Below, one piece after another: positions 1 through 64,000 of a stretch of DNA of 64,000 bases. The position numbers and the translations under genes are program-made. Source of the stretch: Streptomyces sp. CA-278952 (GTDB taxonomy: Bacteria > Actinomycetota > Actinomycetes > Streptomycetales > Streptomycetaceae); NCBI RefSeq assembly GCF_028747205.1, contig NZ_CP112880.1, positions 4,712,001 through 4,776,000 on the forward strand, in the 5' to 3' direction. How positions within the stretch are numbered: position 1 is the stretch's first letter; each line of letters opens with the position of its first letter. The notes beneath the pieces are model-generated. The model was not told the origin of the DNA, did not search any database, and was given only the letters and a program-made list of their open reading frames with translations.

Positions 1-746
1 AAGACATGGCCGTTCTCGTGCGGCAGGACGCGGTAGCCGGTCTCGGCGTACGACCCCGATCCGTCGTCCTGGCGGCTGTAGACGAACGACGTGTTGGAGA
101 GCGGGACACCGTCCGCCGTCGGGGCCTCGTCGTTGCCGGAGAAGGTCACCGAGAGCACGGTGTCCAGCGCGGAGGGGCCGGCGTTCGGGCTGACCAGGAC
201 GTTGACCAGGTCGTACGCGGAGAAGTCGACCCGGGGGTCGGCGGCCGCGACGAGGTCCTTCACCAGTTGGCGGTAGCCCGGCTCGAAGGGTGAGCCGCGC
301 TCTATCCCGTACTCCGTGAAGGGCATCGGCATCCGCAGCCAGTCCGTGACGGGGGCCTCTGGCCGGTAGACGAGCCGGCCGTAGGAGCTGGCCCTGAACC
401 ACTCGGAGGTCTGCGGGAAGAACTCCGCGTACCGGTCCTTCGCGGGTTCCGTGCCCTCCGCGTCCGGGAAGTCGATCATCAGGTTGAGGGCCTTGATCTC
501 GCCGGTCGACCGGGCGTAGCCGGGCGGGGTCGGCAGCCCTTCGGACATCTGTACGCCCATGGTGGCGGCGATCCGGCACGGGGCGAGTGCGGAGTCCTGG
601 CCGGCGGCGGACGGGCCCGCCGAGGCACGGCCGGCGCTCGGAAGGGTGGTGCTGGCCGAGGCCATGGCCGCTATGGCCAGCGCGGTCGCTCCGGCCAGGG
701 CGACCGGGCGGCGGTGTCTGCGTATCCGGTGGCGGGGCTGCTGCAT
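1..746 (-). CDS. M6-family secreted metalloprotease, C-terminus off the window
   Basis: Only the N-terminal ~248 residues are present; the gene runs out of the left edge. The protein opens with an Arg-rich n-region (MQQPRHRIRRHRR) and an Ala-rich hydrophobic stretch typical of a Sec signal peptide. A zinc-peptidase motif H-E-N-G-H lies at about residues 243-247 in the context LPHENGHVL. Upstream of it the text around LNLMIDFPDAEGTEP and FFPQTSEWFRASSYG is characteristic of M6 (immune inhibitor A-like) metalloprotease domains. The ATG at 746 was chosen because it begins the signal peptide. I infer an extracellular protease. It is divergent from the TetR gene at 1020. Confidence 0.85.
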   Translation of the reverse strand, partial: MQQPRHRIRRHRRPVALAGATALAIAAMASASTTLPSAGRASAGPSAAGQDSALAPCRIAATMGVQMSEGLPTPPGYARSTGEIKALNLMIDFPDAEGTEPAKDRYAEFFPQTSEWFRASSYGRLVYRPEAPVTDWLRMPMPFTEYGIERGSPFEPGYRQLVKDLVAAADPRVDFSAYDLVNVLVSPNAGPSALDTVLSVTFSGNDEAPTADGVPLSNTSFVYSRQDDGSGSYAETGYRVLPHENGHV

Positions 747-916
747 AGAGGCGCCTTCGGGGTCCGCGGCAGTCGGCCGACCCCTGACTGCGCTCTGGCG
801 ATCAGCCTGTGCCGGGAGGTCCGGGGCCGCTCGCTGGGTGCGCCGATCGGAGGGTTTTCTCTCCGACGCGATGTGACTCAGGTCACGTGGGGGCGGGAAA
901 TAAGCGGGGAGCCTCT

Positions 917-949
917 CCCCGTTTGCATACGTGTCCCCGCTAAACGGGG
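917..949. promoter_or_regulatory. Inverted repeat upstream of TetR gene, candidate operator
   Basis: CCCCGTTT (917-924) is repeated in inverse as AAACGGGG (942-949). An overlapping smaller dyad CCCCG-CTAAA-CGGGG spans 935-949. A separate short dyad GTGAC-TCAG-GTCAC lies about 40 bases further left. The position between the divergent protease and TetR genes is typical of an autoregulatory TetR operator. Which dyad is bound is inference. Confidence 0.45.
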
Positions 950-1019
950 AAGCGGTCCCCGGTTACCGAGGGGGGCCGACCGGCTACCCAGAGGGAAGAA
1001 GAAGGGGAGGGGCGTCGTC

Positions 1020-1724
1020 GTGGAGACCACCGCCGGGACCACCAGAACCGCCGTGAAGGGCACCGCACCGGCAGCCGCCGGCGGCACCGCACCCGCGGCA
1101 CCGTGCCGGGCGCCGCGCCCGCGGGCCGACGCGCTGCGCAACCGTGAGCGGATCATCGCGGCCGCGCGCGAGCTGTTCGTCGAGTTCGGGCCGGACGTGG
1201 CGCTGGACGACGTCGCACGGCGAGCCGGCGTGGGCAACGCCACGCTCTACCGGAACTTCCCCGACCGGGCCGCCCTCACCCATGAGGTCGTCCTCGCGGT
1301 CACCTCCCGCACCACCCTCCGGGCCGAAGAGGCCGCCGCGGCGGAGTCCGACCCGTTCGCCGCCCTCAGCCGCTTCGTGCACGCGGCCGCCGACGAACGG
1401 ATCGGCGCCCTGTGCCCGATGCTCTCCGGCGTCTTCGACAGGGACCACCCCGAACTGCTCGCCGAGCGACGACGCCTGGAAAAGGCCGTCGAAGGGCTCG
1501 TCGCGCGCGCCATGTCCGCGGGGCGGCTGCGTACCGACATCGCCGTCGGTGACGTACTCGTCGCCCTCTCCCAGCTCACCCGGCCGCTCCCCGGCATCGC
1601 CTGCCAGGGCATCGACCGGTTCACCCACCGTCATCTGCAGTTGTTCCTGGACGGACTGGAGACCCCGGCCCGCTCCGTACTGCCCGGATCGGCGGCGACC
1701 TTGGAGGACCTGCGGCGTCCCTAG
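1020..1724 (+). CDS. TetR-family transcriptional regulator
   Basis: The 234-residue protein has an N-terminal Ala/Pro/Thr-rich extension (about 35 residues) followed by a TetR HTH: RNRERIIAAARELF, then DDVARRAGVGNATLYRNFPDR, the recognition-helix region of this family. The remaining helical part (LSRFVHAAADERIGALCPML and on) resembles the C-terminal domain of streptomycete TetR regulators that sit beside DHA2 exporters. The GTG at 1020 is preceded by GGGGAGGGG about 5 bases upstream; longer upstream frames lack a binding site. It lies 210 bp before an exporter gene on the same strand, so it probably represses that exporter. The ligand is unknown. Confidence 0.85.
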   Translation: METTAGTTRTAVKGTAPAAAGGTAPAAPCRAPRPRADALRNRERIIAAARELFVEFGPDVALDDVARRAGVGNATLYRNFPDRAALTHEVVLAVTSRTTLRAEEAAAAESDPFAALSRFVHAAADERIGALCPMLSGVFDRDHPELLAERRRLEKAVEGLVARAMSAGRLRTDIAVGDVLVALSQLTRPLPGIACQGIDRFTHRHLQLFLDGLETPARSVLPGSAATLEDLRRP

Positions 1725-1934
1725 GTCTGTCGTCGAACCGCCCTGGCCCGCACTGACCTGAACCTTCCAACCTGAACCTTCCGGCCGTGTCCTGAGGGCC
1801 TCGGCCCACCGCCTCACCGCACCCGCCTCACCTCACCGCCTCACCGCACCCCGTCGCGCGTACACGAGCACGTACCGCCGACGCCCATTTCGCGACGCCT
1901 CGGCGCCCTCGCACGTCCTTAGGTGGATACACCC

Positions 1935-3458
1935 ATGCCAAAAACGGCTGACACCGCCCTTCCCGATCCGAGTCGCTGGAAGGCCCTGGCCTTCATCGCG
2001 CTCGCCCAGCTGATGGTCGTCCTCGACGCGACCATCGTGAACATCGCTCTGCCCTCCGCCCAGACCGACCTCGGCATATCCGACGGCAACAAGCAGTGGG
2101 TCATCACCGCCTACGCCCTCGCCTTCGGTGGGCTCCTCCTCTTCGGCGGCCGGATCGCCGACCTCTGGGGACGCAAGCGCACCTTCGTCGTCGGGCTGAT
2201 CGGCTTCGCGCTGGCCTCCGCGCTCGGCGGGGCCGCGCAGAACGAGGCGATGATGTTCGGCTCCCGGGCCCTCCAGGGTGTCTTCGGCGCCCTGCTCGCC
2301 CCGGCCGCCCTCTCCCTGCTCGCCGTGATGTTCACCGACGCCAAGGAGCGCGCCAAGGCCTTCGGCATCTACGGGGCCATCGCCGGTGGCGGTGGCGCGG
2401 TCGGGCTGATCCTCGGCGGCTTGCTCACCGAGTACCTGAACTGGCGCTGGACGTTCTACGTCAACATCCCGTTCGCCATCGTCGCCGCCGCCGGCGCGTA
2501 CTTCGTCATCCGCGAGCCCTCCGGCGCCCGCAACCGCGCACCGCTGGACATCCCCGGCGTCGTGCTCTCCACGCTCGGCCTGGTCGCCCTGGTGTACGGC
2601 TTCACCCGCGCCGAGTCGGCCGGCTGGTCGGACACGCTGACCGTCTCGATGTTCATCGCCGCCGTCGTGCTGCTGGTGGCCTTCGTCGTGACCGAGGCGC
2701 GTGTGAAGTCGCCGCTGCTGCCGCTGCGCGTCCTCACCGAGCGCAACCGCGGCGGGGTCTACCTCTCGCTGGGGCTCGCCATCATCGCGATGTTCGGGCT
2801 GTTCCTCTTCCTGACCTACTACCTCCAGGTCGTGAAGGGCTACTCCCCGGTGAAGACCGGCTTCGCGTTCATGCCCATGATCGTCGGCATGATCACCGGC
2901 TCCACCCAGATCGGCACCCGGCTGATGACCCGGGTCCCGCCGCGCCTGCTGATGGGCCCCGGCTTCCTGGTCGCCGCGGTCGGCATGCTGCTCCTGACCC
3001 AGCTGGACCTGAACACCAGCTACGCGGCCGTCATCCTGCCCGGCATGCTGCTGCTCGGCCTCGGAATGGGTACGGCGTTCATGCCGGCGATGTCCCTGGC
3101 CACGCACGGTATCGAGCCGCGTGACGCGGGCGTGGCCTCCGCGATGGTCAACACCTCGCAGCAGGTCGGCGGCGCCATCGGCACCGCCCTGCTGAACACC
3201 ATCGCCGCGAGCGCCACCACCGCGTACGTCGCCGATCACGCGGCCCGCGCCACGGACCCGCGACTCCTGGAGCTCCAGGCCATGGTCAGCGGTTTCGCCG
3301 CCGCGATCTGGTGGGCCGTCGGCATCCTCGTCGTCGCCGCCGCCATCGCGATCGCCCTCATCAACACCGGCCGCCCCGAGATGGGGCCCCGTGGGACGGA
3401 CGGCGCGTCCGACGCGGACGCCGAGGAGGAGTTCAGGATCCCGGTCGTCGCCCACTGA
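1935..3458 (+). CDS. MFS drug exporter, DHA2 (EmrB/QacA) family
   Basis: The 507-residue, 14-TM-type transporter carries the DHA2 hallmarks: LMVVLDATIVNIALPSAQTDL in TM1, the motif-A stretch GGRIADLWGRKRTF between TM2 and TM3, and a LGGLLTEYLNWRWTFYVNIPF segment around TM5-6. The C-terminus is acidic and cytoplasmic. ATG at 1935 is preferred over an in-frame GTG at 1923 because AGGTGG ends about 9 bases upstream of it. It follows the TetR gene at 1020, its likely regulator. Role: proton-driven efflux of an unidentified toxic compound. Confidence 0.9.
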   Translation: MPKTADTALPDPSRWKALAFIALAQLMVVLDATIVNIALPSAQTDLGISDGNKQWVITAYALAFGGLLLFGGRIADLWGRKRTFVVGLIGFALASALGGAAQNEAMMFGSRALQGVFGALLAPAALSLLAVMFTDAKERAKAFGIYGAIAGGGGAVGLILGGLLTEYLNWRWTFYVNIPFAIVAAAGAYFVIREPSGARNRAPLDIPGVVLSTLGLVALVYGFTRAESAGWSDTLTVSMFIAAVVLLVAFVVTEARVKSPLLPLRVLTERNRGGVYLSLGLAIIAMFGLFLFLTYYLQVVKGYSPVKTGFAFMPMIVGMITGSTQIGTRLMTRVPPRLLMGPGFLVAAVGMLLLTQLDLNTSYAAVILPGMLLLGLGMGTAFMPAMSLATHGIEPRDAGVASAMVNTSQQVGGAIGTALLNTIAASATTAYVADHAARATDPRLLELQAMVSGFAAAIWWAVGILVVAAAIAIALINTGRPEMGPRGTDGASDADAEEEFRIPVVAH

Positions 3459-3540
3459 CGACGGCGGTCCCTGCCCCGCCCCGGTAGCGCGCCTCCCCGT
3501 GGCACCCCGCCCGTGGCTCCGCGCCCCGCGGCTTCCCTGC

Positions 3541-3576
3541 CCTGGTTCCGCTCAGCGATCGCTCAGCGGAGCCAGG
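3541..3576. terminator. Convergent hairpin terminator
   Basis: CCTGGTTCCGCT (3541-3552) pairs with AGCGGAGCCAGG (3565-3576) over 12 bp with one G.U-type mismatch and a 12-base loop. It sits between the converging exporter and MarR genes and overlaps the last codons of the MarR gene, so it can serve both directions. Confidence 0.6.
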
Positions 3577-4075
3577 GCAGATCCGCGTCCGTGCCCTCCG
3601 GCTCCAGGCCGGTCGCGAGCACCCGCATGATCTCCCCGAGGCTGCTCACCTGCTCGGGCGTGAGCCGGTCGAACATCGCCTGCCGTACGGCCTCGACGTG
3701 ACCCGGGGCCGAGCGGCGGAGCATCTCGTAGCCGTCGTCCGTGAGCACCGCGTTCTGGCCGCGCTTGTCGGAGGGGCAGTCCTCACGGCGCACCCAGCCG
3801 TTCTTCTCCAGCCGGGCGATGGCGTGCGAGAGCCGCGAGCGGGTGATCTTCGCGTTCCGGGCCAGCTCCGTCATCCGCATCCGGCGGCGGGGTGCCTGCG
3901 AGAGCTGGACGAGCAGTCCGTAATAGGTGTGCGGCATGCCGGCATCGCGCTGCAACTGGCGATCGAGGTGGTCCTCCAGCAGCGTGGTGGCATGCAGATA
4001 GGCGCGCCAGGCGTGCTGCTCCTCGTCGGTGAGCCAGCGCGGCGCGCTGGTGGATGCCGTGGTCATGTACTCCAC
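3563..4075 (-). CDS. MarR-family transcriptional regulator
   Basis: The 170-residue protein has the MarR winged-helix core: MTELARNAKITRSRLSHAIARLEKNGWVRREDCPSDKRGQNAVLT, in which the DKR wing signature and the recognition helix are both visible. The start is GTG at 4075 (AAAAGG about 7 bases upstream) or possibly ATG at 4066. It is divergent from a DODA-type dioxygenase, a common pairing in which MarR senses aromatic or electrophilic compounds and derepresses the dioxygenase. Two similar dyads in the shared intergenic region are likely operators (see 4089-4147). Confidence 0.88.
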   Translation of the reverse strand: MEYMTTASTSAPRWLTDEEQHAWRAYLHATTLLEDHLDRQLQRDAGMPHTYYGLLVQLSQAPRRRMRMTELARNAKITRSRLSHAIARLEKNGWVRREDCPSDKRGQNAVLTDDGYEMLRRSAPGHVEAVRQAMFDRLTPEQVSSLGEIMRVLATGLEPEGTDADLPWLR

Positions 4076-4088
4076 TGTACGACCTTTT

Positions 4089-4147
4089 CTTGAAAGTTTA
4101 ACTAGATAGGGCTAAGGTCTCCGGAGGTAGGAGCTTGAAGTTTCAAG
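4089..4147. promoter_or_regulatory. Paired MarR-type operator dyads
   Basis: A perfect dyad CTTGAA-GT-TTCAAG occupies 4134-4147. A degenerate relative, CTTGAA-AG-TTTAAC, occupies 4089-4102, starting 45 bases earlier and just upstream of the MarR start. Both share a 6-2-6 geometry, which suits a homodimeric winged-helix repressor controlling both divergent genes. Confidence 0.6.
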
Positions 4148-4327
4148 AAACCTGCCCCGAGAGATCCCCGCAGGGGATCCGAAGGAGTTTCGCAGGGCCC
4201 CTGAACAACGATCCCCCGGATGACCTCGGGGAACTCCTGCTCGGACGAGTTCGTGACCGGATCCCGTGGCCGGGTGCCCCGAGCGGCACCCGTCTCCCCG
4301 GGACCGCGTCCCGTGGATGGGAGTGCC

Positions 4328-5110
4328 ATGACAGCCACCGCGGAGCGGATGCCCGCCCTCTACCTCTCGCACGGCGCACCGCCGCTGGCCGACGATCCCG
4401 TCTGGCCCGGCGAACTCGCCGCCTGGTCCGCGGGGCTGCCCCGCCCCCGCGCGATCCTGATGGTCTCCGCCCACTGGGAAGAGGCCCCGCTCGCGCTGGG
4501 CGCCACCGAGACCCTGCCGCTCGTTTACGACTTCTGGGGCTTCCCCGAGCACTACTACGGGGTGCGTTACGGAGCCCCGGGCGCGCCCGGGCTCGCCGAC
4601 AGCGTCCGCAAGCTGCTGCGTGGCGCCGGGACGCCGGTCCAGGACATCCCGGACCGCGGCCTCGACCACGGGGCGTACGTACCGCTGGTGGAGATGTTCC
4701 CGGACGCCGACATCCCCGTACTCCAGATCTCCCTGCCGACCCTCGACCCGCAGAAGCTGATGGACGTCGGGCGCAAACTCGCCCCCCTGCGGGACGAGGG
4801 CGTGCTCATCGTCGGCAGCGGCTTCTTCACCCACAACCTGGCCGCTCTGCGCCACCCGGGCGGCGGCGTTCCCGGGTGGTCGGCGGAGTTCGACGACTGG
4901 GGCGACCGCGCACTGCGGGCCCAGGACATCGACGCGCTGATCGACTTCGAGCACACCTCCCCGGCCGGCAAGCTGGCCCACCCGCGCACCGAGCACTTCG
5001 CGCCGCTGTTCGTGACGCTGGGCGCGGCCGAGGGCGAGCTGGACCGGGGGCGCAGCGTCATCGACGGCTTCTGGATGGGGCTGGCGAAGCGCTCGGTGCA
5101 GTTCGGCTGA
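4328..5110 (+). CDS. Class III extradiol dioxygenase, DODA type
   Basis: The 260-residue protein belongs to the LigB/4,5-DOPA-dioxygenase family. The expected metal and acid-base His residues are visible in LYLSHGAPP near the N-terminus, VSAHWEE, LDHGAYVPL and GFFTHNL. Family members open catechol rings with Fe(II) or Zn(II). The ATG at 4328 is preceded by GGGAG with about 5 bases spacing, and homologous sequence begins at MPALYLSHG; an in-frame extension to 4220 is not needed. It is divergent from a MarR regulator, suggesting aromatic-inducible expression. The natural substrate cannot be read from sequence. Confidence 0.88.
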   Translation: MTATAERMPALYLSHGAPPLADDPVWPGELAAWSAGLPRPRAILMVSAHWEEAPLALGATETLPLVYDFWGFPEHYYGVRYGAPGAPGLADSVRKLLRGAGTPVQDIPDRGLDHGAYVPLVEMFPDADIPVLQISLPTLDPQKLMDVGRKLAPLRDEGVLIVGSGFFTHNLAALRHPGGGVPGWSAEFDDWGDRALRAQDIDALIDFEHTSPAGKLAHPRTEHFAPLFVTLGAAEGELDRGRSVIDGFWMGLAKRSVQFG

Positions 5111-5187
5111 GACCGGCGGGTCAGGGACCGGTGGGTCAGAAGACCGGCGGGTCAGAGACCGGCGGGTCAGAAGACCGGCGGGTTCAG
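5111..5187. repeat. 15-16-bp tandem repeat, about 5 copies
   Basis: Units of GACCGGCGGGTCAGA(A) start at 5111, 5126, 5142, 5157 and 5173, beginning directly after the dioxygenase stop codon. They differ by single bases and by alternating 15- and 16-base lengths. The last unit overlaps the stop of a minus-strand coding remnant. Confidence 0.85.
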
Positions 5188-5590
5188 CTCGATCGCGCGC
5201 CGGGCGGCGGAGAACGCGAGCGCGTCGCCCACGTCCAGTGCCGTGTCGGTGAACTTGATGGTGGGGTCGTCGCCGTGCGCGGCCGCCCGGGCGAACAGCT
5301 CCCCGGCCTCCTGTTCCCGCCCCGGGCCGGAGCCCGGTTCCCGCCCCGGTCAGTCCGGGAGCCCGGTCAGTTGCGCGAACCGGTCCCGGATGTCACCGCT
5401 CCGGTCCGGCACCAGCGGGGACCCGGTCCAGTGCCGCCGCAGCGCTCGGGGCCGGGCCGAGCGGCTTCAGTGCGGGCAGGGGCTGGTGCCGGGCGGCCCA
5501 GTAGCCGAGGGCATGGGCCAGCTGCCGGACGCGCGGGGCGCTCGCCTCGCCCGCCAGCAGGGGGGTCCGTACGGACTAGGCACGCGCGGG
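5167..5590 (-). pseudogene. Decayed coding remnant(s), family unknown
   Basis: On the minus strand a C-terminal-like segment with good streptomycete codon bias reads ELFARAAAHGDDPTIKF and later LDVGDALAFSAARRAIELNP, ending with TGA at 5167-5169. It is closed upstream by a stop near 5354. Further upstream another frame reads VRTPLLAGEASAPRVRQLAH and HALGYWAARHQPLP, and a third reads GDIRDRFAQLTGLPD before a stop. The pieces are frameshifted and separated by stops, so this looks like the eroded 3' portions of one or two genes. I do not recognise the family. The rest of the interval to 5990 shows no convincing gene on either strand. Confidence 0.4.
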
Positions 5591-6008
5591 CGGGAGCGGA
5601 TCGGGCTGCGGTCCCGGTCGGTCTCGGACCGGGGTTCCGGTACTCCGGGCCTCGGTTACCTGCCGGATCCGCCGGCGGACGTACGCCCCGGGGCCCGGGC
5701 CCTCCCGGTCCGGCGCGTCGCGGACACCCCGAGCCCCTGAGCAACCCGAACGCCGCCCGAGCCGTCCTTCGGGGTGGGAGCACGGCTTCCCGGGCGCCGG
5801 GCGGCGGCCGGGCGAGGGGATCTGGGGCGTGCGTGTGAGTGCGGTCTCATGGATGAGCCGATTCCGGGTACCCGGCTGGAGAGCCGCACAGGGGCCGTTT
5901 CTCCCCGCCACCGGCTCTGACCTGCGCGTCCGGCGGAATCCGGAAACGGAATCCAGCGGTCGGCGCCGGACAGGGTACTGCATGAGCGCGAAAGTGAATG
6001 TGCGGCAT

Positions 6009-6036
6009 GGGAATTCTGTCCGGATTCCAGTCGTTG
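6009..6036 (+). promoter_or_regulatory. SigR-type promoter of hrdD
   Basis: GGGAAT (6009-6014) is followed, 18 bases after the T, by GTTG (6033-6036). GGAAT-N18-GTT is the published consensus for SigR, the disulfide-stress sigma factor of streptomycetes. The transcript would start about 50 bases upstream of the hrdD ATG. In S. coelicolor one hrdD promoter is known to be SigR-dependent (recollection), which agrees with this site. Confidence 0.8.
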
Positions 6037-6097
6037 TTTCCATCGGATGCAGGGCACCTCGAAAGGGTGTCGCGACCTACTCAGCAAGGGAGCACGC

Positions 6098-7099
6098 ATG
6101 GCAACCCGTGCCGTCGCCCGTCGTACGTCCACCACCTCCGGTGGATCCGGCCGGGCAGGCAGTGTTCGCGCCGTGGGCGGGGAAATCGCCGATCGCGACC
6201 TGGTCGGCATGTACCTGGACGAGATCGCCCGCACACCGCTGCTCGACGCCGCCAAGGAAGTCGACCTCTCCCAGACCATCGAGGCGGGCGTCTTCGCCCA
6301 GCAGATCCTCGACGGCGGGGTGGAGAGCGCCGCCGGTGACGCGAAGCGTGAGGAGCTGGAGGCGCTGGTCGCCGAGGGCGAGCGCGCCAAGGACATATTC
6401 ATCCGTTCCAACCTCCGGCTCGTCGTCGCCGTGGCCCGCCGCTACCCGCGCGCGGGGCTCCCTCTGCTCGACCTGATCCAGGAGGGCAACGCGGGCCTGG
6501 TGCGCGCGGTCGAGAAGTTCGACTACGCCAAGGGCTTCAAGTTCTCCACGTACGCCACCTGGTGGATCCGGCAGGCCATCACCCGGTCCATCGCCGACCA
6601 GTCCCGCACGATCCGGCTCCCCGTCCACCTGGTGGAGGAGCTCGGCCGGATCCGCCGGGTCCAGCGCGAGTTCAACCGCGAGCACGGGCGCGACCCGGAG
6701 CACGCGGAGATCGCCGCCGAGCTCGACTCCAACACCGAGCGCGTCGGAAACGTCCTGGACTGGGCCCGCGACCCGGTCAGCCTCAACATGTCCGTGGACG
6801 ACAACGGCGACACCCAGTTCGGCGACCTGCTGGAGGACACCTCCGCCGTCTCGCCCGAGCAGTCGGTGATGACCCTGCTCCGCAGCGAGGAGCTGGAAGA
6901 CCTGATCGGCAAGCTCGACAACCGGACCGCCTCGATCATCAAGATGCGGTACGGCATCGAGGACGGCCGGGAGCGGACGCTGACCGAAGTGGGCAAGCAG
7001 CACGGCCTCACGCGGGAGCGGATCCGCCAGATAGAGAAGCACGCACTGCTCGAATTGAAGCGAATGGCTCACGACACGGGCTTTGACGCTGCGGCGTGA
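6098..7099 (+). CDS. hrdD: Principal-like RNA polymerase sigma factor HrdD
   Basis: The 333-residue group 2 sigma-70 factor shows region 1.2 (DLVGMYLDEIARTPLLDAA), region 2 with the -10 recognition helix (FSTYATWWIRQAITRSIADQ), region 3 (VEELGRIRRVQREFNREHGR) and region 4.2 (HGLTRERIRQIEKHAL). The N-terminus MATRAVARR and overall length match HrdD rather than the longer HrdB. The ATG at 6098 has AAGGGAG 5-6 bases upstream. HrdD recognises housekeeping-like promoters and is dispensable in S. coelicolor. Transcription here likely responds to thiol stress via the SigR promoter at 6009. Confidence 0.88.
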   Translation: MATRAVARRTSTTSGGSGRAGSVRAVGGEIADRDLVGMYLDEIARTPLLDAAKEVDLSQTIEAGVFAQQILDGGVESAAGDAKREELEALVAEGERAKDIFIRSNLRLVVAVARRYPRAGLPLLDLIQEGNAGLVRAVEKFDYAKGFKFSTYATWWIRQAITRSIADQSRTIRLPVHLVEELGRIRRVQREFNREHGRDPEHAEIAAELDSNTERVGNVLDWARDPVSLNMSVDDNGDTQFGDLLEDTSAVSPEQSVMTLLRSEELEDLIGKLDNRTASIIKMRYGIEDGRERTLTEVGKQHGLTRERIRQIEKHALLELKRMAHDTGFDAAA

Positions 7100-7195
7100 G
7101 CCAATAACCCGTAATCTCCCTATCAAGCCGGTTCGCACCGGCCGACCGACCGGGTCATTCCGGTCACCCGACCGGTTTTCACCGGTCCCTGAGCT

Positions 7196-7232
7196 GAGCC
7201 CCGGCGCCCACCCCCCCCCGGCGTCGGGGCTC
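7196..7232. terminator. Intrinsic-type hairpin between hrdD and WYL gene
   Basis: GAGCCCCGGCGCC (7196-7208) pairs with GGCGTCGGGGCTC (7220-7232) over 13 bp with one wobble, enclosing a C-run loop. The right arm touches the stop codon of the converging WYL gene, so the hairpin can end both transcripts. Confidence 0.65.
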
Positions 7233-8295
7233 ATCCCTGTTCCGGATCGGCGGCCGGACGATCAGCCGGGCGCCGGCCCCGGGCGGCGCGGGTCAGCCGG
7301 GTGCCGAGGCCCTCCAGGTACTCCACCAGCTGCGGCGGCCCCTGCGCGGAGAACTCGCAGTCCACCAGCGCCAGCCGCAGCGCCACCCATTCCAGGGAAT
7401 CCGTGCACGAGGTCCGCAGCCGGCAACCACCCTCCCCGTCCGGCTCCGGCGCCCCCAGATGCGCGGGCAGCCGCGCCGCCACGAACTCCGCCGGCGCCCC
7501 GAACCACACATCGAGGCGCAGCTCCGGCTTCATCCGCCGCATCGACCGGGACAGGTACTTCGCCGCGTCCCCGCTCTCCGCGTCGCTCCGCGCCTCGCCG
7601 CCCGCACCGCTCCCGTCGCTCCCCGCGTCCTCGACGGGCAGCGGCCTCGGTGCGAACCGCGCCCCCGTCGCGTACGGCTCGCCGACCCGGTCCACCCGGA
7701 ACGTACGCCAGTCCTCCCGGCCGAGGTCGTACGCCACCAGGTACCAGCGCTGCCCGGTGCTCACCAGCCGGTACGGCTCGACCTGCCGTTGCGTCCGGGT
7801 GCCGTCGCCGCTGCGGTACGCGAACCTCACCCGCTCCCGCCCGGTGGCCGCCGAGGCCAGCGTCGTCAGGGTCCGCGGGTCGATGGTGGCGCCGTCGCCC
7901 CGGGTCAGCGGCACCGTGGCGTTCTGGAGCGCGGAGACCCGGTGCCGCAGCCGGGAGGGAAGCACCTGTTCCAGCTTGGCCAGCGCCCGTACGGAGGCCT
8001 CGTCGACGCCCTCGATCGCGTGGCCCGCCCCGGCCCGCAGCCCCACTGCGATGGCCACCGCCTCCTCGTCGTCCAGCAGGAGGGGCGGCATGGCGGCGCC
8101 CGCCACCAGGCGATAGCCGCCGACGGATCCGCGTGAGGCTTCGACCGGGTAGCCCAGGTCGCGCAGCCGGTCGACGTCGCGGCGGATCGTGCGCGGACTG
8201 ACAGCGAGCCGCTCGGCCAACTCGCCGCCGGGCCACTCACGGGGAGTCTGGAGGAGCGACAGCAGTTTCAGCAGTCGTGCTGGAGTGTCGGTCAT
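7231..8295 (-). CDS. YafY/WYL-domain transcriptional regulator
   Basis: The 354-residue protein has an N-terminal DeoR-like HTH (LLKLLSLLQTPREWPGGELA, then VSPRTIRRDVDRLRDLGYPV) followed by a WYL region whose signature reads RWYLVAYDLGREDWRTFRVDR, and a C-terminal WCX extension. WYL proteins are thought to sense small ligands. ATG at 8295 is preferred; an in-frame GTG-type extension to 8316 would overlap a palindrome. It is divergent from a DHA2 exporter with a dyad between them, so it probably controls that exporter and itself. Confidence 0.87.
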   Translation of the reverse strand: MTDTPARLLKLLSLLQTPREWPGGELAERLAVSPRTIRRDVDRLRDLGYPVEASRGSVGGYRLVAGAAMPPLLLDDEEAVAIAVGLRAGAGHAIEGVDEASVRALAKLEQVLPSRLRHRVSALQNATVPLTRGDGATIDPRTLTTLASAATGRERVRFAYRSGDGTRTQRQVEPYRLVSTGQRWYLVAYDLGREDWRTFRVDRVGEPYATGARFAPRPLPVEDAGSDGSGAGGEARSDAESGDAAKYLSRSMRRMKPELRLDVWFGAPAEFVAARLPAHLGAPEPDGEGGCRLRTSCTDSLEWVALRLALVDCEFSAQGPPQLVEYLEGLGTRLTRAARGRRPADRPAADPEQG

Positions 8296-8313
8296 GGCTT
8301 CAGGATGGCGGCC

Positions 8314-8338
8314 CATCAGGTCATGTTCTGACCTAATG
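8314..8338. promoter_or_regulatory. Palindromic operator between WYL regulator and exporter
   Basis: CATCAGGTCA (8314-8323) and TGACCTAATG (8329-8338) form a 10-bp inverted repeat with one mismatch around a 5-base spacer. It lies 19 bases before both start codons of the divergent pair, where a repressor would block both genes. Confidence 0.6.
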
Positions 8339-8356
8339 GGTGCCTAGGTTCTTCGC

Positions 8357-9997
8357 ATGCCTTCTTCCGCACCCCCGGCGCCCACGGCGTCGTACCTCGC
8401 TCCGCCCACGCCGCCCGCACCGGTAAAGACACCGGTGGCACCCACGCCCGCCCCGGCCGACCGGCGGCGCTGGTTCGCCCTGGCCATCGTGATGACCGCC
8501 GCCTTCATGGACCTGGTCGACGTCACGATCGTCAACATCGCGATTCCCAGCATCCAGCGCGAGACCGGGGCTTCGGTCTCCGCGATCCAGTGGATCACCG
8601 CCGGTTACGCCCTCGCGTTCGCGGCCGGACTGATCACGGGCGGCCGCCTCGGCGACATCTACGGGCGCAAGAGGCTCTTCCTCATCGGCATCGGCGGATT
8701 CACGCTCGCCTCCGCCCTGTGCGGCTTCGCGGGCAGCCCCGAGATACTGGTCGCGGCCCGGATCCTCCAGGGCGCGACGGCGGCCCTGATGGTGCCCCAG
8801 GTCCTCTCGATCGTGCACGCCACCTTCCCGGCCCACGAGCGTGGCAAGGTCTTCGGCCTCTTCGGCGCGGTCGTCGGACTCGGAGCGGTCTCCGGGCCGC
8901 TGCTGGGCGCCCTGCTCACCGAGTTCGACCTCTTCGGGCTCGGCTGGCGGCCGATCTTCCTGATCAACCTGCCCGTCGGGATCGCCGGAATGGTCCTCGG
9001 CGCGAAGTTCATCACCGAGTCGAAGGCCCCCAGGGCGGTCCGTCTCGACCTGCCCGGCGTCGCCCTGATCACCCTGGCGATGCTGATGCTCATCTACCCG
9101 CTCACCCGGGGACACGAGCTGGGCTGGCCGCTCTGGGGCCATCTGTCGATGGTGGGCAGCCTGTTCGTCTTCGGGGTGCTGGTCGCCTACCAGCGTCAGA
9201 AGGCGTTGAGCGACGGCTCGCCGCTGATCGAACTGTCCCTGTTCCGGGTCAAGAGCTTCGCCGCCGGCATCGCCGTGCAGCTGACCTTCGGCGTCGGCCT
9301 CGGCATCTTCTTCCTGGTCTGGACGATGTACATGCAGCTGGGTCTCGGTTGGAGTGTGCTGCGCGCCGGCACGACAGGCATCCCGTTCTCCGTCGCCGTC
9401 TCGGTGGCCGCCGGGATCTCGGTGCAGAAGCTGGTGCCCCGCTTCGGCCGCAAGGTCCTCCAGGCCGGTGCGCTCCTCATGATCGCCGGACTGCTGATCT
9501 ACCTCTGGGAGAGCGAGCGGTACGGGCAGGGCATCACGTCCTTGCAGATGGCGGTCCCGCTGGTGGTCATGGGTGTGGGGATGGGGCTGATCGTGGCTCC
9601 GCTGACCGACGCCGTGCTCTCCGAAGTGCCCAAGGAGCACGCCGGTTCGGCGTCAGGGCTGATCAACACCGTGCAGCAGATGGGGACGGCGCTCGGTCTC
9701 GGCCTGGTGTCCGTCGTCTTCTTCGGGGCGATCGGCGACCGACTGGCCCCCGACGAGGTCGGCCCGGCGTTCGTCGACGCGTTCCAGCAGTCGCTGTGGT
9801 GGGTGACCGGGGTGCTCTCGGTGATCTTCCTGGTGATGTTCGCGCTGCCCGCCCGGCCGCGCGCCCACGTCGAGGACGAGGCCCACGAGGAGGGCGGCGC
9901 GCATGCGGAGGGTGGCGCGAACGTGGGGGGTGGCGCGAACGTGGGGGGTGGCGCGAACGTGGGGGGCGGCGCGAACGTGGGGGGCGGAGCGCGCTGA
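8357..9997 (+). CDS. MFS drug exporter, DHA2 family, with repeat-encoded tail
   Basis: This 546-residue 14-TM-type MFS transporter shows TM1 MDLVDVTIVNIAIPSIQRET, motif A GGRLGDIYGRKRLF, and a TM5-6 region around LFGLGWRPIFLINLPVG. The family exports drugs or metabolites using the proton gradient. The C-terminus is unusual: after a His/Glu-rich segment it ends in four copies of GGANVG encoded by an 18-bp tandem repeat. It is divergent from a WYL regulator, its presumed controller. Only a weak AGG precedes the ATG. Confidence 0.88.
   Translation: MPSSAPPAPTASYLAPPTPPAPVKTPVAPTPAPADRRRWFALAIVMTAAFMDLVDVTIVNIAIPSIQRETGASVSAIQWITAGYALAFAAGLITGGRLGDIYGRKRLFLIGIGGFTLASALCGFAGSPEILVAARILQGATAALMVPQVLSIVHATFPAHERGKVFGLFGAVVGLGAVSGPLLGALLTEFDLFGLGWRPIFLINLPVGIAGMVLGAKFITESKAPRAVRLDLPGVALITLAMLMLIYPLTRGHELGWPLWGHLSMVGSLFVFGVLVAYQRQKALSDGSPLIELSLFRVKSFAAGIAVQLTFGVGLGIFFLVWTMYMQLGLGWSVLRAGTTGIPFSVAVSVAAGISVQKLVPRFGRKVLQAGALLMIAGLLIYLWESERYGQGITSLQMAVPLVVMGVGMGLIVAPLTDAVLSEVPKEHAGSASGLINTVQQMGTALGLGLVSVVFFGAIGDRLAPDEVGPAFVDAFQQSLWWVTGVLSVIFLVMFALPARPRAHVEDEAHEEGGAHAEGGANVGGGANVGGGANVGGGANVGGGAR
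9911..9982 (+). repeat. 18-bp tandem repeat x4 in exporter 3' end
   Basis: Four units of GGTGGCGCGAACGTGGGG begin at 9911, 9929, 9947 and 9965; the last has one T-to-C change. They encode GGANVG repeats in the cytoplasmic tail and are a probable length polymorphism. Confidence 0.9.
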
Positions 9998-10041
9998 TCC
10001 GTGTGGGCGGCGTGACCCGGCACAGCTGTGACCGACCCCCA

Positions 10042-10080
10042 GTGACCGGCCTCGGCGGCGAACCCGCCTCGGCCGGTCAC
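10042..10080. terminator. Convergent hairpin terminator
   Basis: GTGACCGGCC (10042-10051) and GGCCGGTCAC (10071-10080) are exact inverse complements, with an inner GGCGG/CCGCC pairing extending the stem. The element separates the converging exporter and DUF6227 genes. Confidence 0.7.
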
Positions 10081-10091
10081 GGCGGTTCGGC

Positions 10092-10847
10092 TCAGCAGAT
10101 CCGGGTGCGGCTCTCCATCGCCGCACGGGCGGTCTGCTCGTTCTCGTACACCTCGCACATGTGGCGGCCGTCGGGTGTCGCCGTGTGCTCGACCTCCCAC
10201 AGGCTCGTCTCGCTGCCGTCCAGCAGCAGGAACGCGTGCTCGTAGAGCGTGAAACCGGCCGGGCGGCCGTCGACGCGGCACTGCCGCCCGAAGATCTGGG
10301 TGATGTGGTGGGCGAATGCCGACCGGAGCAGCCGTGTCTTCCGCTCACCCGGCCGGTCGGCGTTCTCCGCGCGGCGCAACACCCGGCGGGCGTGGTCCGC
10401 GGAATTGTCGGGGGCGTACGTCCGGGGGAGCGGGGCCGGCGGGGCGGACATCAGGACCGTCAGCATCTCCAGATCGCCCTGGCCCTCCTGCACCCCCTCG
10501 TCGCCGAAGGCCGGGGAGTCGGAGAAGCTTCCCGCGAGCCGGGACGCGGCGATGCGGGCGTCGCCCTCGTCGTCGTACAGCTCGTGCCGGCGCGGTATCC
10601 GCACGTCCCGGCCTCCGCTGTGCACCAGCTCCCACAGAGTGAGGGCGGAGCCGTCGGCGAGGAGATACGTGTGACGGTAGGTCTCGCGGTGCAGCACGGA
10701 ACTGTGGTGCGACGAGTGCAGCGAACTGCTGTGGGCGAGCGCGGTGCCGAGGCGGTCGACCGTGCTGTCGGGAAGGTCGAAGGAGTTGAGGGCGCATCGC
10801 AGGAGTCGGTCGAGGTGGTGCTCGGTTGTCTCGTACGGATCGCTCAA
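10092..10847 (-). CDS. DUF6227-type streptomycete protein
   Basis: The 251-residue soluble protein has the opening LSDPYETTEHHLDRLLRCAL and a His/Ser-rich segment (SSSLHSSHHSS). A motif of the form LLADGSALTLWELVH is repeated near the C-terminus as LLLDGSETSLWEVEH, suggesting two related halves. I recognise it as the DUF6227 family, found in Streptomyces and of unknown function. The TTG at 10847 is taken as the start because GGAG lies about 8 bases upstream; the upstream in-frame extension is not family-like. No membrane segment or catalytic motif was seen. Confidence 0.75.
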   Translation of the reverse strand: MSDPYETTEHHLDRLLRCALNSFDLPDSTVDRLGTALAHSSSLHSSHHSSVLHRETYRHTYLLADGSALTLWELVHSGGRDVRIPRRHELYDDEGDARIAASRLAGSFSDSPAFGDEGVQEGQGDLEMLTVLMSAPPAPLPRTYAPDNSADHARRVLRRAENADRPGERKTRLLRSAFAHHITQIFGRQCRVDGRPAGFTLYEHAFLLLDGSETSLWEVEHTATPDGRHMCEVYENEQTARAAMESRTRIC

Positions 10848-11086
10848 GGTGGTGTCTCCAGGCCGTCGCCGCGTGTTACTTGGTGCGTGCTTAACGTAGT
10901 CCCTGCGTCCGACATCGTGACCGGGGTTCGTAAAAACGTAGGGCGCACGCAGAAAGTTCCCTCCGTGTTCCCGGTGCATTTCGGGCGCTTGGGGTGAACT
11001 CCCTTACGCGGAGGATGAGTCGGCCGCCCGCACGCCCCTCGCTCACGCCGCGCGCCCCCAGCGCTCCGCCGATCGGATCGGCCGCC

Positions 11087-11260
11087 GACCGCCGTAGAAC
11101 TCGGTGACGCCGAGCGCCGGCGGCTCCGTCGGGCCGACCGCCGTACAGCTCCGTGGCGCCGACCGCCGTACAGCTCAGTGGGGCCGACCGCCGTGCGAGT
11201 GCGTGGCACCGACCGCCGTGCGCGTGCGTGCCGCTAGCCGCCGTACAGCTCCGTGTACGA
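11087..11260. repeat. 24-25-bp tandem array, 7 degenerate copies
   Basis: The core GACCGCCGT recurs with period 24-25 at about 11087, 11112, 11136, 11161, 11186, 11211 and 11235. Several units share GCCGCCGTACAGCTCCGTG. The rightmost unit is the 3' end of the P1 peptidase gene (codons for TELYGG plus stop), so the array looks like repeated duplication of that gene end into the intergenic region. The rest of 10848-11086 shows no gene. Confidence 0.85.
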
Positions 11261-12340
11261 GAGGAGCCTGCCGCCCGGCCCCTCGGTGCTCCGGGCCGCG
11301 CGCACGGCCTTGACGATGGCCCGCGCCAGGACGTCGGCGCCCGCCGCCAGGATCTCGTTGACGGCGGCCGGGCCCTCCTGTGGCACCCGCACCCGCCCGG
11401 TGGCCAGCGTGAACACGGTGTCCCCGTCGGTCAGCAGATGGACCGGGCGCACCGCGCGGGCCAGCCCGTCGTGTGCGGTGCCCGCCAGCTTCTGGGCCTG
11501 CGCCCGGGTCAGGTCCGCGTCCGTGGCGACGACCGCGATCGTCGTGTTGAACGGCGGGGCCCCGCCTCCGGCCGCCTCCGTCGCCTCCCGCTCCCGCGCG
11601 AGACGCCGCCCCGCCGCAGCGTGGACCTCGGCCGAAGGGTGGGCCGGCGGCTCCCCGGCCCCGTACTCCCCGAACAGCACCCCGGTCCGGGGGTCGACCA
11701 CCGAGCCCGCCGCGTTCACCGCGACCAGGGCGGCCACCGTGACCCCGGAGGCGAGGCGGGTGCTCGCCGTGCCGACACCGCCCTTGAGCTGCCCGGCCAC
11801 CGCGCCGGTGCCCGCGCCCACGCCGCCCTGGGCCACGGGTGCCCCGACCCCGGTGGCAGCCGCGGCCTCCACGGCGGCGCGGCCGGTCGACGCGTCGGGG
11901 CGGGCCCGCCAGTCGCCGCCCCGGCCGAGGTCGAACAGGGCGGCGGCCGGAACGACCGGTACCACCTGGGTGGGTCCGGTGCCGACCCGGACGCCCCGGC
12001 CCTGCTCCTCCAGCCAGGCCACCACGCCGGACGCGGCGTCGAGCCCGTACGCGCTGCCGCCCGTGAGGACGACGGCGTCGACCCGCTGCACCAGATTGCG
12101 CGGGTCCAGCGCGTCCGTCTCCCGGGTGCCCGGCCCGCCGCCCCGTACGTCCACGGCGGCCACGGCCCCGCCCTCGGGTGCCAGGACGACGGTCGTTCCG
12201 CTCAGCGCGCCCGCACCGGTGACCTCGGCATGGCCGACGCGGATTCCGGCAACATCGGTCAGCGCGTCCAGCGGAATCGAGTGCTCGGCGGCCCCGGCCC
12301 CGGGGCCCTCGGCGTCGTCCTCGGGGTTCACGGGGATCAT
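11234..12340 (-). CDS. P1 (DmpA-like) family self-processing peptidase
   Basis: The 368-residue protein matches the P1/S58 family. It shows an N-terminal IRVGHAEVTGAGALSGTTVV, a segment LTGGSAYGLDAASGVVAWLEEQGRGV, and the self-cleavage region LKGGVGTASTRLASG, where the small hydroxyl residue after GGVG would become the N-terminal nucleophile. The family includes L-aminopeptidase D-Ala-esterases; the substrate here is unknown. ATG at 12340 has GGAGGAG about 8 bases upstream. It is probably monocistronic. Its 3' end forms one unit of a 25-bp tandem array. Confidence 0.85.
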   Translation of the reverse strand: MIPVNPEDDAEGPGAGAAEHSIPLDALTDVAGIRVGHAEVTGAGALSGTTVVLAPEGGAVAAVDVRGGGPGTRETDALDPRNLVQRVDAVVLTGGSAYGLDAASGVVAWLEEQGRGVRVGTGPTQVVPVVPAAALFDLGRGGDWRARPDASTGRAAVEAAAATGVGAPVAQGGVGAGTGAVAGQLKGGVGTASTRLASGVTVAALVAVNAAGSVVDPRTGVLFGEYGAGEPPAHPSAEVHAAAGRRLAREREATEAAGGGAPPFNTTIAVVATDADLTRAQAQKLAGTAHDGLARAVRPVHLLTDGDTVFTLATGRVRVPQEGPAAVNEILAAGADVLARAIVKAVRAARSTEGPGGRLLSYTELYGG

Positions 12341-12523
12341 CGTGCGGCTCCTCCGGTCGGGATCGGGGCCCGCGGGAGTGCGAGCCGATGTGCTGCGAAC
12401 GTACCGGGGAGCGGGGCGCGGTGAGCCCGAAGCGCCCCGCCCGGGCAAGGCGCCTTGCGACTGTCCGGGCGACCCTCTCACCCTCTCACCCACCAAAACG
12501 GGTTCAATCGACCCAAATAGTCC

Positions 12524-12538
12524 TACGGTGGCCGGGTG
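12524..12538 (+). promoter_or_regulatory. Probable leaderless start: -10 box TACGGT before GTG
   Basis: TACGGT (12524-12529) lies exactly 6 bases before the GTG at 12536, the spacing expected when transcription starts at the first base of the start codon. The same TACGGT-N6-GTG arrangement occurs before sepX (31591-31605). No clear -35 element was found. Confidence 0.5.
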
Positions 12539-13642
12539 ACCGAGCCCTCAGAAGCCACCGCAGCAGCCGAGCCCGACGTCTCAGGCCCCTCGGCCACGTC
12601 TTCCTCCGCTACCGGCCCCCGGTCCGTCACCACCCGGGCGACGCTCGTCGGCGTGGTTGTCTCCGCCCTGCTGATCCTCGCGATCGTGCTGGGCAGCCGT
12701 ATGCTCCGCAACTTCGACTCGGCCCTCCTCCCTTATGCCGTGGCCACGGTCTTCCTCGCTTTCGGCGTCGCCTACCGGTACACCGTCTGGATCTCCGCCC
12801 CCGGTGCCCGGCGCCTCTTCAAACAGGGCTGGCGCAGCCTCTTCTCCCTGGACAACTTCCGCGGGGCCCCTACCGCCCTGCCGAAGATGATCGCCACCTA
12901 TCTGGGCTTCCAGAAATTCCTCGGCGCCCGCTCCCACGCCCGCTGGGCCGCCCACCAGCTGATCTTCTGGGGCTGCATCCTCGCCGCCCTGATCACCTTC
13001 CCGCTCACCTGGGGCTGGTTCACCTTCACTTCCGGCAGCGGGTCGGGACCCGGCTACGAGATGCGGATCTGGGGCTTCAAGATCCTCGGATTCGACTCGC
13101 TCAACGTCCTCGGCTGGCTGATGTTCCACGGCCTGGACATCGCCGCCGTCCTCGTCATCCCCGGCGCCTCGTACTTCCTGTGGCGCCGTATGAAGGACCG
13201 TGGCGCCGCCACCGGCCAGCGCTTCGCCTACGACCTGGTGCCGCTGATCGCGCTCATCGTCATCTCCGTCACGGGGCTGCTGCTCACCTTCTCCTCGATC
13301 TTCCTGCACGGCGGCGGCTACCAGTTCCTCGCGATCCTGCACATGGCGTCGGTCGTCTTCACCCTCATCTACATCCCGTTCGGCAAGTTCTTCCACATCG
13401 TCCAGCGACCGGCCGCGGTCGGCATGCAGCTGTTCAAGTACACCGGCCGCAAGGACGACGAGGTGTTCGCCTGCCGCCGCTGCGAGGAGCCCATCGACAC
13501 CGGCCCCTATGTCGAGAACCTGCGCGGCACCATGCGCGACCTCCGGCTCGACTTCGACTCCTGGGCCGAGTACTGCCCGCGCTGCAAGCGGGTGCTGCGC
13601 GGCAGCGCCTATCTCTCCCATGTGAAGAAGGGCTTCAAGTGA
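12536..13642 (+). CDS. NarI-like cytochrome b membrane subunit of Mo oxidoreductase
   Basis: The 368-residue integral membrane protein has about six TM helices, with candidate heme-ligating His residues in AAHQLIFWGC, MFHGLDIAAV, and the FLHGGGYQF and FHIVQRP segments. The region LAILHMASVVFTLIYIPFGK resembles NarI/HdrE-type cytochrome b. A soluble C-terminal part has two CxxC pairs (FACRRC and YCPRC), so it probably binds zinc or a cluster. It is first of five tightly coupled genes; its stop overlaps the GTG of the catalytic subunit. Inferred role: electron transfer between the quinone pool and the Fe-S subunits. Confidence 0.78.
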   Translation: MTEPSEATAAAEPDVSGPSATSSSATGPRSVTTRATLVGVVVSALLILAIVLGSRMLRNFDSALLPYAVATVFLAFGVAYRYTVWISAPGARRLFKQGWRSLFSLDNFRGAPTALPKMIATYLGFQKFLGARSHARWAAHQLIFWGCILAALITFPLTWGWFTFTSGSGSGPGYEMRIWGFKILGFDSLNVLGWLMFHGLDIAAVLVIPGASYFLWRRMKDRGAATGQRFAYDLVPLIALIVISVTGLLLTFSSIFLHGGGYQFLAILHMASVVFTLIYIPFGKFFHIVQRPAAVGMQLFKYTGRKDDEVFACRRCEEPIDTGPYVENLRGTMRDLRLDFDSWAEYCPRCKRVLRGSAYLSHVKKGFK

Positions 13643-15966
13643 CCGCGGATCCGCGAGCTGCTGCCGACCGCCGCACCTTCATCCCCCTGGACCCCTCCCT
13701 CGCCCCTCCCGGCACCCGCGCCTTCCGGGACGCGGGCGGCATCCCGGCCGACCAGTGGCACGCCGACCAGAACGGCGAGACGCTCGTGCCGACCCACTGC
13801 TGCTTCTGCGGCGTCCAGTGCGGGATGTATCTGCGTGTGGACCGCGGCGGCAAGGTCTTCGGCGTCGAACCCCGCAACCACGACATCAACCGGATGCGGC
13901 TCTGCCCCAAGGGCATCAACGCCTACCAGCAGGTCAACCACCCCGACCGGCTGACCGCCCCGCTGATGCGCCGCTCCCGTGACGAGGAGTTCCGCGAGGT
14001 CTCCTGGGAGGAGGCGCTCGACTTCACCGTCTCCGAGATCAAGCGCATCCAGCAGACCCACGGCAACGACGCCTTCGGGCTCCTCGGCGGGGCCAGCCTG
14101 TTCTCCGAGAAGACCTATCTGGTGGGCAAGTTCGGCCGGGTCGCGCTCAAGACCCGGCACGTCGACTACAACGGGCGCCTCTGCATGGTCAGCGCCGCGG
14201 GCGCCAACAAGCTCGCCTTCGGCATCGACCGGGCCGGCAACCCCTTCTCCGACATCCTGCTCACCGACTGCCTGCTCATCGCGGGCTCCAACGTCGGTGA
14301 GTGCTTCCCCGTGATGACCCAGTACGTCTGGGGGGCCCGGGACCGAGGGGCCAGCCTCATCGTCATCGACCCGCGCGAGACCGCCATCGCCCGGACCGCC
14401 GACATCCACGTCGCCCTCAAGCCCGGCACCGACGCCGCCTTCTTCACCTCCGTCCTGCACGTCGTCATCGAGGAAGGGCTCACCGACGAGAACTACCTCG
14501 CCGCCCACGCCACCGGCTGGGAGGAGGTCAAGGCCAAGGCCGCCGAATACCCACCCTCCCGTGCCGCCGCGATCTGCGGGATCCCCGCCGAGCAGATCGT
14601 CCAGGTCGCCCGGACCTTCGCCCGCGCGCCCAAGGCCATGGCCTGGCACGCCCGGGGCATCGAGCACCACTCGCAGGGCGTCGAGAACTGCCTCACCGTG
14701 ATCAACCTCTGCACCGCCACCGGCCACATCGGCAAGCCCGGCGCCGGCTACGGCACCATCACCGGCCAGGGCAACGGGCAGGGCGGCCGCGAGCACGGCC
14801 AGAAGTCCGACCTCCTCCCCGGCGGACGCTCGATCATGAACGAGGAGCACCGCCGCCAGATCTGCGAGATCTGGGGCATCGAGGAGTCCGAACTCCCGCC
14901 CGCCGGGACCTCCATGATGGAAATGGTCTGGCAGATGCAGCGCCGCGAGATCCGCGGCCTCATCGGCATCTGCAACAACCCCTTCGTCTCCCTGCCCAAC
15001 TACCGGGTGGTCAAGGAGGGGTACGACACCACCGAGTTCCACGCGCAATTCGACTTCTTCCTCTCCGAGACCGCGGCCAACGCCCACGTGGTCTTCCCCG
15101 TCACCACCTGGGCCGAGGACGAAGGGGTGATGGCCAACGCGGAAGCCCGCGTGGTCAAGCACAACAAGGCCCAGGACCCGCCGCCCGGCGTCCGCACCGA
15201 CACCTGGGCGATGTGCGAACTCGCCCGACGGCTCGGCGTCGGCGACAAATTCGACTTCCCCGACTCCCGGTCGGTCTTCGACGAGCTGCGCGTCGCCTCC
15301 GCCGGCACCGTCAACGACTACTACGGCATCACCTACGAACGCCTGGAGGAGACCGGCGGCATCGCCTGGCCCTGCCCCACCACCGACCATCCCGGCACCC
15401 CGCGCCTTTTCGAGGACGGGAAGACCTACCACCCCGACGGCAAGATCCACCTCCAGGTCGTCGAATGGCACCCGCCGATGGACCCGTACGACGACGAGCA
15501 CCCCATGTCGCTCACCACCGGCCGCACCGTCGCCCACTTCCTCTCCGGCAACCAGACCCGCAGGCTCGGCGCCCTCGTCGAACAGACCCCGCGCCCGTGG
15601 GCCGAGGTCCACCCCTCGCACGGCTTCCGCAACGGTGAGCCGGTCCGTGTCGTCACCCGGCGCGGCAGCGAGGTCTTCCCCGCCCTGGTCACCGAGGCGA
15701 TCCGCCCCGACACCGTGTTCATCCCCTACCACTGGCCCGTCCCCACCGCGGCCAACGCCCTCACCATCGACGCCCTCGACCCCCGGTCCAAGATCCCCGA
15801 GTACAAGGTGTGCGCCTGCCGCATCGAGCACGCCGAGCGGATCGACGAGGTCCCCGCCCCGCCGGTCGCTCCCGGCCATGTCGCCTACCCGGAGACCCAG
15901 GTCTCCCGTACCGACCCGCTGCCTCCCACGGCCCCCCAGGGCCGTGGCACCTCGGAGAGGAGCTGA
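13639..15966 (+). CDS. Molybdopterin oxidoreductase catalytic subunit (NasA/NapA-like)
   Basis: The 775-residue DMSO-reductase-family protein binds one [4Fe-4S] cluster through HCCFCGVQC and a later LCPKG Cys. The bis-MGD region includes RLCMVSAAG, where Cys is the expected Mo ligand as in NapA/NasA, and GQGNGQGGREHG. The C-terminal molydopterin dinucleotide-binding domain is around LTTGRTVAHFLSGNQTRR. There is no Tat signal, so it is cytoplasmic. GTG at 13639 overlaps the upstream TGA (GTGA). The family reduces or oxidises nitrate, formate and other small substrates; the actual substrate is not evident. MoaC/MoaB genes lie 14 kb away. Confidence 0.88.
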   Translation: MTADPRAAADRRTFIPLDPSLAPPGTRAFRDAGGIPADQWHADQNGETLVPTHCCFCGVQCGMYLRVDRGGKVFGVEPRNHDINRMRLCPKGINAYQQVNHPDRLTAPLMRRSRDEEFREVSWEEALDFTVSEIKRIQQTHGNDAFGLLGGASLFSEKTYLVGKFGRVALKTRHVDYNGRLCMVSAAGANKLAFGIDRAGNPFSDILLTDCLLIAGSNVGECFPVMTQYVWGARDRGASLIVIDPRETAIARTADIHVALKPGTDAAFFTSVLHVVIEEGLTDENYLAAHATGWEEVKAKAAEYPPSRAAAICGIPAEQIVQVARTFARAPKAMAWHARGIEHHSQGVENCLTVINLCTATGHIGKPGAGYGTITGQGNGQGGREHGQKSDLLPGGRSIMNEEHRRQICEIWGIEESELPPAGTSMMEMVWQMQRREIRGLIGICNNPFVSLPNYRVVKEGYDTTEFHAQFDFFLSETAANAHVVFPVTTWAEDEGVMANAEARVVKHNKAQDPPPGVRTDTWAMCELARRLGVGDKFDFPDSRSVFDELRVASAGTVNDYYGITYERLEETGGIAWPCPTTDHPGTPRLFEDGKTYHPDGKIHLQVVEWHPPMDPYDDEHPMSLTTGRTVAHFLSGNQTRRLGALVEQTPRPWAEVHPSHGFRNGEPVRVVTRRGSEVFPALVTEAIRPDTVFIPYHWPVPTAANALTIDALDPRSKIPEYKVCACRIEHAERIDEVPAPPVAPGHVAYPETQVSRTDPLPPTAPQGRGTSERS

Positions 15967-15972
15967 AGCCCC

Positions 15973-16575
15973 ATGATGGGCAGAACGATCTTCATCGACC
16001 CGGGGCGCTGCATCGGCTGCCAGGCCTGTGTCTCCGCCTGCCGTGAGTGCGACTCGCACCGCGGCACATCGATGATCCACCTCGACTACACCGACGAGGG
16101 TCACTCCGTCGCCTCCCTTCCCACCGTCTGCATGCACTGCGAGGACCCGGTCGCCCCGTGCGCCGAGGTCTGTCCCGCCGACGCGATCCTGGTGACCGCG
16201 GACGGCGTGGTGCAGCAGGCCGACACCACCCGCTGCATCGGCTGCTCCAACTGCGTCAACGCCTGTCCCTTCGGCGTACCGAAGATCGACCTCCAGGCGA
16301 AACTGCAGATGAAGTGCAACCTCTGCTACGACCGCACCGCCTACGGTCTCGCCCCGATGTGCGCCACCGTCTGCCCGACCGGCGCTCTCTTCTACGGAAC
16401 CGTCGAGGAGCTCCAGGCGGAGCGCCCCGGCGTCCAGGTCGCCGACACCTTCGTCTTCGGCGAGACCGAGGTCCGCACCGGTGTGGCCATGGTCGTCCCC
16501 GCCGAACGGGTCCAGTGGCCGGTACCCGGCGGGCTTCCCGTCGTCGAGATCAATGGGAAGGACGTCCGCCGATGA
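15973..16575 (+). CDS. Four-cluster ferredoxin subunit (DmsB/NrfC-like)
   Basis: The 200-residue protein has four Cys clusters: CIGCQACVSAC, CMHCEDPVAPCAEVC, CIGCSNCVNAC and CNLC with CATVC. This is the pattern of electron-transfer subunits carrying four [4Fe-4S] centres in DMSO-reductase-family complexes. It follows the catalytic gene by 6 bp and overlaps the Rieske gene (ATGA). It should pass electrons between the catalytic and cytochrome b subunits. There is no signal peptide, consistent with a cytoplasmic complex. Confidence 0.88.
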   Translation: MMGRTIFIDPGRCIGCQACVSACRECDSHRGTSMIHLDYTDEGHSVASLPTVCMHCEDPVAPCAEVCPADAILVTADGVVQQADTTRCIGCSNCVNACPFGVPKIDLQAKLQMKCNLCYDRTAYGLAPMCATVCPTGALFYGTVEELQAERPGVQVADTFVFGETEVRTGVAMVVPAERVQWPVPGGLPVVEINGKDVRR

Positions 16576-17279
16576 GCGTTACCGATCAGCAGCCGAGTGC
16601 GGAACACTCCGCCGGGGGAGACCCGCGCGAGGCCCTCCAGGACCGGATCGCCGCCGACTCCCTCACCACCCGGCGCGACTACCTCCGGATTGTCACCACC
16701 GTCTCCGGCGGCCTCGCCGTCGGCGGCATCGGGGTGGCCGCGGGCATGCTGCACCGCCACAGCGACGGCGAGGAGGGCAAGGCCCCCGAGGCGAAGCGCA
16801 TCGCCGGGCGACTCCTGCCCGGCGAGTCGATCGTCTTCCGCTACCCGGGCGAGGAGGACCGGGCCGTCGCCGTCCGCCTCGACGACGGCACCCTCGTCGG
16901 CTACTCCGCCGTCTGCACCCACCTCGCCTGCGCCGTGCTCTGGCGCAAGGACCGGGGCAGCGAGGGCGAGCTGTACTGCCCGTGCCACGAAGGAGTCTTC
17001 GACGCCCGGTCCGGCGAGGTCACGGCGGGGCCGCCGCCGCGCGGGCTGCCCAAGGTCGTGGTCATCGAGCAGGACGACGGCAGTGTCTGGGCGGTGGGGA
17101 CCACCCGCTCCGGCGAGAGCATCGAGGGAGGTCTCTGCCGGCAGCTCGGCGGCGACCGCCCCGACCTCGCCTCCCGTATCGGTTGCCCCGACATCGGCGG
17201 CGGAGCCGAATCCCCGCCCCGGCCCGCCGGTGAGCGCGAGCCCTCCGCCACCGCCGAGAATCCGGGCGGGCGGGCATGA
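16572..17279 (+). CDS. Rieske [2Fe-2S] protein with Tat-type signal anchor
   Basis: The 235-residue protein has an N-terminal TTRRDYLRIVTT twin-arginine motif followed by a hydrophobic Gly/Val/Ala segment, then a Rieske fold with cluster-binding boxes CTHLAC and CPCHEGVF. The C-terminal tail is rich in Gly/Pro. The ATG overlaps the stop of the ferredoxin gene, and its own stop overlaps the next ATG. A Rieske protein inside a Mo-oxidoreductase operon is uncommon; the twin-Arg anchor suggests the cluster faces outside while the catalytic subunit stays in the cytoplasm. Confidence 0.88.
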   Translation: MSVTDQQPSAEHSAGGDPREALQDRIAADSLTTRRDYLRIVTTVSGGLAVGGIGVAAGMLHRHSDGEEGKAPEAKRIAGRLLPGESIVFRYPGEEDRAVAVRLDDGTLVGYSAVCTHLACAVLWRKDRGSEGELYCPCHEGVFDARSGEVTAGPPPRGLPKVVVIEQDDGSVWAVGTTRSGESIEGGLCRQLGGDRPDLASRIGCPDIGGGAESPPRPAGEREPSATAENPGGRA

Positions 17280-17671
17280 GCGACACCCCGCACCCCGAGC
17301 AGCCGCTGCCGCCCCCCGGCACCCACTACCCCACGTACCACCCCGGCAGCGCCGACCCCGGACTGAACCGGCCCGTCCACGAGCGGTATCCGCAGATCCG
17401 CCCCACCAGCGGATACGGGGACCCCCGCGTCCGGCACACAGGCCCCGGGCCCGGAGCGGGCACCGACCAGGACCCCGAGCGCTCCTCGAAGCTGACCGCC
17501 CGGCTCACCCTGGCCATGACCGTCGTCATCGGCCAGCTCTGGGGACTGACAGTCCTGATCGACGAGTGGATGGAGGGCAACACCGGCACGGCCTGGTGGG
17601 GGGCCGGCTTCCTCTGCCTGTCGTTCCTCGTCGTGCTGGGCCTGTGGCTCATCGACCCGAAGGACCGCTGA
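17276..17671 (+). CDS. Small two-TM membrane protein of the Mo operon
   Basis: The 131-residue protein has a Pro/Gly/Tyr-rich hydrophilic first half and two predicted TM helices, LTLAMTVVIGQLWGLTVLI and GAGFLCLSFLVVLGLWLI, ending in DPKDR. I do not recognise a named family. Its ATG overlaps the Rieske stop, so it is translationally coupled and is probably an assembly or anchoring subunit of the same complex. Confidence 0.8.
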   Translation: MSDTPHPEQPLPPPGTHYPTYHPGSADPGLNRPVHERYPQIRPTSGYGDPRVRHTGPGPGAGTDQDPERSSKLTARLTLAMTVVIGQLWGLTVLIDEWMEGNTGTAWWGAGFLCLSFLVVLGLWLIDPKDR

Positions 17672-17693
17672 CACCTGCCGCCCGGCTCCACGG

Positions 17694-17723
17694 CGGCGGC
17701 TCACACCTCGTGGTGAGCCGCCG
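17694..17723 (+). terminator. Terminator of the Mo-oxidoreductase operon
   Basis: CGGCGGCTCAC (17694-17704) and GTGAGCCGCCG (17713-17723) form a perfect 11-bp stem with an 8-base loop, 23 bases after the last gene of the operon. No U-run follows, as is usual in this genus. Confidence 0.7.
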
Positions 17724-17735
17724 TACCCTGGAGAC

Positions 17736-17960
17736 ATGAGCGCCGCCCCCGCCCCCAGCCCGCGCGATGCGAAGCAGCAGCAGCCACAGGAGCAGCAGCA
17801 CAAGGAACCGAAGCCCAAGCCGGTTCTGGACTTCGACGATCCGCTGGACCGGCAGTCCGCGGACGATACGGACCAGGGGTGGGGTGAGCGGCCTCTCTCC
17901 GGCGGCAGCGCCGCCGACCTCGCGCGCTTCCTGGACGAGAAGCCGCCCCACCACATCTGA
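17736..17960 (+). CDS. Small hydrophilic acidic protein, unknown function
   Basis: The 74-residue protein is composed of a Gln/Lys/Pro-rich start (QQQPQEQQHKEPKPKP) and an acidic part, LDFDDPLDRQSADDTDQGWG, ending DLARFLDEKPPHHI. GGAG lies a few bases before the ATG. Coding bias is good and no competing frame is plausible. It is probably intrinsically disordered. No family recognised; it follows the Mo operon but is separated from it by a hairpin. Confidence 0.65.
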   Translation: MSAAPAPSPRDAKQQQPQEQQHKEPKPKPVLDFDDPLDRQSADDTDQGWGERPLSGGSAADLARFLDEKPPHHI

Positions 17961-18113
17961 GCGATGACCCGGAGGACTACCGGTCCTCGCGCGGGCCCGC
18001 GGCTGCCCCGCCTGTTCCGCTCGTTCCGCCCGGGCCTTCGCCCGAGTCCGGTCCCGGCGGAAGAAGGCGTCACTGTCCAACCCGCTGGTTCTCCCGGGTG
18101 ACTCGAGAAAACG

Positions 18114-18776
18114 TCAGTGCGCATCGGACACCGCCACGGCCAGCCGACCCGAAGCGCCCGCGCCCAGCAGCGCTGTGGCCGTCGAGCGCTCCACGGACAA
18201 CACCACCAGCGCCCCGGCCTCCGCCCCGGCGCCAAAAACGTCCGCCGCGTGACCGCCGGGTCCCCCGGCCGTGCGCGGCACCTTCGCCACGCGCACCCCT
18301 CGCGCCACCACGCGCGCTCCGTCGCCGGTACCACCGACCGCGATCACATCGACCCGGTCCCCGGGGCGCAGCAGCCGTACGGTCTCCGGGTCCGCGATCC
18401 TGACCGGCGCGGAGACCAGCCGCACGGACGACGTGCCGGCCCCCGGCGGAGCGTCGGGTGGGCCGGCCCCTCCGTCGGCACTGTTCAGACCGGTGGTGGC
18501 CAGCGCGGCGCCCGCCAGCGCGAGGCCCGCAGCCGCCGACCGCCGCTGTCGGCGCAGCATCCGGCGCAGCCGGTCCGCCCCACCGCCCCGCACGCGCAGG
18601 GGCCCGAACGGCCGCACCCCGCACGGCGCGGGCGCCGGCGCCGGAGGCGGAGACGGGGACGGGCACCGAGACGGCGAAGGGGACCGAGACGGGAAGGGAG
18701 GCAAGGACGTGAACGCGGTCGCGGGCGCGGATGTGAGCGGGGAGGGGGACGGGGACGGAATCATGGACGGGGACAT
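18114..18776 (-). CDS. SAF-domain (RcpC/CpaB-like) membrane-anchored protein
   Basis: The 220-residue protein has a low-complexity Pro/Ser N-terminus, a basic stretch RRMLRRQRR followed by one TM segment (AAAGLALAGAALATTGL), and an extracellular SAF-like part: RLVSAPVRIADPETVRLLRPGDRVDVIAV, then ARVVARGVRVAKVP. Such proteins resemble the Flp-pilus factor CpaB, but no other pilus gene is nearby. ATG at 18776 has AGGTGG 4-5 bases upstream. The first ~40 residues (SPSPSP repeats) derive from repetitive GGGGAC-like DNA, so the true start could be further in. Confidence 0.7.
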   Translation of the reverse strand: MSPSMIPSPSPSPLTSAPATAFTSLPPFPSRSPSPSRCPSPSPPPAPAPAPCGVRPFGPLRVRGGGADRLRRMLRRQRRSAAAGLALAGAALATTGLNSADGGAGPPDAPPGAGTSSVRLVSAPVRIADPETVRLLRPGDRVDVIAVGGTGDGARVVARGVRVAKVPRTAGGPGGHAADVFGAGAEAGALVVLSVERSTATALLGAGASGRLAVAVSDAH

Positions 18777-18976
18777 GGCACCACCTGGATTCGGGCGGAC
18801 GAGGGCAGGGGGAAGGAACGGGAAAGGGGAGTCCGGACCGGTTGATCCGGCCGAACTCCCCTCACTTTCCCCCGCCCGCGCGGATCCCGCTGAGGCCTGT
18901 GGACAGTCCTCGCGCTGGGGATAACTCCGTCACCCGTTCCGGCGACGTCCGCCTGCCCGCGCGGTGGCGATGCCCG

Positions 18977-19861
18977 CTACGGCAGGGCGATTCCCGTGTC
19001 GATCCCGTCCAGGGCGTGGGCGCATGTGCAGGTGCGGTTCTCGCTCCTCGGCAGCCCGGCCACCGCGTCGAACAGCACCGAGCGCAGCCGGTCCACGTTG
19101 GCCGCGAACACCTGGAGCACCTCCTCGTGCGAGACGCCCTCGCCCGCCTCGGCGCCCGCGTCCAGGTCGGTCACCAGGGTCATCGTCGTGTAGCAGAGGC
19201 CCAGCTCGCGGGCGAGGACCGCTTCGGGGTGTCCGGTCATACCCACGACCGACCAGCCCATCGCCGCGTGCCAACGCGATTCCGCACGGGTCGAGAAGCG
19301 GGGACCTTCGACGACCACCAGGGTGCCGCCGTCCACCGGCTCCCAGTCGCGTCCGCGAGCCGCGCCGAGTGCGGCTTTGCGCCCCTCGGGGCAGTACGGG
19401 TCGGCGAAGCCCAGGTGGACGACGTTCGGCACGGTTCCGTCGGCCCGGGTCTCACCGTCGTAGAAGGTCTGCACGCGGGCCTTGGTGCGGTCCACCAGCT
19501 GGTCGGGGACGAGCAGGGTGCCCGGCCCGTACTCCGGTCGCAGCCCGCCCACCGCGCAGGGGCCGAGCACCTGCCGGACCCCGACGGAGCGCAGCGCCCA
19601 CAGGTTGGCCCGGTAGTTGATGCGGTGCGGTGGCAGGTGGTGGCCGCGTCCGTGGCGGGGCAGGAAGGCCACCCGCCGGCCGCCGAGCTCGCCGAGGAAG
19701 ACCGAGTCGCTCGGCTTCCCGTAAGGGGTGTCCACGGAGACCTCGGTGACGTCCTCCAGGAAGGAGTAGAAGCCCGAGCCGCCGATGACACCGATCTCCG
19801 CGGAACTCCCGGTACCCGCCGTACCCGTACCGGAGCCCGTTTCGTCAAGTGCGTTCGCCAT
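18977..19861 (-). CDS. S-methyl-5'-thioadenosine phosphorylase (MtaP/PNP family)
   Basis: The 294-residue protein has AEIGVIGGSGFYSFLEDV at the start of the domain, FLPRHGRGHHLPPHRINYRAN, and ESRWHAAMGWSVVGMTGHPEAVLARELGLCY, which includes the family's MT/N-x-PE-type signature. The enzyme phosphorolyses methylthioadenosine to adenine and methylthioribose-1-phosphate for methionine salvage. ATG at 19861 is used, with only a weak ribosome-binding site (GGTGACC). It lies downstream of the FmdB-like gene but is separated from it by a strong hairpin, so it is probably transcribed independently. Confidence 0.88.
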   Translation of the reverse strand: MANALDETGSGTGTAGTGSSAEIGVIGGSGFYSFLEDVTEVSVDTPYGKPSDSVFLGELGGRRVAFLPRHGRGHHLPPHRINYRANLWALRSVGVRQVLGPCAVGGLRPEYGPGTLLVPDQLVDRTKARVQTFYDGETRADGTVPNVVHLGFADPYCPEGRKAALGAARGRDWEPVDGGTLVVVEGPRFSTRAESRWHAAMGWSVVGMTGHPEAVLARELGLCYTTMTLVTDLDAGAEAGEGVSHEEVLQVFAANVDRLRSVLFDAVAGLPRSENRTCTCAHALDGIDTGIALP

Positions 19862-19903
19862 GCGGTCACCGTATCCGGAGGAGCGATTCACGGGACGAAC
19901 GCC

Positions 19904-19935
19904 CGGACCCCGCCGAGTGGCCTCGGCGGGGTCCG
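19904..19935 (-). terminator. Hairpin terminator of the FmdB-like gene
   Basis: A perfect 14-bp stem, CGGACCCCGCCGAG (19904-19917) with CTCGGCGGGGTCCG (19922-19935), encloses a 4-base loop, 29 bases beyond the FmdB-like stop. Confidence 0.75.
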
Positions 19936-19963
19936 ATGAGAAGCAGATGGGGCGTACGCGGGC

Positions 19964-20329
19964 TCAGGCGGCCGACGTACCGCTCGACGAGGCCGGCGCG
20001 GAGGCCGACGACGAGGAGGAGCCGGACGAAGAGGACGATGACGACGATGCGCTCGCCTTCGTGTCCGAACCCGACGACGAGGACGAGGACGAGGCCGACG
20101 TCGAGTCGGACGACTTCGCTGCCGTCGTCGCCGGCGCGCTGCTCGACGAGGAGCCACGGCTGTCGTTCCGGTAGAAACCGGAACCCTTGAAGACGATGCC
20201 GACCGCGGAGAACACCTTCTTGAGGCGTCCGTCGCAGCTCGGGCACACGGTCAGGGCATCATCGGTGAACTTCTGCACCGCCTCGAGGCCTTCGCCGCAC
20301 GCGGTGCACTGGTACTGATAGGTCGGCAC
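19964..20329 (-). CDS. FmdB-family zinc-ribbon protein, Ruc-like chaperone candidate
   Basis: The 121-residue protein has a FmdB zinc ribbon with Cys8, Cys11, Cys29 and Cys32 (YQCTACGE and TVCPSCDG), followed by KVFSAVGIVFKGSGFYRND. A long Ser/Ala-rich disordered tail begins near residue 58. Zinc ribbon plus disordered tail is the architecture of Ruc (M. tuberculosis Rv0991c), a redox-regulated chaperone in the HrcA regulon (recollection). GTG at 20329 has AGGAGGA 4 bases upstream. A CIRCE element lies immediately before it, so heat-shock control by HrcA is expected. Confidence 0.82.
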   Translation of the reverse strand: MPTYQYQCTACGEGLEAVQKFTDDALTVCPSCDGRLKKVFSAVGIVFKGSGFYRNDSRGSSSSSAPATTAAKSSDSTSASSSSSSSGSDTKASASSSSSSSSGSSSSSASAPASSSGTSAA

Positions 20330-20338
20330 TTGCTCCTC

Positions 20339-20365
20339 CTGGCACTCTCACTCAATGAGTGCTAA
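20339..20365 (-). promoter_or_regulatory. CIRCE element (HrcA operator)
   Basis: The right arm GAGTGCTAA (20357-20365) matches the CIRCE consensus 9/9. The left arm CTGGCACTC (20339-20347) matches TTAGCACTC at 7/9. The spacer is exactly 9 bases. It lies 10-36 bases upstream of the FmdB-like start codon, directly beside its ribosome-binding site. Confidence 0.85.
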
Positions 20366-20395
20366 CGACGGTCCATACTGACGTATTCCGTTGAA

Positions 20396-21676
20396 TCAGT
20401 CCACCGTGACCGGCTCGCGGTGACCGATCGCACGTGCGGCGGTGCGTCCCGGGGACCTCGGAGTCAGCCGCGAACGCAGGGCCAGCAGGGTCATCAGCGC
20501 CAGCACGGTTCCGGCCAGAGGCACCAGGAAACCGGTGCTCGCGCCATGGGCGTCGGCGAGTTGCCCCGCCACGGTCACGGCGGCCGCCTGTCCGAGCGCC
20601 ACGGCGCCCGTCAGCCAGGTGAAGGCCTCGGTGCGGGCGGTGGCGGGCACCAGCGCGTCGACCAGGGTGTAGCCGCTGATCAGCGCCGGAGCGATGCAGA
20701 GGCCGACCAGCAGGCCGAGCCCGGCAAGCAGCGGCACCGAGTGAACGGCCCACAGGCCGGACGCGGTCAGCGTCAGCGCCACGTACCCGACGATCAGCCG
20801 GCGGCGCGGGCTGCTCTTCCAGGCGATGGCGCCGCAGGCGATGCCGGCCAGCATGTTGCCCGCCGCGAAGACCCCGTAGAGGACGCCGTTCACTCCGGGG
20901 TGGCCGATCTCCTCGGAGAACGCGGTCAGCGAGACCTGCATCCCGCCGAAGACCGCGCCGATGCCCAGGAAGGCGACGGCCAGGACGCGTACACCCGGCA
21001 CCGAGAGCGCCGAGGCGTGCGGTTCGGCCGCGGTGGCCGCGTTGCGAGGGGCGGGCTGGGTGGCGCGCTGCGCGGCGAAGAAGAGGCCGCCGACCAGCGT
21101 CAGGGCGGCTTCCGTGATCAGTCCGGCCGCCGGGTGCACGCCGGTGCAGAGCGCGGTGGCGATCACCGGGCCGAGGACGAACGTGAACTCGTCCGTCACC
21201 GACTCGAACGCGGCCGCGGTGGACATCAGCGGAGAGGCGGGCCGGTCGGGGGTCGCCCCCAGCATCGCCGCCCAGCGGGCTCGCACCATGGGGCCGACCT
21301 GCGGGATCGAGGCGCCGGTCGGCACGGCGGCGACGAACAGCGCCCACAGGGGTGCGTCCGCCAGCGCCAGTACGGTCAGGGCGCTCACGGAGACGGCGTG
21401 GAGAAGCACCCCGGGCAGCAGGACGGCGCGCTGACCGAAGCGGTCGGCGAGCTTGCCGCTCTGCGGGGCGAACAGCGCCATGGAGACGCCGGAGACCGCC
21501 GCGACGGCGCCCGCGCTGCCGTACGAGCCGGTCGTGTGCTGCACGAGGAGGACGATGCCGATGGTGAGCATCGCGAAGGGCTGCCGTGCGGCGAAGCCCG
21601 GGAGGAGGAAGGTCCACACACCGGGGGTACGCAGGAGTTGCCCGTAGCCGGGGCGGTCGGAGACCGTGGTCGCCAC
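20396..21676 (-). CDS. 12-TM MFS transporter
   Basis: The 426-residue transporter has motif A-like sequence APQSGKLADRFGQRAVLLPG between TM2 and TM3 and repeated Ala/Gly/Leu-rich helices throughout. A related half-repeat occurs around VNGVLYGVFAAGNMLAGIAC. GTG at 21676 follows AAGGA. The ligand is unknown and no regulator is adjacent. It is separated from the upstream antiporter by 333 bp containing a terminator. Confidence 0.82.
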   Translation of the reverse strand: MATTVSDRPGYGQLLRTPGVWTFLLPGFAARQPFAMLTIGIVLLVQHTTGSYGSAGAVAAVSGVSMALFAPQSGKLADRFGQRAVLLPGVLLHAVSVSALTVLALADAPLWALFVAAVPTGASIPQVGPMVRARWAAMLGATPDRPASPLMSTAAAFESVTDEFTFVLGPVIATALCTGVHPAAGLITEAALTLVGGLFFAAQRATQPAPRNAATAAEPHASALSVPGVRVLAVAFLGIGAVFGGMQVSLTAFSEEIGHPGVNGVLYGVFAAGNMLAGIACGAIAWKSSPRRRLIVGYVALTLTASGLWAVHSVPLLAGLGLLVGLCIAPALISGYTLVDALVPATARTEAFTWLTGAVALGQAAAVTVAGQLADAHGASTGFLVPLAGTVLALMTLLALRSRLTPRSPGRTAARAIGHREPVTVD

Positions 21677-21909
21677 GGTCCTTGCCTTTCTGCCGCCTGG
21701 TGGCCCTGCTTCCCGGCGCCCTTGTGGGGCGGGCCGGACGGAAGCGGCCGAGAGCTGTCCTCTTCGCGCGGAACTGCGGTAGATGCCGGGCGACTCGCTG
21801 CAATCGGCGAAGAAACGCCGGGCGAAGAGACACCACGACCGCCATACGGTCGCGCCAGCTCTGCATCAGACAGAGTTGGTCGATCAGGTTTGCCTTAATC
21901 GTACAGGCA

Positions 21910-21947
21910 GGAAGCCCTGTATGCCTGTGATTGCGTACAGGGCTTCC
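21910..21947 (-). terminator. Terminator of the antiporter gene
   Basis: GGAAGCCCTGTA (21910-21921) and TACAGGGCTTCC (21936-21947) form a perfect 12-bp stem with a 14-base loop, 63 bases past the antiporter stop on the minus strand. The remaining intergenic DNA (21677-22009) has no gene on either strand. Confidence 0.75.
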
Positions 21948-22009
21948 GTATCAGCCTGTGATCTGGGACGCGTTCGCTGCCGATTCCTAGTTCGTCGCCT
22001 TAGTGGGTC

Positions 22010-23659
22010 TCAGGGACTGGTCTTCGTGCCGCTGCCGTTCGCGCTACCACTTCCGCTGCCGTTGGCACCGGCACCGGCCCCGCCGAGCTTCTTGGCCAGC
22101 TTCATCGCCTGGGGGATGGCGGAACCGCCATGGGGTCCCGTCATGCCGGGTGCGCCGGCGGCGGGTGATCTGCCCGTACCCAGCCAGCCGGCCAGTTTGC
22201 CGCCCTCGCCGACCGCCCGCAGCCGTTCCTCCGCCCTGTCGCGCACCGGATCGGTGGCCACCACCAGCAGTTCGTCCCCGCGCCGCAGCACCGTCGCCGG
22301 GGACGGCACGAAGCTCTTGCCCTCGCGGACCACCAGCGTGACCGCGGCGCCCGCCGGGAGCCGGAGCTCGCCGACCTCGACGCCGTGCATCTTGGACTTC
22401 GTGGGGATGGCGACCGACAGCAGGTGTCCGCGCAGCCGCTCCAGCGGGGCCGACTCGATGCCCAGGTCGGCGGCCTCGGCCGGATCGTCGGCGATGTTCA
22501 GCTTGTTCGCGACCCAGGGCAGCGTCGGGCCCTGGATCAGGGTGTAGACGATGACCAGGACGAACACGATGTTGAAGATTCTCGTACTGCCCTCCACCCC
22601 GGACACCATCGGAATGGTCGCCAGGACGATGGGCACCGCCCCGCGCAGCCCGGCCCAGGACATCAGGACCTTCTCGCGGGCCGGCAGCCGGAACGGCGCG
22701 AGGCTCAGGAAGACCGACAGCGGCCGCGCCACCATGGTCAGCACCAGGCCCACGACGATGGCGGGCCAGAAGTCGTCGACCAGGTCGTGCGGGGTGACCA
22801 GCAGGCCGAGCAGCACGAACATGCCGATCTGGGCCAGCCAGCCGAGCCCGTCGGCGAAGCCCCGGGTGGCGGGCCAGTGCGGCAGCTTGGAGTTGCCGAG
22901 GATCATCGCGGCCAGGTAGACGGCGAGGAACCCGCTGCCGTGGGCCATGGCGCCCGCCGCGTACGCGGAGACGGCGATGGCCATCACGGCGATCGGGTAG
23001 AGGCCGGAGGCGGGCAGGGCCACGTGGCGCAGGGCCAGGGACCCCAGCCAGCCCACCGCGATGCCGATCGCGGCGCCGATGGCCAGCTCCATGGCGATCT
23101 CCGCGACCAGGACGTACCAGTGCTCGACCGGGCCGACCGCGGAGAACGCGACGACCAGGATGACGACGGGAGCGTCGTTGAAGCCCGACTCGGCCTCCAG
23201 GACACCGTTGATCCGTGGCGGCAGGGGCACCTTGCGCAGCACGGAGAAGACGGCCGCCGCATCGGTCGAGGAGACGACCGCGCCGATGATGAGGGCTTGG
23301 CGCCAGTCCAGGCCGACCAGATAGTGCGCGGCCGCCGCGGTGATGCCCACGCTGATGGCGACGCCGACGGTCGAGATCACCGCGGCCGCGGGCAGGACGG
23401 GTCTGACTTCTTTCCACTTCGCCCCGAGTCCGCCCTCGGCCAGGATGACGACCAGTGCGGCGTAGCCGAAGACCTGCGTCAGCTCGGCGTTGTCGAACTT
23501 GACGTCGAAGATGCCGTCCTGCCCCAGGGCGATCCCGATGCCGAGATACAGGAGCAGGCTGGGGAGCCCGCTGCGCGAGGAGATCCGTACCGCCGCCACG
23601 GCGACGAGCAGGACGAGCGAGCAGACGAGCAGGAGTTCGTTGAGCGCGTGGACAGTCAG
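22010..23659 (-). CDS. CPA1 potassium/proton antiporter with TrkA-C domain
   Basis: The 549-residue protein has a CPA1 membrane domain (LLYLGIGIALGQDG, AALVVILAEGGLGAKW, SSTDAAAVFSVLR with the ion-binding Asp, ESGFNDAPVVI with the second Asp) and a cytoplasmic TrkA-C-like part (LRLPAGAAVTLVVREG, RRGDELLVVATD). The Gly/Ser/Asn-rich tail is low complexity. This is the NhaP2/CvrA-like K+/H+ antiporter class. Family-like sequence (TVHALNELLLVCSLVLLVA) extends 20 codons upstream of the first GTG to a CTG at 23659 preceded by GGAAGGA 7 bases upstream; no ATG/GTG/TTG is available there, so CTG is the likely start. Confidence 0.85.
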   Translation of the reverse strand: MTVHALNELLLVCSLVLLVAVAAVRISSRSGLPSLLLYLGIGIALGQDGIFDVKFDNAELTQVFGYAALVVILAEGGLGAKWKEVRPVLPAAAVISTVGVAISVGITAAAAHYLVGLDWRQALIIGAVVSSTDAAAVFSVLRKVPLPPRINGVLEAESGFNDAPVVILVVAFSAVGPVEHWYVLVAEIAMELAIGAAIGIAVGWLGSLALRHVALPASGLYPIAVMAIAVSAYAAGAMAHGSGFLAVYLAAMILGNSKLPHWPATRGFADGLGWLAQIGMFVLLGLLVTPHDLVDDFWPAIVVGLVLTMVARPLSVFLSLAPFRLPAREKVLMSWAGLRGAVPIVLATIPMVSGVEGSTRIFNIVFVLVIVYTLIQGPTLPWVANKLNIADDPAEAADLGIESAPLERLRGHLLSVAIPTKSKMHGVEVGELRLPAGAAVTLVVREGKSFVPSPATVLRRGDELLVVATDPVRDRAEERLRAVGEGGKLAGWLGTGRSPAAGAPGMTGPHGGSAIPQAMKLAKKLGGAGAGANGSGSGSANGSGTKTSP

Positions 23660-23876
23660 GGTCCGTTCCTTCCCTGCGTGCGCCTGCCGGATCGTCCTCC
23701 GGCAGCCAGTTACTTCGTTACCTTACCTAATCTTTAACGATTCCTTGACGGGTTCGAGTGTTCGTACGAGGAAGACGCAAATGGATGCATCCCTATACCG
23801 CGTCCGAGTGGCTTCTCGGCTGCGCCTATGGTTGCTCCTGCACTCCCAGGACCACCCTGCCCCTCGAAGGACAGCG

Positions 23877-26621
23877 ATGCCCGCCAACACAACCGCCTCT
23901 TCCGGCCCTTCCGACGCGAAGAAGCCCGGCAGGAAGAAGGGGCGACGCGCCCGCCTGCTCGTGCTCGTCCTGGTGCTGGCGCTCGTCGCGGGTGTCGGAT
24001 ACGGGGCCTACTGGTCCGTATCCACCGTGCGGGCCTCGTACCCGCAGACCACCGGGTCGATGACTCTCGACGGCCTTTCCGGCGACGTCGAGGTCAAACG
24101 TGACTCCTACGGGATCCCGCAGATCTACGCGGACTCCGACGCCGACCTCTTCCGCGCCCAGGGCTTCGTCCAGGCCCAGGACCGTTTCTGGGAGATGGAC
24201 GTCCGGCGGCACATGACGTCCGGCCGGCTCTCCGAGATGTTCGGTTCCGGACAGGTGGAGACCGATTCCTTCCTGCGGACGCTCGGCTGGCGGAAGGTGG
24301 CGCAGAAGGAGTACGACGAGGTCCTGGACGAGAGCACCAAGAAGAACCTCCAGTCGTACGCGGAGGGTGTCAACGCGTATCTGAAGGGCAAGGAAGGCCG
24401 GGACATCTCGGTCGAGTACGCGGCTCTGGGGCTGACCAACGACTACAAGCCCGGTGAGTGGACCCCGGTCGACTCGGTGGCCTGGCTGAAGGCGATGGCC
24501 TGGGACCTGCGCGGCAACATGCAGGACGAGATCGACCGTTCGCTGCTGACCAGCCGCCTCGACAAGGACCAGATCGAGGACCTGTACCCCGGCTACCCGT
24601 ACAAGCGGAACAAGCCGATCGTCGAGAACGGCGCGATCTCCTCCGCCACCGGGAAGTTCGACCCCGAGGCCAACCCGTCGGACACCATCGGCTCCACGAC
24701 CCCCGAGGGCGCCACGGAGGGCCTGAACACCCAGCTCTCCGCCCTCTCCGACACCCTCGACGAGATCCCGGCGCTGCTCGGCCCGAACGGCAACGGCATC
24801 GGTTCGAACTCCTGGGTCGTCGGCGGTGAGCACACGACCTCCGGCAAGGCGCTGCTCGCGAACGACCCGCACCTCGCGCCGATGCTGCCCTCCCTCTGGT
24901 ACCAGATGGGCCTGCACTGCCGGGAGCTCTCCAAGACCTGCCAGTACGACACGGCCGGCTACACGTTCTCCGGCATGCCCGGTGTGATCATCGGGCACAA
25001 CCAGGACATCGCCTGGGGCCTCACCAACCTGGGCGCCGACGTCACCGACCTCTTCCTGGAGAAGGTCACCGACGACGGCTACCTGTACGACGGCGAGAAC
25101 AAGTCGTTCAAGACCCGTGAGGAGACCATCAAGGTCGCGGGCGGCAAGGACCGGACGATCACCGTCCGCGAGACGAACAACGGCCCTCTGGTCTCCGACC
25201 GCAGCAAGGAGCTGGACAAGGTCGGCCAGAAGGCCCCCGTCAGCACCGCCGCGCCCGACCGGGCAGACGGCTACGCGGTGGCGCTGAAGTGGACCGCGCT
25301 GGAGCCCGGCAAGTCCATGGACGCCGTCTTCGCGCTCAACCGGGCCAAGGACTTCACCACCTTCCGGAAGGCCGCCGAGAACTTCGAGGTCCCCTCGCAG
25401 AACCTCATCTACGCCGACACCGAGGGCAACATCGGCTACCAGGCCCCCGGCAAGATCCCGGTCCGCTCCGAGGGCTACGACGGCACGGCGCCCGCGCCGG
25501 GCTGGGACCCGAAGTACGCGTGGGAGGGGTACATCCCCTTCGAGGAGCTGCCGTACGAGTACAACCCGGACCGCGGCTTCATCGTCACCGCCAACCAGGC
25601 AGTCATCGACGAGAAGAAGTACCCCCATCTCCTGACCAAGGACTGGGGCTACGGCGCCCGCAGTCAGCGGATCAACGACCTCCTGACCCAGAAGATCAAG
25701 GGCGGCGAGAAGGTCTCGACCGATGACATGCAGAAGATGCAGATGGACAACTTCAGCGAGATCGCCGCGCTGCTGGTGCCCGAGCTGAAGAAGATCAACA
25801 TCTCCGACCCGAGCGTCCGCGAGGCCCAGAAGCTGCTGGAGGGCTGGGACTACACCCAGGAGCCCGACTCGGCCGCCGCCGCGTACTTCAACGGCGTCTG
25901 GCGCAACATCCTGAAACTCGCCTTCGGCAACAAGCTGCCCAAGGAGATGCGGGTCGAGGGCGACTGCCTCAACGTACCGCCGGCCAAGAACAGCGGCCCG
26001 GTCGACCAGCAGAAGAAGCTTGTCCGCGAGTGCGGCCAGCGCGACGGCGACACCGCGCAGCCGGACGGCGGCGACCGCTGGTTCCAGGTGGTCCGCGACA
26101 TCGTGGACGACCAGGACAACGAGTGGTGGAAGGCCCCCGCCCGGGGCCGCGAGGACGCCCTGGAGAGCCGGGACGACCTGTTCGCCCGGGCGATGGAGGA
26201 CGCCCGCTGGGAGCTGACCTCCAAGCTCGGCAAGGACATCTCCACCTGGAGCTGGGGCCGCCTGCACCGGCTGACGCTGAAGAACCAGACCCTCGGCACC
26301 GAAGGCCCCGGCCTGCTCCAGCGGGCGCTCAACCGCGGCCCCTGGAACCTCGGCGGCGGTGAGGCGGCGGTCAACGCCACCGGCTGGAACGCGGCGAGCG
26401 GCTACGAGGTCGTCTGGGTGCCGTCGATGCGGATGGTCGTCAACGTGGGGGACTGGGACAAGTCCCGCTGGATCAACCTCAGCGGGGCATCCGGGCACGC
26501 GTTCAACGCGCACTACACCGATCAGACCGACAAGTGGGTCGACGGTGAACTGCTCGACTGGTCCTTCGGGGCGGAGGCGGTCGACGCGTCCACCGTCGAC
26601 ACGCTGACGCTGAAACCGTAG
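23877..26621 (+). CDS. Penicillin acylase-family Ntn hydrolase
   Basis: The 914-residue protein starts with a basic segment and one TM/signal helix (ARLLVLVLVLALVAGVGYGAYW). An alpha-subunit region follows (VEVKRDSYGIPQIYADSDAD, FRAQGFVQAQDRFWEMDV), then the autoprocessing site GNGIG/SNSWVVGG. Ser310 would be the catalytic N-terminal Ser of the beta chain, as in penicillin G acylase. The beta chain carries KALLANDPHL and MPGVIIGHNQDIAWGLTN. These enzymes cleave amides of acylated substrates, including quorum-sensing acyl-homoserine lactones and beta-lactams; the substrate here is unknown. ATG at 23877 has GAAGG 6 bases upstream. Confidence 0.9.
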   Translation: MPANTTASSGPSDAKKPGRKKGRRARLLVLVLVLALVAGVGYGAYWSVSTVRASYPQTTGSMTLDGLSGDVEVKRDSYGIPQIYADSDADLFRAQGFVQAQDRFWEMDVRRHMTSGRLSEMFGSGQVETDSFLRTLGWRKVAQKEYDEVLDESTKKNLQSYAEGVNAYLKGKEGRDISVEYAALGLTNDYKPGEWTPVDSVAWLKAMAWDLRGNMQDEIDRSLLTSRLDKDQIEDLYPGYPYKRNKPIVENGAISSATGKFDPEANPSDTIGSTTPEGATEGLNTQLSALSDTLDEIPALLGPNGNGIGSNSWVVGGEHTTSGKALLANDPHLAPMLPSLWYQMGLHCRELSKTCQYDTAGYTFSGMPGVIIGHNQDIAWGLTNLGADVTDLFLEKVTDDGYLYDGENKSFKTREETIKVAGGKDRTITVRETNNGPLVSDRSKELDKVGQKAPVSTAAPDRADGYAVALKWTALEPGKSMDAVFALNRAKDFTTFRKAAENFEVPSQNLIYADTEGNIGYQAPGKIPVRSEGYDGTAPAPGWDPKYAWEGYIPFEELPYEYNPDRGFIVTANQAVIDEKKYPHLLTKDWGYGARSQRINDLLTQKIKGGEKVSTDDMQKMQMDNFSEIAALLVPELKKINISDPSVREAQKLLEGWDYTQEPDSAAAAYFNGVWRNILKLAFGNKLPKEMRVEGDCLNVPPAKNSGPVDQQKKLVRECGQRDGDTAQPDGGDRWFQVVRDIVDDQDNEWWKAPARGREDALESRDDLFARAMEDARWELTSKLGKDISTWSWGRLHRLTLKNQTLGTEGPGLLQRALNRGPWNLGGGEAAVNATGWNAASGYEVVWVPSMRMVVNVGDWDKSRWINLSGASGHAFNAHYTDQTDKWVDGELLDWSFGAEAVDASTVDTLTLKP

Positions 26622-26640
26622 GTCCGCCGAGACCGCAGGT

Positions 26641-27282
26641 CTATCGAGGGGTGACGAAGCGCCGCGCTCCGGCCGGCGTGACCACCGCGTCCACGGGGTG
26701 GTCGTGCGGTTCCGAGGGGACCCGCGCGACCACCTCGTCGTCGTACAGGAGCACGACGAGCGACGGATGCGCCCCGGCGGCCGTCAGCCGGGCCAGCACC
26801 CGGTCGTAGCTGCCGCCGCCCCGCCCCAGTCGCATCCCGGCCCCGTCCACCGCCAGGCCGGGCAGCAGCACCGCCTCGGCTTCCAGGACGGCGGCGGGGC
26901 CCAGGCGCGGGCCGTCCGGCTCGAGGAGCCCCCGCCCGGCCGGGAGCAGATGCTCCGGGCCCTCGTAGGCCGCCCAGTCCAGGTCGTTGTCGGCCAGGAG
27001 GACCGGCAGCAGCACCCGGACGCCACGCCCGCGCAGCGCTTCCAGGAGGGGGCGGGTGCCCGGTTCACGCCCCACGGAGACGTACGCGGCGACCGTACGG
27101 GCGTCGGCCAGTTCGGGCAGGCCCAGGGCGGCCTCGGCAAGCACCGCGGCCGTCCGGGCGGCGTCCTCCTTCGTCAGGAGGGCCCGAGCGGCGAGCAGTT
27201 CGCGCCGCAGGGAGCTCTTCGCGGCCGGCTTTCCGGACTTGTCGGTGTTCAAGGGTGACTCGCACGATTCTCGTATGGGCAT
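26641..27282 (-). CDS. 5-formyltetrahydrofolate cyclo-ligase
   Basis: The 213-residue protein has the family's N-terminal KSSLRRELLAARALL, the central YVSVGREPGTRPLLEALRGRGVRVLLPV, and the C-terminal nucleotide/folate site LAVDGAGMRLGRGGGSYDRVLA. It converts 5-formyl-THF to methenyl-THF with ATP. ATG at 27282 is the most upstream plausible start; no ribosome-binding site precedes it, so it may be leaderless. It is divergent from galU, an arrangement I recall as conserved in actinobacteria. Confidence 0.9.
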   Translation of the reverse strand: MPIRESCESPLNTDKSGKPAAKSSLRRELLAARALLTKEDAARTAAVLAEAALGLPELADARTVAAYVSVGREPGTRPLLEALRGRGVRVLLPVLLADNDLDWAAYEGPEHLLPAGRGLLEPDGPRLGPAAVLEAEAVLLPGLAVDGAGMRLGRGGGSYDRVLARLTAAGAHPSLVVLLYDDEVVARVPSEPHDHPVDAVVTPAGARRFVTPR

Positions 27283-27300
27283 ATTTACGGATGAAGTTAA

Positions 27301-27319
27301 CCGGAATATCAGCTTCCGG
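27301..27319. promoter_or_regulatory. Short dyad in the cyclo-ligase/galU divergent region
   Basis: CCGGAA (27301-27306) and TTCCGG (27314-27319) form an inverted repeat with a 7-base spacer between the two divergent starts. It could be an operator; nothing else supports this. Confidence 0.3.
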
Positions 27320-27345
27320 CCGTGTGCAACCGTTAAGGTCTGCAC

Positions 27346-28248
27346 ATGACTCAGTCGCACCCCAGGATCAGCAAGGCCGTCATCCCGGCAGCAGGTCTCG
27401 GCACCCGGTTCCTGCCCGCCACGAAGGCCACTCCCAAAGAGATGCTGCCTGTCGTCGACAAGCCGGCCATCCAGTATGTCGTCGAAGAGGCCGTGGCGGC
27501 GGGCCTCTCCGACGTACTGATGATCACCGGCCGCAACAAGCGTCCCCTCGAGGACCACTTCGACCGCAACTACGAGCTGGAGTCCGCGCTCACCCGCAAG
27601 GGCGACGCCGAACGCCTCGCCAAGGTCCAGGAGTCCAGCGACCTCGCCACCATGCACTACGTGCGACAGGGCGACCCCCGCGGCCTCGGACACGCCGTGC
27701 TCTGCGCCGCCCCGCACGTGGGCGACCAGCCCTTCGCGGTGCTCCTCGGCGACGACCTGATCGACCCGCGCGACGCCCTGCTGGCCCGGATGGTCGAGGT
27801 CCAGGAGCGTGAGGGCGGCAGCGTCATCGCGCTGATGGAGGTCGAGCCCTCGCAGGTCCACCTCTACGGCTGCGCCGCCGCGGACGCCACCGCCGACGGC
27901 GACGTGGTCCGCATCACCGACCTGGTCGAGAAGCCGGACCCGGCCGACGCCCCCAGCAACCTCGCCATCATCGGCCGGTACGTCCTGGACCCCGCGGTCT
28001 TCGACATACTGCGACACACCGAGCCGGGCCGCGGCGGCGAGATCCAGCTCACCGACGCGCTCCAGCTGCTCGCCGCGGACGAGAAGATCGGCGGCCCCGT
28101 GCATGGCGTCGTCTTCAAGGGCCGCCGCTATGACACCGGCGACCGCAGCGACTATCTGCGCGCCATTGTCAGACTGGCGTGCGAACGTGAAGACCTGGGG
28201 CCGGACTTCCGGACCTGGCTGCGCAAGTACGTCGCTGAGGAGATGTAA
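27346..28248 (+). CDS. galU: UTP-glucose-1-phosphate uridylyltransferase
   Basis: The 300-residue enzyme shows AVIPAAGLGTRFLPATKATPKEMLPVVDKPA, the nucleotidyltransferase P-loop with activating Lys, LLGDDLIDP with catalytic Asp residues, and the MEVEPSQVHLYGCA segment. It makes UDP-glucose for cell-envelope polymers. The ATG has AAGG 6 bases upstream. It is first of a cluster continuing 4 bp later into the MoeA-like glp gene and ending with sepX, a gene order seen in other actinobacteria. Confidence 0.94.
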   Translation: MTQSHPRISKAVIPAAGLGTRFLPATKATPKEMLPVVDKPAIQYVVEEAVAAGLSDVLMITGRNKRPLEDHFDRNYELESALTRKGDAERLAKVQESSDLATMHYVRQGDPRGLGHAVLCAAPHVGDQPFAVLLGDDLIDPRDALLARMVEVQEREGGSVIALMEVEPSQVHLYGCAAADATADGDVVRITDLVEKPDPADAPSNLAIIGRYVLDPAVFDILRHTEPGRGGEIQLTDALQLLAADEKIGGPVHGVVFKGRRYDTGDRSDYLRAIVRLACEREDLGPDFRTWLRKYVAEEM

Positions 28249-28252
28249 CCCC

Positions 28253-29563
28253 GTGAGCAGCACGATCTGGTCGGTGGACGAACACCTGGACGACATCCTC
28301 GCGACGGTGAGGCCGCTGGAGCCCATCGAGCTGCAGCTGCCGGACGCCCAGGGCTGCGTCCTCGTCGAGGACGTCGTCGTGGAGGTGGCCCTGCCACCGT
28401 TCGACAACAGCTCCATGGACGGTTACGCGGTCCGGATCGCCGATGTCGAGGGCGCCAGCGAGGAGTTCCCCGCGGTCCTCACCGTCATCGGCGACGTGGC
28501 CGCGGGCAGTGCGGGGCTCGCCGACGACCAGGCCGTGGGACCGGGGCAGGCCGCCCGCATCATGACGGGCGCGCCGCTGCCCGCCGGTGCGGAGGCCGTG
28601 GTCCCGGTGGAGTGGACCGACGGCGGCACGGGCGAGGGCCCGGCCGTCGCCATGCGCGCCCACAGCGACGCGCCCGAGGGCGCCACCGGCGAGGTCAGGG
28701 TGCACCGGCCCGTCGTGGCCGGCGCCCATGTGCGCGAGCGCGGCAGCGACGTCAAGCCGGGCGACCTCGCCCTGGCAGCCGGGTCGGTCGTCGGCCCGCC
28801 GCAGATCGGGCTGCTCGCGGCGATCGGCTGCGCCACCGTGGTCGTACGGCCCCGCCCCCGCGTGGTCGTCCTGTCCACCGGCAGCGAACTGGTCCAGCCC
28901 GGCGAGCAGCTGACCGGCGGCCAGATCTACGACTCCAACAGCTACGCGCTGACGGCCGCCGCCCGGGACGCCGGAGCCATCGCCTACCGGGTCGGCGCGG
29001 TGACCGACGACGCCGAGACACTGCGCGCCACGATCGAGGACCAGCTGATCCGCGCGGACATCGTCGTCACCACGGGCGGTGTCAGCGTCGGCGCGTACGA
29101 CGTGGTCAAGGAGGCGCTGTCCTCCGTCGGGGACGAGGACGAGCCGGGCAGCGGGGTCGAGTTCCGCAAGCTCGCCATGCAGCCCGGCAAGCCGCAGGGT
29201 TTCGGCTCGATCGGCCCGGACCACACCCCGCTGCTGGCCCTGCCGGGCAACCCGGTCTCCGCCTATGTCTCCTTCGAGTTGTTCGTCCGCCCCGCCATCC
29301 GTGCCCTGATGGGCCTCACCGACGTGCACCGCCCGACGGCCCGCGCCCGGCTGAGCGCCGACAAGGCGCTCACGTCGCCGGACGGCCGCCGCCAGTTCCT
29401 GCGCGGCCGTCACGACGCCGAGGCGGGGACGGTCACTCCGGTCGGCGGTTCCGGTTCGCATCTGATCGCCGCGCTCGCGCAGGCGGACGTGCTGATCGTC
29501 GTACCGGAGGACGTCACCTCGGTCGAGCCCGGCACGGAGACGGACGTGATCCTGCTCGGCTGA
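28253..29563 (+). CDS. glp: MoeA-like molybdotransferase / divisome protein Glp
   Basis: The 436-residue protein has the MoeA domains: LPPFDNSSMDGYAVR, GQAARIMTGAPLPAGAEAVVPVEW, a MoaB-like part with VVVLSTGSELVQPG, DSNSYALTAAA and VVTTGGVSVGAYDVV, and C-terminal GNPVSAYVSFELFVRPAIR. MoeA inserts Mo into molybdopterin. However, the MoeA paralog placed after galU and before rimJ/sepX in actinobacteria is Glp, which in Corynebacterium binds FtsZ and a membrane receptor GlpR (recollection). The distal sepX here supports Glp. GTG at 28253 has GAGGAG about 10 bases upstream. Dual function is possible. Confidence 0.87.
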   Translation: MSSTIWSVDEHLDDILATVRPLEPIELQLPDAQGCVLVEDVVVEVALPPFDNSSMDGYAVRIADVEGASEEFPAVLTVIGDVAAGSAGLADDQAVGPGQAARIMTGAPLPAGAEAVVPVEWTDGGTGEGPAVAMRAHSDAPEGATGEVRVHRPVVAGAHVRERGSDVKPGDLALAAGSVVGPPQIGLLAAIGCATVVVRPRPRVVVLSTGSELVQPGEQLTGGQIYDSNSYALTAAARDAGAIAYRVGAVTDDAETLRATIEDQLIRADIVVTTGGVSVGAYDVVKEALSSVGDEDEPGSGVEFRKLAMQPGKPQGFGSIGPDHTPLLALPGNPVSAYVSFELFVRPAIRALMGLTDVHRPTARARLSADKALTSPDGRRQFLRGRHDAEAGTVTPVGGSGSHLIAALAQADVLIVVPEDVTSVEPGTETDVILLG

Positions 29564-29663
29564 CCGCCGCTCGGTGGCGGTACGGTATCTGCCGCCGTGC
29601 CTTCCGGGGGACCTCCTCCGGTTCCCGAGGCCAACCGGCGCCCCTACCGCTAGGCGGAGTGAG

Positions 29664-30164
29664 TTGAGTACGCAGAACAGGCTGACGCACATCGACGAGG
29701 CGGGCGCGGCCCGCATGGTCGACGTGTCGGAGAAGGACGTCACCACCCGCATCGCCCGCGCCTCCGGCCGGGTGCTCGTCTCGCCGCGCGTGATCGAGCT
29801 GCTGCGCGGCGAGGGAGTCCCCAAGGGCGACGCCCTCGCCACCGCCCGGATCGCCGGGATCATGGGGGCCAAACGCACCCCGGACCTGATCCCGCTCTGC
29901 CATCCGCTGGCCGTTTCCGGCGTGAAGGTCGATCTGAGCGTGGCCGACGACGCGGTGGAGATCACGGCCACCGTGAAGACGACGGACCGCACGGGCGTCG
30001 AGATGGAGGCCCTCACCGCGGTCTCGGTGGCGGCCCTCACGGTGGTCGACATGATCAAGGCCGTCGACAAGAGCGCGGTCATCACCGACGTACGGGTCGA
30101 GGCGAAGTCGGGCGGCAAGTCCGGCGACTACCGGCGCACCGCGCCGGAGGGACCGGGCGCGTGA
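29664..30164 (+). CDS. moaC: Cyclic pyranopterin monophosphate synthase MoaC
   Basis: The 166-residue protein has TQNRLTHIDEAGAARMVDVS, AGIMGAKRTPDLIPLCHPL with the catalytic region, and the signature DRTGVEMEALTAVSVAALTVVDMIKAVDK. MoaC converts the MoaA product to cyclic pyranopterin monophosphate in molybdenum cofactor synthesis. The start is TTG at 29664 with GGAG 4 bases upstream. Its stop overlaps the moaB start (GTGA), so the two are coupled. It supports cofactor supply for the Mo oxidoreductase at 12.5-17.7 kb. Confidence 0.93.
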   Translation: MSTQNRLTHIDEAGAARMVDVSEKDVTTRIARASGRVLVSPRVIELLRGEGVPKGDALATARIAGIMGAKRTPDLIPLCHPLAVSGVKVDLSVADDAVEITATVKTTDRTGVEMEALTAVSVAALTVVDMIKAVDKSAVITDVRVEAKSGGKSGDYRRTAPEGPGA

Positions 30165-30799
30165 CGCCGCCCGAGCCCGGAGCCCCCGGCCACGAGCAGC
30201 GAACGTCCGAGCCCGGAGCCCCCGGCCACGAGCAGCGAACGTCCGAGCCGGCAGCCCCCGGCCATGAGCGGCGGACGCCCGAGCCCGCGGGTGCAGCGCT
30301 GCGCGCCCCGTACGCCGCCCTCGTCGTCACCGCCTCCAACCGGGCATCCGCCGGGGTGTACGCGGACCGGGGCGGCCCGCTGATCGCCGAAGCGCTGACC
30401 GGCCTCGGCTTCACCGTCGACGGCCCGCAGGTCGTCCCCGACGGTGACCCGGTCGAGGCGGCCCTGCGCGCGGGCGTCACCGCCGGCTACGACGTGATCG
30501 TCACCACCGGTGGTACGGGCATCTCGCCCACCGACGCCACGCCCGAGGCCACCCGTCGCGTCCTCGACCACGAGATTCCCGGCATCCCGGAGGCGATCCG
30601 GGCCGAGGGCCTGGCCAAGGTCCCGACCGCCGCCCTCTCCCGGGGCCTCGCGGGTGTGGCCTCCCGCACCCTGATCGTCAACCTCCCCGGCTCCACCGGA
30701 GGGGTGAAGGACGGGTTGGCGGTCCTCGGCCGGCTCCTGGTGCACGCCGTCGACCAGCTCCGCGGCGGCGACCACCCCCGACCGGGGAGCCCGAGCTGA
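30161..30799 (+). CDS. moaB: MoaB/Mog-family molybdopterin biosynthesis protein
   Basis: The MoaB fold starts near residue 48 (RAPYAALVVTASNRASAGVY) and includes YDVIVTTGGTGISPTDATPEATR and LPGSTGGVKDGLAVL, the molybdopterin-binding elements. MoaB/Mog proteins adenylylate molybdopterin. The first ~45 residues are an unusual low-complexity extension of three EPxAPGHExRT repeats encoded by 36-bp tandem repeats. GTG at 30161 overlaps the moaC stop. The 3' end overlaps the next gene's probable CTG start. Confidence 0.88.
   Translation: MTPPEPGAPGHEQRTSEPGAPGHEQRTSEPAAPGHERRTPEPAGAALRAPYAALVVTASNRASAGVYADRGGPLIAEALTGLGFTVDGPQVVPDGDPVEAALRAGVTAGYDVIVTTGGTGISPTDATPEATRRVLDHEIPGIPEAIRAEGLAKVPTAALSRGLAGVASRTLIVNLPGSTGGVKDGLAVLGRLLVHAVDQLRGGDHPRPGSPS
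30173..30280 (+). repeat. 36-bp tandem repeat x3 in moaB 5' end
   Basis: Three in-frame 36-bp units starting at 30173, 30209 and 30245 begin GAGCC and contain GCCCCCGGCCA(C/T)GAGC. The first two are identical; the third has six or so substitutions. They encode the disordered N-terminus of MoaB. Confidence 0.9.
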
Positions 30800-31440
30800 A
30801 CATCGCGACCTGGCCGGTGACGCTGACCGACGGCGAGATCGTCCTGCGCCCGATAAAGATGCGTGACCAGCGGATGTGGCGCGAGGTCAACCGGCGCAAC
30901 CGTGACTGGCTGCGTCCCTGGGAGGCGACGGTCCCGCCGCCCGCTCCCGGCGGTCCGATGGCGCAGCGCCCCACGTACCGGCAGATGGTCCGCCACCTGC
31001 GCGCCGAGGCGAACGCGGGGCGGATGCTGCCGTTCGCCATCGAGTACGAGGGCCGGCTGGTCGGCCAGCTCACGGTCGCGGGGATCACCTGGGGCTCGAT
31101 GTGTTCCGGGCACGTCGGTTACTGGGTCGATCAGAGCGTTGCCGGGCGTGGGGTCATGCCGACGGCCGTGGCCCTCGCCGTGGACCACTGCTTCCGCGCC
31201 GTGGGCCTGCACCGTATCGAGGTCTGCATTCGCCCGGAGAACGGTCCCAGCCGCAGGGTGGTGGAGAAACTCGGATTCCGTTCGGAGGGCGTGCGCCCGC
31301 GCTATCTCCACATCGACGGCGCCTGGCGTGACCATCTGATCTTCGCCCTCACCGCCGAGGAAGTGCCCGAGGGGATGCTCCGTCGCTGGCGCCGGGCGCG
31401 CCCCGTGACGCCGAGGGGCCCGGACCGACCGACGAAATGA
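30796..31440 (+). CDS. RimJ/RimL-type GNAT acetyltransferase
   Basis: The protein is a ribosomal-protein-alanine-type N-acetyltransferase: EIVLRPIKMRDQRMWREVN, GHVGYWVDQSVAGRGVMPTA (acetyl-CoA loop), HRIEVCIRPENGPSRRVVEKLGF. Family sequence (NIATWPVTLTDG) begins before the first GTG at 30817. The likely start is CTG at 30796, overlapping the moaB TGA as CTGA, with GGGGAG about 6 bases upstream; length is then 214 residues. A GNAT at this position, between the moeA-like gene and sepX, recurs in actinobacterial genomes. Confidence 0.82.
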   Translation: MNIATWPVTLTDGEIVLRPIKMRDQRMWREVNRRNRDWLRPWEATVPPPAPGGPMAQRPTYRQMVRHLRAEANAGRMLPFAIEYEGRLVGQLTVAGITWGSMCSGHVGYWVDQSVAGRGVMPTAVALAVDHCFRAVGLHRIEVCIRPENGPSRRVVEKLGFRSEGVRPRYLHIDGAWRDHLIFALTAEEVPEGMLRRWRRARPVTPRGPDRPTK

Positions 31441-31590
31441 AATACGTGTTCGAATTTGATCGTCCGGCGGCCGCATTGGGCCGGGCTATCGGCGGCTGTT
31501 GATCCGAACAATCGCAAAAAAAGTCCGGGATATCGGCCGGATCGTGCGACACACCGGGCCAATTGGCGGATCCTTCCGCGCAAACCCCTC

Positions 31591-31605
31591 TACGGTGTGA
31601 GCGTG
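31591..31605 (+). promoter_or_regulatory. Probable leaderless promoter of sepX
   Basis: TACGGT (31591-31596) is a good -10 hexamer 6 bases before GTG at 31603, implying a leaderless mRNA. The 160 bp upstream is relatively AT-rich for this genome, including a run of seven A (31515-31521), with no other gene. Confidence 0.5.
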
Positions 31606-32826
31606 AGCAGCAGCGGCCTCATCTACGCAGTCATCGTCGGGGCCTGGGCCGCCTACTTGGTACCGATGTGGCTCCGCAGGCAGGACGAGCTCAACGAAGC
31701 CCGTCCGACGGAACGCTTCAGCACCGCCATCCGGCTGCTGTCCGGACGGGCGGCGATGGAGCGCCGGTACGCCAAGGAGCTGCGGGAGCGCACCGCCGAG
31801 GAGGCGACGCCCGACGTCGACCCGGACCGGGAAACGGATCGTATGGAATCCGTGGACGTCCGGGCCTTTGCCGCGCCTCCGGCGCACACGGAAGCCAGGC
31901 TGACCGACCCGGCGCACGCTCCCGAGCGTGCCCCGGACCACCAGGCCTCCGACCGCCCGGCGCGCGACCGTCAGGCGCACGAGCGACCGGCGGCGCAGCC
32001 GTCGGACCGTCAGGCGCACGAGCGCCGGTCCGACGAGCGCCCCGCGGACCACATGCCCCTCGCCCGGCGACGCCCCAGCTCCGGCGCGGCCGACGCCGAG
32101 CGGGCCCGGCGCGCCCAGCGAACCCAGGTCCTGGCGCGACGCAGGCGGACCACCGTCGTCCTCTTCCTGGCCTTCACCCTCGGGGCGGTCGTCGCGGCGG
32201 TCGGCGGCCTCGGTTTCCTGTGGGCGCCCGCCGTGCCCGCCGTGCTGCTGAGCACGTACATCGTGCATCTGCGCGCCCAGGAGCGCCGACGGTTCGCCTT
32301 CACCATGGACCGCCGCCGGGCCGAGGCCGCGGCACAGCGGCTGCGTGAGAACCGCCCCCGCAGGCACCAGCCCGCGGCCCCCGCCCCCGCCGAGCCCGAC
32401 GACGACTCGGAGGCCCACCACCGGGAGCCGGAGCCGACGCCCACGGTCTCCCCGCAGGAGGCCGGCCGCCGCGCCCTCGTCGAGCAGACGGATCACGCGG
32501 AGTGGGTGGACCAGCAGCGCGAGCGCGGCCGCGTCCAGGGCGACAGCTGGGAGCCCGTTCCCGTGCCGCTGCCCACCTACGTCACCGCGCCCGTCGCCCC
32601 CCGGGCCACGGGCGGCGTGGAGGTCAACGACCCGGAGACCTGGAGCGCGGCCCGCTCCAGCACCGCCGAGCCCACCCAGACGGGCACGTCGCACCCGACG
32701 GCCCCCGCGGTCGACCCGGCCCCGCGTCAGCGCACGAACCAGTCCCGCCGCAACCGCGACCGGGGCCGGACGCCGCTCTTCGACCAGTACGACGACGAGG
32801 ACCGGCCGCGTGCGGCCAACGAGTGA
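31603..32826 (+). CDS. sepX: Divisome membrane protein SepX/GlpR
   Basis: The 407-residue protein begins SSSGLIYAVIVGAWAAYLVPMWLRRQDELNE, an N-terminal TM helix with a conserved basic/acidic flank, then LLSGRAAMERRYAKELRER. It has a long charged disordered region and a second hydrophobic pair around VVLFLAFTLGAVVAAVGGLGF and LWAPAVPAVLLSTYIVHL, then a Pro/Arg-rich tail. This matches SepX of Streptomyces, equivalent to GlpR, the membrane receptor of Glp in corynebacteria (recollection). Role: stabilising Z-rings in vegetative and sporulating hyphae. GTG at 31603 is preferred for the leaderless arrangement; 31597 is an alternative. Confidence 0.85.
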   Translation: MSSSGLIYAVIVGAWAAYLVPMWLRRQDELNEARPTERFSTAIRLLSGRAAMERRYAKELRERTAEEATPDVDPDRETDRMESVDVRAFAAPPAHTEARLTDPAHAPERAPDHQASDRPARDRQAHERPAAQPSDRQAHERRSDERPADHMPLARRRPSSGAADAERARRAQRTQVLARRRRTTVVLFLAFTLGAVVAAVGGLGFLWAPAVPAVLLSTYIVHLRAQERRRFAFTMDRRRAEAAAQRLRENRPRRHQPAAPAPAEPDDDSEAHHREPEPTPTVSPQEAGRRALVEQTDHAEWVDQQRERGRVQGDSWEPVPVPLPTYVTAPVAPRATGGVEVNDPETWSAARSSTAEPTQTGTSHPTAPAVDPAPRQRTNQSRRNRDRGRTPLFDQYDDEDRPRAANE

Positions 32827-32922
32827 GTCGGCGGGTGGCGCGGAAATCCCGACACCGCTGACCAGCGGGGGAACGGATTTCCAAGCACCCCTGTGGGGGT
32901 GCTAGAGTTTCACACGTCGCAA

Positions 32923-32996
32923 GGGCCTGTGGCGCAGTCTGGTAGCGCACCTCGTTCGCATCGAGGGGGTCTGGGGTTCAAATCCCCACAGGTCCA
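32923..32996 (+). tRNA. tRNA-Ala (CGC)
   Basis: A complete 74-nt cloverleaf folds by eye. The acceptor GGGCCTG pairs with CAGGTCC, the D stem is GCGC/GCGC, the anticodon stem is CCTCG/CGAGG with loop TTCGCAT (anticodon CGC), and the T arm is TGGGG-TTCAAAT-CCCCA with discriminator A. A G3.U70 wobble, the alanine identity element, is present. CCA is not fully encoded (a C then A follow). Confidence 0.96.
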
Positions 32997-33035
32997 CAAG
33001 ACAAGCTGTTCACGGTACATCCCGGAGCGGTTCAG

Positions 33036-33074
33036 GAGATCCCGGTCAGACGGTCACCGTCTGACCGGGATCTC
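33036..33074 (+). terminator. Strong intrinsic terminator after tRNA-Ala
   Basis: An exact 18-bp stem, left arm 33036-33053 (starting GAGATCCCGG) and right arm 33057-33074 (ending CCGGGATCTC), with a 3-base loop is followed by CTCGTTTTGG. It is the clearest rho-independent-type terminator in the window. The 33075-33327 interval after it shows no gene. Confidence 0.85.
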
Positions 33075-33327
33075 CTCGTTTTGGCTTCTCCTCGTGTGAA
33101 AGCCGGTCTGGAAGCGCGGCGGCCCGGGGGCCGGGGTCGGTATGCGGGCGTGCCTCGTCACCGCTGGCGTGAGGCGACAGGCTTCAGCTGTCCGTTGCCA
33201 CAGCTTTCGTATGCGTGCAGGCGTCCGGAGCCGCCGCTGCCGCGCACCGAGGCGCAATTGCTAGGGTGTCGCGTGCAACGGAAGTGGCGGCGGGGGCTGT
33301 TGACCACCATGAACCCGGGGGCTATCC

Positions 33328-33729
33328 ATGAGCGGTGAAGGCGGACAGAGCAGACTGCGGGTCAAAGGTGATCGGCTGACCGCTCTCGCCAACGACCTCG
33401 ATGCGATGCAGACGCATCTGGACAAGCAGGTCAAGCGCATGGATGCCGTTGTCGACAGCATCGAGGCCGGCTGGCAAGGGCCCGCAGCCAAGGCGTATCG
33501 GGCCCTGCATCGGGGTGCCGCCGAGGACGCCGTACGCATCCGTATGATCCTTCAGCGCCTTGAACAGGGCGTGAGGCTGAGCCGGGACGGGTTCTCGGAG
33601 CAGGAGCTCGACGTCATGGAGCAGTTGCGGCAGATCCAGACCGAGACGGATGTGCGGGCCGAGGCCGCTGAGCTCTCGACTCCGAATCAGGCCACCGCGG
33701 CGCCGCGGAGCAGCCTCGACGATCTGTGA
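33328..33729 (+). CDS. WXG100-family type VII secretion protein
   Basis: The 133-residue helical protein contains GWQGPAAKAY, the WXG turn, between two long amphipathic helices (RLTALANDLDAMQTHLDKQVKRMDAVV and the following helix). WXG100 proteins are ESX/type VII substrates or targeting partners. It heads a same-strand cluster of a second WXG100 protein, a large toxin and an immunity protein, so it is likely a chaperone-like partner for toxin export. No secretion ATPase gene is in the window. Confidence 0.82.
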   Translation: MSGEGGQSRLRVKGDRLTALANDLDAMQTHLDKQVKRMDAVVDSIEAGWQGPAAKAYRALHRGAAEDAVRIRMILQRLEQGVRLSRDGFSEQELDVMEQLRQIQTETDVRAEAAELSTPNQATAAPRSSLDDL

Positions 33730-33744
33730 GCATGGGGGAGAAGG

Positions 33745-34047
33745 ATGGCGGACGACGATCACATAACGGTCGACTTCGCGACGCTGCGGAGTCTGTCCGG
33801 CGAGCTTGAGGACATCCTGAAGAACCTCAACGAGCAACTGGACCTCTTGTACGGCCGGGCGGAGAAGGTTGTTCTCACCTGGGAGGGCGAGGCCCGCGAG
33901 GCATTTGTCGACGAACTCGACAAGTGGGACCACTCCGCTCGGGATCTGCGGGCGGCACAGAAGTGGCTGCACGAGGTCGTCACCAAGGGGCACGTGAACT
34001 ACGCAGCGGCACACCGGGCGGTGCTGCGGGGCTGGGGCGTCGGCTGA
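33745..34047 (+). CDS. Second WXG100-family protein
   Basis: The 100-residue two-helix protein has TWEGEAREAFVDELDKW, the WXG turn with the following Y/F-xxx-D/E-like element, preceded by an ELEDILKNLNEQLDLLYG helix. The stop overlaps the toxin ATG (TGATG), so it is translationally coupled to the toxin. It probably pairs with the 33328 product or the toxin N-terminus for type VII export. Confidence 0.82.
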   Translation: MADDDHITVDFATLRSLSGELEDILKNLNEQLDLLYGRAEKVVLTWEGEAREAFVDELDKWDHSARDLRAAQKWLHEVVTKGHVNYAAAHRAVLRGWGVG

Positions 34048-35783
34048 TGGCGGGACCTGGCTCCGGCTCGCAGTCGGGCGCGCAGGGGCCCGGGCAGAAC
34101 GGCACCATCGACGTCAAACCGGCGGACCTGTTCCGGGTCTCGAGCGGTGTGGCGATGCAGCAGACGCCCATGGACAGAGGCGCCAAGGACCTCCTGGACA
34201 AGCTGAGGCAGTATCCGGACGCCGGCGGCTACGGCACAGCCCCCCAGGCATTCGCGGCCTCCTACGTGAAGGTGGGCAACCGTTTTCTCGAGGTGTGGGC
34301 GAGGAGTGTCGTCAGCGTCGGAGGTGCTGCGGTCGGCTTCACCTCCACGGCCAACAACTACGCCAAGGCCGAAGCGGCCAACGACCCCACGGGCCGGACG
34401 AAGGCGGTCACCCAACCCCTCCCGCAGGTCATCGAGAACGAGCCCGGCTACGGCTCCGTGCCGAACCTGAAGTGGGGGGACGACGACGGCGGCGACGGCT
34501 GGATCCGTTCGCTGCTCGAATGGGTGCCGGGGCCGATCCGTGACGTACTGCGGCCCGTCGTGAAGCACGCCTTCCGGATGGGCAAGGTCGCCGAGGTCTA
34601 CCCGTACCCACAGCAGCACTATCTCAACTCGCTCTCCAAGGCATGGATGGCGATGACCATGACGCTCTCCATGACCGAGAGCGCACTGACGGGCAATGTC
34701 AGCAGCATCACGCAACAGAGCAACAGCGAATGGCACGATGCCATGCGCCAGTTCTGCAGCTCGCTGTGGGGCACGACGGCGTGGGGCACGGGCACTGCGG
34801 GCTACCAGTGGAAGCACGACTCGGCCTCCTCGCCCACCGCTACGCATCCGGTGATGACGGTGTTGTTCGACACCGCCCAGAAGGTCAGCGATCTGCTGTA
34901 CCAGTTCGCCGAGGCGGCCGTGTACGTCAACGGCGAGGTCTGGGACGTTTACTGGGACGCAGTCAAGGACGCCGTACCCAAGGTCGAGGTGGACCTCAAG
35001 GACGGCGTCGGCATGGACGACGTCAAGGGGCTCGTCAAGGGCCTGGCGAAGGGGGCCGTCAAGGGCGCCGCCCAGATCGGTGCGGGCATCGTCCTCAACA
35101 TCGACACCGCGAGACTGAACGCGATCGTCACCGAATACAACTCCCGCGTCAACGCACTGGTGCCGAGGCTGGACGCACTGATGGCTCCACTGGACGAGGC
35201 GCACCGGAGCGCGCCCTCGTTCCACGCGGAGGAGGCGCGGGCCGAGTCGTTCGGTGCGAGGGCACTGAACGACTTCAAGAACGAGCACCAATACATGGTT
35301 CCGGGCGAGGATCCGAAGGATCATTTCTTTCCGCTCGATCTCGCGAGTCAGGAAGGCATCGGGAACAGCCATGGTGTGGACAAGCACATCGGGCTCACCG
35401 ACGACCAGCTGACCCAGCGACTGCGCGATCAGAACAACGCCCCGTCCGCTTCGGCGTACAAGGATCTCCCATCCGCGCAGCGGTACACCCAGGCGGCGCT
35501 CGACGACATCGACAACGCAGACCGGATCGAGAAGTGGATCGAGCGGGTGCAGCAGCGGGAAAGGAACAACCCCGCGTGGGACCCGAACAACTCCAAAATA
35601 TCCCCGCCGCTGACCCTCACCTTCCCGGACGCCACCGGGCGCACCGTCGAGCGCGCCGACTATGATGCGCACGGAATGGGGGCGACCGCGAGCGAGGTGC
35701 GCTCCGCGCAGGTCGCCCTGAAGTACCAGAAGGGCATGGACCCCCCTTTCGTGGTGATCACGTCATACCCCGTGTCCCCCTGA
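34047..35783 (+). CDS. Polymorphic toxin with C-terminal RNase A-like (CdiA-CT) domain
   Basis: The 578-residue protein has an N-terminal helical part (residues ~25-300) typical of long type VII/LXG-like carriers, a linker, and a C-terminal RNase A-like domain from about 440. Candidate active-site residues are His447 in DKHIG, Arg458 eleven residues later in TQRLRD, and Thr572/Tyr574 in VITSYP. The His-(+11)-Arg and Thr-x-Tyr spacing matches that reported for the Yersinia kristensenii CdiA RNase A-like toxin (recollection). Product inferred: secreted tRNA/RNA-cleaving antibacterial toxin. The next gene should be its immunity partner. Confidence 0.8.
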   Translation: MAGPGSGSQSGAQGPGQNGTIDVKPADLFRVSSGVAMQQTPMDRGAKDLLDKLRQYPDAGGYGTAPQAFAASYVKVGNRFLEVWARSVVSVGGAAVGFTSTANNYAKAEAANDPTGRTKAVTQPLPQVIENEPGYGSVPNLKWGDDDGGDGWIRSLLEWVPGPIRDVLRPVVKHAFRMGKVAEVYPYPQQHYLNSLSKAWMAMTMTLSMTESALTGNVSSITQQSNSEWHDAMRQFCSSLWGTTAWGTGTAGYQWKHDSASSPTATHPVMTVLFDTAQKVSDLLYQFAEAAVYVNGEVWDVYWDAVKDAVPKVEVDLKDGVGMDDVKGLVKGLAKGAVKGAAQIGAGIVLNIDTARLNAIVTEYNSRVNALVPRLDALMAPLDEAHRSAPSFHAEEARAESFGARALNDFKNEHQYMVPGEDPKDHFFPLDLASQEGIGNSHGVDKHIGLTDDQLTQRLRDQNNAPSASAYKDLPSAQRYTQAALDDIDNADRIEKWIERVQQRERNNPAWDPNNSKISPPLTLTFPDATGRTVERADYDAHGMGATASEVRSAQVALKYQKGMDPPFVVITSYPVSP

Positions 35784-35816
35784 GACCCCCGGAACTTTCA
35801 TGGAGATGATCGCGAC

Positions 35817-36488
35817 GTGATCTCGCACACCGGTACCCTCTTCAACGACGGGCCGGTCAGACGTGTGGTCGAGACAGCACTGCGTGCCCAGCAGTCGCAG
35901 GGCGCCCTCGACCTGAACGACGAGCTCAGGCGCTTCGTTCGCACCATGTGCGCTGCCGACACGTCGCGCTGGCTGTTTCCCGTCGCGTCCGTCGCCGCCC
36001 TGCTCGACCACACGGCCGACCTGTTGCGGTCGGAGGGCCCGGCGTTCTTCCCCCGTACGTTTACCGAACGGTTGGATGAGGCTCGAAACGGCGTTCCGGG
36101 AGACGATTATCTGCATGGGCTGGCCGGTCTGATGAGGGCGGCCGACCAGCAGCCGGATGCCGGATTCGCCGATCTGCCCCTGGCGGACTGGGAGGCGACA
36201 GCGCGCTTTCCGGAGCTTCGCGGTTTCGGCGCCAACTGGATCTATGACGGCGAGTACCCCTCGCTGTCCGATTCGATCGCGGCTTTCGTCGAAGCGGAGC
36301 ATCCCTTCTGCAGCGAGACGTTCTCCCGGCTGGTAGCCGATGCCCAATCGGTACTCGTGATCTTTCCGCGGTCCGATGCGCTGTCCGTCAATGTGACGCG
36401 TTGGATTCCCTGGGTTTCGCACGACGCGCTACGAGAGATCATCCGGAGAATCGACGACCATATGCGGACCGAGCATTCCGGTTCCTGA
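35817..36488 (+). CDS. CdiI-like immunity protein 1
   Basis: The 223-residue cytoplasmic protein lies 33 bp after the toxin. Its C-terminal half contains FPELRGFGANWIYDGEYPSL and a helical DSIAAFVEAEHPF, resembling CdiI-type contact-dependent-inhibition immunity proteins. The N-terminal half (TLFNDGPVRRVVETALRAQQ) is not recognised. Base composition is visibly lower in GC than in flanking genes. GTG at 35817 follows GGAG at somewhat long spacing. Immunity to the 34047 toxin is inferred from position. Confidence 0.6.
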   Translation: MISHTGTLFNDGPVRRVVETALRAQQSQGALDLNDELRRFVRTMCAADTSRWLFPVASVAALLDHTADLLRSEGPAFFPRTFTERLDEARNGVPGDDYLHGLAGLMRAADQQPDAGFADLPLADWEATARFPELRGFGANWIYDGEYPSLSDSIAAFVEAEHPFCSETFSRLVADAQSVLVIFPRSDALSVNVTRWIPWVSHDALREIIRRIDDHMRTEHSGS

Positions 36489-36517
36489 ATGACGCACAGC
36501 CCACAGGAAGTCTTCGC

Positions 36518-36823
36518 ATGACCGTAAGGACTCGCTCGGCCACCTATCCCGACCGGGAAACCGCCCAATGGGCCACCCAGCAGGTGGTGACCGGCAACGA
36601 GCAGAAGATTCACCGCTGGCTCGCGCAGGGCACCCGCGCCCGTCTCGCCATCGAGGCCGCCTGGCCCTCTCGTGAGGTTCCTGTCGGCCGCGTCCTGCTC
36701 CAGGCGATGATGCTCGCCGGGCGGGAGCCTGTCGAGGTGCGCGCGGCACGGGTCGTCCTCAAGCGTGAGCCGGCCAGCCCGCACGGCTTCGTCGTGTTCA
36801 CCTCCGTCCCGATCTATCTGTAG
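36518..36823 (+). CDS. Orphan RNase A-like toxin module, truncated
   Basis: The 101-residue protein aligns with the second part of the RNase A-like toxin domain: YPDRETAQWATQQVVTGNEQ, KIHRWLAQGTRARLAIEAAW, VRAARVVLKREPASPHGFVVF. It lacks the N-terminal part that would carry the catalytic His and Arg. The terminal motif is FTSVP, so Thr95 is kept but the Tyr two residues later is Val97. AGGAAG lies 6 bases before ATG at 36518, so it may still be translated. It is best read as a relic or silent donor cassette of a toxin tip. Confidence 0.65.
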   Translation: MTVRTRSATYPDRETAQWATQQVVTGNEQKIHRWLAQGTRARLAIEAAWPSREVPVGRVLLQAMMLAGREPVEVRAARVVLKREPASPHGFVVFTSVPIYL

Positions 36824-36835
36824 AGGTCCAACGCC

Positions 36836-37525
36836 GTGTCCATGAAGCCGCCCGAATTCGACCGTCGCTATGGCGAATTGGACCTGGTGCTCAGGGCGTA
36901 CACCGGCATGTCGGCCGACGACGAGCCGGACAGGCCGAGCGAAGCTCTCCAGGCCTACCTCCGCCACACCTGGCACACCCGCCCCGAGGCCTTGGCCACG
37001 GCCGAACGCCAGATCCGCACGTACGCCCGCAATCCACCGGGCCGCCTGCGCCTGAGCCTCGGTGAGTTCTACCCCGTGCCGGATGTCGGCCTGGCCGGGT
37101 CGGCGATCCAGGACTGGTTGTTCGTTGTCGCGGACCATCTGAAGCGGTCGCTCGAGGAAGGTGAGGTCCCGCCCCCGGCGAGCCCCCGCACGCACTGGGA
37201 GTGGCATGCCCGCTTTCCCGAGCTCGGCCAGTTCCTCGGCGGTTGGTTCTCGCAGGACATGCCGGACGAGTTTCCGGACCACGACGCGGCCGTGCGCGAC
37301 TACACCGCCGCCACGGCCCCGCAGCTGGTTGCCCGCCTCGCGGGAGAGGTACGCGAGCTTCTCGCCCTCGGCCTCGAAGAGTCCGACTACGCCCTCGCGA
37401 CGGCCGAGCTGGGGATGGAGGTCGATCCTCCCCGGCCGTACTCATCGAGTGGCTGGCTGGCCTGCCTCGCCGACGGTCTGGGCGGATTCAAGGCGGACTA
37501 CGGGGCCGGTCCCGCTGGTGACTGA
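36836..37525 (+). CDS. CdiI-like immunity protein 2
   Basis: The 229-residue protein contains WHARFPELGQFLGGWFSQDM followed by PDEFPDHDAAVRDYT, the signature of CdiI_2-type contact-dependent growth inhibition immunity proteins, then a helical C-terminus with GLEESDYALATAELGMEVDP. It lies 12 bp after the orphan toxin module and is probably its cognate immunity protein. GTG at 36836 has GAGG about 9 bases upstream. Confidence 0.7.
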   Translation: MSMKPPEFDRRYGELDLVLRAYTGMSADDEPDRPSEALQAYLRHTWHTRPEALATAERQIRTYARNPPGRLRLSLGEFYPVPDVGLAGSAIQDWLFVVADHLKRSLEEGEVPPPASPRTHWEWHARFPELGQFLGGWFSQDMPDEFPDHDAAVRDYTAATAPQLVARLAGEVRELLALGLEESDYALATAELGMEVDPPRPYSSSGWLACLADGLGGFKADYGAGPAGD

Positions 37526-37580
37526 CGGCACGGCCCCCGCCCCGGGGCGCGCCCAGGTCGTGTCCGGAGTCGGCCGAGGC

Positions 37581-40500
37581 CTACCGCTCGGCCGGGGACA
37601 AGTCCGCCAGCAGGAGCACATGCTCCGGCGCCACCCCGGCGATCGCCTCGACCAACTGGTCCCAGGGGCCCAGCGCCAGCGCTTCGACGAGAAGGCGGCG
37701 GCCCGTGGGGGTCGGGCCGTGGGAGTGGGCGATGGCGCCGAGGGCCTTGCTCCGGTGGTCCGGAACGGTGAGGGCCTCGGCGAGGCCCTGGGCTTCCTCC
37801 GCCGCGCCGGAGCGGGCCGCGGCCCGGACGACGGCGACCGTGCCCTTCTCGCGCAGGACGGGCGGGGAGATCTCGCCGAGCAGGGCGACGGCGTGCGCGA
37901 GGTCGCCGGCGGCCGCTGTGCCTGCCGCGACGTATTCCAGACTCCTTTGATCTCCGTAGACATCCGAGATCTCGCGGGCGAGCTGCGTGGCCCGGTCCCG
38001 ATCGCCGGTCTCCACCAGCTTCCGGACGACGTTGGACAGGAAGGTGGGCTCCTCACCCTCCGGTAGCGCTCCAGTGAGTGTCAAGGCCGAGCCGAAGTCC
38101 TCTGCCGCGAGGAAAGCATCTGCGGCGTGATACAGGATCCAACGCCGTAGGGACGGGCTGATCACGTTCATGGCTCGGTCCAGAAGCTGTCGTGCCAGCT
38201 CTCCTGCCCGGCCCGGGCTGCCCGCCTCACCGAATGCCTCGGCGAGGTACCGCAGGGAGTCGGTGTGCTCCGGGCTGTGCGACTCCTGTCGGCTCTCGTC
38301 GAGCAGAGCGGAGAGCAGTCCGTCCTTCCGGTCGTGGCATTGCATGGCGTGAAGGCCTCTGGCCACCTTCAGCAGGTACACGAGGCGGAGGTGTCTCCGC
38401 TCCGCTTCGGCCGTCTCCGCGGCTCGGTCGATGAGGTGCTGGGCCTTGTCCCGGGCCCCTGTCGCCGCCAGTGCGACCGCGACCGCCACCTGTGTGGCCA
38501 CGTTGCCGCCCGGGGCGAAGCCGCCCCGGGCGATGTCTGTTGCCGCCACAGCCGCGGCCCCGGCGGGTTCGTCCCGGCCCACCCGGCTCAGGAAGTCCGC
38601 CATGCTGACGAGAAGAGTCACCTGCGTGTTCCCGTCGGGCAGCTCGTCGAGGACATCAAGAATCCGCTGGGCCGTTTCCCCGGCCCGTACGGAATCCGCC
38701 GACTTCGCCAAGCACCTTCCGACCGCGGCGAAGGCCTTGCACCGGTCGAGCGGATCGGTGATGCGGTCGGTCCACTCCAGTGCCTTGTCCACATCACCGC
38801 ATTCTGCGATCACGGTCGCGATGGACAGCAGCCCGCTGGAGCGGGCGCTCGGGAGGGAGCAGAACCGGTCGATCATGGCCGCCGCGTGTCCGTGACGGCC
38901 GACCGCCGCGAGGCCGGCGGCGACCCTGGGGATCAAGTCGTCACGTTCCCGGGAGTCGTCCACCAAGGCGACTGTGGCCGCCGATTCGAGCGCGGCCTCG
39001 GTGGCGCGCTCCCGGAGACCCGGTGCCCCGGCCAGCCGTACGGCGATGCGGCTGAGGTGCCAGGCCCGCCGCCAGGCCCCGTCGTCCGAACCGGCGGCGA
39101 AGGCGAGGCCGGTCGCTTCCCGGGCCCTTCGGCCGTCGCCGAGCAGCGAGAACGCACAGGCGAGATCTGCGAACAGCGCGACTGGTACGACGGTGCCGGG
39201 CTCCATCGTGGTGGCCCGCATGGCTGTGTCCGAGAGGGAGGTGATGACATCCGGATTCACCGGTTTCGACCGCGTCCGTGCCTCAGCCACCGCCTTGAGG
39301 GTCGCGACGAGTGCATCGGCTCTTGTTCCCGCGTCATTCACGCGGGAGGCCGTCCGCACCGCCTCGGTGTACCGATCGGCTTCCACCAGCCCTTTGGTGA
39401 TCGCCCAGAGGAAGTTGTCCCGGTGCTCAGCAGTCTCCGCGTCGTCCGCCAGCGCGGTCGCCCGTTCCAGATGGCCGGTCGCCGCAAGGGACGTCGCGAC
39501 CGCCGTGAGGGAGAGCGACCGGAGGGACCACCCCCGCTGCGACTCCGCCATGCTGACGGCCCGCTCAGCGTGCCCCAGCCGGGCCCACAGGCCGATGAGT
39601 TCGGCGGGCAGGGCCCCGGTCCGTCGGTGTAGCCCATCACGGGCGGCGGCCAGGCGCAGCGCAGCCGGGACGTCCGGGTCGCCACTCTGCCTGCTGTGGG
39701 CCAGCAACTGGTCCAGCGAGGTCGACAGTTCGCTGAGCGCTTCGAGGTCCGCCCCGGTGACCTGCCACAGCCGCTCCTGCCGTGCGGCGTCGCACACCAG
39801 CTCCACCAGCCGCCCGGTGTCCCCCGGTTCGCGCAGGAGCTGTGCGTAGCCGCGCAGCAGGTACGCGGGCGTCGTGGGAGGCCAGCCCGCGCTCCGGTAC
39901 GTCTCTGCCCACCGGTGCAGACGCGCGCGGCAGTCCGCCAGTTCCGCGTCCGTGACCAGGTCCGCCGCGCTGCGCTGGATCTCCTCGTGGGCCAGCAGAT
40001 AGACCTCCGGCCCGCGGGGCGTCCAGTGCGCGGAGCGGCGGCGGAAGCTGCGGCCGCTGGCGGCGGACAGTTCGCGCTCCACCCGACGGGGCCGGCTTCC
40101 GGTCAGTTCCGCGATGTCGTTCGCGCTGAGGCCGCCGCCCGCCGCCACCGTCAGGCTGACCAGCTCACGCCCCAGCCCGCCGCCGTCGAGGAGCCGCAGC
40201 AGGTCCTGCTCGGCGTCCCGGCGAGTGGCCTGGGCGTGGGGGGAGGGCTCCAGCCAGTGGTTGATCTCCGTGGTCCACAGCGGATGGTCGCCGGGTACGT
40301 CGTCCGGAACGGGCGGGTGCGGCCGTCCGGCCACGACGATCCGCATGCCGTGTTGAGGCGTCCGAGGCAGGAGCGCGGCGATGCTGTGGCAGTCCGGCCC
40401 GGCGGTGACGCCGTGGTCCTCGTCCAGACCGTCCACCACGAGCACGAGGCGCCGGCCCTCCGCCGCGGAGCGCTCGGCCGCACGGTTCAGGGCGAGCCGC

Positions 40501-40969
40501 ATCTGTTCGTCGCGCGTGTGCGGAGTGCTCAGCGGCTCCTCCTCCCGTAAGAGGGCGTACAGCTGTCGCTGGACGACCTCGCAGAAGGCGGCGGCGTCGT
40601 TCTGGCCCGCCATGCGGGAGGTGATGAAGAACGCGACGACGTCGATTCCGGGCGGCGGATTCAGGACGAACTCCGCGAGCAGAGCGGACTTTCCGGCCCA
40701 GGCGGGGCCAGCCAACGCCAGTAGTTCTTTTCGGACACACCTGGGGAACGCGCCTCCGTACCGAAAGACGCCAGTTCCGAAAGCTCGGCTTCACGTCCCC
40801 GGAAGTCGGCTGCGGCCATCCTTTCGACCTGGAGCAGATAACCCGACACGGCGGTGCGGGGGGCATGCAGGTTCACATCGCCTGTGACCGCGCCGGTGTT
40901 CACGAACACCACGCCGCCCTCCGCTGAGGCGTCGCCCGTCCCCTTCACTCCGATCCTGGCGTCGGCCAC
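37581..40969 (-). pseudogene. STAND-type NTPase with helical repeats, one-base frameshift
   Basis: Two frames together form a ~1,130-residue protein. Frame 1 (ATG 40969) encodes a start rich in Gly/Asn/Thr (VFVNTGAVTGDVNL), then SGYLLQVERMAA and FRGREAELSELASFG, continuing through GVSEK. Frame 2 resumes as ELLALAGPAWAGKSALLAEF, a Walker A motif (GPAWAGKS), then LVLVVDGLDED (Walker B), a winged-helix-like part, and ~700 residues of TPR-like helical repeats. The shift is at an A4 run (TTTT at 40728-40731 on the plus strand); a fifth A would restore the frame. It may be a pseudogene, a phase-variable gene or an assembly error. STAND proteins often act in signalling or anti-phage defence. Confidence 0.7.
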
Positions 40970-40976
40970 CGCGCCG

Positions 40977-41330
40977 CTACCCCTGCCGGAAGCCGGTGTT
41001 CGCGCTGCCCCCGTCGCCCTCCGCGTCGCCGGTGTCGCTGACGGACACCGAACCGGGCGGGGTGGTGGAGGCCGGAGCGGCGAAGCCGGTGTTGGCGTCG
41101 CCGCCGCCTCGGGACGTCACCCTTCCGGTCGCCGAGACCCGCACGTCGGGGCCCCGGGGCGGGCCGAGCGCTCCGTACACGCCGACTCCCAGGGCGGCCA
41201 CGCCCACCACGGCGGAGACCACTCCGGCCACCTGGTCGGCCCGGTCCCAGCTGAGGAAGGACAGCACTCCGGCGAGCACGGCGACCACCAGCCCCGTCCA
41301 CATCAGTACGGCTTGTCGGCCAGTGTTCAC
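40977..41330 (-). CDS. Small two-TM membrane protein upstream of the NTPase
   Basis: The 117-residue protein has two TM helices (AVLMWTGLVVAVLAGVLSFL and VAGVVSAVVGVAALGVGVYG) and a tail with two copies of a V-S-x-(T)TG-x-G-G-x-A-NTGF motif. The same TGD...NTG motif opens the adjacent NTPase. The 7-bp gap indicates an operon. I recognise no family. A membrane partner or sensor for the NTPase is inferred. Confidence 0.65.
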   Translation of the reverse strand: MNTGRQAVLMWTGLVVAVLAGVLSFLSWDRADQVAGVVSAVVGVAALGVGVYGALGPPRGPDVRVSATGRVTSRGGGDANTGFAAPASTTPPGSVSVSDTGDAEGDGGSANTGFRQG

Positions 41331-41581
41331 GGTGGAGTCCCCCTCATTCGTAAAGCAACTCTACTGCTGGTCCATGGTGTTCGGGCGGGGCTCGGGTACG
41401 GCCACATTTTTCGGCGCAAAGGTCTGCACCTGGGCTTTCCGTCGATCTCTCTCTACAGTTCTCGGCCAGTTCTGTAGAAAAGAGCCCCATCTCCGCTTCT
41501 TGTCGCGGCAGTTCCGGCTGGGCCAGAGTTCGGGGCGCGGCGACAGGAACATGTCATCGCCGCCGGGCAGTGTCCATGGAA

Positions 41582-41609
41582 CACACCGTGCTTCCCCAGG
41601 CACGGTGTG
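41582..41609 (+). other. Hairpin in the 5' leader of the S1 protease
   Basis: CACACCGTGC (41582-41591) and GCACGGTGTG (41600-41609) form a perfect 10-bp stem with an 8-base loop, followed by a run of eight C (41613-41620). It lies 50 bases before the protease start. It could be an attenuator or an upstream terminator. No gene was seen in 41331-41659. Confidence 0.5.
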
Positions 41610-41659
41610 GCCACCCCCCCCATTGTCTGGACGCTCGCCTGCGTAGCGGAAGGAATCGC

Positions 41660-42880
41660 GTGAAGCACAGCAGGAAGAAGAACGCGCGCAGATACATCGT
41701 GGCCGCCTCGATCGGCGCCCTTCTGTCGGCCGGAGTCGCCACAGGGGCCTACGCCGGGGCGCCGACGGAGCCCTCGGCGCCCTCGGCTCCGGCGTACCAG
41801 CCGGAGATGGTGAAGGCACTCGCCACCACCCTGGGTGTCAGCGAGAAGGCCGCCGTGCGGCGGCTGGACCGCGAGGCCGACCAGCAGGACCGGTTCGCGG
41901 AGCTGCGGAAGGACCGGGTCCACACGCTCGGGGCCTTCTTCGCCAAGGACGGTTCGCTGATCGTCAACGCCGCCGACGCCGAAGCGGCGAAGGACGTCCG
42001 GGCCGCGGGGCTCACGGCCCGCGTCCCCGAGCGCGGCGAGAGCGAGCTCGACCGGATCAAGGCACAGCTCGACGCCAAGGCGCTCAAGAGCGCCCCGGCC
42101 GGAGTGTCCGCGTGGTCCGTCGACCTCGCTTCGGACACCGTGACCGTCGAGGTCAACGGCGACTCCGACGCCGCGACCCGCAGCTTCCTCAAGGCGGCGA
42201 AGAGCAACGGCGACGCCGTACGCGTCGTGAAGGGCCAGGAGAAGCTGGAGACCCAGGCCGTCGTTCCGCCCGGCAGCCGGATGACCTTCAACGGCTACCT
42301 GTGCTCCGTCGGTTACGGTGCCAAGGACCGCAGTGGCAGGCAGGTGCTCGTGACCGCCGGGCACTGCATCGAGGACCTGCCGGCCCTGGCCTACAACGGC
42401 ACCCGGTTCGCCAAGGGCACCCACACCCGGTTCGCGCTGGGCACCCGCAGTGTGGACATGGGCATCGCGGCCGTCGACGCCGGCCACTCGATCGGCCTCG
42501 ACGTCACCACGTACGGCCGGGCCGGCACCGTCCCGGTCAAGGGCAGCAAGCGCGCCCCGTCGGGCGCGGCGCTCTGCAAGTCCGGTCAGACCACCCAGTG
42601 GACCTGCGGCCGGGTCGGCTCGTACAACGTCAGCGTCACCTACACCGACCGGAACGGCGGTCCGGACACCGTCGTGACCGGCCTGGCGAGCTCCAGCGTC
42701 TGCACCCAGGGAGGGGACAGCGGAGGCGCGTACATCTCCGGTGACCAGGCCCAGGGCATGACGTCCGGCGGTCCCAGCAACCAGCGCTGCAACGGTCAGG
42801 TCAACTCGCCCGGCTCCTCCTACTTCCAGCCGCTCGACGACGCCCTCGCGTACTACGGGCTGACCCTCAACACCAAGTAG
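41660..42880 (+). CDS. Secreted S1 serine protease with propeptide (streptogrisin-like)
   Basis: The 406-residue precursor has a Sec signal peptide (KKNARRYIVAASIGALLSAG, cleavage near AYA/G), an alpha-lytic-type propeptide to about residue 205, and an S1 domain. The catalytic triad is His235 in TAGHC, Asp266 in VDMGIA, and Ser354 in GDSGG. Cys pairs occur at YLCS/GHC, LCK/TCG and VCT/RCN, as in streptogrisins. GTG at 41660 has GGAAGGA about 5 bases upstream. Role: extracellular proteolysis. A convergent terminator follows. Confidence 0.92.
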   Translation: MKHSRKKNARRYIVAASIGALLSAGVATGAYAGAPTEPSAPSAPAYQPEMVKALATTLGVSEKAAVRRLDREADQQDRFAELRKDRVHTLGAFFAKDGSLIVNAADAEAAKDVRAAGLTARVPERGESELDRIKAQLDAKALKSAPAGVSAWSVDLASDTVTVEVNGDSDAATRSFLKAAKSNGDAVRVVKGQEKLETQAVVPPGSRMTFNGYLCSVGYGAKDRSGRQVLVTAGHCIEDLPALAYNGTRFAKGTHTRFALGTRSVDMGIAAVDAGHSIGLDVTTYGRAGTVPVKGSKRAPSGAALCKSGQTTQWTCGRVGSYNVSVTYTDRNGGPDTVVTGLASSSVCTQGGDSGGAYISGDQAQGMTSGGPSNQRCNGQVNSPGSSYFQPLDDALAYYGLTLNTK

Positions 42881-42935
42881 CAGCACTACGTAGCAGCACC
42901 ACAGATCCGACCGGCCAAGGCCACCCCCCCAGACG

Positions 42936-42970
42936 CGGGAGGCCGTCCACTCATCCTGGGCGGTCTCCCG
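42936..42970. terminator. Convergent imperfect hairpin terminator
   Basis: CGGGAGGCCGTCC (from 42936) pairs imperfectly with GGGCGGTCTCCCG (to 42970) around ACTCATCCT. It lies between the protease and HTH-regulator genes and overlaps the last codons of the latter. Confidence 0.6.
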
Positions 42971-44114
42971 TTCCCCTTGTTCCCGTCCCGTAGTCCCACG
43001 CCACCCCGTGGACGCCGGGCTTGCACCGGGAGGTGAGGACATGGACGTCGTGCGATTCGCTCAGCGGGATGCGCCGCCGGGCGCGGGGCGGGGCGCCGAC
43101 CTTTTCGCGGACGTAGCGGTGGCAGTCCGACGGCAGGGCGCCGGGGTGGAAGAAGACCTGCTGGAGGTATTCGTGGAGGTTCGTCCGCGACCAGCGTTCG
43201 TAGTGGGTGGCAGGCGTTTCGGACGGGCTCACCTCGACCGCGTAACTCACCACCGTGGTGTCCAGTTTGGCCAGCTCCCGGCCGAAATGGATCTCCAGCA
43301 CCAGGGATTTGAGCCCCTTCAGATAGGTGGCCTCGGCGAGGCGGCCGCAGCTGACCCTGATGTCGACCGGCTCGGCCGCCTCGTCGTCGAAGCTGAGCAC
43401 GAAGATCGCCCGGTCGGCCCCCGCCCGGCTGGCCCGCAGCACGTTCGTGGTGGAGATCGCGCTCAGTGTGCCGCTCTCTCCCATCCTCACGATGTCGTGG
43501 ACCATCAGGGAGCTGGTCTCCTGGTTGAAGTGGCGGAAGCGCGCGCCGAGCGCCTTCTCCACCACCGAGTCCTCGCCGAGGATCTGGAGCGCCGCCCCCT
43601 CCGCGCCGGGCGGGGTGATCCGGCCGCGCGGGCGGCGCGGTCCGAGCAGCGAGCGCAGGGCTCCGGCGGGCAGTTCCAGGATCTCCTCCAGCACCTCCAC
43701 CGCGCGCAGGGACCGGGCGCGTTCGGGCTGGCTGCGGCCGCGCTGCCAGCTGCTGAGGGTGGCCTGGCTGATGGTGATGCCGCGCATCCTGAGCCGTTCG
43801 CTCACCCGCTCCAGGGACAGCCCGCGGCGGTTCAGAGCTTCCCGCAGCGCCCCGGGGAAGGTGTCGGCGCCGGTCGCCGCCGCGTGCAGGGCCGAGGTGG
43901 TGATGGCCTCGCCCGTCCGCGCCGCGGTGGCGTGCGCCTCGGGGGCTTGCGCTGCGGGGGCCTGTGCTTCGATGACCTGTGCCTCGGTGGCCTGTGTCGC
44001 GGCGGCGTGTGCTTCGGTGGCCTGCGCTGCGGTGGGGTCCGGACCGGTGGAGTCGCTCGCTCCGATGCCCGTGGCCTCCGGCAGCGTGACGTCGGTGTCC
44101 GTATCGCTCGACAT
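42951..44114 (-). CDS. HTH (XRE-like) regulator with Ala/Thr-rich linker
   Basis: The 387-residue protein starts with ~70 low-complexity residues of repeats such as ATEAQ and AAAQAPEAHA, then an HTH region FPGALREALNRRGLSLERVSERL and ITISQATLSSWQRGRSQPER, and a ~220-residue C-terminal part (FRHFNQETSSLMVHDIVRMG, ERWSRTNLHEYLQQVFFHPG) of unrecognised fold. ATG at 44114 has GGGAGG about 4 bases upstream. It is divergent from the ECF-CAP fusion gene 148 bp away, so mutual regulation is plausible. Confidence 0.75.
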   Translation of the reverse strand: MSSDTDTDVTLPEATGIGASDSTGPDPTAAQATEAHAAATQATEAQVIEAQAPAAQAPEAHATAARTGEAITTSALHAAATGADTFPGALREALNRRGLSLERVSERLRMRGITISQATLSSWQRGRSQPERARSLRAVEVLEEILELPAGALRSLLGPRRPRGRITPPGAEGAALQILGEDSVVEKALGARFRHFNQETSSLMVHDIVRMGESGTLSAISTTNVLRASRAGADRAIFVLSFDDEAAEPVDIRVSCGRLAEATYLKGLKSLVLEIHFGRELAKLDTTVVSYAVEVSPSETPATHYERWSRTNLHEYLQQVFFHPGALPSDCHRYVREKVGAPPRARRRIPLSESHDVHVLTSRCKPGVHGVAWDYGTGTRGTGDRPG

Positions 44115-44262
44115 GTTCCTCCCGTTCCCGGCACTCTCACGGCGGGACGGCCTACGGGCCCCCGCATACTGGTTGACCACCGGGCGGGGGACGGATAACA
44201 AAACCCTCAGGGGTGACCTGTCCCACATCCGGGTGGCGAACCGAACGAAGGGCGTGAACGGC

Positions 44263-45786
44263 GTGGACAGCACCGCTCTGGTCATCGCGGCGAGGGAGGG
44301 CGACCGGGCCGCCGGGGAACGGCTGGCAGCCCAGTACCTCCCGCTGGTCTACAACGTCGTCGGGCGCGCCCTCAACGGCCATCCGGACGTGGACGACGTG
44401 GTGCAGGAGACCATGCTCCGGGCGCTGTCCGGACTGCCCTCGCTGCGTGATCCGGCCCGCTTCCGCTCCTGGCTCGTCGCCATCGCCATGAACCAGGTCC
44501 GCACCCGCTGGTCCGGCCTCGGCCACCGCCCGGCCCCGCTGGAGGCGACCGATGAGCCCGCCGACCCCGCCGCCGACTTCGTCGACCTGACGATCCTGCG
44601 CCTGGAACTCTCCGGCCAGCGGCGCGAGACGGCCGAGGCCACCCGTTGGCTGGACGACTCCGAGCGCGACGTGCTGTCCCTGTGGTGGCTGGAGACGACC
44701 GGCGACCTCACCCGGTCCGAACTCGCCGAGGCGCTCGGACTTTCCCCGCAGCACGCCGCCGTACGCGTCCAGCGGGTGAAGAACCAGCTCGACATCGGCC
44801 GCGCGGTCGTCCGGGCCCTGGCGTCCGACCCCCGCTGCCCGGCCCTGGAGGACCTGCTGGGCGACTGGGACGGTACGCCGACGCCGCTGTGGCGCAAGCG
44901 GATCGCCCGCCATGTACGCGGCTGCGCCTCCTGCTCCGACGGCAGTGCGGGGCTGGTTCCGCCGGAGGGTCTGCTCTCCGGGCTCGCCCTGGTGGTGCCG
45001 CTCTACGACAGCGGGCAGCAGGCGGCGGTGGCCTTCGCCTCATCGGCGGCCCCGGCCGCCGCGTCCGCCCCCGCAGCCGCGTACGCACCGCCAGCCTCCG
45101 CACCTTCCGCCTCCGGCGCGTTCTCGGCGGGGAAGGCGGCGGGGCTCATAGCCGGCGCGGCCGCCGTGACCGCCCTCGCCGTCCTGATCTGGCCCTCCGC
45201 CCCCGCCCCGCCCGCGTCACGGGGCGGGGGCGTCACGTACAGCCCCTCGCCCCCGCCGCCCGCGGCCGCCCCCGCCGAGCCGCTTCCGGCTCCCTCCACG
45301 GCCTCGACCTCGCCCTCGCCGACGCCGAGCCGTACGGCCGCCTCCCGGCCGCCCACCGTCGCCCCGTCGCCCTCCGCCCCACCCGAGCCCGCCGAGCCGC
45401 GCCCGCGCCCGGAAGCGGGCGTGGTCACCCGGGTCAACACCCTGCGCGCCGCGAACGGCTGCCCGGAGCTGGAGACCGACCCCCGGCTGACCGGGGTGGC
45501 GCAGCGGCACTCCGAGGACATGGCCGCGCACAACTACTTCGACCACACGGATTCCTCGGGCCGGGGCGCGGGCGACCGGGTCGATGCCACGGGCTACGAC
45601 TGGTCGGCTGTCGGGGAGACCATCGCGACCGGCATGAGCGATCCGGCGGCGGTCGTCGAGGAGTGGCGCAACAGCCCGGGCCGCAACGGCGACATCTTCA
45701 ACTGCGATTTCGTCCACGTGGGCGTGGGCATCGCCGACTCCCCGCGCGGCCCCTACTGGACCCAGGTGCTGGCCACCCCGCGCTGA
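44263..45786 (+). CDS. ECF sigma factor fused to zinc finger, TM and CAP domain
   Basis: The 507-residue polypeptide combines four modules. Residues ~1-175 are an ECF sigma factor: region 2 with DVDDVVQETMLRALSGLPSL and ARFRSWLVAIAMNQVRTRW, and region 4 with LTRSELAEALGLSPQHAAVR. Residues ~205-225 hold an HxxxCxxC zinc-finger motif (ARHVRGCASC) as in ZAS anti-sigma factors. One TM helix (GLIAGAAAVTALAVLIW) lies near 295-312. A Pro/Ser linker leads to an extracellular CAP/SCP domain (VNTLRAANGCPELETDPRL, HNYFDHTDSSG). Start is GTG 44263, with 44254 as alternative. Inferred: membrane-tethered sigma factor released or activated by an outside cue. Confidence 0.82.
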   Translation: MDSTALVIAAREGDRAAGERLAAQYLPLVYNVVGRALNGHPDVDDVVQETMLRALSGLPSLRDPARFRSWLVAIAMNQVRTRWSGLGHRPAPLEATDEPADPAADFVDLTILRLELSGQRRETAEATRWLDDSERDVLSLWWLETTGDLTRSELAEALGLSPQHAAVRVQRVKNQLDIGRAVVRALASDPRCPALEDLLGDWDGTPTPLWRKRIARHVRGCASCSDGSAGLVPPEGLLSGLALVVPLYDSGQQAAVAFASSAAPAAASAPAAAYAPPASAPSASGAFSAGKAAGLIAGAAAVTALAVLIWPSAPAPPASRGGGVTYSPSPPPPAAAPAEPLPAPSTASTSPSPTPSRTAASRPPTVAPSPSAPPEPAEPRPRPEAGVVTRVNTLRAANGCPELETDPRLTGVAQRHSEDMAAHNYFDHTDSSGRGAGDRVDATGYDWSAVGETIATGMSDPAAVVEEWRNSPGRNGDIFNCDFVHVGVGIADSPRGPYWTQVLATPR

Positions 45787-45830
45787 GCGGCCCGGCCGAT
45801 TGTCAGTGGCGGGTGCCAGACTCGGTCGGC

Positions 45831-46292
45831 ATGGAGAACAACGTGCTTCTCAGGGATGTCGAACCAGCGGACCTGGAGTTTTTCCTCGCGTACGAGCACG
45901 ACCCGGAGGCGGTCCGGAGATCGCGCTTCCCGCCGCGCGAGCGGGAGGCGTTCATGGCGCACTGGACGTCGAAGGTGCTGGGGGACCCCGCCAACCTCGT
46001 GCAGACGGTCGACGTGGACGGCGAGACGGCCGGGAACATCGTGGCCTGGTGGGACGGCGAGCGGCGCTACGTCGGTTATTGGTTCGGCCGCGCGTACTGG
46101 GGCCGGGGCATCGGCACCCGGGCGTTGGACGCGTTCCTGGAGCGGGAGACGGCCCGCCCGTTGTACGCGGACCCCGCCGCCGGGAACACCGGCTCGATAC
46201 GCCTGCTGGAGAAGTGCGGGTTCACCGCGACCGGCACAGTGCGGCACGGGGAGGACGAGCATGTGGTCCTGGTGCTCGGCGGGGGCGGCTGA
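45831..46292 (+). CDS. GNAT-family N-acetyltransferase
   Basis: The 153-residue protein has the RimJ-like layout: LLRDVEPADLEFFLAYEHDP, YVGYWFGRAYWGRGIGTRALDAFL (acetyl-CoA-binding Q/RxxGxG/A-type loop), then NTGSIRLLEKCGFTATG. No clear ribosome-binding site precedes ATG 45831, so it may be leaderless. The substrate is unknown. It converges on a second, unrelated GNAT. Confidence 0.85.
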   Translation: MENNVLLRDVEPADLEFFLAYEHDPEAVRRSRFPPREREAFMAHWTSKVLGDPANLVQTVDVDGETAGNIVAWWDGERRYVGYWFGRAYWGRGIGTRALDAFLERETARPLYADPAAGNTGSIRLLEKCGFTATGTVRHGEDEHVVLVLGGGG

Positions 46293-46341
46293 GCTACCGC
46301 CCCGCCGGGCAGGCCGGCTTCCCGCCGGACGGGGAGCCGGG

Positions 46342-46833
46342 TCAGGCTCCGGGCCGCTGGAGCGGCTTGGCCATGCAGATGCTGCTCTCGTACCCCCGGT
46401 AGTGGCCGAACTTCTCGCAGACCGTGTAGCCGCTCGACGCGTACAGCGCGATGGCCTCGGGCTGCTGGTCGCCGGTCTCCAGGACCATCCGGACCCGGCC
46501 GGCGGCGCGCGCGTCCTCCTCCAGGGCGGCCAGCATCCGCCGGGCCAGGCCCCTGCCGCGCCCCTCGGGTATCACGAACATCCGCTTGATCTCGGCGTCG
46601 CCGTCCCAGTAGCCCTCGTCGTTGCGGTCCTGGGTCCGCCAGCCGCCGGTCGCCACCGGGCGGTCCAGCTCGTCGTAGGCGAGCAGGTACAGGCCGCGTG
46701 GTGGAAGGAACATCGAGGGGTCGAGCGGTGTGAGATCGCCCCCATCGCCGTAGCGCTCGTCGTATTCGAGCTGCACCTGGTCGTTGAGTTTGACGGCATC
46801 GGGGTGGTCGAAAGGGCGAGTCTGAATAATCAT
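46342..46833 (-). CDS. GNAT-family N-acetyltransferase
   Basis: The 163-residue protein shows LYLLAYDELDRPVATGGWRT, AEIKRMFVIPEGRGRGLARRML with the RGRGLA pyrophosphate loop, and LETGDQQPEAIALYASSGY. On its strand TACGAT sits 7 bases before the ATG with no ribosome-binding site, suggesting leaderless transcription. It is divergent from exonuclease III with an AT-rich intergenic region. The substrate is unknown. Confidence 0.86.
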   Translation of the reverse strand: MIIQTRPFDHPDAVKLNDQVQLEYDERYGDGGDLTPLDPSMFLPPRGLYLLAYDELDRPVATGGWRTQDRNDEGYWDGDAEIKRMFVIPEGRGRGLARRMLAALEEDARAAGRVRMVLETGDQQPEAIALYASSGYTVCEKFGHYRGYESSICMAKPLQRPGA

Positions 46834-46883
46834 GCTAAATATCGTACATCTATGCGTAGGGGTGGAGTGGGTACTGTTTCGGG

Positions 46884-46959
46884 ATGCTCACAGTGACCTC
46901 AGTCAGTGAGCTACGAACGCTCGTGAAGATGGGGAGCATGTTTTGCTCACAGTGACCTC
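46884..46959. repeat. 16-bp direct repeat duplicating the exonuclease III start
   Basis: TGCTCACAGTGACCTC occurs at 46885-46900 and again at 46944-46959, spaced 59 bases. In the first copy it is preceded by A, giving an ATG; in the second it is preceded by T, giving the TTG start of the real gene. The first copy's frame runs ATG CTC ACA GTG ACC and then diverges, so it is a decapitated duplicate of the gene start. Confidence 0.8.
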
Positions 46960-47758
46960 CGTGAATGTTAATGGGCTCCGCGCCGCCGCCAAGAAGGGCT
47001 TCGTCGAGTGGCTGGCGGGGACCGACGCCGATGTGCTCTGCCTCCAGGAAGTGCGGGCCGAGCTCGCCCAGCTGCCCGAAGGGGTGGGCACCCCCGAAGG
47101 GTGGCACGCCGTCCACGCGCCCGCCGCCGCCAAGGGCCGCGCCGGCGTCTCGCTCTACTCGCGGCAGGCCCCCGAGCGGGTCCAGATCGGCTTCGGCGGC
47201 TTCGGGGTCCCCGGGGCGGAGGAGTTCGACGCGAGCGGCCGGTACGTGGAGATCGACCTCCCGGGTGTCACCGTCGCGAGCCTGTACCTGCCCTCCGGCG
47301 AGGTCGGCACCGAGCGTCAGGACGAGAAGGAGCGCTTCATGGCCGCCTTCCTGCCCTACCTCCAAGGGCTGAAGACGCGGGCCGCAGCGGCCGGCCGCGA
47401 GGTCGTGGTCTGCGGCGACTGGAACATCGCCCACCAGGAGGCGGACCTCAAGAACTGGAAGGCCAACCGCAAGAGCTCCGGCTTCCTCCCCGAGGAGCGC
47501 GCCTGGCTGACCCGGGTCCTGGAGGAGGCCGCGTACGTGGACGTCGTGCGGGCGCTGCACCCGGAGGTCGAGGGGCCGTACAGCTGGTGGTCGTACCGGG
47601 GGCGGGCCTTCGACAACGACAGCGGCTGGCGCATCGACTACCAGATGGCGACCCCGGGGCTGGCCGGGCGTGCGGTGAAGGCCTGGGTGGAGCGGGCGGC
47701 CACGCACGGCGAGCGCTGGAGCGACCACGCGCCGGTGACGGTCGTCTACGAGCGGTAG
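46943..47758 (+). CDS. Exodeoxyribonuclease III (ExoA/XthA family)
   Basis: The 271-residue enzyme shows TSVNVNGLRAAAKKGFVEWL, LCLQEVRAE (catalytic Glu), VVCGDWNIAHQEADLKNWK (catalytic Asp/Asn), GWRIDYQMATP and the terminal WSDHAPVTV with the catalytic Asp-His. These are the exonuclease III/AP endonuclease motifs. It acts in base-excision repair. TTG at 46943 is the start, with GGGGAG 6 bases upstream. Confidence 0.93.
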   Translation: MLTVTSVNVNGLRAAAKKGFVEWLAGTDADVLCLQEVRAELAQLPEGVGTPEGWHAVHAPAAAKGRAGVSLYSRQAPERVQIGFGGFGVPGAEEFDASGRYVEIDLPGVTVASLYLPSGEVGTERQDEKERFMAAFLPYLQGLKTRAAAAGREVVVCGDWNIAHQEADLKNWKANRKSSGFLPEERAWLTRVLEEAAYVDVVRALHPEVEGPYSWWSYRGRAFDNDSGWRIDYQMATPGLAGRAVKAWVERAATHGERWSDHAPVTVVYER

Positions 47759-47783
47759 GCGCCCGGTCGGTGCCCGGGGGTCT

Positions 47784-47885
47784 CCGGTGGGCACCCCGAG
47801 AGCCCCGCCGACACCCCGGAGAACTCGGTAGGCGCGCCGGAGAGCCCGGTGGGCACCCCGGAGAGCCCCGTCGGCACCCCGGGGA
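47784..47885. repeat. 21-bp tandem repeat, about 5 copies
   Basis: Units with core GGCACCCCGGAGAGCCC recur with period 20-21 at about 47790, 47810, 47831, 47852 and 47873 in the convergent gap between exonuclease III and the MerR gene. Copies differ at several bases. Confidence 0.8.
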
Positions 47886-47894
47886 AGGGGTGCG

Positions 47895-48572
47895 TCAGTC
47901 GGACTTCGGGGGCTGTGTCCCGTCCTCGCGGCGCAGCCTCCGGTCGAGGGCCATGGACAGCTCGGCGTCCACCACCGCGCGGGCCAGTGGCCGGAGTTGG
48001 GCCGGTTCGGTCTCCTTGGTGTGGGCATGCAGTACCCGTACGAAGATCTCGGCGAGCGCGTCCGCGTGCTCGCGGACGCGGCGGCCCGAGGAGAGCACCG
48101 TGGACAGCGGCACCCCTTCCCGTACGAGCTCGGCCGACACCTCCAGCAGGCGGCGGCTGATGTGTACGATCTCGTCCCCGTCCGTGGCGAGATAGCCCAA
48201 ATCCAGTGCGGTGGCGAGGTTCTCGGGCGTGACCTCGCCCTCGAAGTAGTCCGCGAGCTGCTCCGGGGTGAGGCGGACCGGGGTCTCCTCGGTCGGTTCG
48301 CCCAGGCCCAGCACCTCGGCGACATCGCGGCCGCTCTCGAAGGTGGCCGCCAGGTCGGCGATGCCGTTGAGGGTGTGGCCGCGCTCCAGCAGGCCCGTGA
48401 TGGTCCGCAGCCGGGCCAGGTGGTGGTCGTCGTACCAGGCGATGCGGCCCTCGCGGCGAGGCGGTGGAATCAGCCCGCGCTCCCGGTAGAAGCGCAGGGT
48501 CCGCACGGTGATGCCGGCCTCCCGGGCCAACTCCTCCATGCGGTATTCGCGGTGCTCGCGTCCTTCGGCCAC
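47895..48572 (-). CDS. MerR-family transcriptional regulator
   Basis: The 225-residue protein has the MerR DNA-binding domain EYRMEELAREAGITVRTLRFYRERGLIPPP with wing REGRIAWYDDHHLARLR, and a C-terminal helical part (VHISRRLLEVSAELVREGVP) similar to regulators beside flavin monooxygenases. GTG at 48572 is used. It is divergent from the monooxygenase operon at 48708, with two related palindromes between, so it probably controls that operon. The ligand is unknown. Confidence 0.88.
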   Translation of the reverse strand: MAEGREHREYRMEELAREAGITVRTLRFYRERGLIPPPRREGRIAWYDDHHLARLRTITGLLERGHTLNGIADLAATFESGRDVAEVLGLGEPTEETPVRLTPEQLADYFEGEVTPENLATALDLGYLATDGDEIVHISRRLLEVSAELVREGVPLSTVLSSGRRVREHADALAEIFVRVLHAHTKETEPAQLRPLARAVVDAELSMALDRRLRREDGTQPPKSD

Positions 48573-48589
48573 AGGGGCACCCTATGTTG

Positions 48590-48632
48590 TACCGCCGGTA
48601 ACTTTCCTCGGTCCGCCCCCTACCGATCGGTA
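48590..48632. promoter_or_regulatory. Two TACCG/CGGTA palindromes, candidate operators
   Basis: TACCG-C-CGGTA (48590-48600) and TACCG-AT-CGGTA (48621-48632) share identical arms and are about 31 bases apart between the divergent MerR and monooxygenase genes. A further dyad GCCAG-TGATTG-CTGGC lies at about 48660-48675. Shared arms imply one regulator bound at two sites. Confidence 0.6.
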
Positions 48633-48707
48633 CGGTCCTGCTCTACTCTCCGAACAATGCCAGTGATTGCTGGCAGAGTCGTGTGACGTACCGCGGGAGG
48701 CGGCAGC

Positions 48708-50378
48708 ATGGCCCAGCAGGAGCACGTACGTGTGGCGGTGATCGGAACCGGATTCGGGGGCCTGGGGGCCGCCGTACGGCTGCGCCGCGAAGGCATCACC
48801 GATTTCGTCGTCCTGGAGCGGGCCGACTCGGTGGGCGGCACCTGGCGCGACAACAGCTATCCCGGCTGCGCCTGCGACGTACCGTCCCACCTCTATTCGT
48901 TCTCGTTCGCCCCCAACCCCGACTGGCCGCGCACCTTCTCCGGGCAGAAGCACATCCGGGCCTACCTGGAGCGCGTCGCGGACACCTTCGGGCTCCGCCC
49001 GCACATCAGGCTGAACCACGAGGTGAAGCTGATGACCTGGGACAAGGCGAATCTCTACTGGGTGATCGAGTCAGCCGGCGGGGCCGTGCTCCACGCGGAT
49101 GTCGTCGTCTCCGCCACCGGGCCGCTCTCCGACCCCAAGACGCCGGACATAACCGGGCTCGACTCCTTCCCCGGCAAGGTCTTCCACTCCGCGCGCTGGG
49201 ACCACGACTACGACCTGGCCGGCAAGCGCGTCGCGATGGTCGGAACGGGCGCGTCCGCGATCCAGATCGTCCCGGCGATACAGCCGAGGACCGCGAAGCT
49301 CACGCTCTTCCAGCGGACCCCGCCCTGGGTCATGCCGCGCGTGGACCGCACGATCAGCAAGGCCGAGCGGGCGCTGCACCGGGCCGTCCCCGCCACCGGC
49401 ACGGCGCGCCGCGGACTGCTCTGGGGCATCAGGGAGTTGCAGGTCAGTGCCTTCACCAAGCACCCGGATCAGCTCGGGCTGGTGGAGAAGATAGCCAAGT
49501 CCAACATGGCGCGGGCGATCAAGGACCCGGCGCTGCGCGCCAAGCTGACCCCCGACTACCGCATCGGCTGCAAGCGGATCCTGCTCTCCAGCACCTACTA
49601 TCCGGCCCTCGCCCAGCCCAATGTGGACGTCGTCGCCTCCGGGCTCAGCGAGATACGCGGCTCCACGGTGGTCGCCGCCGACGGGAGCGAGGCGGAGGTC
49701 GACGCGATCATCTTCGGCACCGGCTTCCATGTGACGGACATGCCGATCGCGGAGCGGGTCGTCGGCGAGGAGGGCATCACGCTCGCCGAGTCCTGGAAGG
49801 ACGGCATGAACTCGCTGCGCGGCGCGACCGCCGCCGGGTTCCCCAACTGGATGACGATCATCGGCCCCAACACCGGGCTCGGAAACTCCTCCATGATCCT
49901 GATGATCGAGTCCCAGCTGAACTACATGGCCGATTACCTGCGGCAGTTGAACGTGCTGGGCGGACGAGCCGCGCTCGATGCCCGCTCCGCCGCCGTCACC
50001 GCGTGGAACGACCGGGTCCAGCAGCGGATGAAGCGCACGGTGTGGAACACCGGTGGCTGCACCAGCTGGTACCTGGACGAGGCGGGCCGCAACACCACCG
50101 TCTGGCCCGGCACCACGGGTGAGTTCCGGCGGCAGACGCGTTCGGTGGACCTCGCGGAGTACGACGTCGTCCGGGCCGGTGCGGTGGGCGGGACGGGGCG
50201 GGCGGCCGGGAGCGGACGCGTACCGGAGCAGCCGGGCCGCACCGATCGCGAGACCGTGACCGTCGGTTCCGGCACGGCTTCCGGCGCCGGCTCCGACACG
50301 GCTTCCGGCGCCGGCTCCGACACGGCTTCCGGCGCCGGCTCCGGCGCTGGTGCCGTCGCCGAGGAGGCCGCGCGATGA
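48708..50378 (+). CDS. Baeyer-Villiger-type flavin monooxygenase
   Basis: The 556-residue class B flavoprotein has an FAD motif VAVIGTGFGGLGAAVRLRREG, ERADSVGGTWRDNSYPGCACDVPS, the BVMO fingerprint FPGKVFHSARWDH, an NADPH motif VAMVGTGASAIQIVP, and ATG-type FGTGFHVTDM. The C-terminus is extended by Gly/Ser/Thr repeats from a 24-bp tandem array. It is first of three coupled genes (overlaps ATGA with the hydrolase, which overlaps the SDR). BVMO, esterase/hydrolase and SDR together would oxidise an alcohol to a ketone, insert oxygen, and cleave the ester. Confidence 0.9.
   Translation: MAQQEHVRVAVIGTGFGGLGAAVRLRREGITDFVVLERADSVGGTWRDNSYPGCACDVPSHLYSFSFAPNPDWPRTFSGQKHIRAYLERVADTFGLRPHIRLNHEVKLMTWDKANLYWVIESAGGAVLHADVVVSATGPLSDPKTPDITGLDSFPGKVFHSARWDHDYDLAGKRVAMVGTGASAIQIVPAIQPRTAKLTLFQRTPPWVMPRVDRTISKAERALHRAVPATGTARRGLLWGIRELQVSAFTKHPDQLGLVEKIAKSNMARAIKDPALRAKLTPDYRIGCKRILLSSTYYPALAQPNVDVVASGLSEIRGSTVVAADGSEAEVDAIIFGTGFHVTDMPIAERVVGEEGITLAESWKDGMNSLRGATAAGFPNWMTIIGPNTGLGNSSMILMIESQLNYMADYLRQLNVLGGRAALDARSAAVTAWNDRVQQRMKRTVWNTGGCTSWYLDEAGRNTTVWPGTTGEFRRQTRSVDLAEYDVVRAGAVGGTGRAAGSGRVPEQPGRTDRETVTVGSGTASGAGSDTASGAGSDTASGAGSGAGAVAEEAAR
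50268..50339 (+). repeat. 24-bp tandem repeat x3 in monooxygenase 3' end
   Basis: Three units starting at 50268, 50292 and 50316 share ACGGCTTCCGGCGCCGGC; the first differs from the other two by one base. They encode (S-D/G-T-A-S-G-A-G) repeats outside the catalytic fold. Confidence 0.9.
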
Positions 50379-51328
50379 GCCGCCTCCTGCACCGCGACAC
50401 CGTACCGCCGGTGCCGGCGGCCGACGTGACCGCACGCTCCGCCGACGGCTCCCGGATCCACGTCGAACTGCACGGCCCCGAGGACGCCCCGGCGGTCGTC
50501 CTGGCTCACGGCTGGACCTGCAACACCCGCTTCTGGGACGCCCAGATACGCGACCTGGCCGCCGACCACCGGGTCATCGCCTACGACCAGCGCGGCCACG
50601 GGCTCACCCCCGCCCCGGGGCCCGGCGGCTACAGCACGAACGCGCTGGCCGACGACCTCGAAGCGGTCCTCGCCGCGACGCTCGCCCCGGGCCGCAGGGC
50701 GGTGCTCGCCGGGCACTCCATGGGCGGGATGACGGTGATGGCCGCCGCCGCGCGCCCCGGACTGCGCGAGCACGCCGCCGCCGTGCTGCTCTGTTCCACC
50801 GGCAGTACGCGGCTGGCCGCCGAGGCCCGCGTCCTGCCGCTGCGCGCGGGTGCGCTGCGGACCCGGCTCACCACCGCCGTACTGGGCGCGAAAGCACCGC
50901 TCGGGCCGGTCAACCCGGTCTCCAGGAAGGTCCTCAAGTACGCGACGATGGGCCCCGGTTCGGCTCCGGACCGGGTCGACGCCTGCGCCCGCATCGTGCA
51001 CGCCTGCCCACGCCGCACGAGAGTGCAGTGGGGCCATGTGCTCGCCGAGCTGGACCTCGCGGCGGGCGTGCGCGAGCTGCGAGTGCCGACCGCGGTGATC
51101 GCCGGAACGGACGACCGGCTGACGCCGCCGGCCCTCGCGCGGGCCATCGCGGCCGCGCTGCCGGTCGGGCTCGGGCTGACCGAGCTGGCAGGGATGGGGC
51201 ACATGACGCCGATGGAGGCCCCGGAGGCCGTCACGGCGAAGATCAGGGAGCTGGTCACCCGGTACGTCGCCACGGGGGCGGCCGCCGAGCGGAGAGCCGC
51301 CACGGCGGAGAAGGAGGATGTCGCATGA
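50375..51328 (+). CDS. Alpha/beta hydrolase
   Basis: The 317-residue protein has the oxyanion segment VVLAHGWTCNTRFWDAQI, the family strand YDQRGHGLTPAPG, the nucleophile elbow LAGHSMGGM (Ser), an Asp in AGTDDRLTPP, and His in GMGHMTPMEAP, so the full Ser-Asp-His triad. It overlaps its neighbours by 4 bp on both sides. In this operon it most likely hydrolyses the ester or lactone made by the monooxygenase. Confidence 0.88.
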   Translation: MSRLLHRDTVPPVPAADVTARSADGSRIHVELHGPEDAPAVVLAHGWTCNTRFWDAQIRDLAADHRVIAYDQRGHGLTPAPGPGGYSTNALADDLEAVLAATLAPGRRAVLAGHSMGGMTVMAAAARPGLREHAAAVLLCSTGSTRLAAEARVLPLRAGALRTRLTTAVLGAKAPLGPVNPVSRKVLKYATMGPGSAPDRVDACARIVHACPRRTRVQWGHVLAELDLAAGVRELRVPTAVIAGTDDRLTPPALARAIAAALPVGLGLTELAGMGHMTPMEAPEAVTAKIRELVTRYVATGAAAERRAATAEKEDVA

Positions 51329-52218
51329 GCGGCAAGCGCGGTCTCGAGGGCCAGGTCGTCGTCGTCACCGGCGCGGCCCGGGGGGTGGGTGAACTGCTGG
51401 CCCGCAAGCTGTCGGCACGCGGGGCGACGCTGGCGCTCGTCGGCCTGGAGCGGGACGAGCTGAAGAAGGTCTCCGAGCGGCTGCACGGCGAGAGCGACCA
51501 CTGGTTCGCCGATGTCACCGACCACGAGGCGATGGCCCAGGTGGCGCGCGAGGTGAAGGAGCGCTTCGGCAAGGTCGACGTCGTCGTCGCCAACGCGGGC
51601 GTGGCCTCGGGCGGCCCGTTCGCCGACTCGGACCCGGACGCCTGGCGGCGGGTCATCGAGGTGAACCTCATCGGCGGCGCGGTCACCGGGCGGGCCTTCC
51701 TCCCGGTACTGATGGAGAGCCGCGGCTACTTCCTCCAGATAGCGTCGCTGGCCGCGATCACCCCGGCCCCGATGATGACCGCGTACTGCGCATCCAAGTC
51801 GGGCGTCGAGGCCTTCGCGCACAGCCTGCGCGCCGAGGTCGGCTACAAGGGCGTCAAGGTCGGCGTCGGCTACCTCTCCTGGACCGACACCGACATGGTG
51901 CGCGGGGCGGACCAGGACGACGTGATGCGCGAGCTGCGCCAGCGGCTGCCGTGGCCGATGAACCGGACGTACCCGCTCGGCCCGGCCGTCGACCGGATCG
52001 TGGACGGGATCGCGCGGCGCTCTCCGCATGTCTACGCCCAGTGGTGGCTGCGTGGAATGCAGTCGGTCCGCGGTTACCTTCCGTCCGTCATCGCGATCGG
52101 CGGGCAGCGCGAGATGCGGCGGTTCGAGCCGCGGCTCCACACCGTGTCGAAAGGGCTGGTGGGGGCCGGGGGGGCGGCGGACCAGGACGCGCGGGCGGAG
52201 CGTGCTGACCGTACGTAG
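51325..52218 (+). CDS. Short-chain dehydrogenase/reductase
   Basis: The 297-residue SDR has the cofactor motif VVVTGAARGVGELLARKL (TGxxxGxG), the NAG motif VVANAGVASGG, catalytic Ser in LQIASLAAITP, and YCASK (Tyr-x-x-x-Lys). The C-terminal ~60 residues (YAQWWLRGMQSVRGYLPSV) resemble those of SDRs paired with BVMOs. The ATG overlaps the hydrolase stop (ATGA). Oxidation of the alcohol precursor of the BVMO substrate is inferred. Confidence 0.9.
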   Translation: MSGKRGLEGQVVVVTGAARGVGELLARKLSARGATLALVGLERDELKKVSERLHGESDHWFADVTDHEAMAQVAREVKERFGKVDVVVANAGVASGGPFADSDPDAWRRVIEVNLIGGAVTGRAFLPVLMESRGYFLQIASLAAITPAPMMTAYCASKSGVEAFAHSLRAEVGYKGVKVGVGYLSWTDTDMVRGADQDDVMRELRQRLPWPMNRTYPLGPAVDRIVDGIARRSPHVYAQWWLRGMQSVRGYLPSVIAIGGQREMRRFEPRLHTVSKGLVGAGGAADQDARAERADRT

Positions 52219-52318
52219 CGGTACGAAATGCGAGGGATGTCGGGCCGTGCAACGCTGAGCGAGGCCCCGCAGGGGGCCGTCCCCCACGTACCCCACGCAT
52301 CCCACAGGAGTGAACAGC

Positions 52319-52513
52319 ATGGGTATTTCGGACCAGTTCAAGGACAAGGCGCAGGAGCTCGCCGACCAGGCCAAGCAGAAGGCGGGTCAGGGCAAGGACG
52401 AGGCCAAGGACCGGGCCTCCCAGGGCCGTGACCAGGAGTCGGACTCCTCCTCGGGCATGAAGGACCGTGCCCAGGACGCGAAGGACCAGGCGCGCGAGCG
52501 TTTTGACCGTTGA
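52319..52513 (+). CDS. CsbD-like small hydrophilic stress protein
   Basis: The 64-residue protein GISDQFKDKAQELADQAKQK... is Lys/Asp/Gln-rich with no hydrophobic core, and contains repeated KDxAxD elements typical of CsbD-like/hydrophilin proteins. AGGAG lies about 8 bases before ATG 52319. It is probably stress-induced; function unproven. It is separated from the SDR by 100 bp and followed by a strong terminator, so it is likely monocistronic. Confidence 0.75.
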   Translation: MGISDQFKDKAQELADQAKQKAGQGKDEAKDRASQGRDQESDSSSGMKDRAQDAKDQARERFDR

Positions 52514-52572
52514 CGGTCGTTGAGGTGTGACGCGTGCGTGCTGCGGCTCGCGCGTGCGTACGCGTCGCTCCA

Positions 52573-52604
52573 GGAGGCGCATCCGGGTGACCGGGTGCGC
52601 CTCC
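52573..52604 (+). terminator. Intrinsic-type terminator of the CsbD-like gene
   Basis: GGAGGCGCATCCGG (52573-52586) pairs with CCGGGTGCGCCTCC (52591-52604) across a GTGA loop with one G.U pair, then TTCTTGG. Confidence 0.75.
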
Positions 52605-52643
52605 TTCTTGGCGTGGGGCGCCGCTCCCCGGGTGCGGGCTCGA

Positions 52644-52797
52644 AAGATGTCCTCAATCGCCGGACGGGCTGGAAAGGATGCCCTCAATCGCCGGGTGGGC
52701 TGAATTGTGGGCCTTGAGGAGCGGGGTTCGGGGCGGAGCCCCGAAGGCGCGCCCGGGTGCGGCTGGAAAAGATGTCCTCAATCGCCGGACGGGCTTG
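52644..52797. repeat. Dispersed streptomycete intergenic repeat, 3 copies
   Basis: GATGTCCTCAATCGCCGGAC followed by GGGCT occurs near 52645 and 52770, and a variant (GATGCCCTCAATCGCCGGGT) near 52677. A perfect hairpin TTCGGGGC-GGA-GCCCCGAA sits between copies at 52727-52745. This short element is widespread in Streptomyces intergenic DNA. The rightmost copy supplies the last codons and stop (PSGD-TGA) of the tricorn gene. Confidence 0.8.
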
Positions 52798-55700
52798 TAT
52801 GCCGCGGCGGCAGTGGTGGCCGCCGCAGGTTCGGGGCCGTTTCGTACGAGGGCGGGGTCGCCGCCGGGTGCGCGGCCAGCAGTTCCAGGGCCAGGCGGAC
52901 CGCGTCGTCGAGGACGGCGTACCGGCCCTCCGCCCAGTCCAGCGGGGTGCGCAGGGCCTCCACGTCCGGTTCCACGCCGTGGTTCTCCACCGACCAGCCG
53001 TACGTGTCGAACCAGGCCGCGTTCATCGGGACCGTGATCACCGTGCCGTCTCCGAGCCGGTGCCGGCCGGTCATCCCGACCACGCCGCCCCAGGTGCGCT
53101 GGCCCACCACCGGGCCCAGCTTCAGCAGCCGGAACGCGGCGGTGATCATGTCGCCGTCGGAGGAGGTCGCCTCGTCGGCCAGGGCGACGACCGGGCCGCG
53201 CGGCGCGTTGGAGGCGTAGCTCACCGCCTGGGCGTTGCGGGTCAGGTCCCAGCCGAGGATCTTGCGGGTGAGGTTCTCCACGACCAGCTCGCTGATGTGG
53301 CCGCCCGCGTTGCCCCGTACGTCCACGATCAGGGCGGGGCGGGAGACTTCCAGACGCAGGTCGCGGTTGAACTGCGCCCAGCCCGAGCCGCCCATGTCCG
53401 GGATGTGGAGGTAACCGCACTTGCCGCCGCTCAACTCCCGTACGACGCCACGGCGTTTGGCCACCCAGTCCTGGTAGCGCAGCGGGCGTTCGTCGACCAG
53501 GGGCATGATCGCCACCCGGCGGGACGGGCCGCCGCCCGCCGGGGAGAAGGTCAGCTCCACCGTCGTGCCCCCCGCCGCGGTCAGCAGGGGGTACGGGCCG
53601 GCGACCGGGTCCACCGGGCGGCCGTCGACGTGGGTGAGGACCGCGCCCTCCCGGATCCCCGTGCCCGCCAGCGGCGAACGGGCCTTGGAGTCCGAGGAGT
53701 CGCCGGGCAGGATGCGCTGGATGGTCCAGGCGCCGTCACGGCAGACCAGGTTGGCGCCGAGGAGGCCGATCGCGCGCTGGTAGTGCGGCGGGCCCTCGTT
53801 GCGGCGGGCGGGGGTGACGTACGCGTGCGACGTGCCCAGCTCGCCCAGCACCTCGCGCAGCAGATCCGCGAACTCGTCGGGTGACGCGACCCGTTCGACC
53901 AGGGGGCGGTACTGGTCCAGCACTCCGTCCCAGTCGATGCCGCACATGTCCGGCTCCCAGAAGTAGGAGCGGATGATCCGCCCCGCCTCGCCGTACGCCT
54001 GCCGCCACTCCGCCCCCGGGTCGACCTCGTGCAGGATGCGGCGCAGGTCCAGGTAGACCGTGGAGTCGGTGTCGCCCGCCTCGGTGGCCGGTACGGCGCG
54101 GAGTTCGCCGTCGTCCATCACGACCAGGCGGGACGCGTCACCGCTGACCGCGAACCAGTCGAGGTGGTCGACCAGTTCGGTCCTGCGGGCCTTCGCGATG
54201 GTGAAGTGCTCCAGGGTCGGCCGCCCCGACATGTCGGCCGGGTTCGCGAACGTCTCGCCCAGCGCCCCCGAGATCGGCCAGCGCAGCCAGACCAGCCCGC
54301 CGCCGCTCACCGGGGCCAGCGCCGAGTACTTGGAGGCGGAGACGGGGAACGGCGTCACCCGGCTCTCCAGCCCCTCGAACTCGACCATGACCGTGGAGCC
54401 CTCCGGCGTGCCGCCGTCCGGCACGTCCACCGGGTCCAGGCCGCCCGCCGCCGGACGGCCGTCGGGCGAGAGGGCGAAGGGCGACGGGGTCGCCGAGGAG
54501 AGCGGGACCAGGTACGGGCGGCAGCCGAGCGGGAAGGACAGGTCGCCGGTGTGGACGTCGTACACCGGGTCGAAGCCGCGCCAGGAGAGGAAGGCGAGGT
54601 AGCGGCCGTCGTCCGTGAAGACCGGGTTCTCGTCCTCGAAGCGGCCGTTGGTGACGTCGACGATCACCGGGGCGCCGGGGCCGGAGATCCGGGCCAGCTT
54701 GATCTGCCGCAGCGAGCGGCCGATGCCCGGGTGCGACCAGGTCAGCCAGTCGCCGTCGGGGGAGAAGGCGAGGTCGCGCACGGGTCCGTTGACCGAGCGG
54801 ATCAGCTCGGTGAGACCGGGGTGCTCGTCGACCGGCGCGGCACTGTCCGGGGTCGCCGCACCGGTGGCGGCGTGGAGGTCGGCGCGGGTCGAGCCGCTGG
54901 GGGCCTTCTCCTGCTCCTTCTCCACGGTTTCCAGAGGCTCCGGCTCCCCCGTGTCCAGGAGCAGCAGGCGGCCGTCGTTCGACGCGATGGCGAGGCGTTC
55001 CCCCTCCGGGTCGGAGATCATCTCCTGGACCCGGCCCAGCAGCCCGGAGGCCAGCCTGCGCGCCGGGCGGTCGCCGCTGGCGCGCGGCAGGTAGGCGATC
55101 TCGACGGCGTCGGGGCCGTCCGCGTCGGTGACGTACGCGACCTGACCGCCGCTGCCGAGCATCTCCGGCAGCCGCACCCGGACGCCGGGGGTGTCGGCGA
55201 TGGTGCGGGCGGGGCCGTCGCGGTGGGTGAGCCAGTAGAGGCTGCCGCGTACGGTGACGGCGCTGGCCCGGCCCGTCTCGTCGACGGAGAGCGAGTCGAC
55301 GTTGCTGGCGGCGGGCACCTGGTGGACGCGCCGGCCGGTGCGCGGGCCGCCGAGGCGCACCTCCAGCTTGCGCGGGGTGGCGTCGGGCGCGTCCAGGTCC
55401 TCGACCAGCCACAGCTCGCCGGCGCACTGGTAGATCACCCGGTGGCCGTCGCTGGAGGCGTTGCGGGCGTAGAAGGCGTCGTGGTCGGTGTGCCGGCGCA
55501 GGCCGGTGCCGTCCATCAGGCAGGAGTAGAGGTTGCCGACGCCCTCGTGGTCGGAGAGGAACGCGATGCGGCGGCCGACGAACATCGGGTTGGCGAGGTG
55601 GCCGTCGATGTCCGGGAGCAGGCGTTCGCCGTGCAGCCACAGGCGGCCCATGGCCCCGCCCCGGTAGCGCTTCCAGGCTGCCGGTTCGTGCGGGGGCGTG

Positions 55701-56191
55701 CCGGTGAGCAGCAGGGTGCGGCGCTCGCCGTCGATGTCGGCGACCGCGATGTCGGAGACCGGGCCCCAGGGGAGCTTGCCGCCGGGGCCGCCGTCGGTGG
55801 GGACGCTGTAGGCCCAGGAGAAGTACGAGAACGGCTGGTTGTGCGAGGAGACGGCGAGGATCTGGCACGCCTCGCCGGGATCGGGGCTCCAGCCGCAGAC
55901 CCGGGCGTCGGTCGAGCCCCAGTGGGTGAGCCGGCGGGCCGGGCCGCCGTCCACCGGGGCGAGGTGGATCTCGGGGTCCAGGGTGCGCCAGGTCGTGTAG
56001 GCGATGGAGGAGCCGTCGGGCGAGAAGCGTGGATGGCTGACCCGGGTCCGGTCGACGGTCACCCGCCAGGCCCGTCCGGGGCGGTGCCCGGCGGCGGCGA
56101 GGGGGGCGACCCAGAGGTCGTCCTCGGCCGCGAAGCACAGCAAGTCCTGGTGAAGGTGCGGGAAACGGAGATACGCGACGTCGTCACTCAC
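52778..56191 (-). CDS. Tricorn-type protease (S41)
   Basis: The ~1,137-residue protein has an N-terminal beta-propeller region (repeats such as SHPRFSPDGSSIAYTTW and FSPDGDWLTWSHPG), a PDZ segment (GIREGAVLTHVDGRPVDP) and the C-terminal catalytic domains. By analogy with tricorn, Ser788-His789 (ELGTSHAYV) and Ser1011-Asp1012 (ATSSDGDM) are catalytic or P1-specificity residues. Tricorn degrades oligopeptides downstream of the proteasome. GTG at 56191 begins SDDVAYLRFPHLHQD and follows a G-run with no proper spacing, so it may be leaderless. Its stop codon lies in a dispersed repeat. Confidence 0.9.
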   Translation of the reverse strand: MSDDVAYLRFPHLHQDLLCFAAEDDLWVAPLAAAGHRPGRAWRVTVDRTRVSHPRFSPDGSSIAYTTWRTLDPEIHLAPVDGGPARRLTHWGSTDARVCGWSPDPGEACQILAVSSHNQPFSYFSWAYSVPTDGGPGGKLPWGPVSDIAVADIDGERRTLLLTGTPPHEPAAWKRYRGGAMGRLWLHGERLLPDIDGHLANPMFVGRRIAFLSDHEGVGNLYSCLMDGTGLRRHTDHDAFYARNASSDGHRVIYQCAGELWLVEDLDAPDATPRKLEVRLGGPRTGRRVHQVPAASNVDSLSVDETGRASAVTVRGSLYWLTHRDGPARTIADTPGVRVRLPEMLGSGGQVAYVTDADGPDAVEIAYLPRASGDRPARRLASGLLGRVQEMISDPEGERLAIASNDGRLLLLDTGEPEPLETVEKEQEKAPSGSTRADLHAATGAATPDSAAPVDEHPGLTELIRSVNGPVRDLAFSPDGDWLTWSHPGIGRSLRQIKLARISGPGAPVIVDVTNGRFEDENPVFTDDGRYLAFLSWRGFDPVYDVHTGDLSFPLGCRPYLVPLSSATPSPFALSPDGRPAAGGLDPVDVPDGGTPEGSTVMVEFEGLESRVTPFPVSASKYSALAPVSGGGLVWLRWPISGALGETFANPADMSGRPTLEHFTIAKARRTELVDHLDWFAVSGDASRLVVMDDGELRAVPATEAGDTDSTVYLDLRRILHEVDPGAEWRQAYGEAGRIIRSYFWEPDMCGIDWDGVLDQYRPLVERVASPDEFADLLREVLGELGTSHAYVTPARRNEGPPHYQRAIGLLGANLVCRDGAWTIQRILPGDSSDSKARSPLAGTGIREGAVLTHVDGRPVDPVAGPYPLLTAAGGTTVELTFSPAGGGPSRRVAIMPLVDERPLRYQDWVAKRRGVVRELSGGKCGYLHIPDMGGSGWAQFNRDLRLEVSRPALIVDVRGNAGGHISELVVENLTRKILGWDLTRNAQAVSYASNAPRGPVVALADEATSSDGDMITAAFRLLKLGPVVGQRTWGGVVGMTGRHRLGDGTVITVPMNAAWFDTYGWSVENHGVEPDVEALRTPLDWAEGRYAVLDDAVRLALELLAAHPAATPPSYETAPNLRRPPLPPRHTSPSGD

Positions 56192-56244
56192 CCCCCAATG
56201 TTTTCGGTGCGCGGGTCCCGGGGCAACTTGTGGTGCAGAACACA

Positions 56245-56307
56245 AGCGAAACGATTTCGTTTCGCTGGGCCGTGCGGGTACGGTTCAGGTGTACGAAACA
56301 GTTTCGT
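56245..56307. promoter_or_regulatory. Two GAAAC palindromes, TetR operators
   Basis: AGCGAAACGA-TT-TCGTTTCGCT (56245-56266) is a perfect dyad with 10-bp arms. ACGAAAC-A-GTTTCGT (56293-56307) is a second with 7-bp arms. Both share the CGAAAC half-site. They lie between the divergent tricorn and TetR genes, 54-143 bases before the TetR start. Confidence 0.75.
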
Positions 56308-56387
56308 TCGATGATGAGCGGGTTGCTGAGCGGGTGACCGGGACTGTTGAGCGGGACACCGGACAGTGAAGCGAAGGAGGTCGGCAC

Positions 56388-56960
56388 ATGGCACGCACCA
56401 GGCTGACCCCCGAGCGTGAGGGCGAGCTGTACGAGGCCGTCCTCGACCTGCTCCGCGAGGTCGGTTACGACGCCCTGACCATGGACGCCGTCGCCGCCCG
56501 TACCCGGTCGAGCAAGGCCACCCTCTACCGCCAGTGGGGCTCAAAGCCCGAGCTGGTCGCGAAGGCGCTGCGGCACAACAAGCCGGGGAACCTCGCGGAC
56601 ATCGACACCGGTTCGCTGCGCGGGGACTTCCATGCCGCGCTGAGCCGGACCGACGACTGCCAGATGGAGAAGGACGCCGCGCTGATGCGGGGCCTGAGCC
56701 ATGCCGTCCATGAGTACCCCGAGCTGCTCCAGGCCCTGCGCGAGCTGCTGATCGAGCCGGAGATGACCGGCTTCGACCAGATGCTGCAACGGGCGATGGA
56801 CCGGGGTGAACTGCGACCGGACAATCCGGCGCTGAAGTACATCCCGCACATGCTGGTCGGCGCGCTGGCCGCCCGGCAGCTGATCGAGGACCGTCCTGTC
56901 GACCAGGAGTTCCTCATCGACTACGTGGATTCCGTGGTTCTCCCCGCCCTCGGTGTCTGA
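56388..56960 (+). CDS. TetR-family regulator of the MMPL exporter
   Basis: The 190-residue protein has the HTH ELYEAVLDLLREVGYDALTMDAVAARTRSSKATLYRQWGSKPEL and a helical ligand-binding part (DFHAALSRTDDCQMEKDAALMRGL). AAGGAGG lies 7 bases before the ATG, an unusually good site. It is 120 bp upstream of the MMPL gene on the same strand; this TetR-MMPL pairing is common in Streptomyces. Two palindromes upstream are likely autoregulatory operators. Confidence 0.9.
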   Translation: MARTRLTPEREGELYEAVLDLLREVGYDALTMDAVAARTRSSKATLYRQWGSKPELVAKALRHNKPGNLADIDTGSLRGDFHAALSRTDDCQMEKDAALMRGLSHAVHEYPELLQALRELLIEPEMTGFDQMLQRAMDRGELRPDNPALKYIPHMLVGALAARQLIEDRPVDQEFLIDYVDSVVLPALGV

Positions 56961-57080
56961 CCTCCCCGTCCCACCCGTACGGCCCTCTCCCCGACGCTCC
57001 ACCTGACACGCCGCTCTCGTCGTCGGGCTGGTTCCTCACGCCCAATTCCACTCAAACGACCTGACCGGGAGTACGCCCCC

Positions 57081-59315
57081 GTGGCCACTTTCCTCTACAA
57101 GCTCGGACGGCTCACCTTCCGCCGCCGCCGCTTCGTCGCCCTGATCTGGGTGGCGTTGCTGGCGGTCGCCGGGATCGGTGCGGCCACCGCGCCCGCCGCC
57201 ACCTCCAGTTCCTTCTCCATTCCTGGTACGGAGGCGCAGCGCGCCTTCGACCTGCTGGATCAGCGCAACCCCGGCACCAGTGCCGACGGTGCCACCGCCC
57301 GTGTCGTCTTCGAGGCGCCCGGGGACGAGAAGGTGACCGATTCCGCCAACAAGAGCGAGATCACCGGCATCGTCGAGGAGCTGCGGTCCGGCTCGAAGCA
57401 GATCGCCTCGGTCGCCGATCCGTTCGAGACGCAGGCCGTGAGCCAGAACGGTTCGACGGCGTACATCTCGGTCTCCTACAAGGTCAACTCCATGGAGCTG
57501 ACCGACGCGACCCGTGACTCACTGGAGGACGCGGGCAAGGACGCGCAGCAGAGCGGCATGAAGGTGGAGATCGGCGGTGACGCCCTCCAGGTCGTGCCGC
57601 ACACCGGGACCGCCGAAATCATCGGTGTCGTCATCGCCGCCATCGTCCTGGTCATCACCTTCGGCTCGCTGGTAGCCGCCGGACTTCCGCTGGTGACCGC
57701 GCTGGTCGGGGTCGGTATCGGGGTCTCCACGATCACCGCGCTGGCCAATGTGCTGGACCTGGGCTCCACCACCTCGATCCTCGCCATGATGATCGGGCTC
57801 GCCGTCGGCATCGACTACGCCCTCTTCATCGTCTCCCGCTACCGCGCCGAACTGGCCGAGGGCCGGGAGCGCGAGGAAGCCGCCGGACGGGCCGTGGGAA
57901 CGGCCGGATCCGCGGTCGTCTTCGCCGGACTGACCGTGGTCATCGCCCTGGCGGGCCTGGCCGTCGTCAACATCCCGATGCTGACGAAGATGGGCTTCGC
58001 CGCCGCCGGCACGGTGGCCATCGCCGTACTCATCGCGCTCACGCTGGTCCCGGCCGCCCTCGGCTTCGCGGGCAAGCGGGTCATGGGCCGCAAGGCGCGC
58101 AAGGCCGCCGAGGCGGAGAAGAGCACCGAGGCCAAGCCGAACATGGGCACCCGCTGGGCGCGGTTCGTGCTGCGCAAGCCGGTCTGGGTCATGCTCGTCG
58201 GCGTCCTCGGCCTCGGCATCATCGCCGTACCGGCGGCCTCGCTGGAGATGGGTCTGCCCGACGACGGCGCCCAGCCGAAGTCGACCACGCAGCGTCAGGC
58301 GTACGACATGCTCTCGGACGGCTTCGGTCCCGGGTTCAACGGTCCGCTGCTGGTCGTCGTCGACACGAAGAACAGCTCGGACGGCAAGGCCGCCGCCTCG
58401 CGGGTCGCCGAGGAGATCGAGTCGATCGGCGTCAGCGCCGTCATTCCGCCCGCCTTCAACAAGGCCGGCGACACCGCGACGATCACGGTCATCCCCAAGG
58501 ACCGGCCGTCCTCCCACGCCACGGAGGAGGTCGTCCACGACATCCGTGACGCGGGTCAGGACGTCACGTCCGACACCGGCGCGGAGGTCCTGGTCACCGG
58601 CGCCACCGCGATGAACATCGACTTCTCGCAGAAGATGAACGACGCGCTGCTGCCCTACCTGGCGCTCGTCGTCGGCCTCGCGTTCCTGCTGCTGATGCTG
58701 GTCTTCCGGTCGATCCTCGTCCCGCTGAAGGCGGCCCTGGGCTTCCTGCTCTCGGTGGTCGCGGCCCTCGGTGCGGTCGTCGCGGTCTTCCAGTGGGGCT
58801 GGCTCGGCTCGCTCTTCGGTGTCGAGCAGGCCGGTCCGATCATGAGCATGATGCCGATCTTCATGGTCGGCGTGGTCTTCGGTCTCGCGATGGACTACGA
58901 GGTCTTCCTCGTCACGCGGATGCGCGAGGCGTACGTCCACGGCGAGAGCCCGGGCCAGGCCATCGTGACCGGCTTCAAGCACGGCGCACGGGTGGTCGCG
59001 GCCGCGGCGGTGATCATGATGGCGGTCTTCTCCGGCTTCATCGGCTCCAGCGAGCAGATGATCAAGATGATCGGCTTCTCGCTCGCCATCGCCGTCTTCT
59101 TCGACGCCTTCGTGGTGCGGATGGCGATCGTGCCCGCCGTCCTGGCCCTGCTCGGCAAGCGGGCCTGGTGGCTGCCGCGCTGGCTGGACCGGGCGCTGCC
59201 CAACGTGGACGTGGAGGGCGAGAAGCTCCAGAAGCAGCTGACCGGCGATTCCGGCTCCGAGCAGGGGCCCGGGGACGGCGGCGGCGAGGGTGAGCGCGAG
59301 CTCGCCCGCGTCTGA
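57081..59315 (+). CDS. MMPL (RND) family transporter
   Basis: The 744-residue protein has the two-fold MMPL layout. TM1 is in LTFRRRRFVALIWVALLAVA; a first periplasmic loop precedes a TM block with IGLAVGIDYALFIVSRYRAE (the conserved Gly-x-x-x-Asp-Tyr proton-relay region). A second half has LVVGLAFLLLMLVFRSILVP and FGLAMDYEVFLVTRMREAY, with Asp-Tyr again. It is predicted to export lipids or hydrophobic metabolites by proton antiport. GTG at 57081 has GGGAG about 10 bases upstream. The upstream TetR is the likely repressor. Confidence 0.92.
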   Translation: MATFLYKLGRLTFRRRRFVALIWVALLAVAGIGAATAPAATSSSFSIPGTEAQRAFDLLDQRNPGTSADGATARVVFEAPGDEKVTDSANKSEITGIVEELRSGSKQIASVADPFETQAVSQNGSTAYISVSYKVNSMELTDATRDSLEDAGKDAQQSGMKVEIGGDALQVVPHTGTAEIIGVVIAAIVLVITFGSLVAAGLPLVTALVGVGIGVSTITALANVLDLGSTTSILAMMIGLAVGIDYALFIVSRYRAELAEGREREEAAGRAVGTAGSAVVFAGLTVVIALAGLAVVNIPMLTKMGFAAAGTVAIAVLIALTLVPAALGFAGKRVMGRKARKAAEAEKSTEAKPNMGTRWARFVLRKPVWVMLVGVLGLGIIAVPAASLEMGLPDDGAQPKSTTQRQAYDMLSDGFGPGFNGPLLVVVDTKNSSDGKAAASRVAEEIESIGVSAVIPPAFNKAGDTATITVIPKDRPSSHATEEVVHDIRDAGQDVTSDTGAEVLVTGATAMNIDFSQKMNDALLPYLALVVGLAFLLLMLVFRSILVPLKAALGFLLSVVAALGAVVAVFQWGWLGSLFGVEQAGPIMSMMPIFMVGVVFGLAMDYEVFLVTRMREAYVHGESPGQAIVTGFKHGARVVAAAAVIMMAVFSGFIGSSEQMIKMIGFSLAIAVFFDAFVVRMAIVPAVLALLGKRAWWLPRWLDRALPNVDVEGEKLQKQLTGDSGSEQGPGDGGGEGERELARV

Positions 59316-59344
59316 CCCGTCCGTCCCGACCGTGCCCTCCCAGC

Positions 59345-59379
59345 TCCGGGGCCGCGCCTGAGCGGAGCGTGGCCCCGGA
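59345..59379 (+). terminator. Hairpin downstream of the MMPL gene
   Basis: TCCGGGGCC (59345-59353) and GGCCCCGGA (59371-59379) form a perfect 9-bp stem with a 17-base loop, 30 bases after the MMPL stop. Confidence 0.55.
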
Positions 59380-59418
59380 AGCGCCGGTTACCTGTGGGGA
59401 CGGGGACCGGGGCACAGC

Positions 59419-59451
59419 GAAAGCCCCCGTGCGAACTGCACGGGGGCTTTC
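59419..59451. terminator. Strong bidirectional terminator
   Basis: A perfect 14-bp stem, GAAAGCCCCCGTGC (59419-59432) with GCACGGGGGCTTTC (59438-59451), has a GAACT loop and is followed by CCTCTTG. AT pairs at the stem base give short U-rich exits on both strands, so it can end the MMPL and the ABC-permease transcripts. Confidence 0.8.
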
Positions 59452-59531
59452 CTCTTGCGGAGTTTTCCTCTGGCGGGGCTTCCCTCTTGTCGCAGAGGGC
59501 GGGCGAGGCGCGGGCGGGGCGCCGCACGCGG

Positions 59532-59999
59532 TCAGCGTGCCGCCGGGTCGCGGAGGAACAGCGACTTCGACCACAGGTAGCCGAGCACGACGAGGCCGAG
59601 GCTCCAGCCGACGGCCAGCCAGCCGTTGTGGCCGATCCCGGTGCCGAGGAGCAGGCCGCGCAGGGTCTCGATCACGGGGGTGAAGGGCTGGTACTCGGCG
59701 ATCGGCTGGAACCAGCCGGGCATGGTGTCGGCCGGGATGAAGGCGCTGGAGATGAGCGGGAGGAGGATCAGCGGCTGTGCGCTGTTGGCGGCGGCCTCCG
59801 CGTTCGGGCTGGCCATGCCCATCCCGACCGCGATCCAGGTGAGCGCCAGGGCGAAGAGCGTGACCAGTCCGAAGGCGGCCAGCCACTCCAGGGCGGTGGC
59901 GTCGACGGAACGGAAGCCGATGGCCACGGCCACGGCTCCGACCAGGACCAGGCCGGCGAGGATCTGCAGCACGCTGCCGGCGACGTGACCGGTGATCAC
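59532..59999 (-). pseudogene. ABC-2 transporter permease, N-terminally truncated
   Basis: The readable part encodes 155 residues of a DrrB/ABC-2 permease C-terminus: ALALTWIAVGMGMASPNAEAA, PLILLPLISSAFIPADTMPGWF, EYQPFTPVIETLRGLLLGT, with three or four TM helices. Family homology continues upstream of GTG 59999 for about 15 codons (RFRTLAIHRSPV) and then stops near 60045 without any start codon in frame; normal members are ~250 residues and have a partner ATPase, absent here. It is best read as a gene fragment left by a deletion. Confidence 0.7.
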
Positions 60000-60095
60000 C
60001 GGGCTGCGGTGGATCGCCAGGGTGCGGAAGCGGGCGCGGGCCGCGGCTGAGCATCTCTCCCGGCGCTCGTCCCGGCGGCCCTTGGCGGCGGTGCT

Positions 60096-60554
60096 TCAGC
60101 CGCGGGCGGGTTGCGCGCCCCGCTCGGGATGCGCGCCCCGTTCCGTCTGCGCGCCCCGTTCCGGGCGGGCGGTGCGGGACGGCGGCTGCGGCTGCGACTC
60201 CCGGCCCGCGTCCGCCGGGGTGGCCGGTGACTGGGCGTGGGTGCGGGCCAGGAAGCGGATCAGCGTCCGGATCTCGAACTGGAAAACCTCGACGCCATCC
60301 GTCGAGTGCAGCTCCACGATCAGCTGCGTACGGCCGCACGGCCAGATGCGGACGTCGCCGCGCTCGATCGGGGTCCGCAGGCCGCGCTCCAGGAGGTCGC
60401 GGCCGAACGACCAGTCGGTGCCGTCGGGCAGTCCTATGTGGACGGCGCGCCGCTCGTCGGCGGGGTCGTAGCGCAGGTCGACGGGGACCGGGCGGGTCAG
60501 GGGGCCATCGGTGATGAGCCGGGCGCGCGCATGTACTTCGATCACAGGGGACAT
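60096..60554 (-). CDS. SsgA-family sporulation/cell-division regulator
   Basis: The 152-residue protein matches SsgA-like proteins: LRYDPADERRAVHIGLPDGTDWSFGRDLLERGLRTP, GDVRIWPCGRTQLIVELHS, FEIRTLIRFLARTHA. These actinomycete-specific proteins control septum placement, FtsZ recruitment and spore wall assembly. The C-terminal ~45 residues are a low-complexity Pro/Arg/Gly tail with ERGAQ/ERGAH repeats encoded by an 18-bp array. ATG at 60554 has GGAGGAG 8 bases upstream. Which SsgA-G subtype it is cannot be told by eye. Confidence 0.9.
   Translation of the reverse strand: MSPVIEVHARARLITDGPLTRPVPVDLRYDPADERRAVHIGLPDGTDWSFGRDLLERGLRTPIERGDVRIWPCGRTQLIVELHSTDGVEVFQFEIRTLIRFLARTHAQSPATPADAGRESQPQPPSRTARPERGAQTERGAHPERGAQPARG
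60112..60165. repeat. 18-bp tandem repeat x3 in the SsgA-like gene tail
   Basis: Units TGCGCGCCCCG(C/T)TC... begin at 60112, 60130 and 60148 and encode the ERGAQ-type repeats at the protein C-terminus. Confidence 0.85.
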
Positions 60555-60945
60555 GGGCCGGCTCCTCCTATATATGCGTAACTCTGCCCTCTAATGTCCC
60601 ATATTTTGCGGAAGTGGCGCGATGAGTCCTATCCAGTTGCCGAGCTTCCGCCCTTGCATGCAGTTCGCAGGAGGGCACTGCTGTCGATGGGTTCATGACC
60701 CCGCCCGCAGGACCTCGTCCGCACGGGCGTGGAGACCGTGCGGACCCCGCGGGAGGCGGAGCCTCCCCTGCGTCTACCCGGTGGTTTCCTCGACGCACCT
60801 GTGACCGTCATCGCGTTGACGGTCGCCCACGATCTGCCGTACGCCCCTGGAGCTCTGTTTCCGTCGGCGTAAACAGGTGGTGACAGCACGGGGCTGACGG
60901 CGACCCGCCCCCCGAACACCCTGCCGGGACGTGCACCATGGGGGG
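60555..60945. other. Intergenic region without a recognisable gene
   Basis: This 390-bp gap separates the SsgA-like gene from the serine hydrolase. It is AT-rich near 60565-60610 (probable SsgA-like promoter). One perfect dyad GACCGTCA-TCGCGT-TGACGGTC (60803-60824) could be an operator or small terminator. Open frames crossing it lack family resemblance. Confidence 0.5.
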
Positions 60946-62334
60946 ATGAGCGGGAGCGCGGGAGCGAGCACGACGGCGGGCGCGGAAGCGGAATCGGGAT
61001 CGGGCACGGGAACGGGAACGGGAGCGGAATCGGGCACGGGGGCTGAACCAGGCGCGGTATGGGGATCAGGCACGGGAACCGAACCACACACGGGAGCGCA
61101 CGTGACCGGGACGGAAGCCGGGACCGAAGCCGAAGCCGGGGCCGAAGCCGTGGCCCCAGCCGTCACCGTGGACGTACGGGGCACGGTAGCGCCCGGGTTC
61201 GAGCCGGTCGCGGAGGCGTTCGTCCGCAACTTCGAGCAGCGCGGGGAGCGCGGCGCGGCCGTCGCCGTCTACCGCCACGGGCGCAAGGTCGTCGACCTGT
61301 GGGCCGGTACGCGCGACGTCGACGGCACCGAGCCGTGGGCCGTCGACACCGTCCAGATCGTCCGCTCGGCGGGCAAGGGCATCGCCGCCGCCGTCCCCCT
61401 GCTGCTCCACCAGCGCGGACAGGTCGACCTGGACGCCCCGGTCTCCACCTACTGGCCGGAGTTCAAGGCGAACGGCAAGGAACGCGTCCTCGTCCGCGAC
61501 CTGCTCGCCCACCGGGCCGGGGTACCCGCCCTGGACACCGCCCTGACCCCCGCCGAGGCGGCCGACGGGGTCTCCGGGCCCGCCGCCGTCGCCGCCCAGC
61601 GCCCGCAGTGGGAGCCCGGCACCGATCACGGCTACCACGCCCAGACCTACAGTTGGCTGATCGGCGAACTGGTCCGCCGCGCCACCGGCCGCACCATCGG
61701 CCGCTGGATCGCCGAGGAGATCGCCCGCCCACTCGGCCTCGACTTCTGGTTCGGGCTCCCGGCCGACGAGGCCCACCGCGTCGGCCGCATCGGCCCGGTG
61801 GAGCCCCCGGCGGCGGCCACCGCGTCGAGCGCCCTGCGCGTACGCCCCAAGCGCTCCGTCGTCGAGGCCTACCGGGACCCGGATTCCCTCACCCGCAGGG
61901 CGTTCGGCGCGATCGACCCGTTCCCCGACGAGAACGACCCCGCCTACCGTGCGGCCGAACTCCCCGCGTCGGGCGGCATTGCGACCGCCCGGGGCCTGGC
62001 CCGCTGCTACGCCGCGATGATCGGCCCCGTCGACGGCCACCGCCGCCTGTTCGCCCCCGCCACGCTCACCCTGGCCCGTACGGAGGAGTCGGCGGGCCCG
62101 GACCGGGTGCTGGTCGTCAACACCCGCTTCGGCCTGGGCTACATGCTGCACGGCCCGGCGGCGCCGCTGCTGGGCCCCGGATCGTTCGGGCACCCGGGCC
62201 GGGGCGGCTCGCTGGGCTTCGCGGACCCGGAGTCGGGCATCGCGCTGGGCTATGTCACCAACGGCCTCCAGAAGGGAGTCACCGCCGACCCCCGTGCCCA
62301 GGCCTTGGTCAGAGCAGTACGGTCGGCGCTATGA
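60946..62334 (+). CDS. Beta-lactamase-class-C-like serine hydrolase
   Basis: The 462-residue protein has S-x-x-K at Ser141-Lys144 (RSAGKGI), a Tyr region GYHAQTYSWLIGELV where class C enzymes have Y-x-N (here YHA, as in EstB-like esterases), and HPGRGGS near the C-terminus in place of the KTG box. Family homology starts about residue 80 (GFEPVAEAFVRNFEQRGERG). The first ~75 residues are Gly/Thr/Ala/Glu-rich and derive from GGGAAC-like hexamer repeats, so the true start may be later (for example GTG 61101). The SDR gene overlaps its stop (ATGA). Confidence 0.85.
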   Translation: MSGSAGASTTAGAEAESGSGTGTGTGAESGTGAEPGAVWGSGTGTEPHTGAHVTGTEAGTEAEAGAEAVAPAVTVDVRGTVAPGFEPVAEAFVRNFEQRGERGAAVAVYRHGRKVVDLWAGTRDVDGTEPWAVDTVQIVRSAGKGIAAAVPLLLHQRGQVDLDAPVSTYWPEFKANGKERVLVRDLLAHRAGVPALDTALTPAEAADGVSGPAAVAAQRPQWEPGTDHGYHAQTYSWLIGELVRRATGRTIGRWIAEEIARPLGLDFWFGLPADEAHRVGRIGPVEPPAAATASSALRVRPKRSVVEAYRDPDSLTRRAFGAIDPFPDENDPAYRAAELPASGGIATARGLARCYAAMIGPVDGHRRLFAPATLTLARTEESAGPDRVLVVNTRFGLGYMLHGPAAPLLGPGSFGHPGRGGSLGFADPESGIALGYVTNGLQKGVTADPRAQALVRAVRSAL

Positions 62335-63137
62335 CTCCAGCATCCGACCGGACCTCGGCCGCCCGCTTCGCCGGATACAGCGTCCTGATCACCGCCGCCG
62401 GCCAGGGCATCGGCGCGGCAACGGCCCGCCGCCTGGCGGCGGAAGGGGCCTCTGTCCTCGTCACCGACCTCGACGCCAAGCGCGCCGCCCACACGGCGGC
62501 GGCGATACGCGAGGCGGGTGGCACCGCCGAATCCCTCGTCTGCGACGTGGCCGACCGGGCGGCGGTCGAGGCGGCCGTCGCCCACGCGGTCGCCGCCTTC
62601 GGCCGGCTCGACGTCCTGGTCAACAACGCCTATGCGGCGGGCGAGGACGAGCCGCTCTTCGAGGACGAGTCGGACGAGGTCTGGGAACGCGACCTGGACA
62701 TCACGCTCTCCGGCCCGTTCCGCTGCGCCCGCGCCGCGCTGCCGCACCTGGTCGCCTCGGGCCGGGGTGCGATCGTCACCATCGGCTCGGTCAACGGCGA
62801 ACAGGACTTCGGCGGCCACGGGTACAGCGCGGCCAAGGCGGGCCTGACCAGCCTCACCCGTACGCTGGCGGGCCACGCAGGACCGCGCGGCGTACGCGTC
62901 AACCTGGTCGCCCCCGGCACGATCCGCACCGACGCCTGGGCGGGCCGCGACGCCGAACTGGACCGGGCCGCCGCCCTCTACCCGCTGGGCCGCGTCGGCA
63001 CCCCCGATGACATCGCGTCCGCCGTCGCCTTCCTCGCCTCCATGGACGCGGCCTGGATCACCGGGACGACGCTGCGCGTGGACGGCGGGATCCTCGCAGT
63101 GAACACGGGCTTCCGGCAGGCGATGGCACAGCCGTAA
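62331..63137 (+). CDS. Short-chain dehydrogenase/reductase
   Basis: The 268-residue SDR has VLITAAGQGIGAATARRLA (cofactor motif with Ala in place of the usual Gly), LVCDVAD, VNNAYAAGED, catalytic Ser in IVTIGSVNGEQ, and YSAAKAG (Tyr-x-x-x-Lys), ending with TGTTLRVDGG. It is coupled to the serine hydrolase by a 4-bp overlap, suggesting the hydrolase frees an alcohol that the SDR oxidises. The substrate is unknown. Confidence 0.9.
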   Translation: MTPASDRTSAARFAGYSVLITAAGQGIGAATARRLAAEGASVLVTDLDAKRAAHTAAAIREAGGTAESLVCDVADRAAVEAAVAHAVAAFGRLDVLVNNAYAAGEDEPLFEDESDEVWERDLDITLSGPFRCARAALPHLVASGRGAIVTIGSVNGEQDFGGHGYSAAKAGLTSLTRTLAGHAGPRGVRVNLVAPGTIRTDAWAGRDAELDRAAALYPLGRVGTPDDIASAVAFLASMDAAWITGTTLRVDGGILAVNTGFRQAMAQP

Positions 63138-63261
63138 GGAAGCAGCCGTAAGGGCGCAGCCGTAAGTCCGTGGTCGAGCGTCGAGTGAGAAGGGCAGCGA
63201 GGGCGTGGTGCGGGCTGTCGTCGCGAGGCGGTGTCCCGTCTCTGTCCGGCACGGTGCCCAC

Positions 63262-63741
63262 CTACTGCTCAGCGCTCAGGGCCATCAGCATCGAGGGGTC
63301 GGTCACGGGGACGAACCCGACCTTGGCGTACAGCTCGTGGGCGTCGAGCGTGGCGAGGAGAATCCGCTTGAGCTCGTACGGGGCGAGGTGGTCGCGCACG
63401 GCGGTCGCCAGCCGTACGCCCAGGCCACGCCCGCGATGCGCCGGGTCCACGTAGACGTCGCAGAGCCAGGCGAAGGTCGCCCGGTCCGTGACGACCCGGG
63501 CGTAGGCGACCTGAGCCCCGTCGGGGCCGTAGACACCGAAGTTGAGCGACCCGCCCATGGACCGCTCGACGAGGTCGCGGCTGCGGCCGCGTGCCCAGAA
63601 GGCGTCGGTGGAGAGCCAGTGGTGCACCAGGCCTATGTCGATGCGGTCCGGGTCGGTGTCGATCTCGTACCGGTCGGCGCCCTGGTTCCCGTTCCCGTTC
63701 CCGTTCTCGTTTGCGTCTTCGCTGCGCGTCATGGACGTCAT
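63262..63741 (-). CDS. GNAT-family N-acetyltransferase
   Basis: The 159-residue protein has VYVDPAHRGRGLGVRLATAV (acetyl-CoA loop) and KRILLATLDAHELYAKVGF. It starts with a short Asn/Gly repeat (NENGNGNGN) encoded by GTTCCC-type hexamers. The layout WLSTDAFWARGRSRDLVERS resembles the YjgM/ElaA-like single-domain GNATs. ATG 63741 or 63732 could start it. Function unknown. Confidence 0.85.
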   Translation of the reverse strand: MTSMTRSEDANENGNGNGNQGADRYEIDTDPDRIDIGLVHHWLSTDAFWARGRSRDLVERSMGGSLNFGVYGPDGAQVAYARVVTDRATFAWLCDVYVDPAHRGRGLGVRLATAVRDHLAPYELKRILLATLDAHELYAKVGFVPVTDPSMLMALSAEQ

Positions 63742-63859
63742 GGGCTGGGATCGTAGCCGTGGCCCGCAGCACCGGTGACGTCCGCGCGGTGGCGCTCGCT
63801 CTGGAGGGGACGGCAGGTGCGCGCGGGTCGGCCGGACGGGATGATTGCCCCCGACGGTT

Positions 63860-64000
63860 TCAGGCGTGTCGCTCGCCGCGTTGGGACAGCGCCGTTTCCA
63901 GGCGGGCGATGTCTTCGACGTCCTTGGCCCGGCGCGGCATACCGGGCACCCAGACCGGAGTCATGCGCTTGATCTCGATCTGTCCCTGTGGGCTGACGAT
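63860..64000 (-). CDS. C-terminal fragment of an unidentified gene at the window edge
   Basis: The last 46 residues are visible: IVSPQGQIEIKRMTPVWVPG, then MPRRAKDVEDIARLETAL and an end at RGERHA before TGA at 63860-63862. Codon bias is strongly streptomycete. The gene continues beyond the right edge. I do not recognise the family from this piece. Confidence 0.7.
   Translation of the reverse strand: MVSPQGQIEIKRMTPVWVPGMPRRAKDVEDIARLETALSQRGERHA

Follow-up and report, generated by a model that had tools for sequence, protein, structure and literature searches.

Directly upstream of a small FmdB/Ruc-family gene of Streptomyces sp. CA-278952 lies an inverted repeat. A preliminary description of this DNA read the repeat as a CIRCE operator, the binding site of HrcA, and the gene as the streptomycete Ruc, a member of the heat-shock regulon. 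This raises two questions: which regulators act on the gene, and is its product a chaperone? We addressed them within the 64-kb stretch of DNA that contains the locus (the window), in the whole genome, and in related genomes.

The point of comparison is Mycobacterium tuberculosis. There, HrcA represses four genes including ruc, a precedent that the preliminary description had named and that is in print, and SigH activates ruc (PMC7448276). The HrcA and SigH sites overlap in the M. tuberculosis ruc promoter, and both inputs have been demonstrated (PMC7448276, PMC4803200). Among the SigH targets tabulated in PMC4803200, ruc is entered with a 40-fold change. In M. tuberculosis Ruc, cysteine pairs at positions 8/11 and 29/32 hold zinc; the oxidized protein, with its zinc released, holds unfolded protein, depends on the tail for this, and cooperates with DnaK (PMC7448276).

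The ruc gene and its product

The gene, its neighbors, and a hairpin that follows it are located on the minus strand.

19964..20329, minus strand: ruc, FmdB/Ruc-family gene with a GTG start, encoding 121 aa (from ORF, Pfam, NCBIfam and composition)
19905..19934, minus strand: 13-bp GC-rich hairpin without a T run, possible terminator between ruc and the MTAP gene (z = -5.21 in a 75-nt stretch)
18977..19891, minus strand: S-methyl-5'-thioadenosine phosphorylase (MTAP), downstream neighbor (NF005876, 456.9 bits)
20396..21676, minus strand: MFS transporter, upstream neighbor (from ORF; profile matches below curated cut-offs only)

The ruc product contains four Cys residues (C8, C11, C29 and C32, in two CxxC motifs) in an N-terminal zinc ribbon. 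The tail comprises 63 residues, including 36 Ser and 12 Ala, and ends in Ala-Ala; its disorder was judged from composition alone. The product matched Zn_ribbon_8 (PF09723, E = 7.6e-15, 55.1 bits against a cut-off of 34.4) and the FmdB family zinc ribbon (TIGR02605, E = 4.4e-20, 71.5 bits against a cut-off of 31.3), and searches of Pfam and NCBIfam gave no match over the curated cut-off beyond the zinc ribbon. A search of solved structures gave a zinc-finger chain as its top match (E = 0.00037), and the matches listed included none named FmdB or Ruc. The N-terminal domain is 56-83% identical to those of 17 other members of the class, with all four Cys kept in 18/18 sequences. Cysteine positions, profile matches and tail composition thus agree with the four-Cys zinc ribbon and Ser/Ala-rich tail of the preliminary description.

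Comparison with M. tuberculosis Ruc (Rv0991c) shows the same four Cys positions (residues 8, 11, 29 and 32) and, as in Streptomyces, a disordered hydrophilic tail (PMC7448276). The four-Cys zinc switch and the logic of an oxidation-activated holdase also resemble Hsp33, as described in PMC7448276, whereas Ruc combines a small ribbon with a long disordered tail.

The genomic context differs. Streptomyces ruc is located between the MFS gene and the MTAP gene and is followed by the hairpin, whereas M. tuberculosis ruc is in an operon with rv0990c (PMC8557902). Streptomyces ruc is possibly monocistronic, because the hairpin at 19905..19934 may be a terminator. Read-through from ruc into the MTAP gene is less likely as the main transcript form, since the strong hairpin argues against it, although a terminator scan did not call this hairpin. 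Elsewhere in the window, ORFs resembling a molybdopterin oxidoreductase, a multi-cluster ferredoxin and a Rieske protein lie in a row at 12388-17671, as recognized by eye from their translations.

The operator and promoter upstream of ruc

The region between the MFS gene and ruc contains four elements, which partly overlap.

20385..20389, minus strand: GGAAT, -35 element of a SigR-type promoter (from letters, published consensus and conservation)
20364..20366, minus strand: GTT, -10 element of this promoter, separated from GGAAT by 18 bases and with TT as the first two bases of CIRCE
20339..20365, minus strand: CIRCE operator, predicted HrcA site (16/18 arm bases; from pattern matches and conservation)
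20335..20340, minus strand: AGGAGG, ribosome-binding site, assigned by sequence; its leading AG doubles as the last two bases of CIRCE

The letters of 20339-20365 are CTGGCACTC-TCACTCAAT-GAGTGCTAA (arm, spacer, arm). They confirm the CIRCE element as first noted, with a left arm at 7/9, a right arm at 9/9 and a spacer of 9 bases, and dinucleotide shuffles of the window gave no CIRCE match at ≤3 mismatches (0/100). In the window itself, the site is the sole match at ≤3 mismatches. It ends 9 bases before the GTG start codon of ruc and has the design of an HrcA/CIRCE operator, with two 9-base arms and a 9-base spacer 5' of the gene.

The preliminary description overlooked a second element. GGAAT-N18-GTT, beginning 6 bases past the MFS stop codon, is identical to the consensus of the SigR thiol-stress regulon of Streptomyces coelicolor, given as GGAATN18GTT by PMC2375139 citing Paget et al., and its GTT overlaps CIRCE by two bases. 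The genome encodes a SigR-type sigma factor (TIGR02947, 358.9 bits against a curated cut-off of 251.55), and both sequence features of a SigR-regulon member, the promoter and the sigma factor, are therefore present. At the sequence level, the ruc promoter also contains overlapping HrcA and SigR sites, a feature taken from M. tuberculosis and not one required family-wide; in the Rv0991c promoter, the HrcA site is overlapped by a site for SigH, the SigR ortholog.

CIRCE sites across the genome

The genome (8.2 Mb, one contig) was searched for CIRCE with a strict pattern and with a pattern allowing R/Y, using the reversed pattern as a control. The strict pattern returned 4 sites at ≤3 mismatches and the R/Y pattern 6 sites at ≤2 mismatches, with 0 in the reversed control in each case. 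Of the six sites, two precede groES-groEL1, two precede groEL2, one precedes hrcA-dnaJ and one precedes ruc. The groEL genes were identified by Cpn60 matches, and GroES of groES-groEL1 is a 102-aa ORF recognized by eye. HrcA itself is encoded in the genome (PF01628, 202.7 bits), and its gene has its own CIRCE, with dnaJ directly after it. The CIRCE site before ruc is real, and it is rare in the genome.

The predicted HrcA regulon is made up of four operons, the counterparts of the four given for M. tuberculosis in PMC8557902. The preliminary description had named the groE operons as HrcA/CIRCE targets in Streptomyces; sites are present here before groES-groEL1 and groEL2, and the hrcA-dnaJ member had been omitted. 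The groES-groEL1, groEL2 and hrcA-dnaJ sites share the operator design and spacing seen at ruc. In contrast to these operons, ruc has a single site plus a SigR-type promoter. Matches to the composite GGAAT-N18-GTT-CIRCE away from ruc were all at 3 mismatches, among the matches listed, and two or three of these mismatches fall in GGAAT (rows checked by eye).

Our preferred reading, with a probability of roughly 0.8, is that streptomycete ruc is under dual stress control, negative by HrcA and positive by SigR, and encodes a chaperone. An alternative that we regard as unlikely accepts the HrcA/SigR regulon but takes the product to be no chaperone, but another zinc-ribbon factor such as a transcription regulator. 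The zinc-ribbon family matched here bears the name FmdB, which was coined for a putative regulator, and FmdB proteins are widespread; to our knowledge, a chaperone role has been tested in M. tuberculosis Ruc alone. Three points argue against this alternative: the co-regulation of ruc, by sequence, with three chaperone operons; the four Cys and Ser-rich tail, as in the Ruc that was tested (PMC7448276); and the Pfam and NCBIfam searches, in which the zinc ribbon is all that scores over the curated cut-off.

Occurrence of the operator and promoter in Streptomycetaceae

A ruc ortholog is present in 149/150 Streptomyces genomes, with G031 as the exception. G031 also gave no match to MTAP, in a search run without a positive control; the lack of matches to both genes suggests a block deletion or an assembly gap, which look alike in these data.

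CIRCE-like sites were found in 150/150 Streptomyces genomes, at 5-7 per strand compared with 0-2 per strand for the reversed control. The composite GGAAT-N18-GTT-CIRCE occurred within 3 mismatches, anywhere in the genome, in 147/150, and the reversed control gave 0 in each. Because this tally includes groE matches at 3 mismatches, the ruc locus was examined genome by genome. The composite beside ruc was examined singly in 137/150 genomes; the 137 comprise 105 genomes identified by composite match, 9 and 20 by locus reading, 2 with a 19-base spacer (G091 and G139), and G031. In the 105 genomes with a composite match beside ruc, the match was at 0 mismatches in 100, at 1 in 2, at 2 in 1 and at 3 in 2. 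The exact composite was present beside ruc in 129/137 genomes examined, a spacer of 19 in 3/137 (G038 among them by appearance), and a weakened GGAAT in 4/137 (G021, G026, G127 and G142).

In named Streptomycetaceae (L162-L241), the CIRCE arms were found at 2 mismatches in 80/80 loci, a set that overlaps the unnamed Streptomyces genomes and in which, as there, related genomes give non-independent counts. The SigR-type promoter adjoins CIRCE in 77/80 of these loci (76 with a spacer of 18 and one with 19), and the remaining 3/80 lack GGAAT/C at the expected place. Identity to the majority base over the 80 loci is 100% for the CIRCE arms and GTT, 98.5% for GGAAT, and 88-89% for the two spacers.

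The CIRCE spacer of Streptomycetaceae has a feature of its own. An extra GAGTG, present in 69/80 loci, could pair with the left arm to form a nested inverted repeat; it occurs in 0/90 CIRCE-bearing loci of other families.

Occurrence in other families

A Ruc-type protein was found in 291/296 genomes and 103/105 genera of the class. From the 291 matching genomes, 115 loci of families other than Streptomycetaceae were drawn, about one per genus plus some extra, representing 101 genera and 40 families (L062 and L124, with unparsed start codons, were excluded). Loci of the class were read over 200 upstream bases, and loci outside the class over 250. CIRCE was present within 4 mismatches before ruc in 90/115 loci, corresponding to 78/101 genera and 33/40 families, at distances of 36 to 126 bases from the start codon. 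Shuffle controls of the other-family loci reached 4 mismatches in 0/2300 cases. When 152 loci were shuffled 50 times each, no value fell below 4 mismatches, which was reached at two loci (L075 and L122). The preliminary description had made its reading depend on conservation of the CIRCE arms, and they are conserved in 80/80 Streptomycetaceae loci and 90/115 other loci of the class.

CIRCE was absent (at least 5 mismatches) at 25/115 loci. A lack of HrcA was considered as the cause and rejected, with an HrcA match in 45/45 genomes tested, including all 25 without CIRCE; in 3 of these 25, the match covers only the last part of the profile. Since the 25 loci come from HrcA-bearing genomes, ruc does not need HrcA everywhere, and these genomes have kept the regulator but either lost the operator or never acquired it. 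Three loci of family f21 (L057, L134 and L151, in genomes G428, G338 and G169) belong to a small-genome lineage that has ruc without CIRCE and a partial HrcA match. Outside the class, 40 loci were chosen among the matches listed, and CIRCE was found before ruc in 4 of the 36 that could be parsed (L271, L274, L278 and L281 were unparsed).

A SigR-type promoter was detected near CIRCE in 18/90 other-family CIRCE loci, compared with 0.31 expected, and the other 72/90 lack it. Nine of the 18 belong to f4, a mycobacterial-looking family in which GTT touches or overlaps CIRCE in 8/10 loci, and nine are scattered over five other families. The distribution points to an early origin of HrcA control of ruc within the class, and suggests that the SigR/SigH-type overlap is near-universal in Streptomyces, common in f4 and rarer elsewhere. 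The best-supported history is one in which the SigR/SigH-type promoter would have joined an old HrcA-ruc link in Streptomycetaceae, f4 and a small number of other groups.

These data also bear on whether the inverted repeat might work chiefly at the mRNA level, through a 5' hairpin affecting stability or ribosome access, with ruc not regulated by HrcA. The repeat falls within the probable leader and adjoins the ribosome site, and the extra GAGTG could pair with the left arm in 69/80 Streptomycetaceae loci. We nevertheless consider this very improbable: it is the letters of CIRCE, not merely their pairing, that are kept in the 90/115 other loci of the class, nearly identical letters occur before groE and hrcA, and HrcA repression of ruc has been measured in M. 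tuberculosis (PMC7448276). Chance, or shared ancestry without function that would make CIRCE a by-product of relatedness, is hardly credible even though the Streptomyces loci are related and their counts not independent, given a site found in 78/101 genera and 33/40 families outside the home family at start distances varying from 36 to 126 bases, spacers that drift more than the arms (88-89% compared with 100%), and shuffles that reached 4 mismatches at two loci of the 152-locus set and never in 2300.

Proposed control and function of Ruc

The identification of the gene as the streptomycete Ruc, part of the heat-shock regulon, is supported by the family match, the conservation of CIRCE and the sites at the chaperone operons, all of them sequence evidence. 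Under dual control by HrcA and SigR, ruc would be regulated as follows. At rest, HrcA bound to CIRCE would cover the -10 element together with the probable start of transcription and the margin of the ribosome site, and so block transcription. On heating, HrcA would let go of CIRCE and ruc would be relieved. Thiol oxidation in general frees SigR from its anti-sigma factor, and at ruc the freed SigR would start transcription from GGAAT-N18-GTT. Both inputs would meet on overlapping DNA and are probably required together for full output. As a homolog of M. tuberculosis Ruc, the oxidized product may lose its zinc, become an ATP-independent holdase and hand its clients to DnaK. A chaperone active only when oxidized would be made when heat or oxidation strikes, and the logic of the control thus fits the product.

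For M. tuberculosis, control of ruc by HrcA and SigH has been published before, and streptomycete ruc would follow this known kind of control. Our literature search found no paper joining HrcA, CIRCE and FmdB. The accessible portions of the literature on Rv0991c and Streptomyces contain no mention of a streptomycete ortholog, and those of the SigR-regulon literature, from a search that did not extend to published target lists, contain nothing on streptomycete ruc; the same is true of a paper on Corynebacterium glutamicum SigH from the literature on SigR together with HrcA. Relative to the literature searched, the present analysis adds the distribution of the operator across the class, the SigR-type overlap in Streptomyces and the conservation of the Ala end.

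The C-terminal end of Ruc

Ruc ends in Ala-Ala in 78/80 Streptomycetaceae, with protein lengths ranging from 96 to 136 aa and a varied tail sequence. The same end was found in 35/35 proteins of a second set, whose species overlap with the 80. The codons of the two terminal Ala vary synonymously (GCC, GCG, GCT and GCA), which points to selection on the protein. Of 39 genes predicted in the window with a crude gene caller, only 1 has an Ala-Ala end.

For comparison, 69 full-length Ruc proteins from 66 other genera were examined, these being the proteins for which the whole gene sequence was retrieved. Ala is the last residue in 36, compared with 10.5 expected from the same tails and a maximum of 21 in 2000 draws. 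An AA or VA end is present in 32/69, and others, for example in family f4, have a run of Ala followed by Ser. Outside the class (L242-L281), 15/36 Ruc/FmdB proteins have Ala as the last residue, in 10 cases as part of Lys-Ser-Ala, though their tails differ. Compared with the Ala-Ala of Streptomyces, M. tuberculosis Ruc has an Ala-rich end, readable from a printed primer in PMC7448276; that paper describes Ruc C-terminal domains as being without significant similarity. An Ala-Ala end amid an otherwise variable tail looks to be a new feature.

The tmRNA tag ends in Ala-Ala. By this analogy, we tentatively suggest, as a possibility that we would not yet favor, that the end of the Ruc tail (Ala-Ala in Streptomycetaceae, and in many other families either Ala-Ala or Val-Ala or a run of Ala) may serve as a C-degron for Clp protease. 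If this is true, Ruc would be a disposable, oxidation-armed holdase, which is cleared after stress or drags irreparable clients into the protease, and proteolysis would add a third level of regulation to those exerted by HrcA and SigR. The conserved Ala end offers a concrete and cheap handle on the removal of a disordered chaperone. With streptomycete Ruc, the oxidation-switched chaperone would be extended from a slow-growing pathogen to a genus that is harmless and genetically tractable, together with a ready prediction of its regulation.
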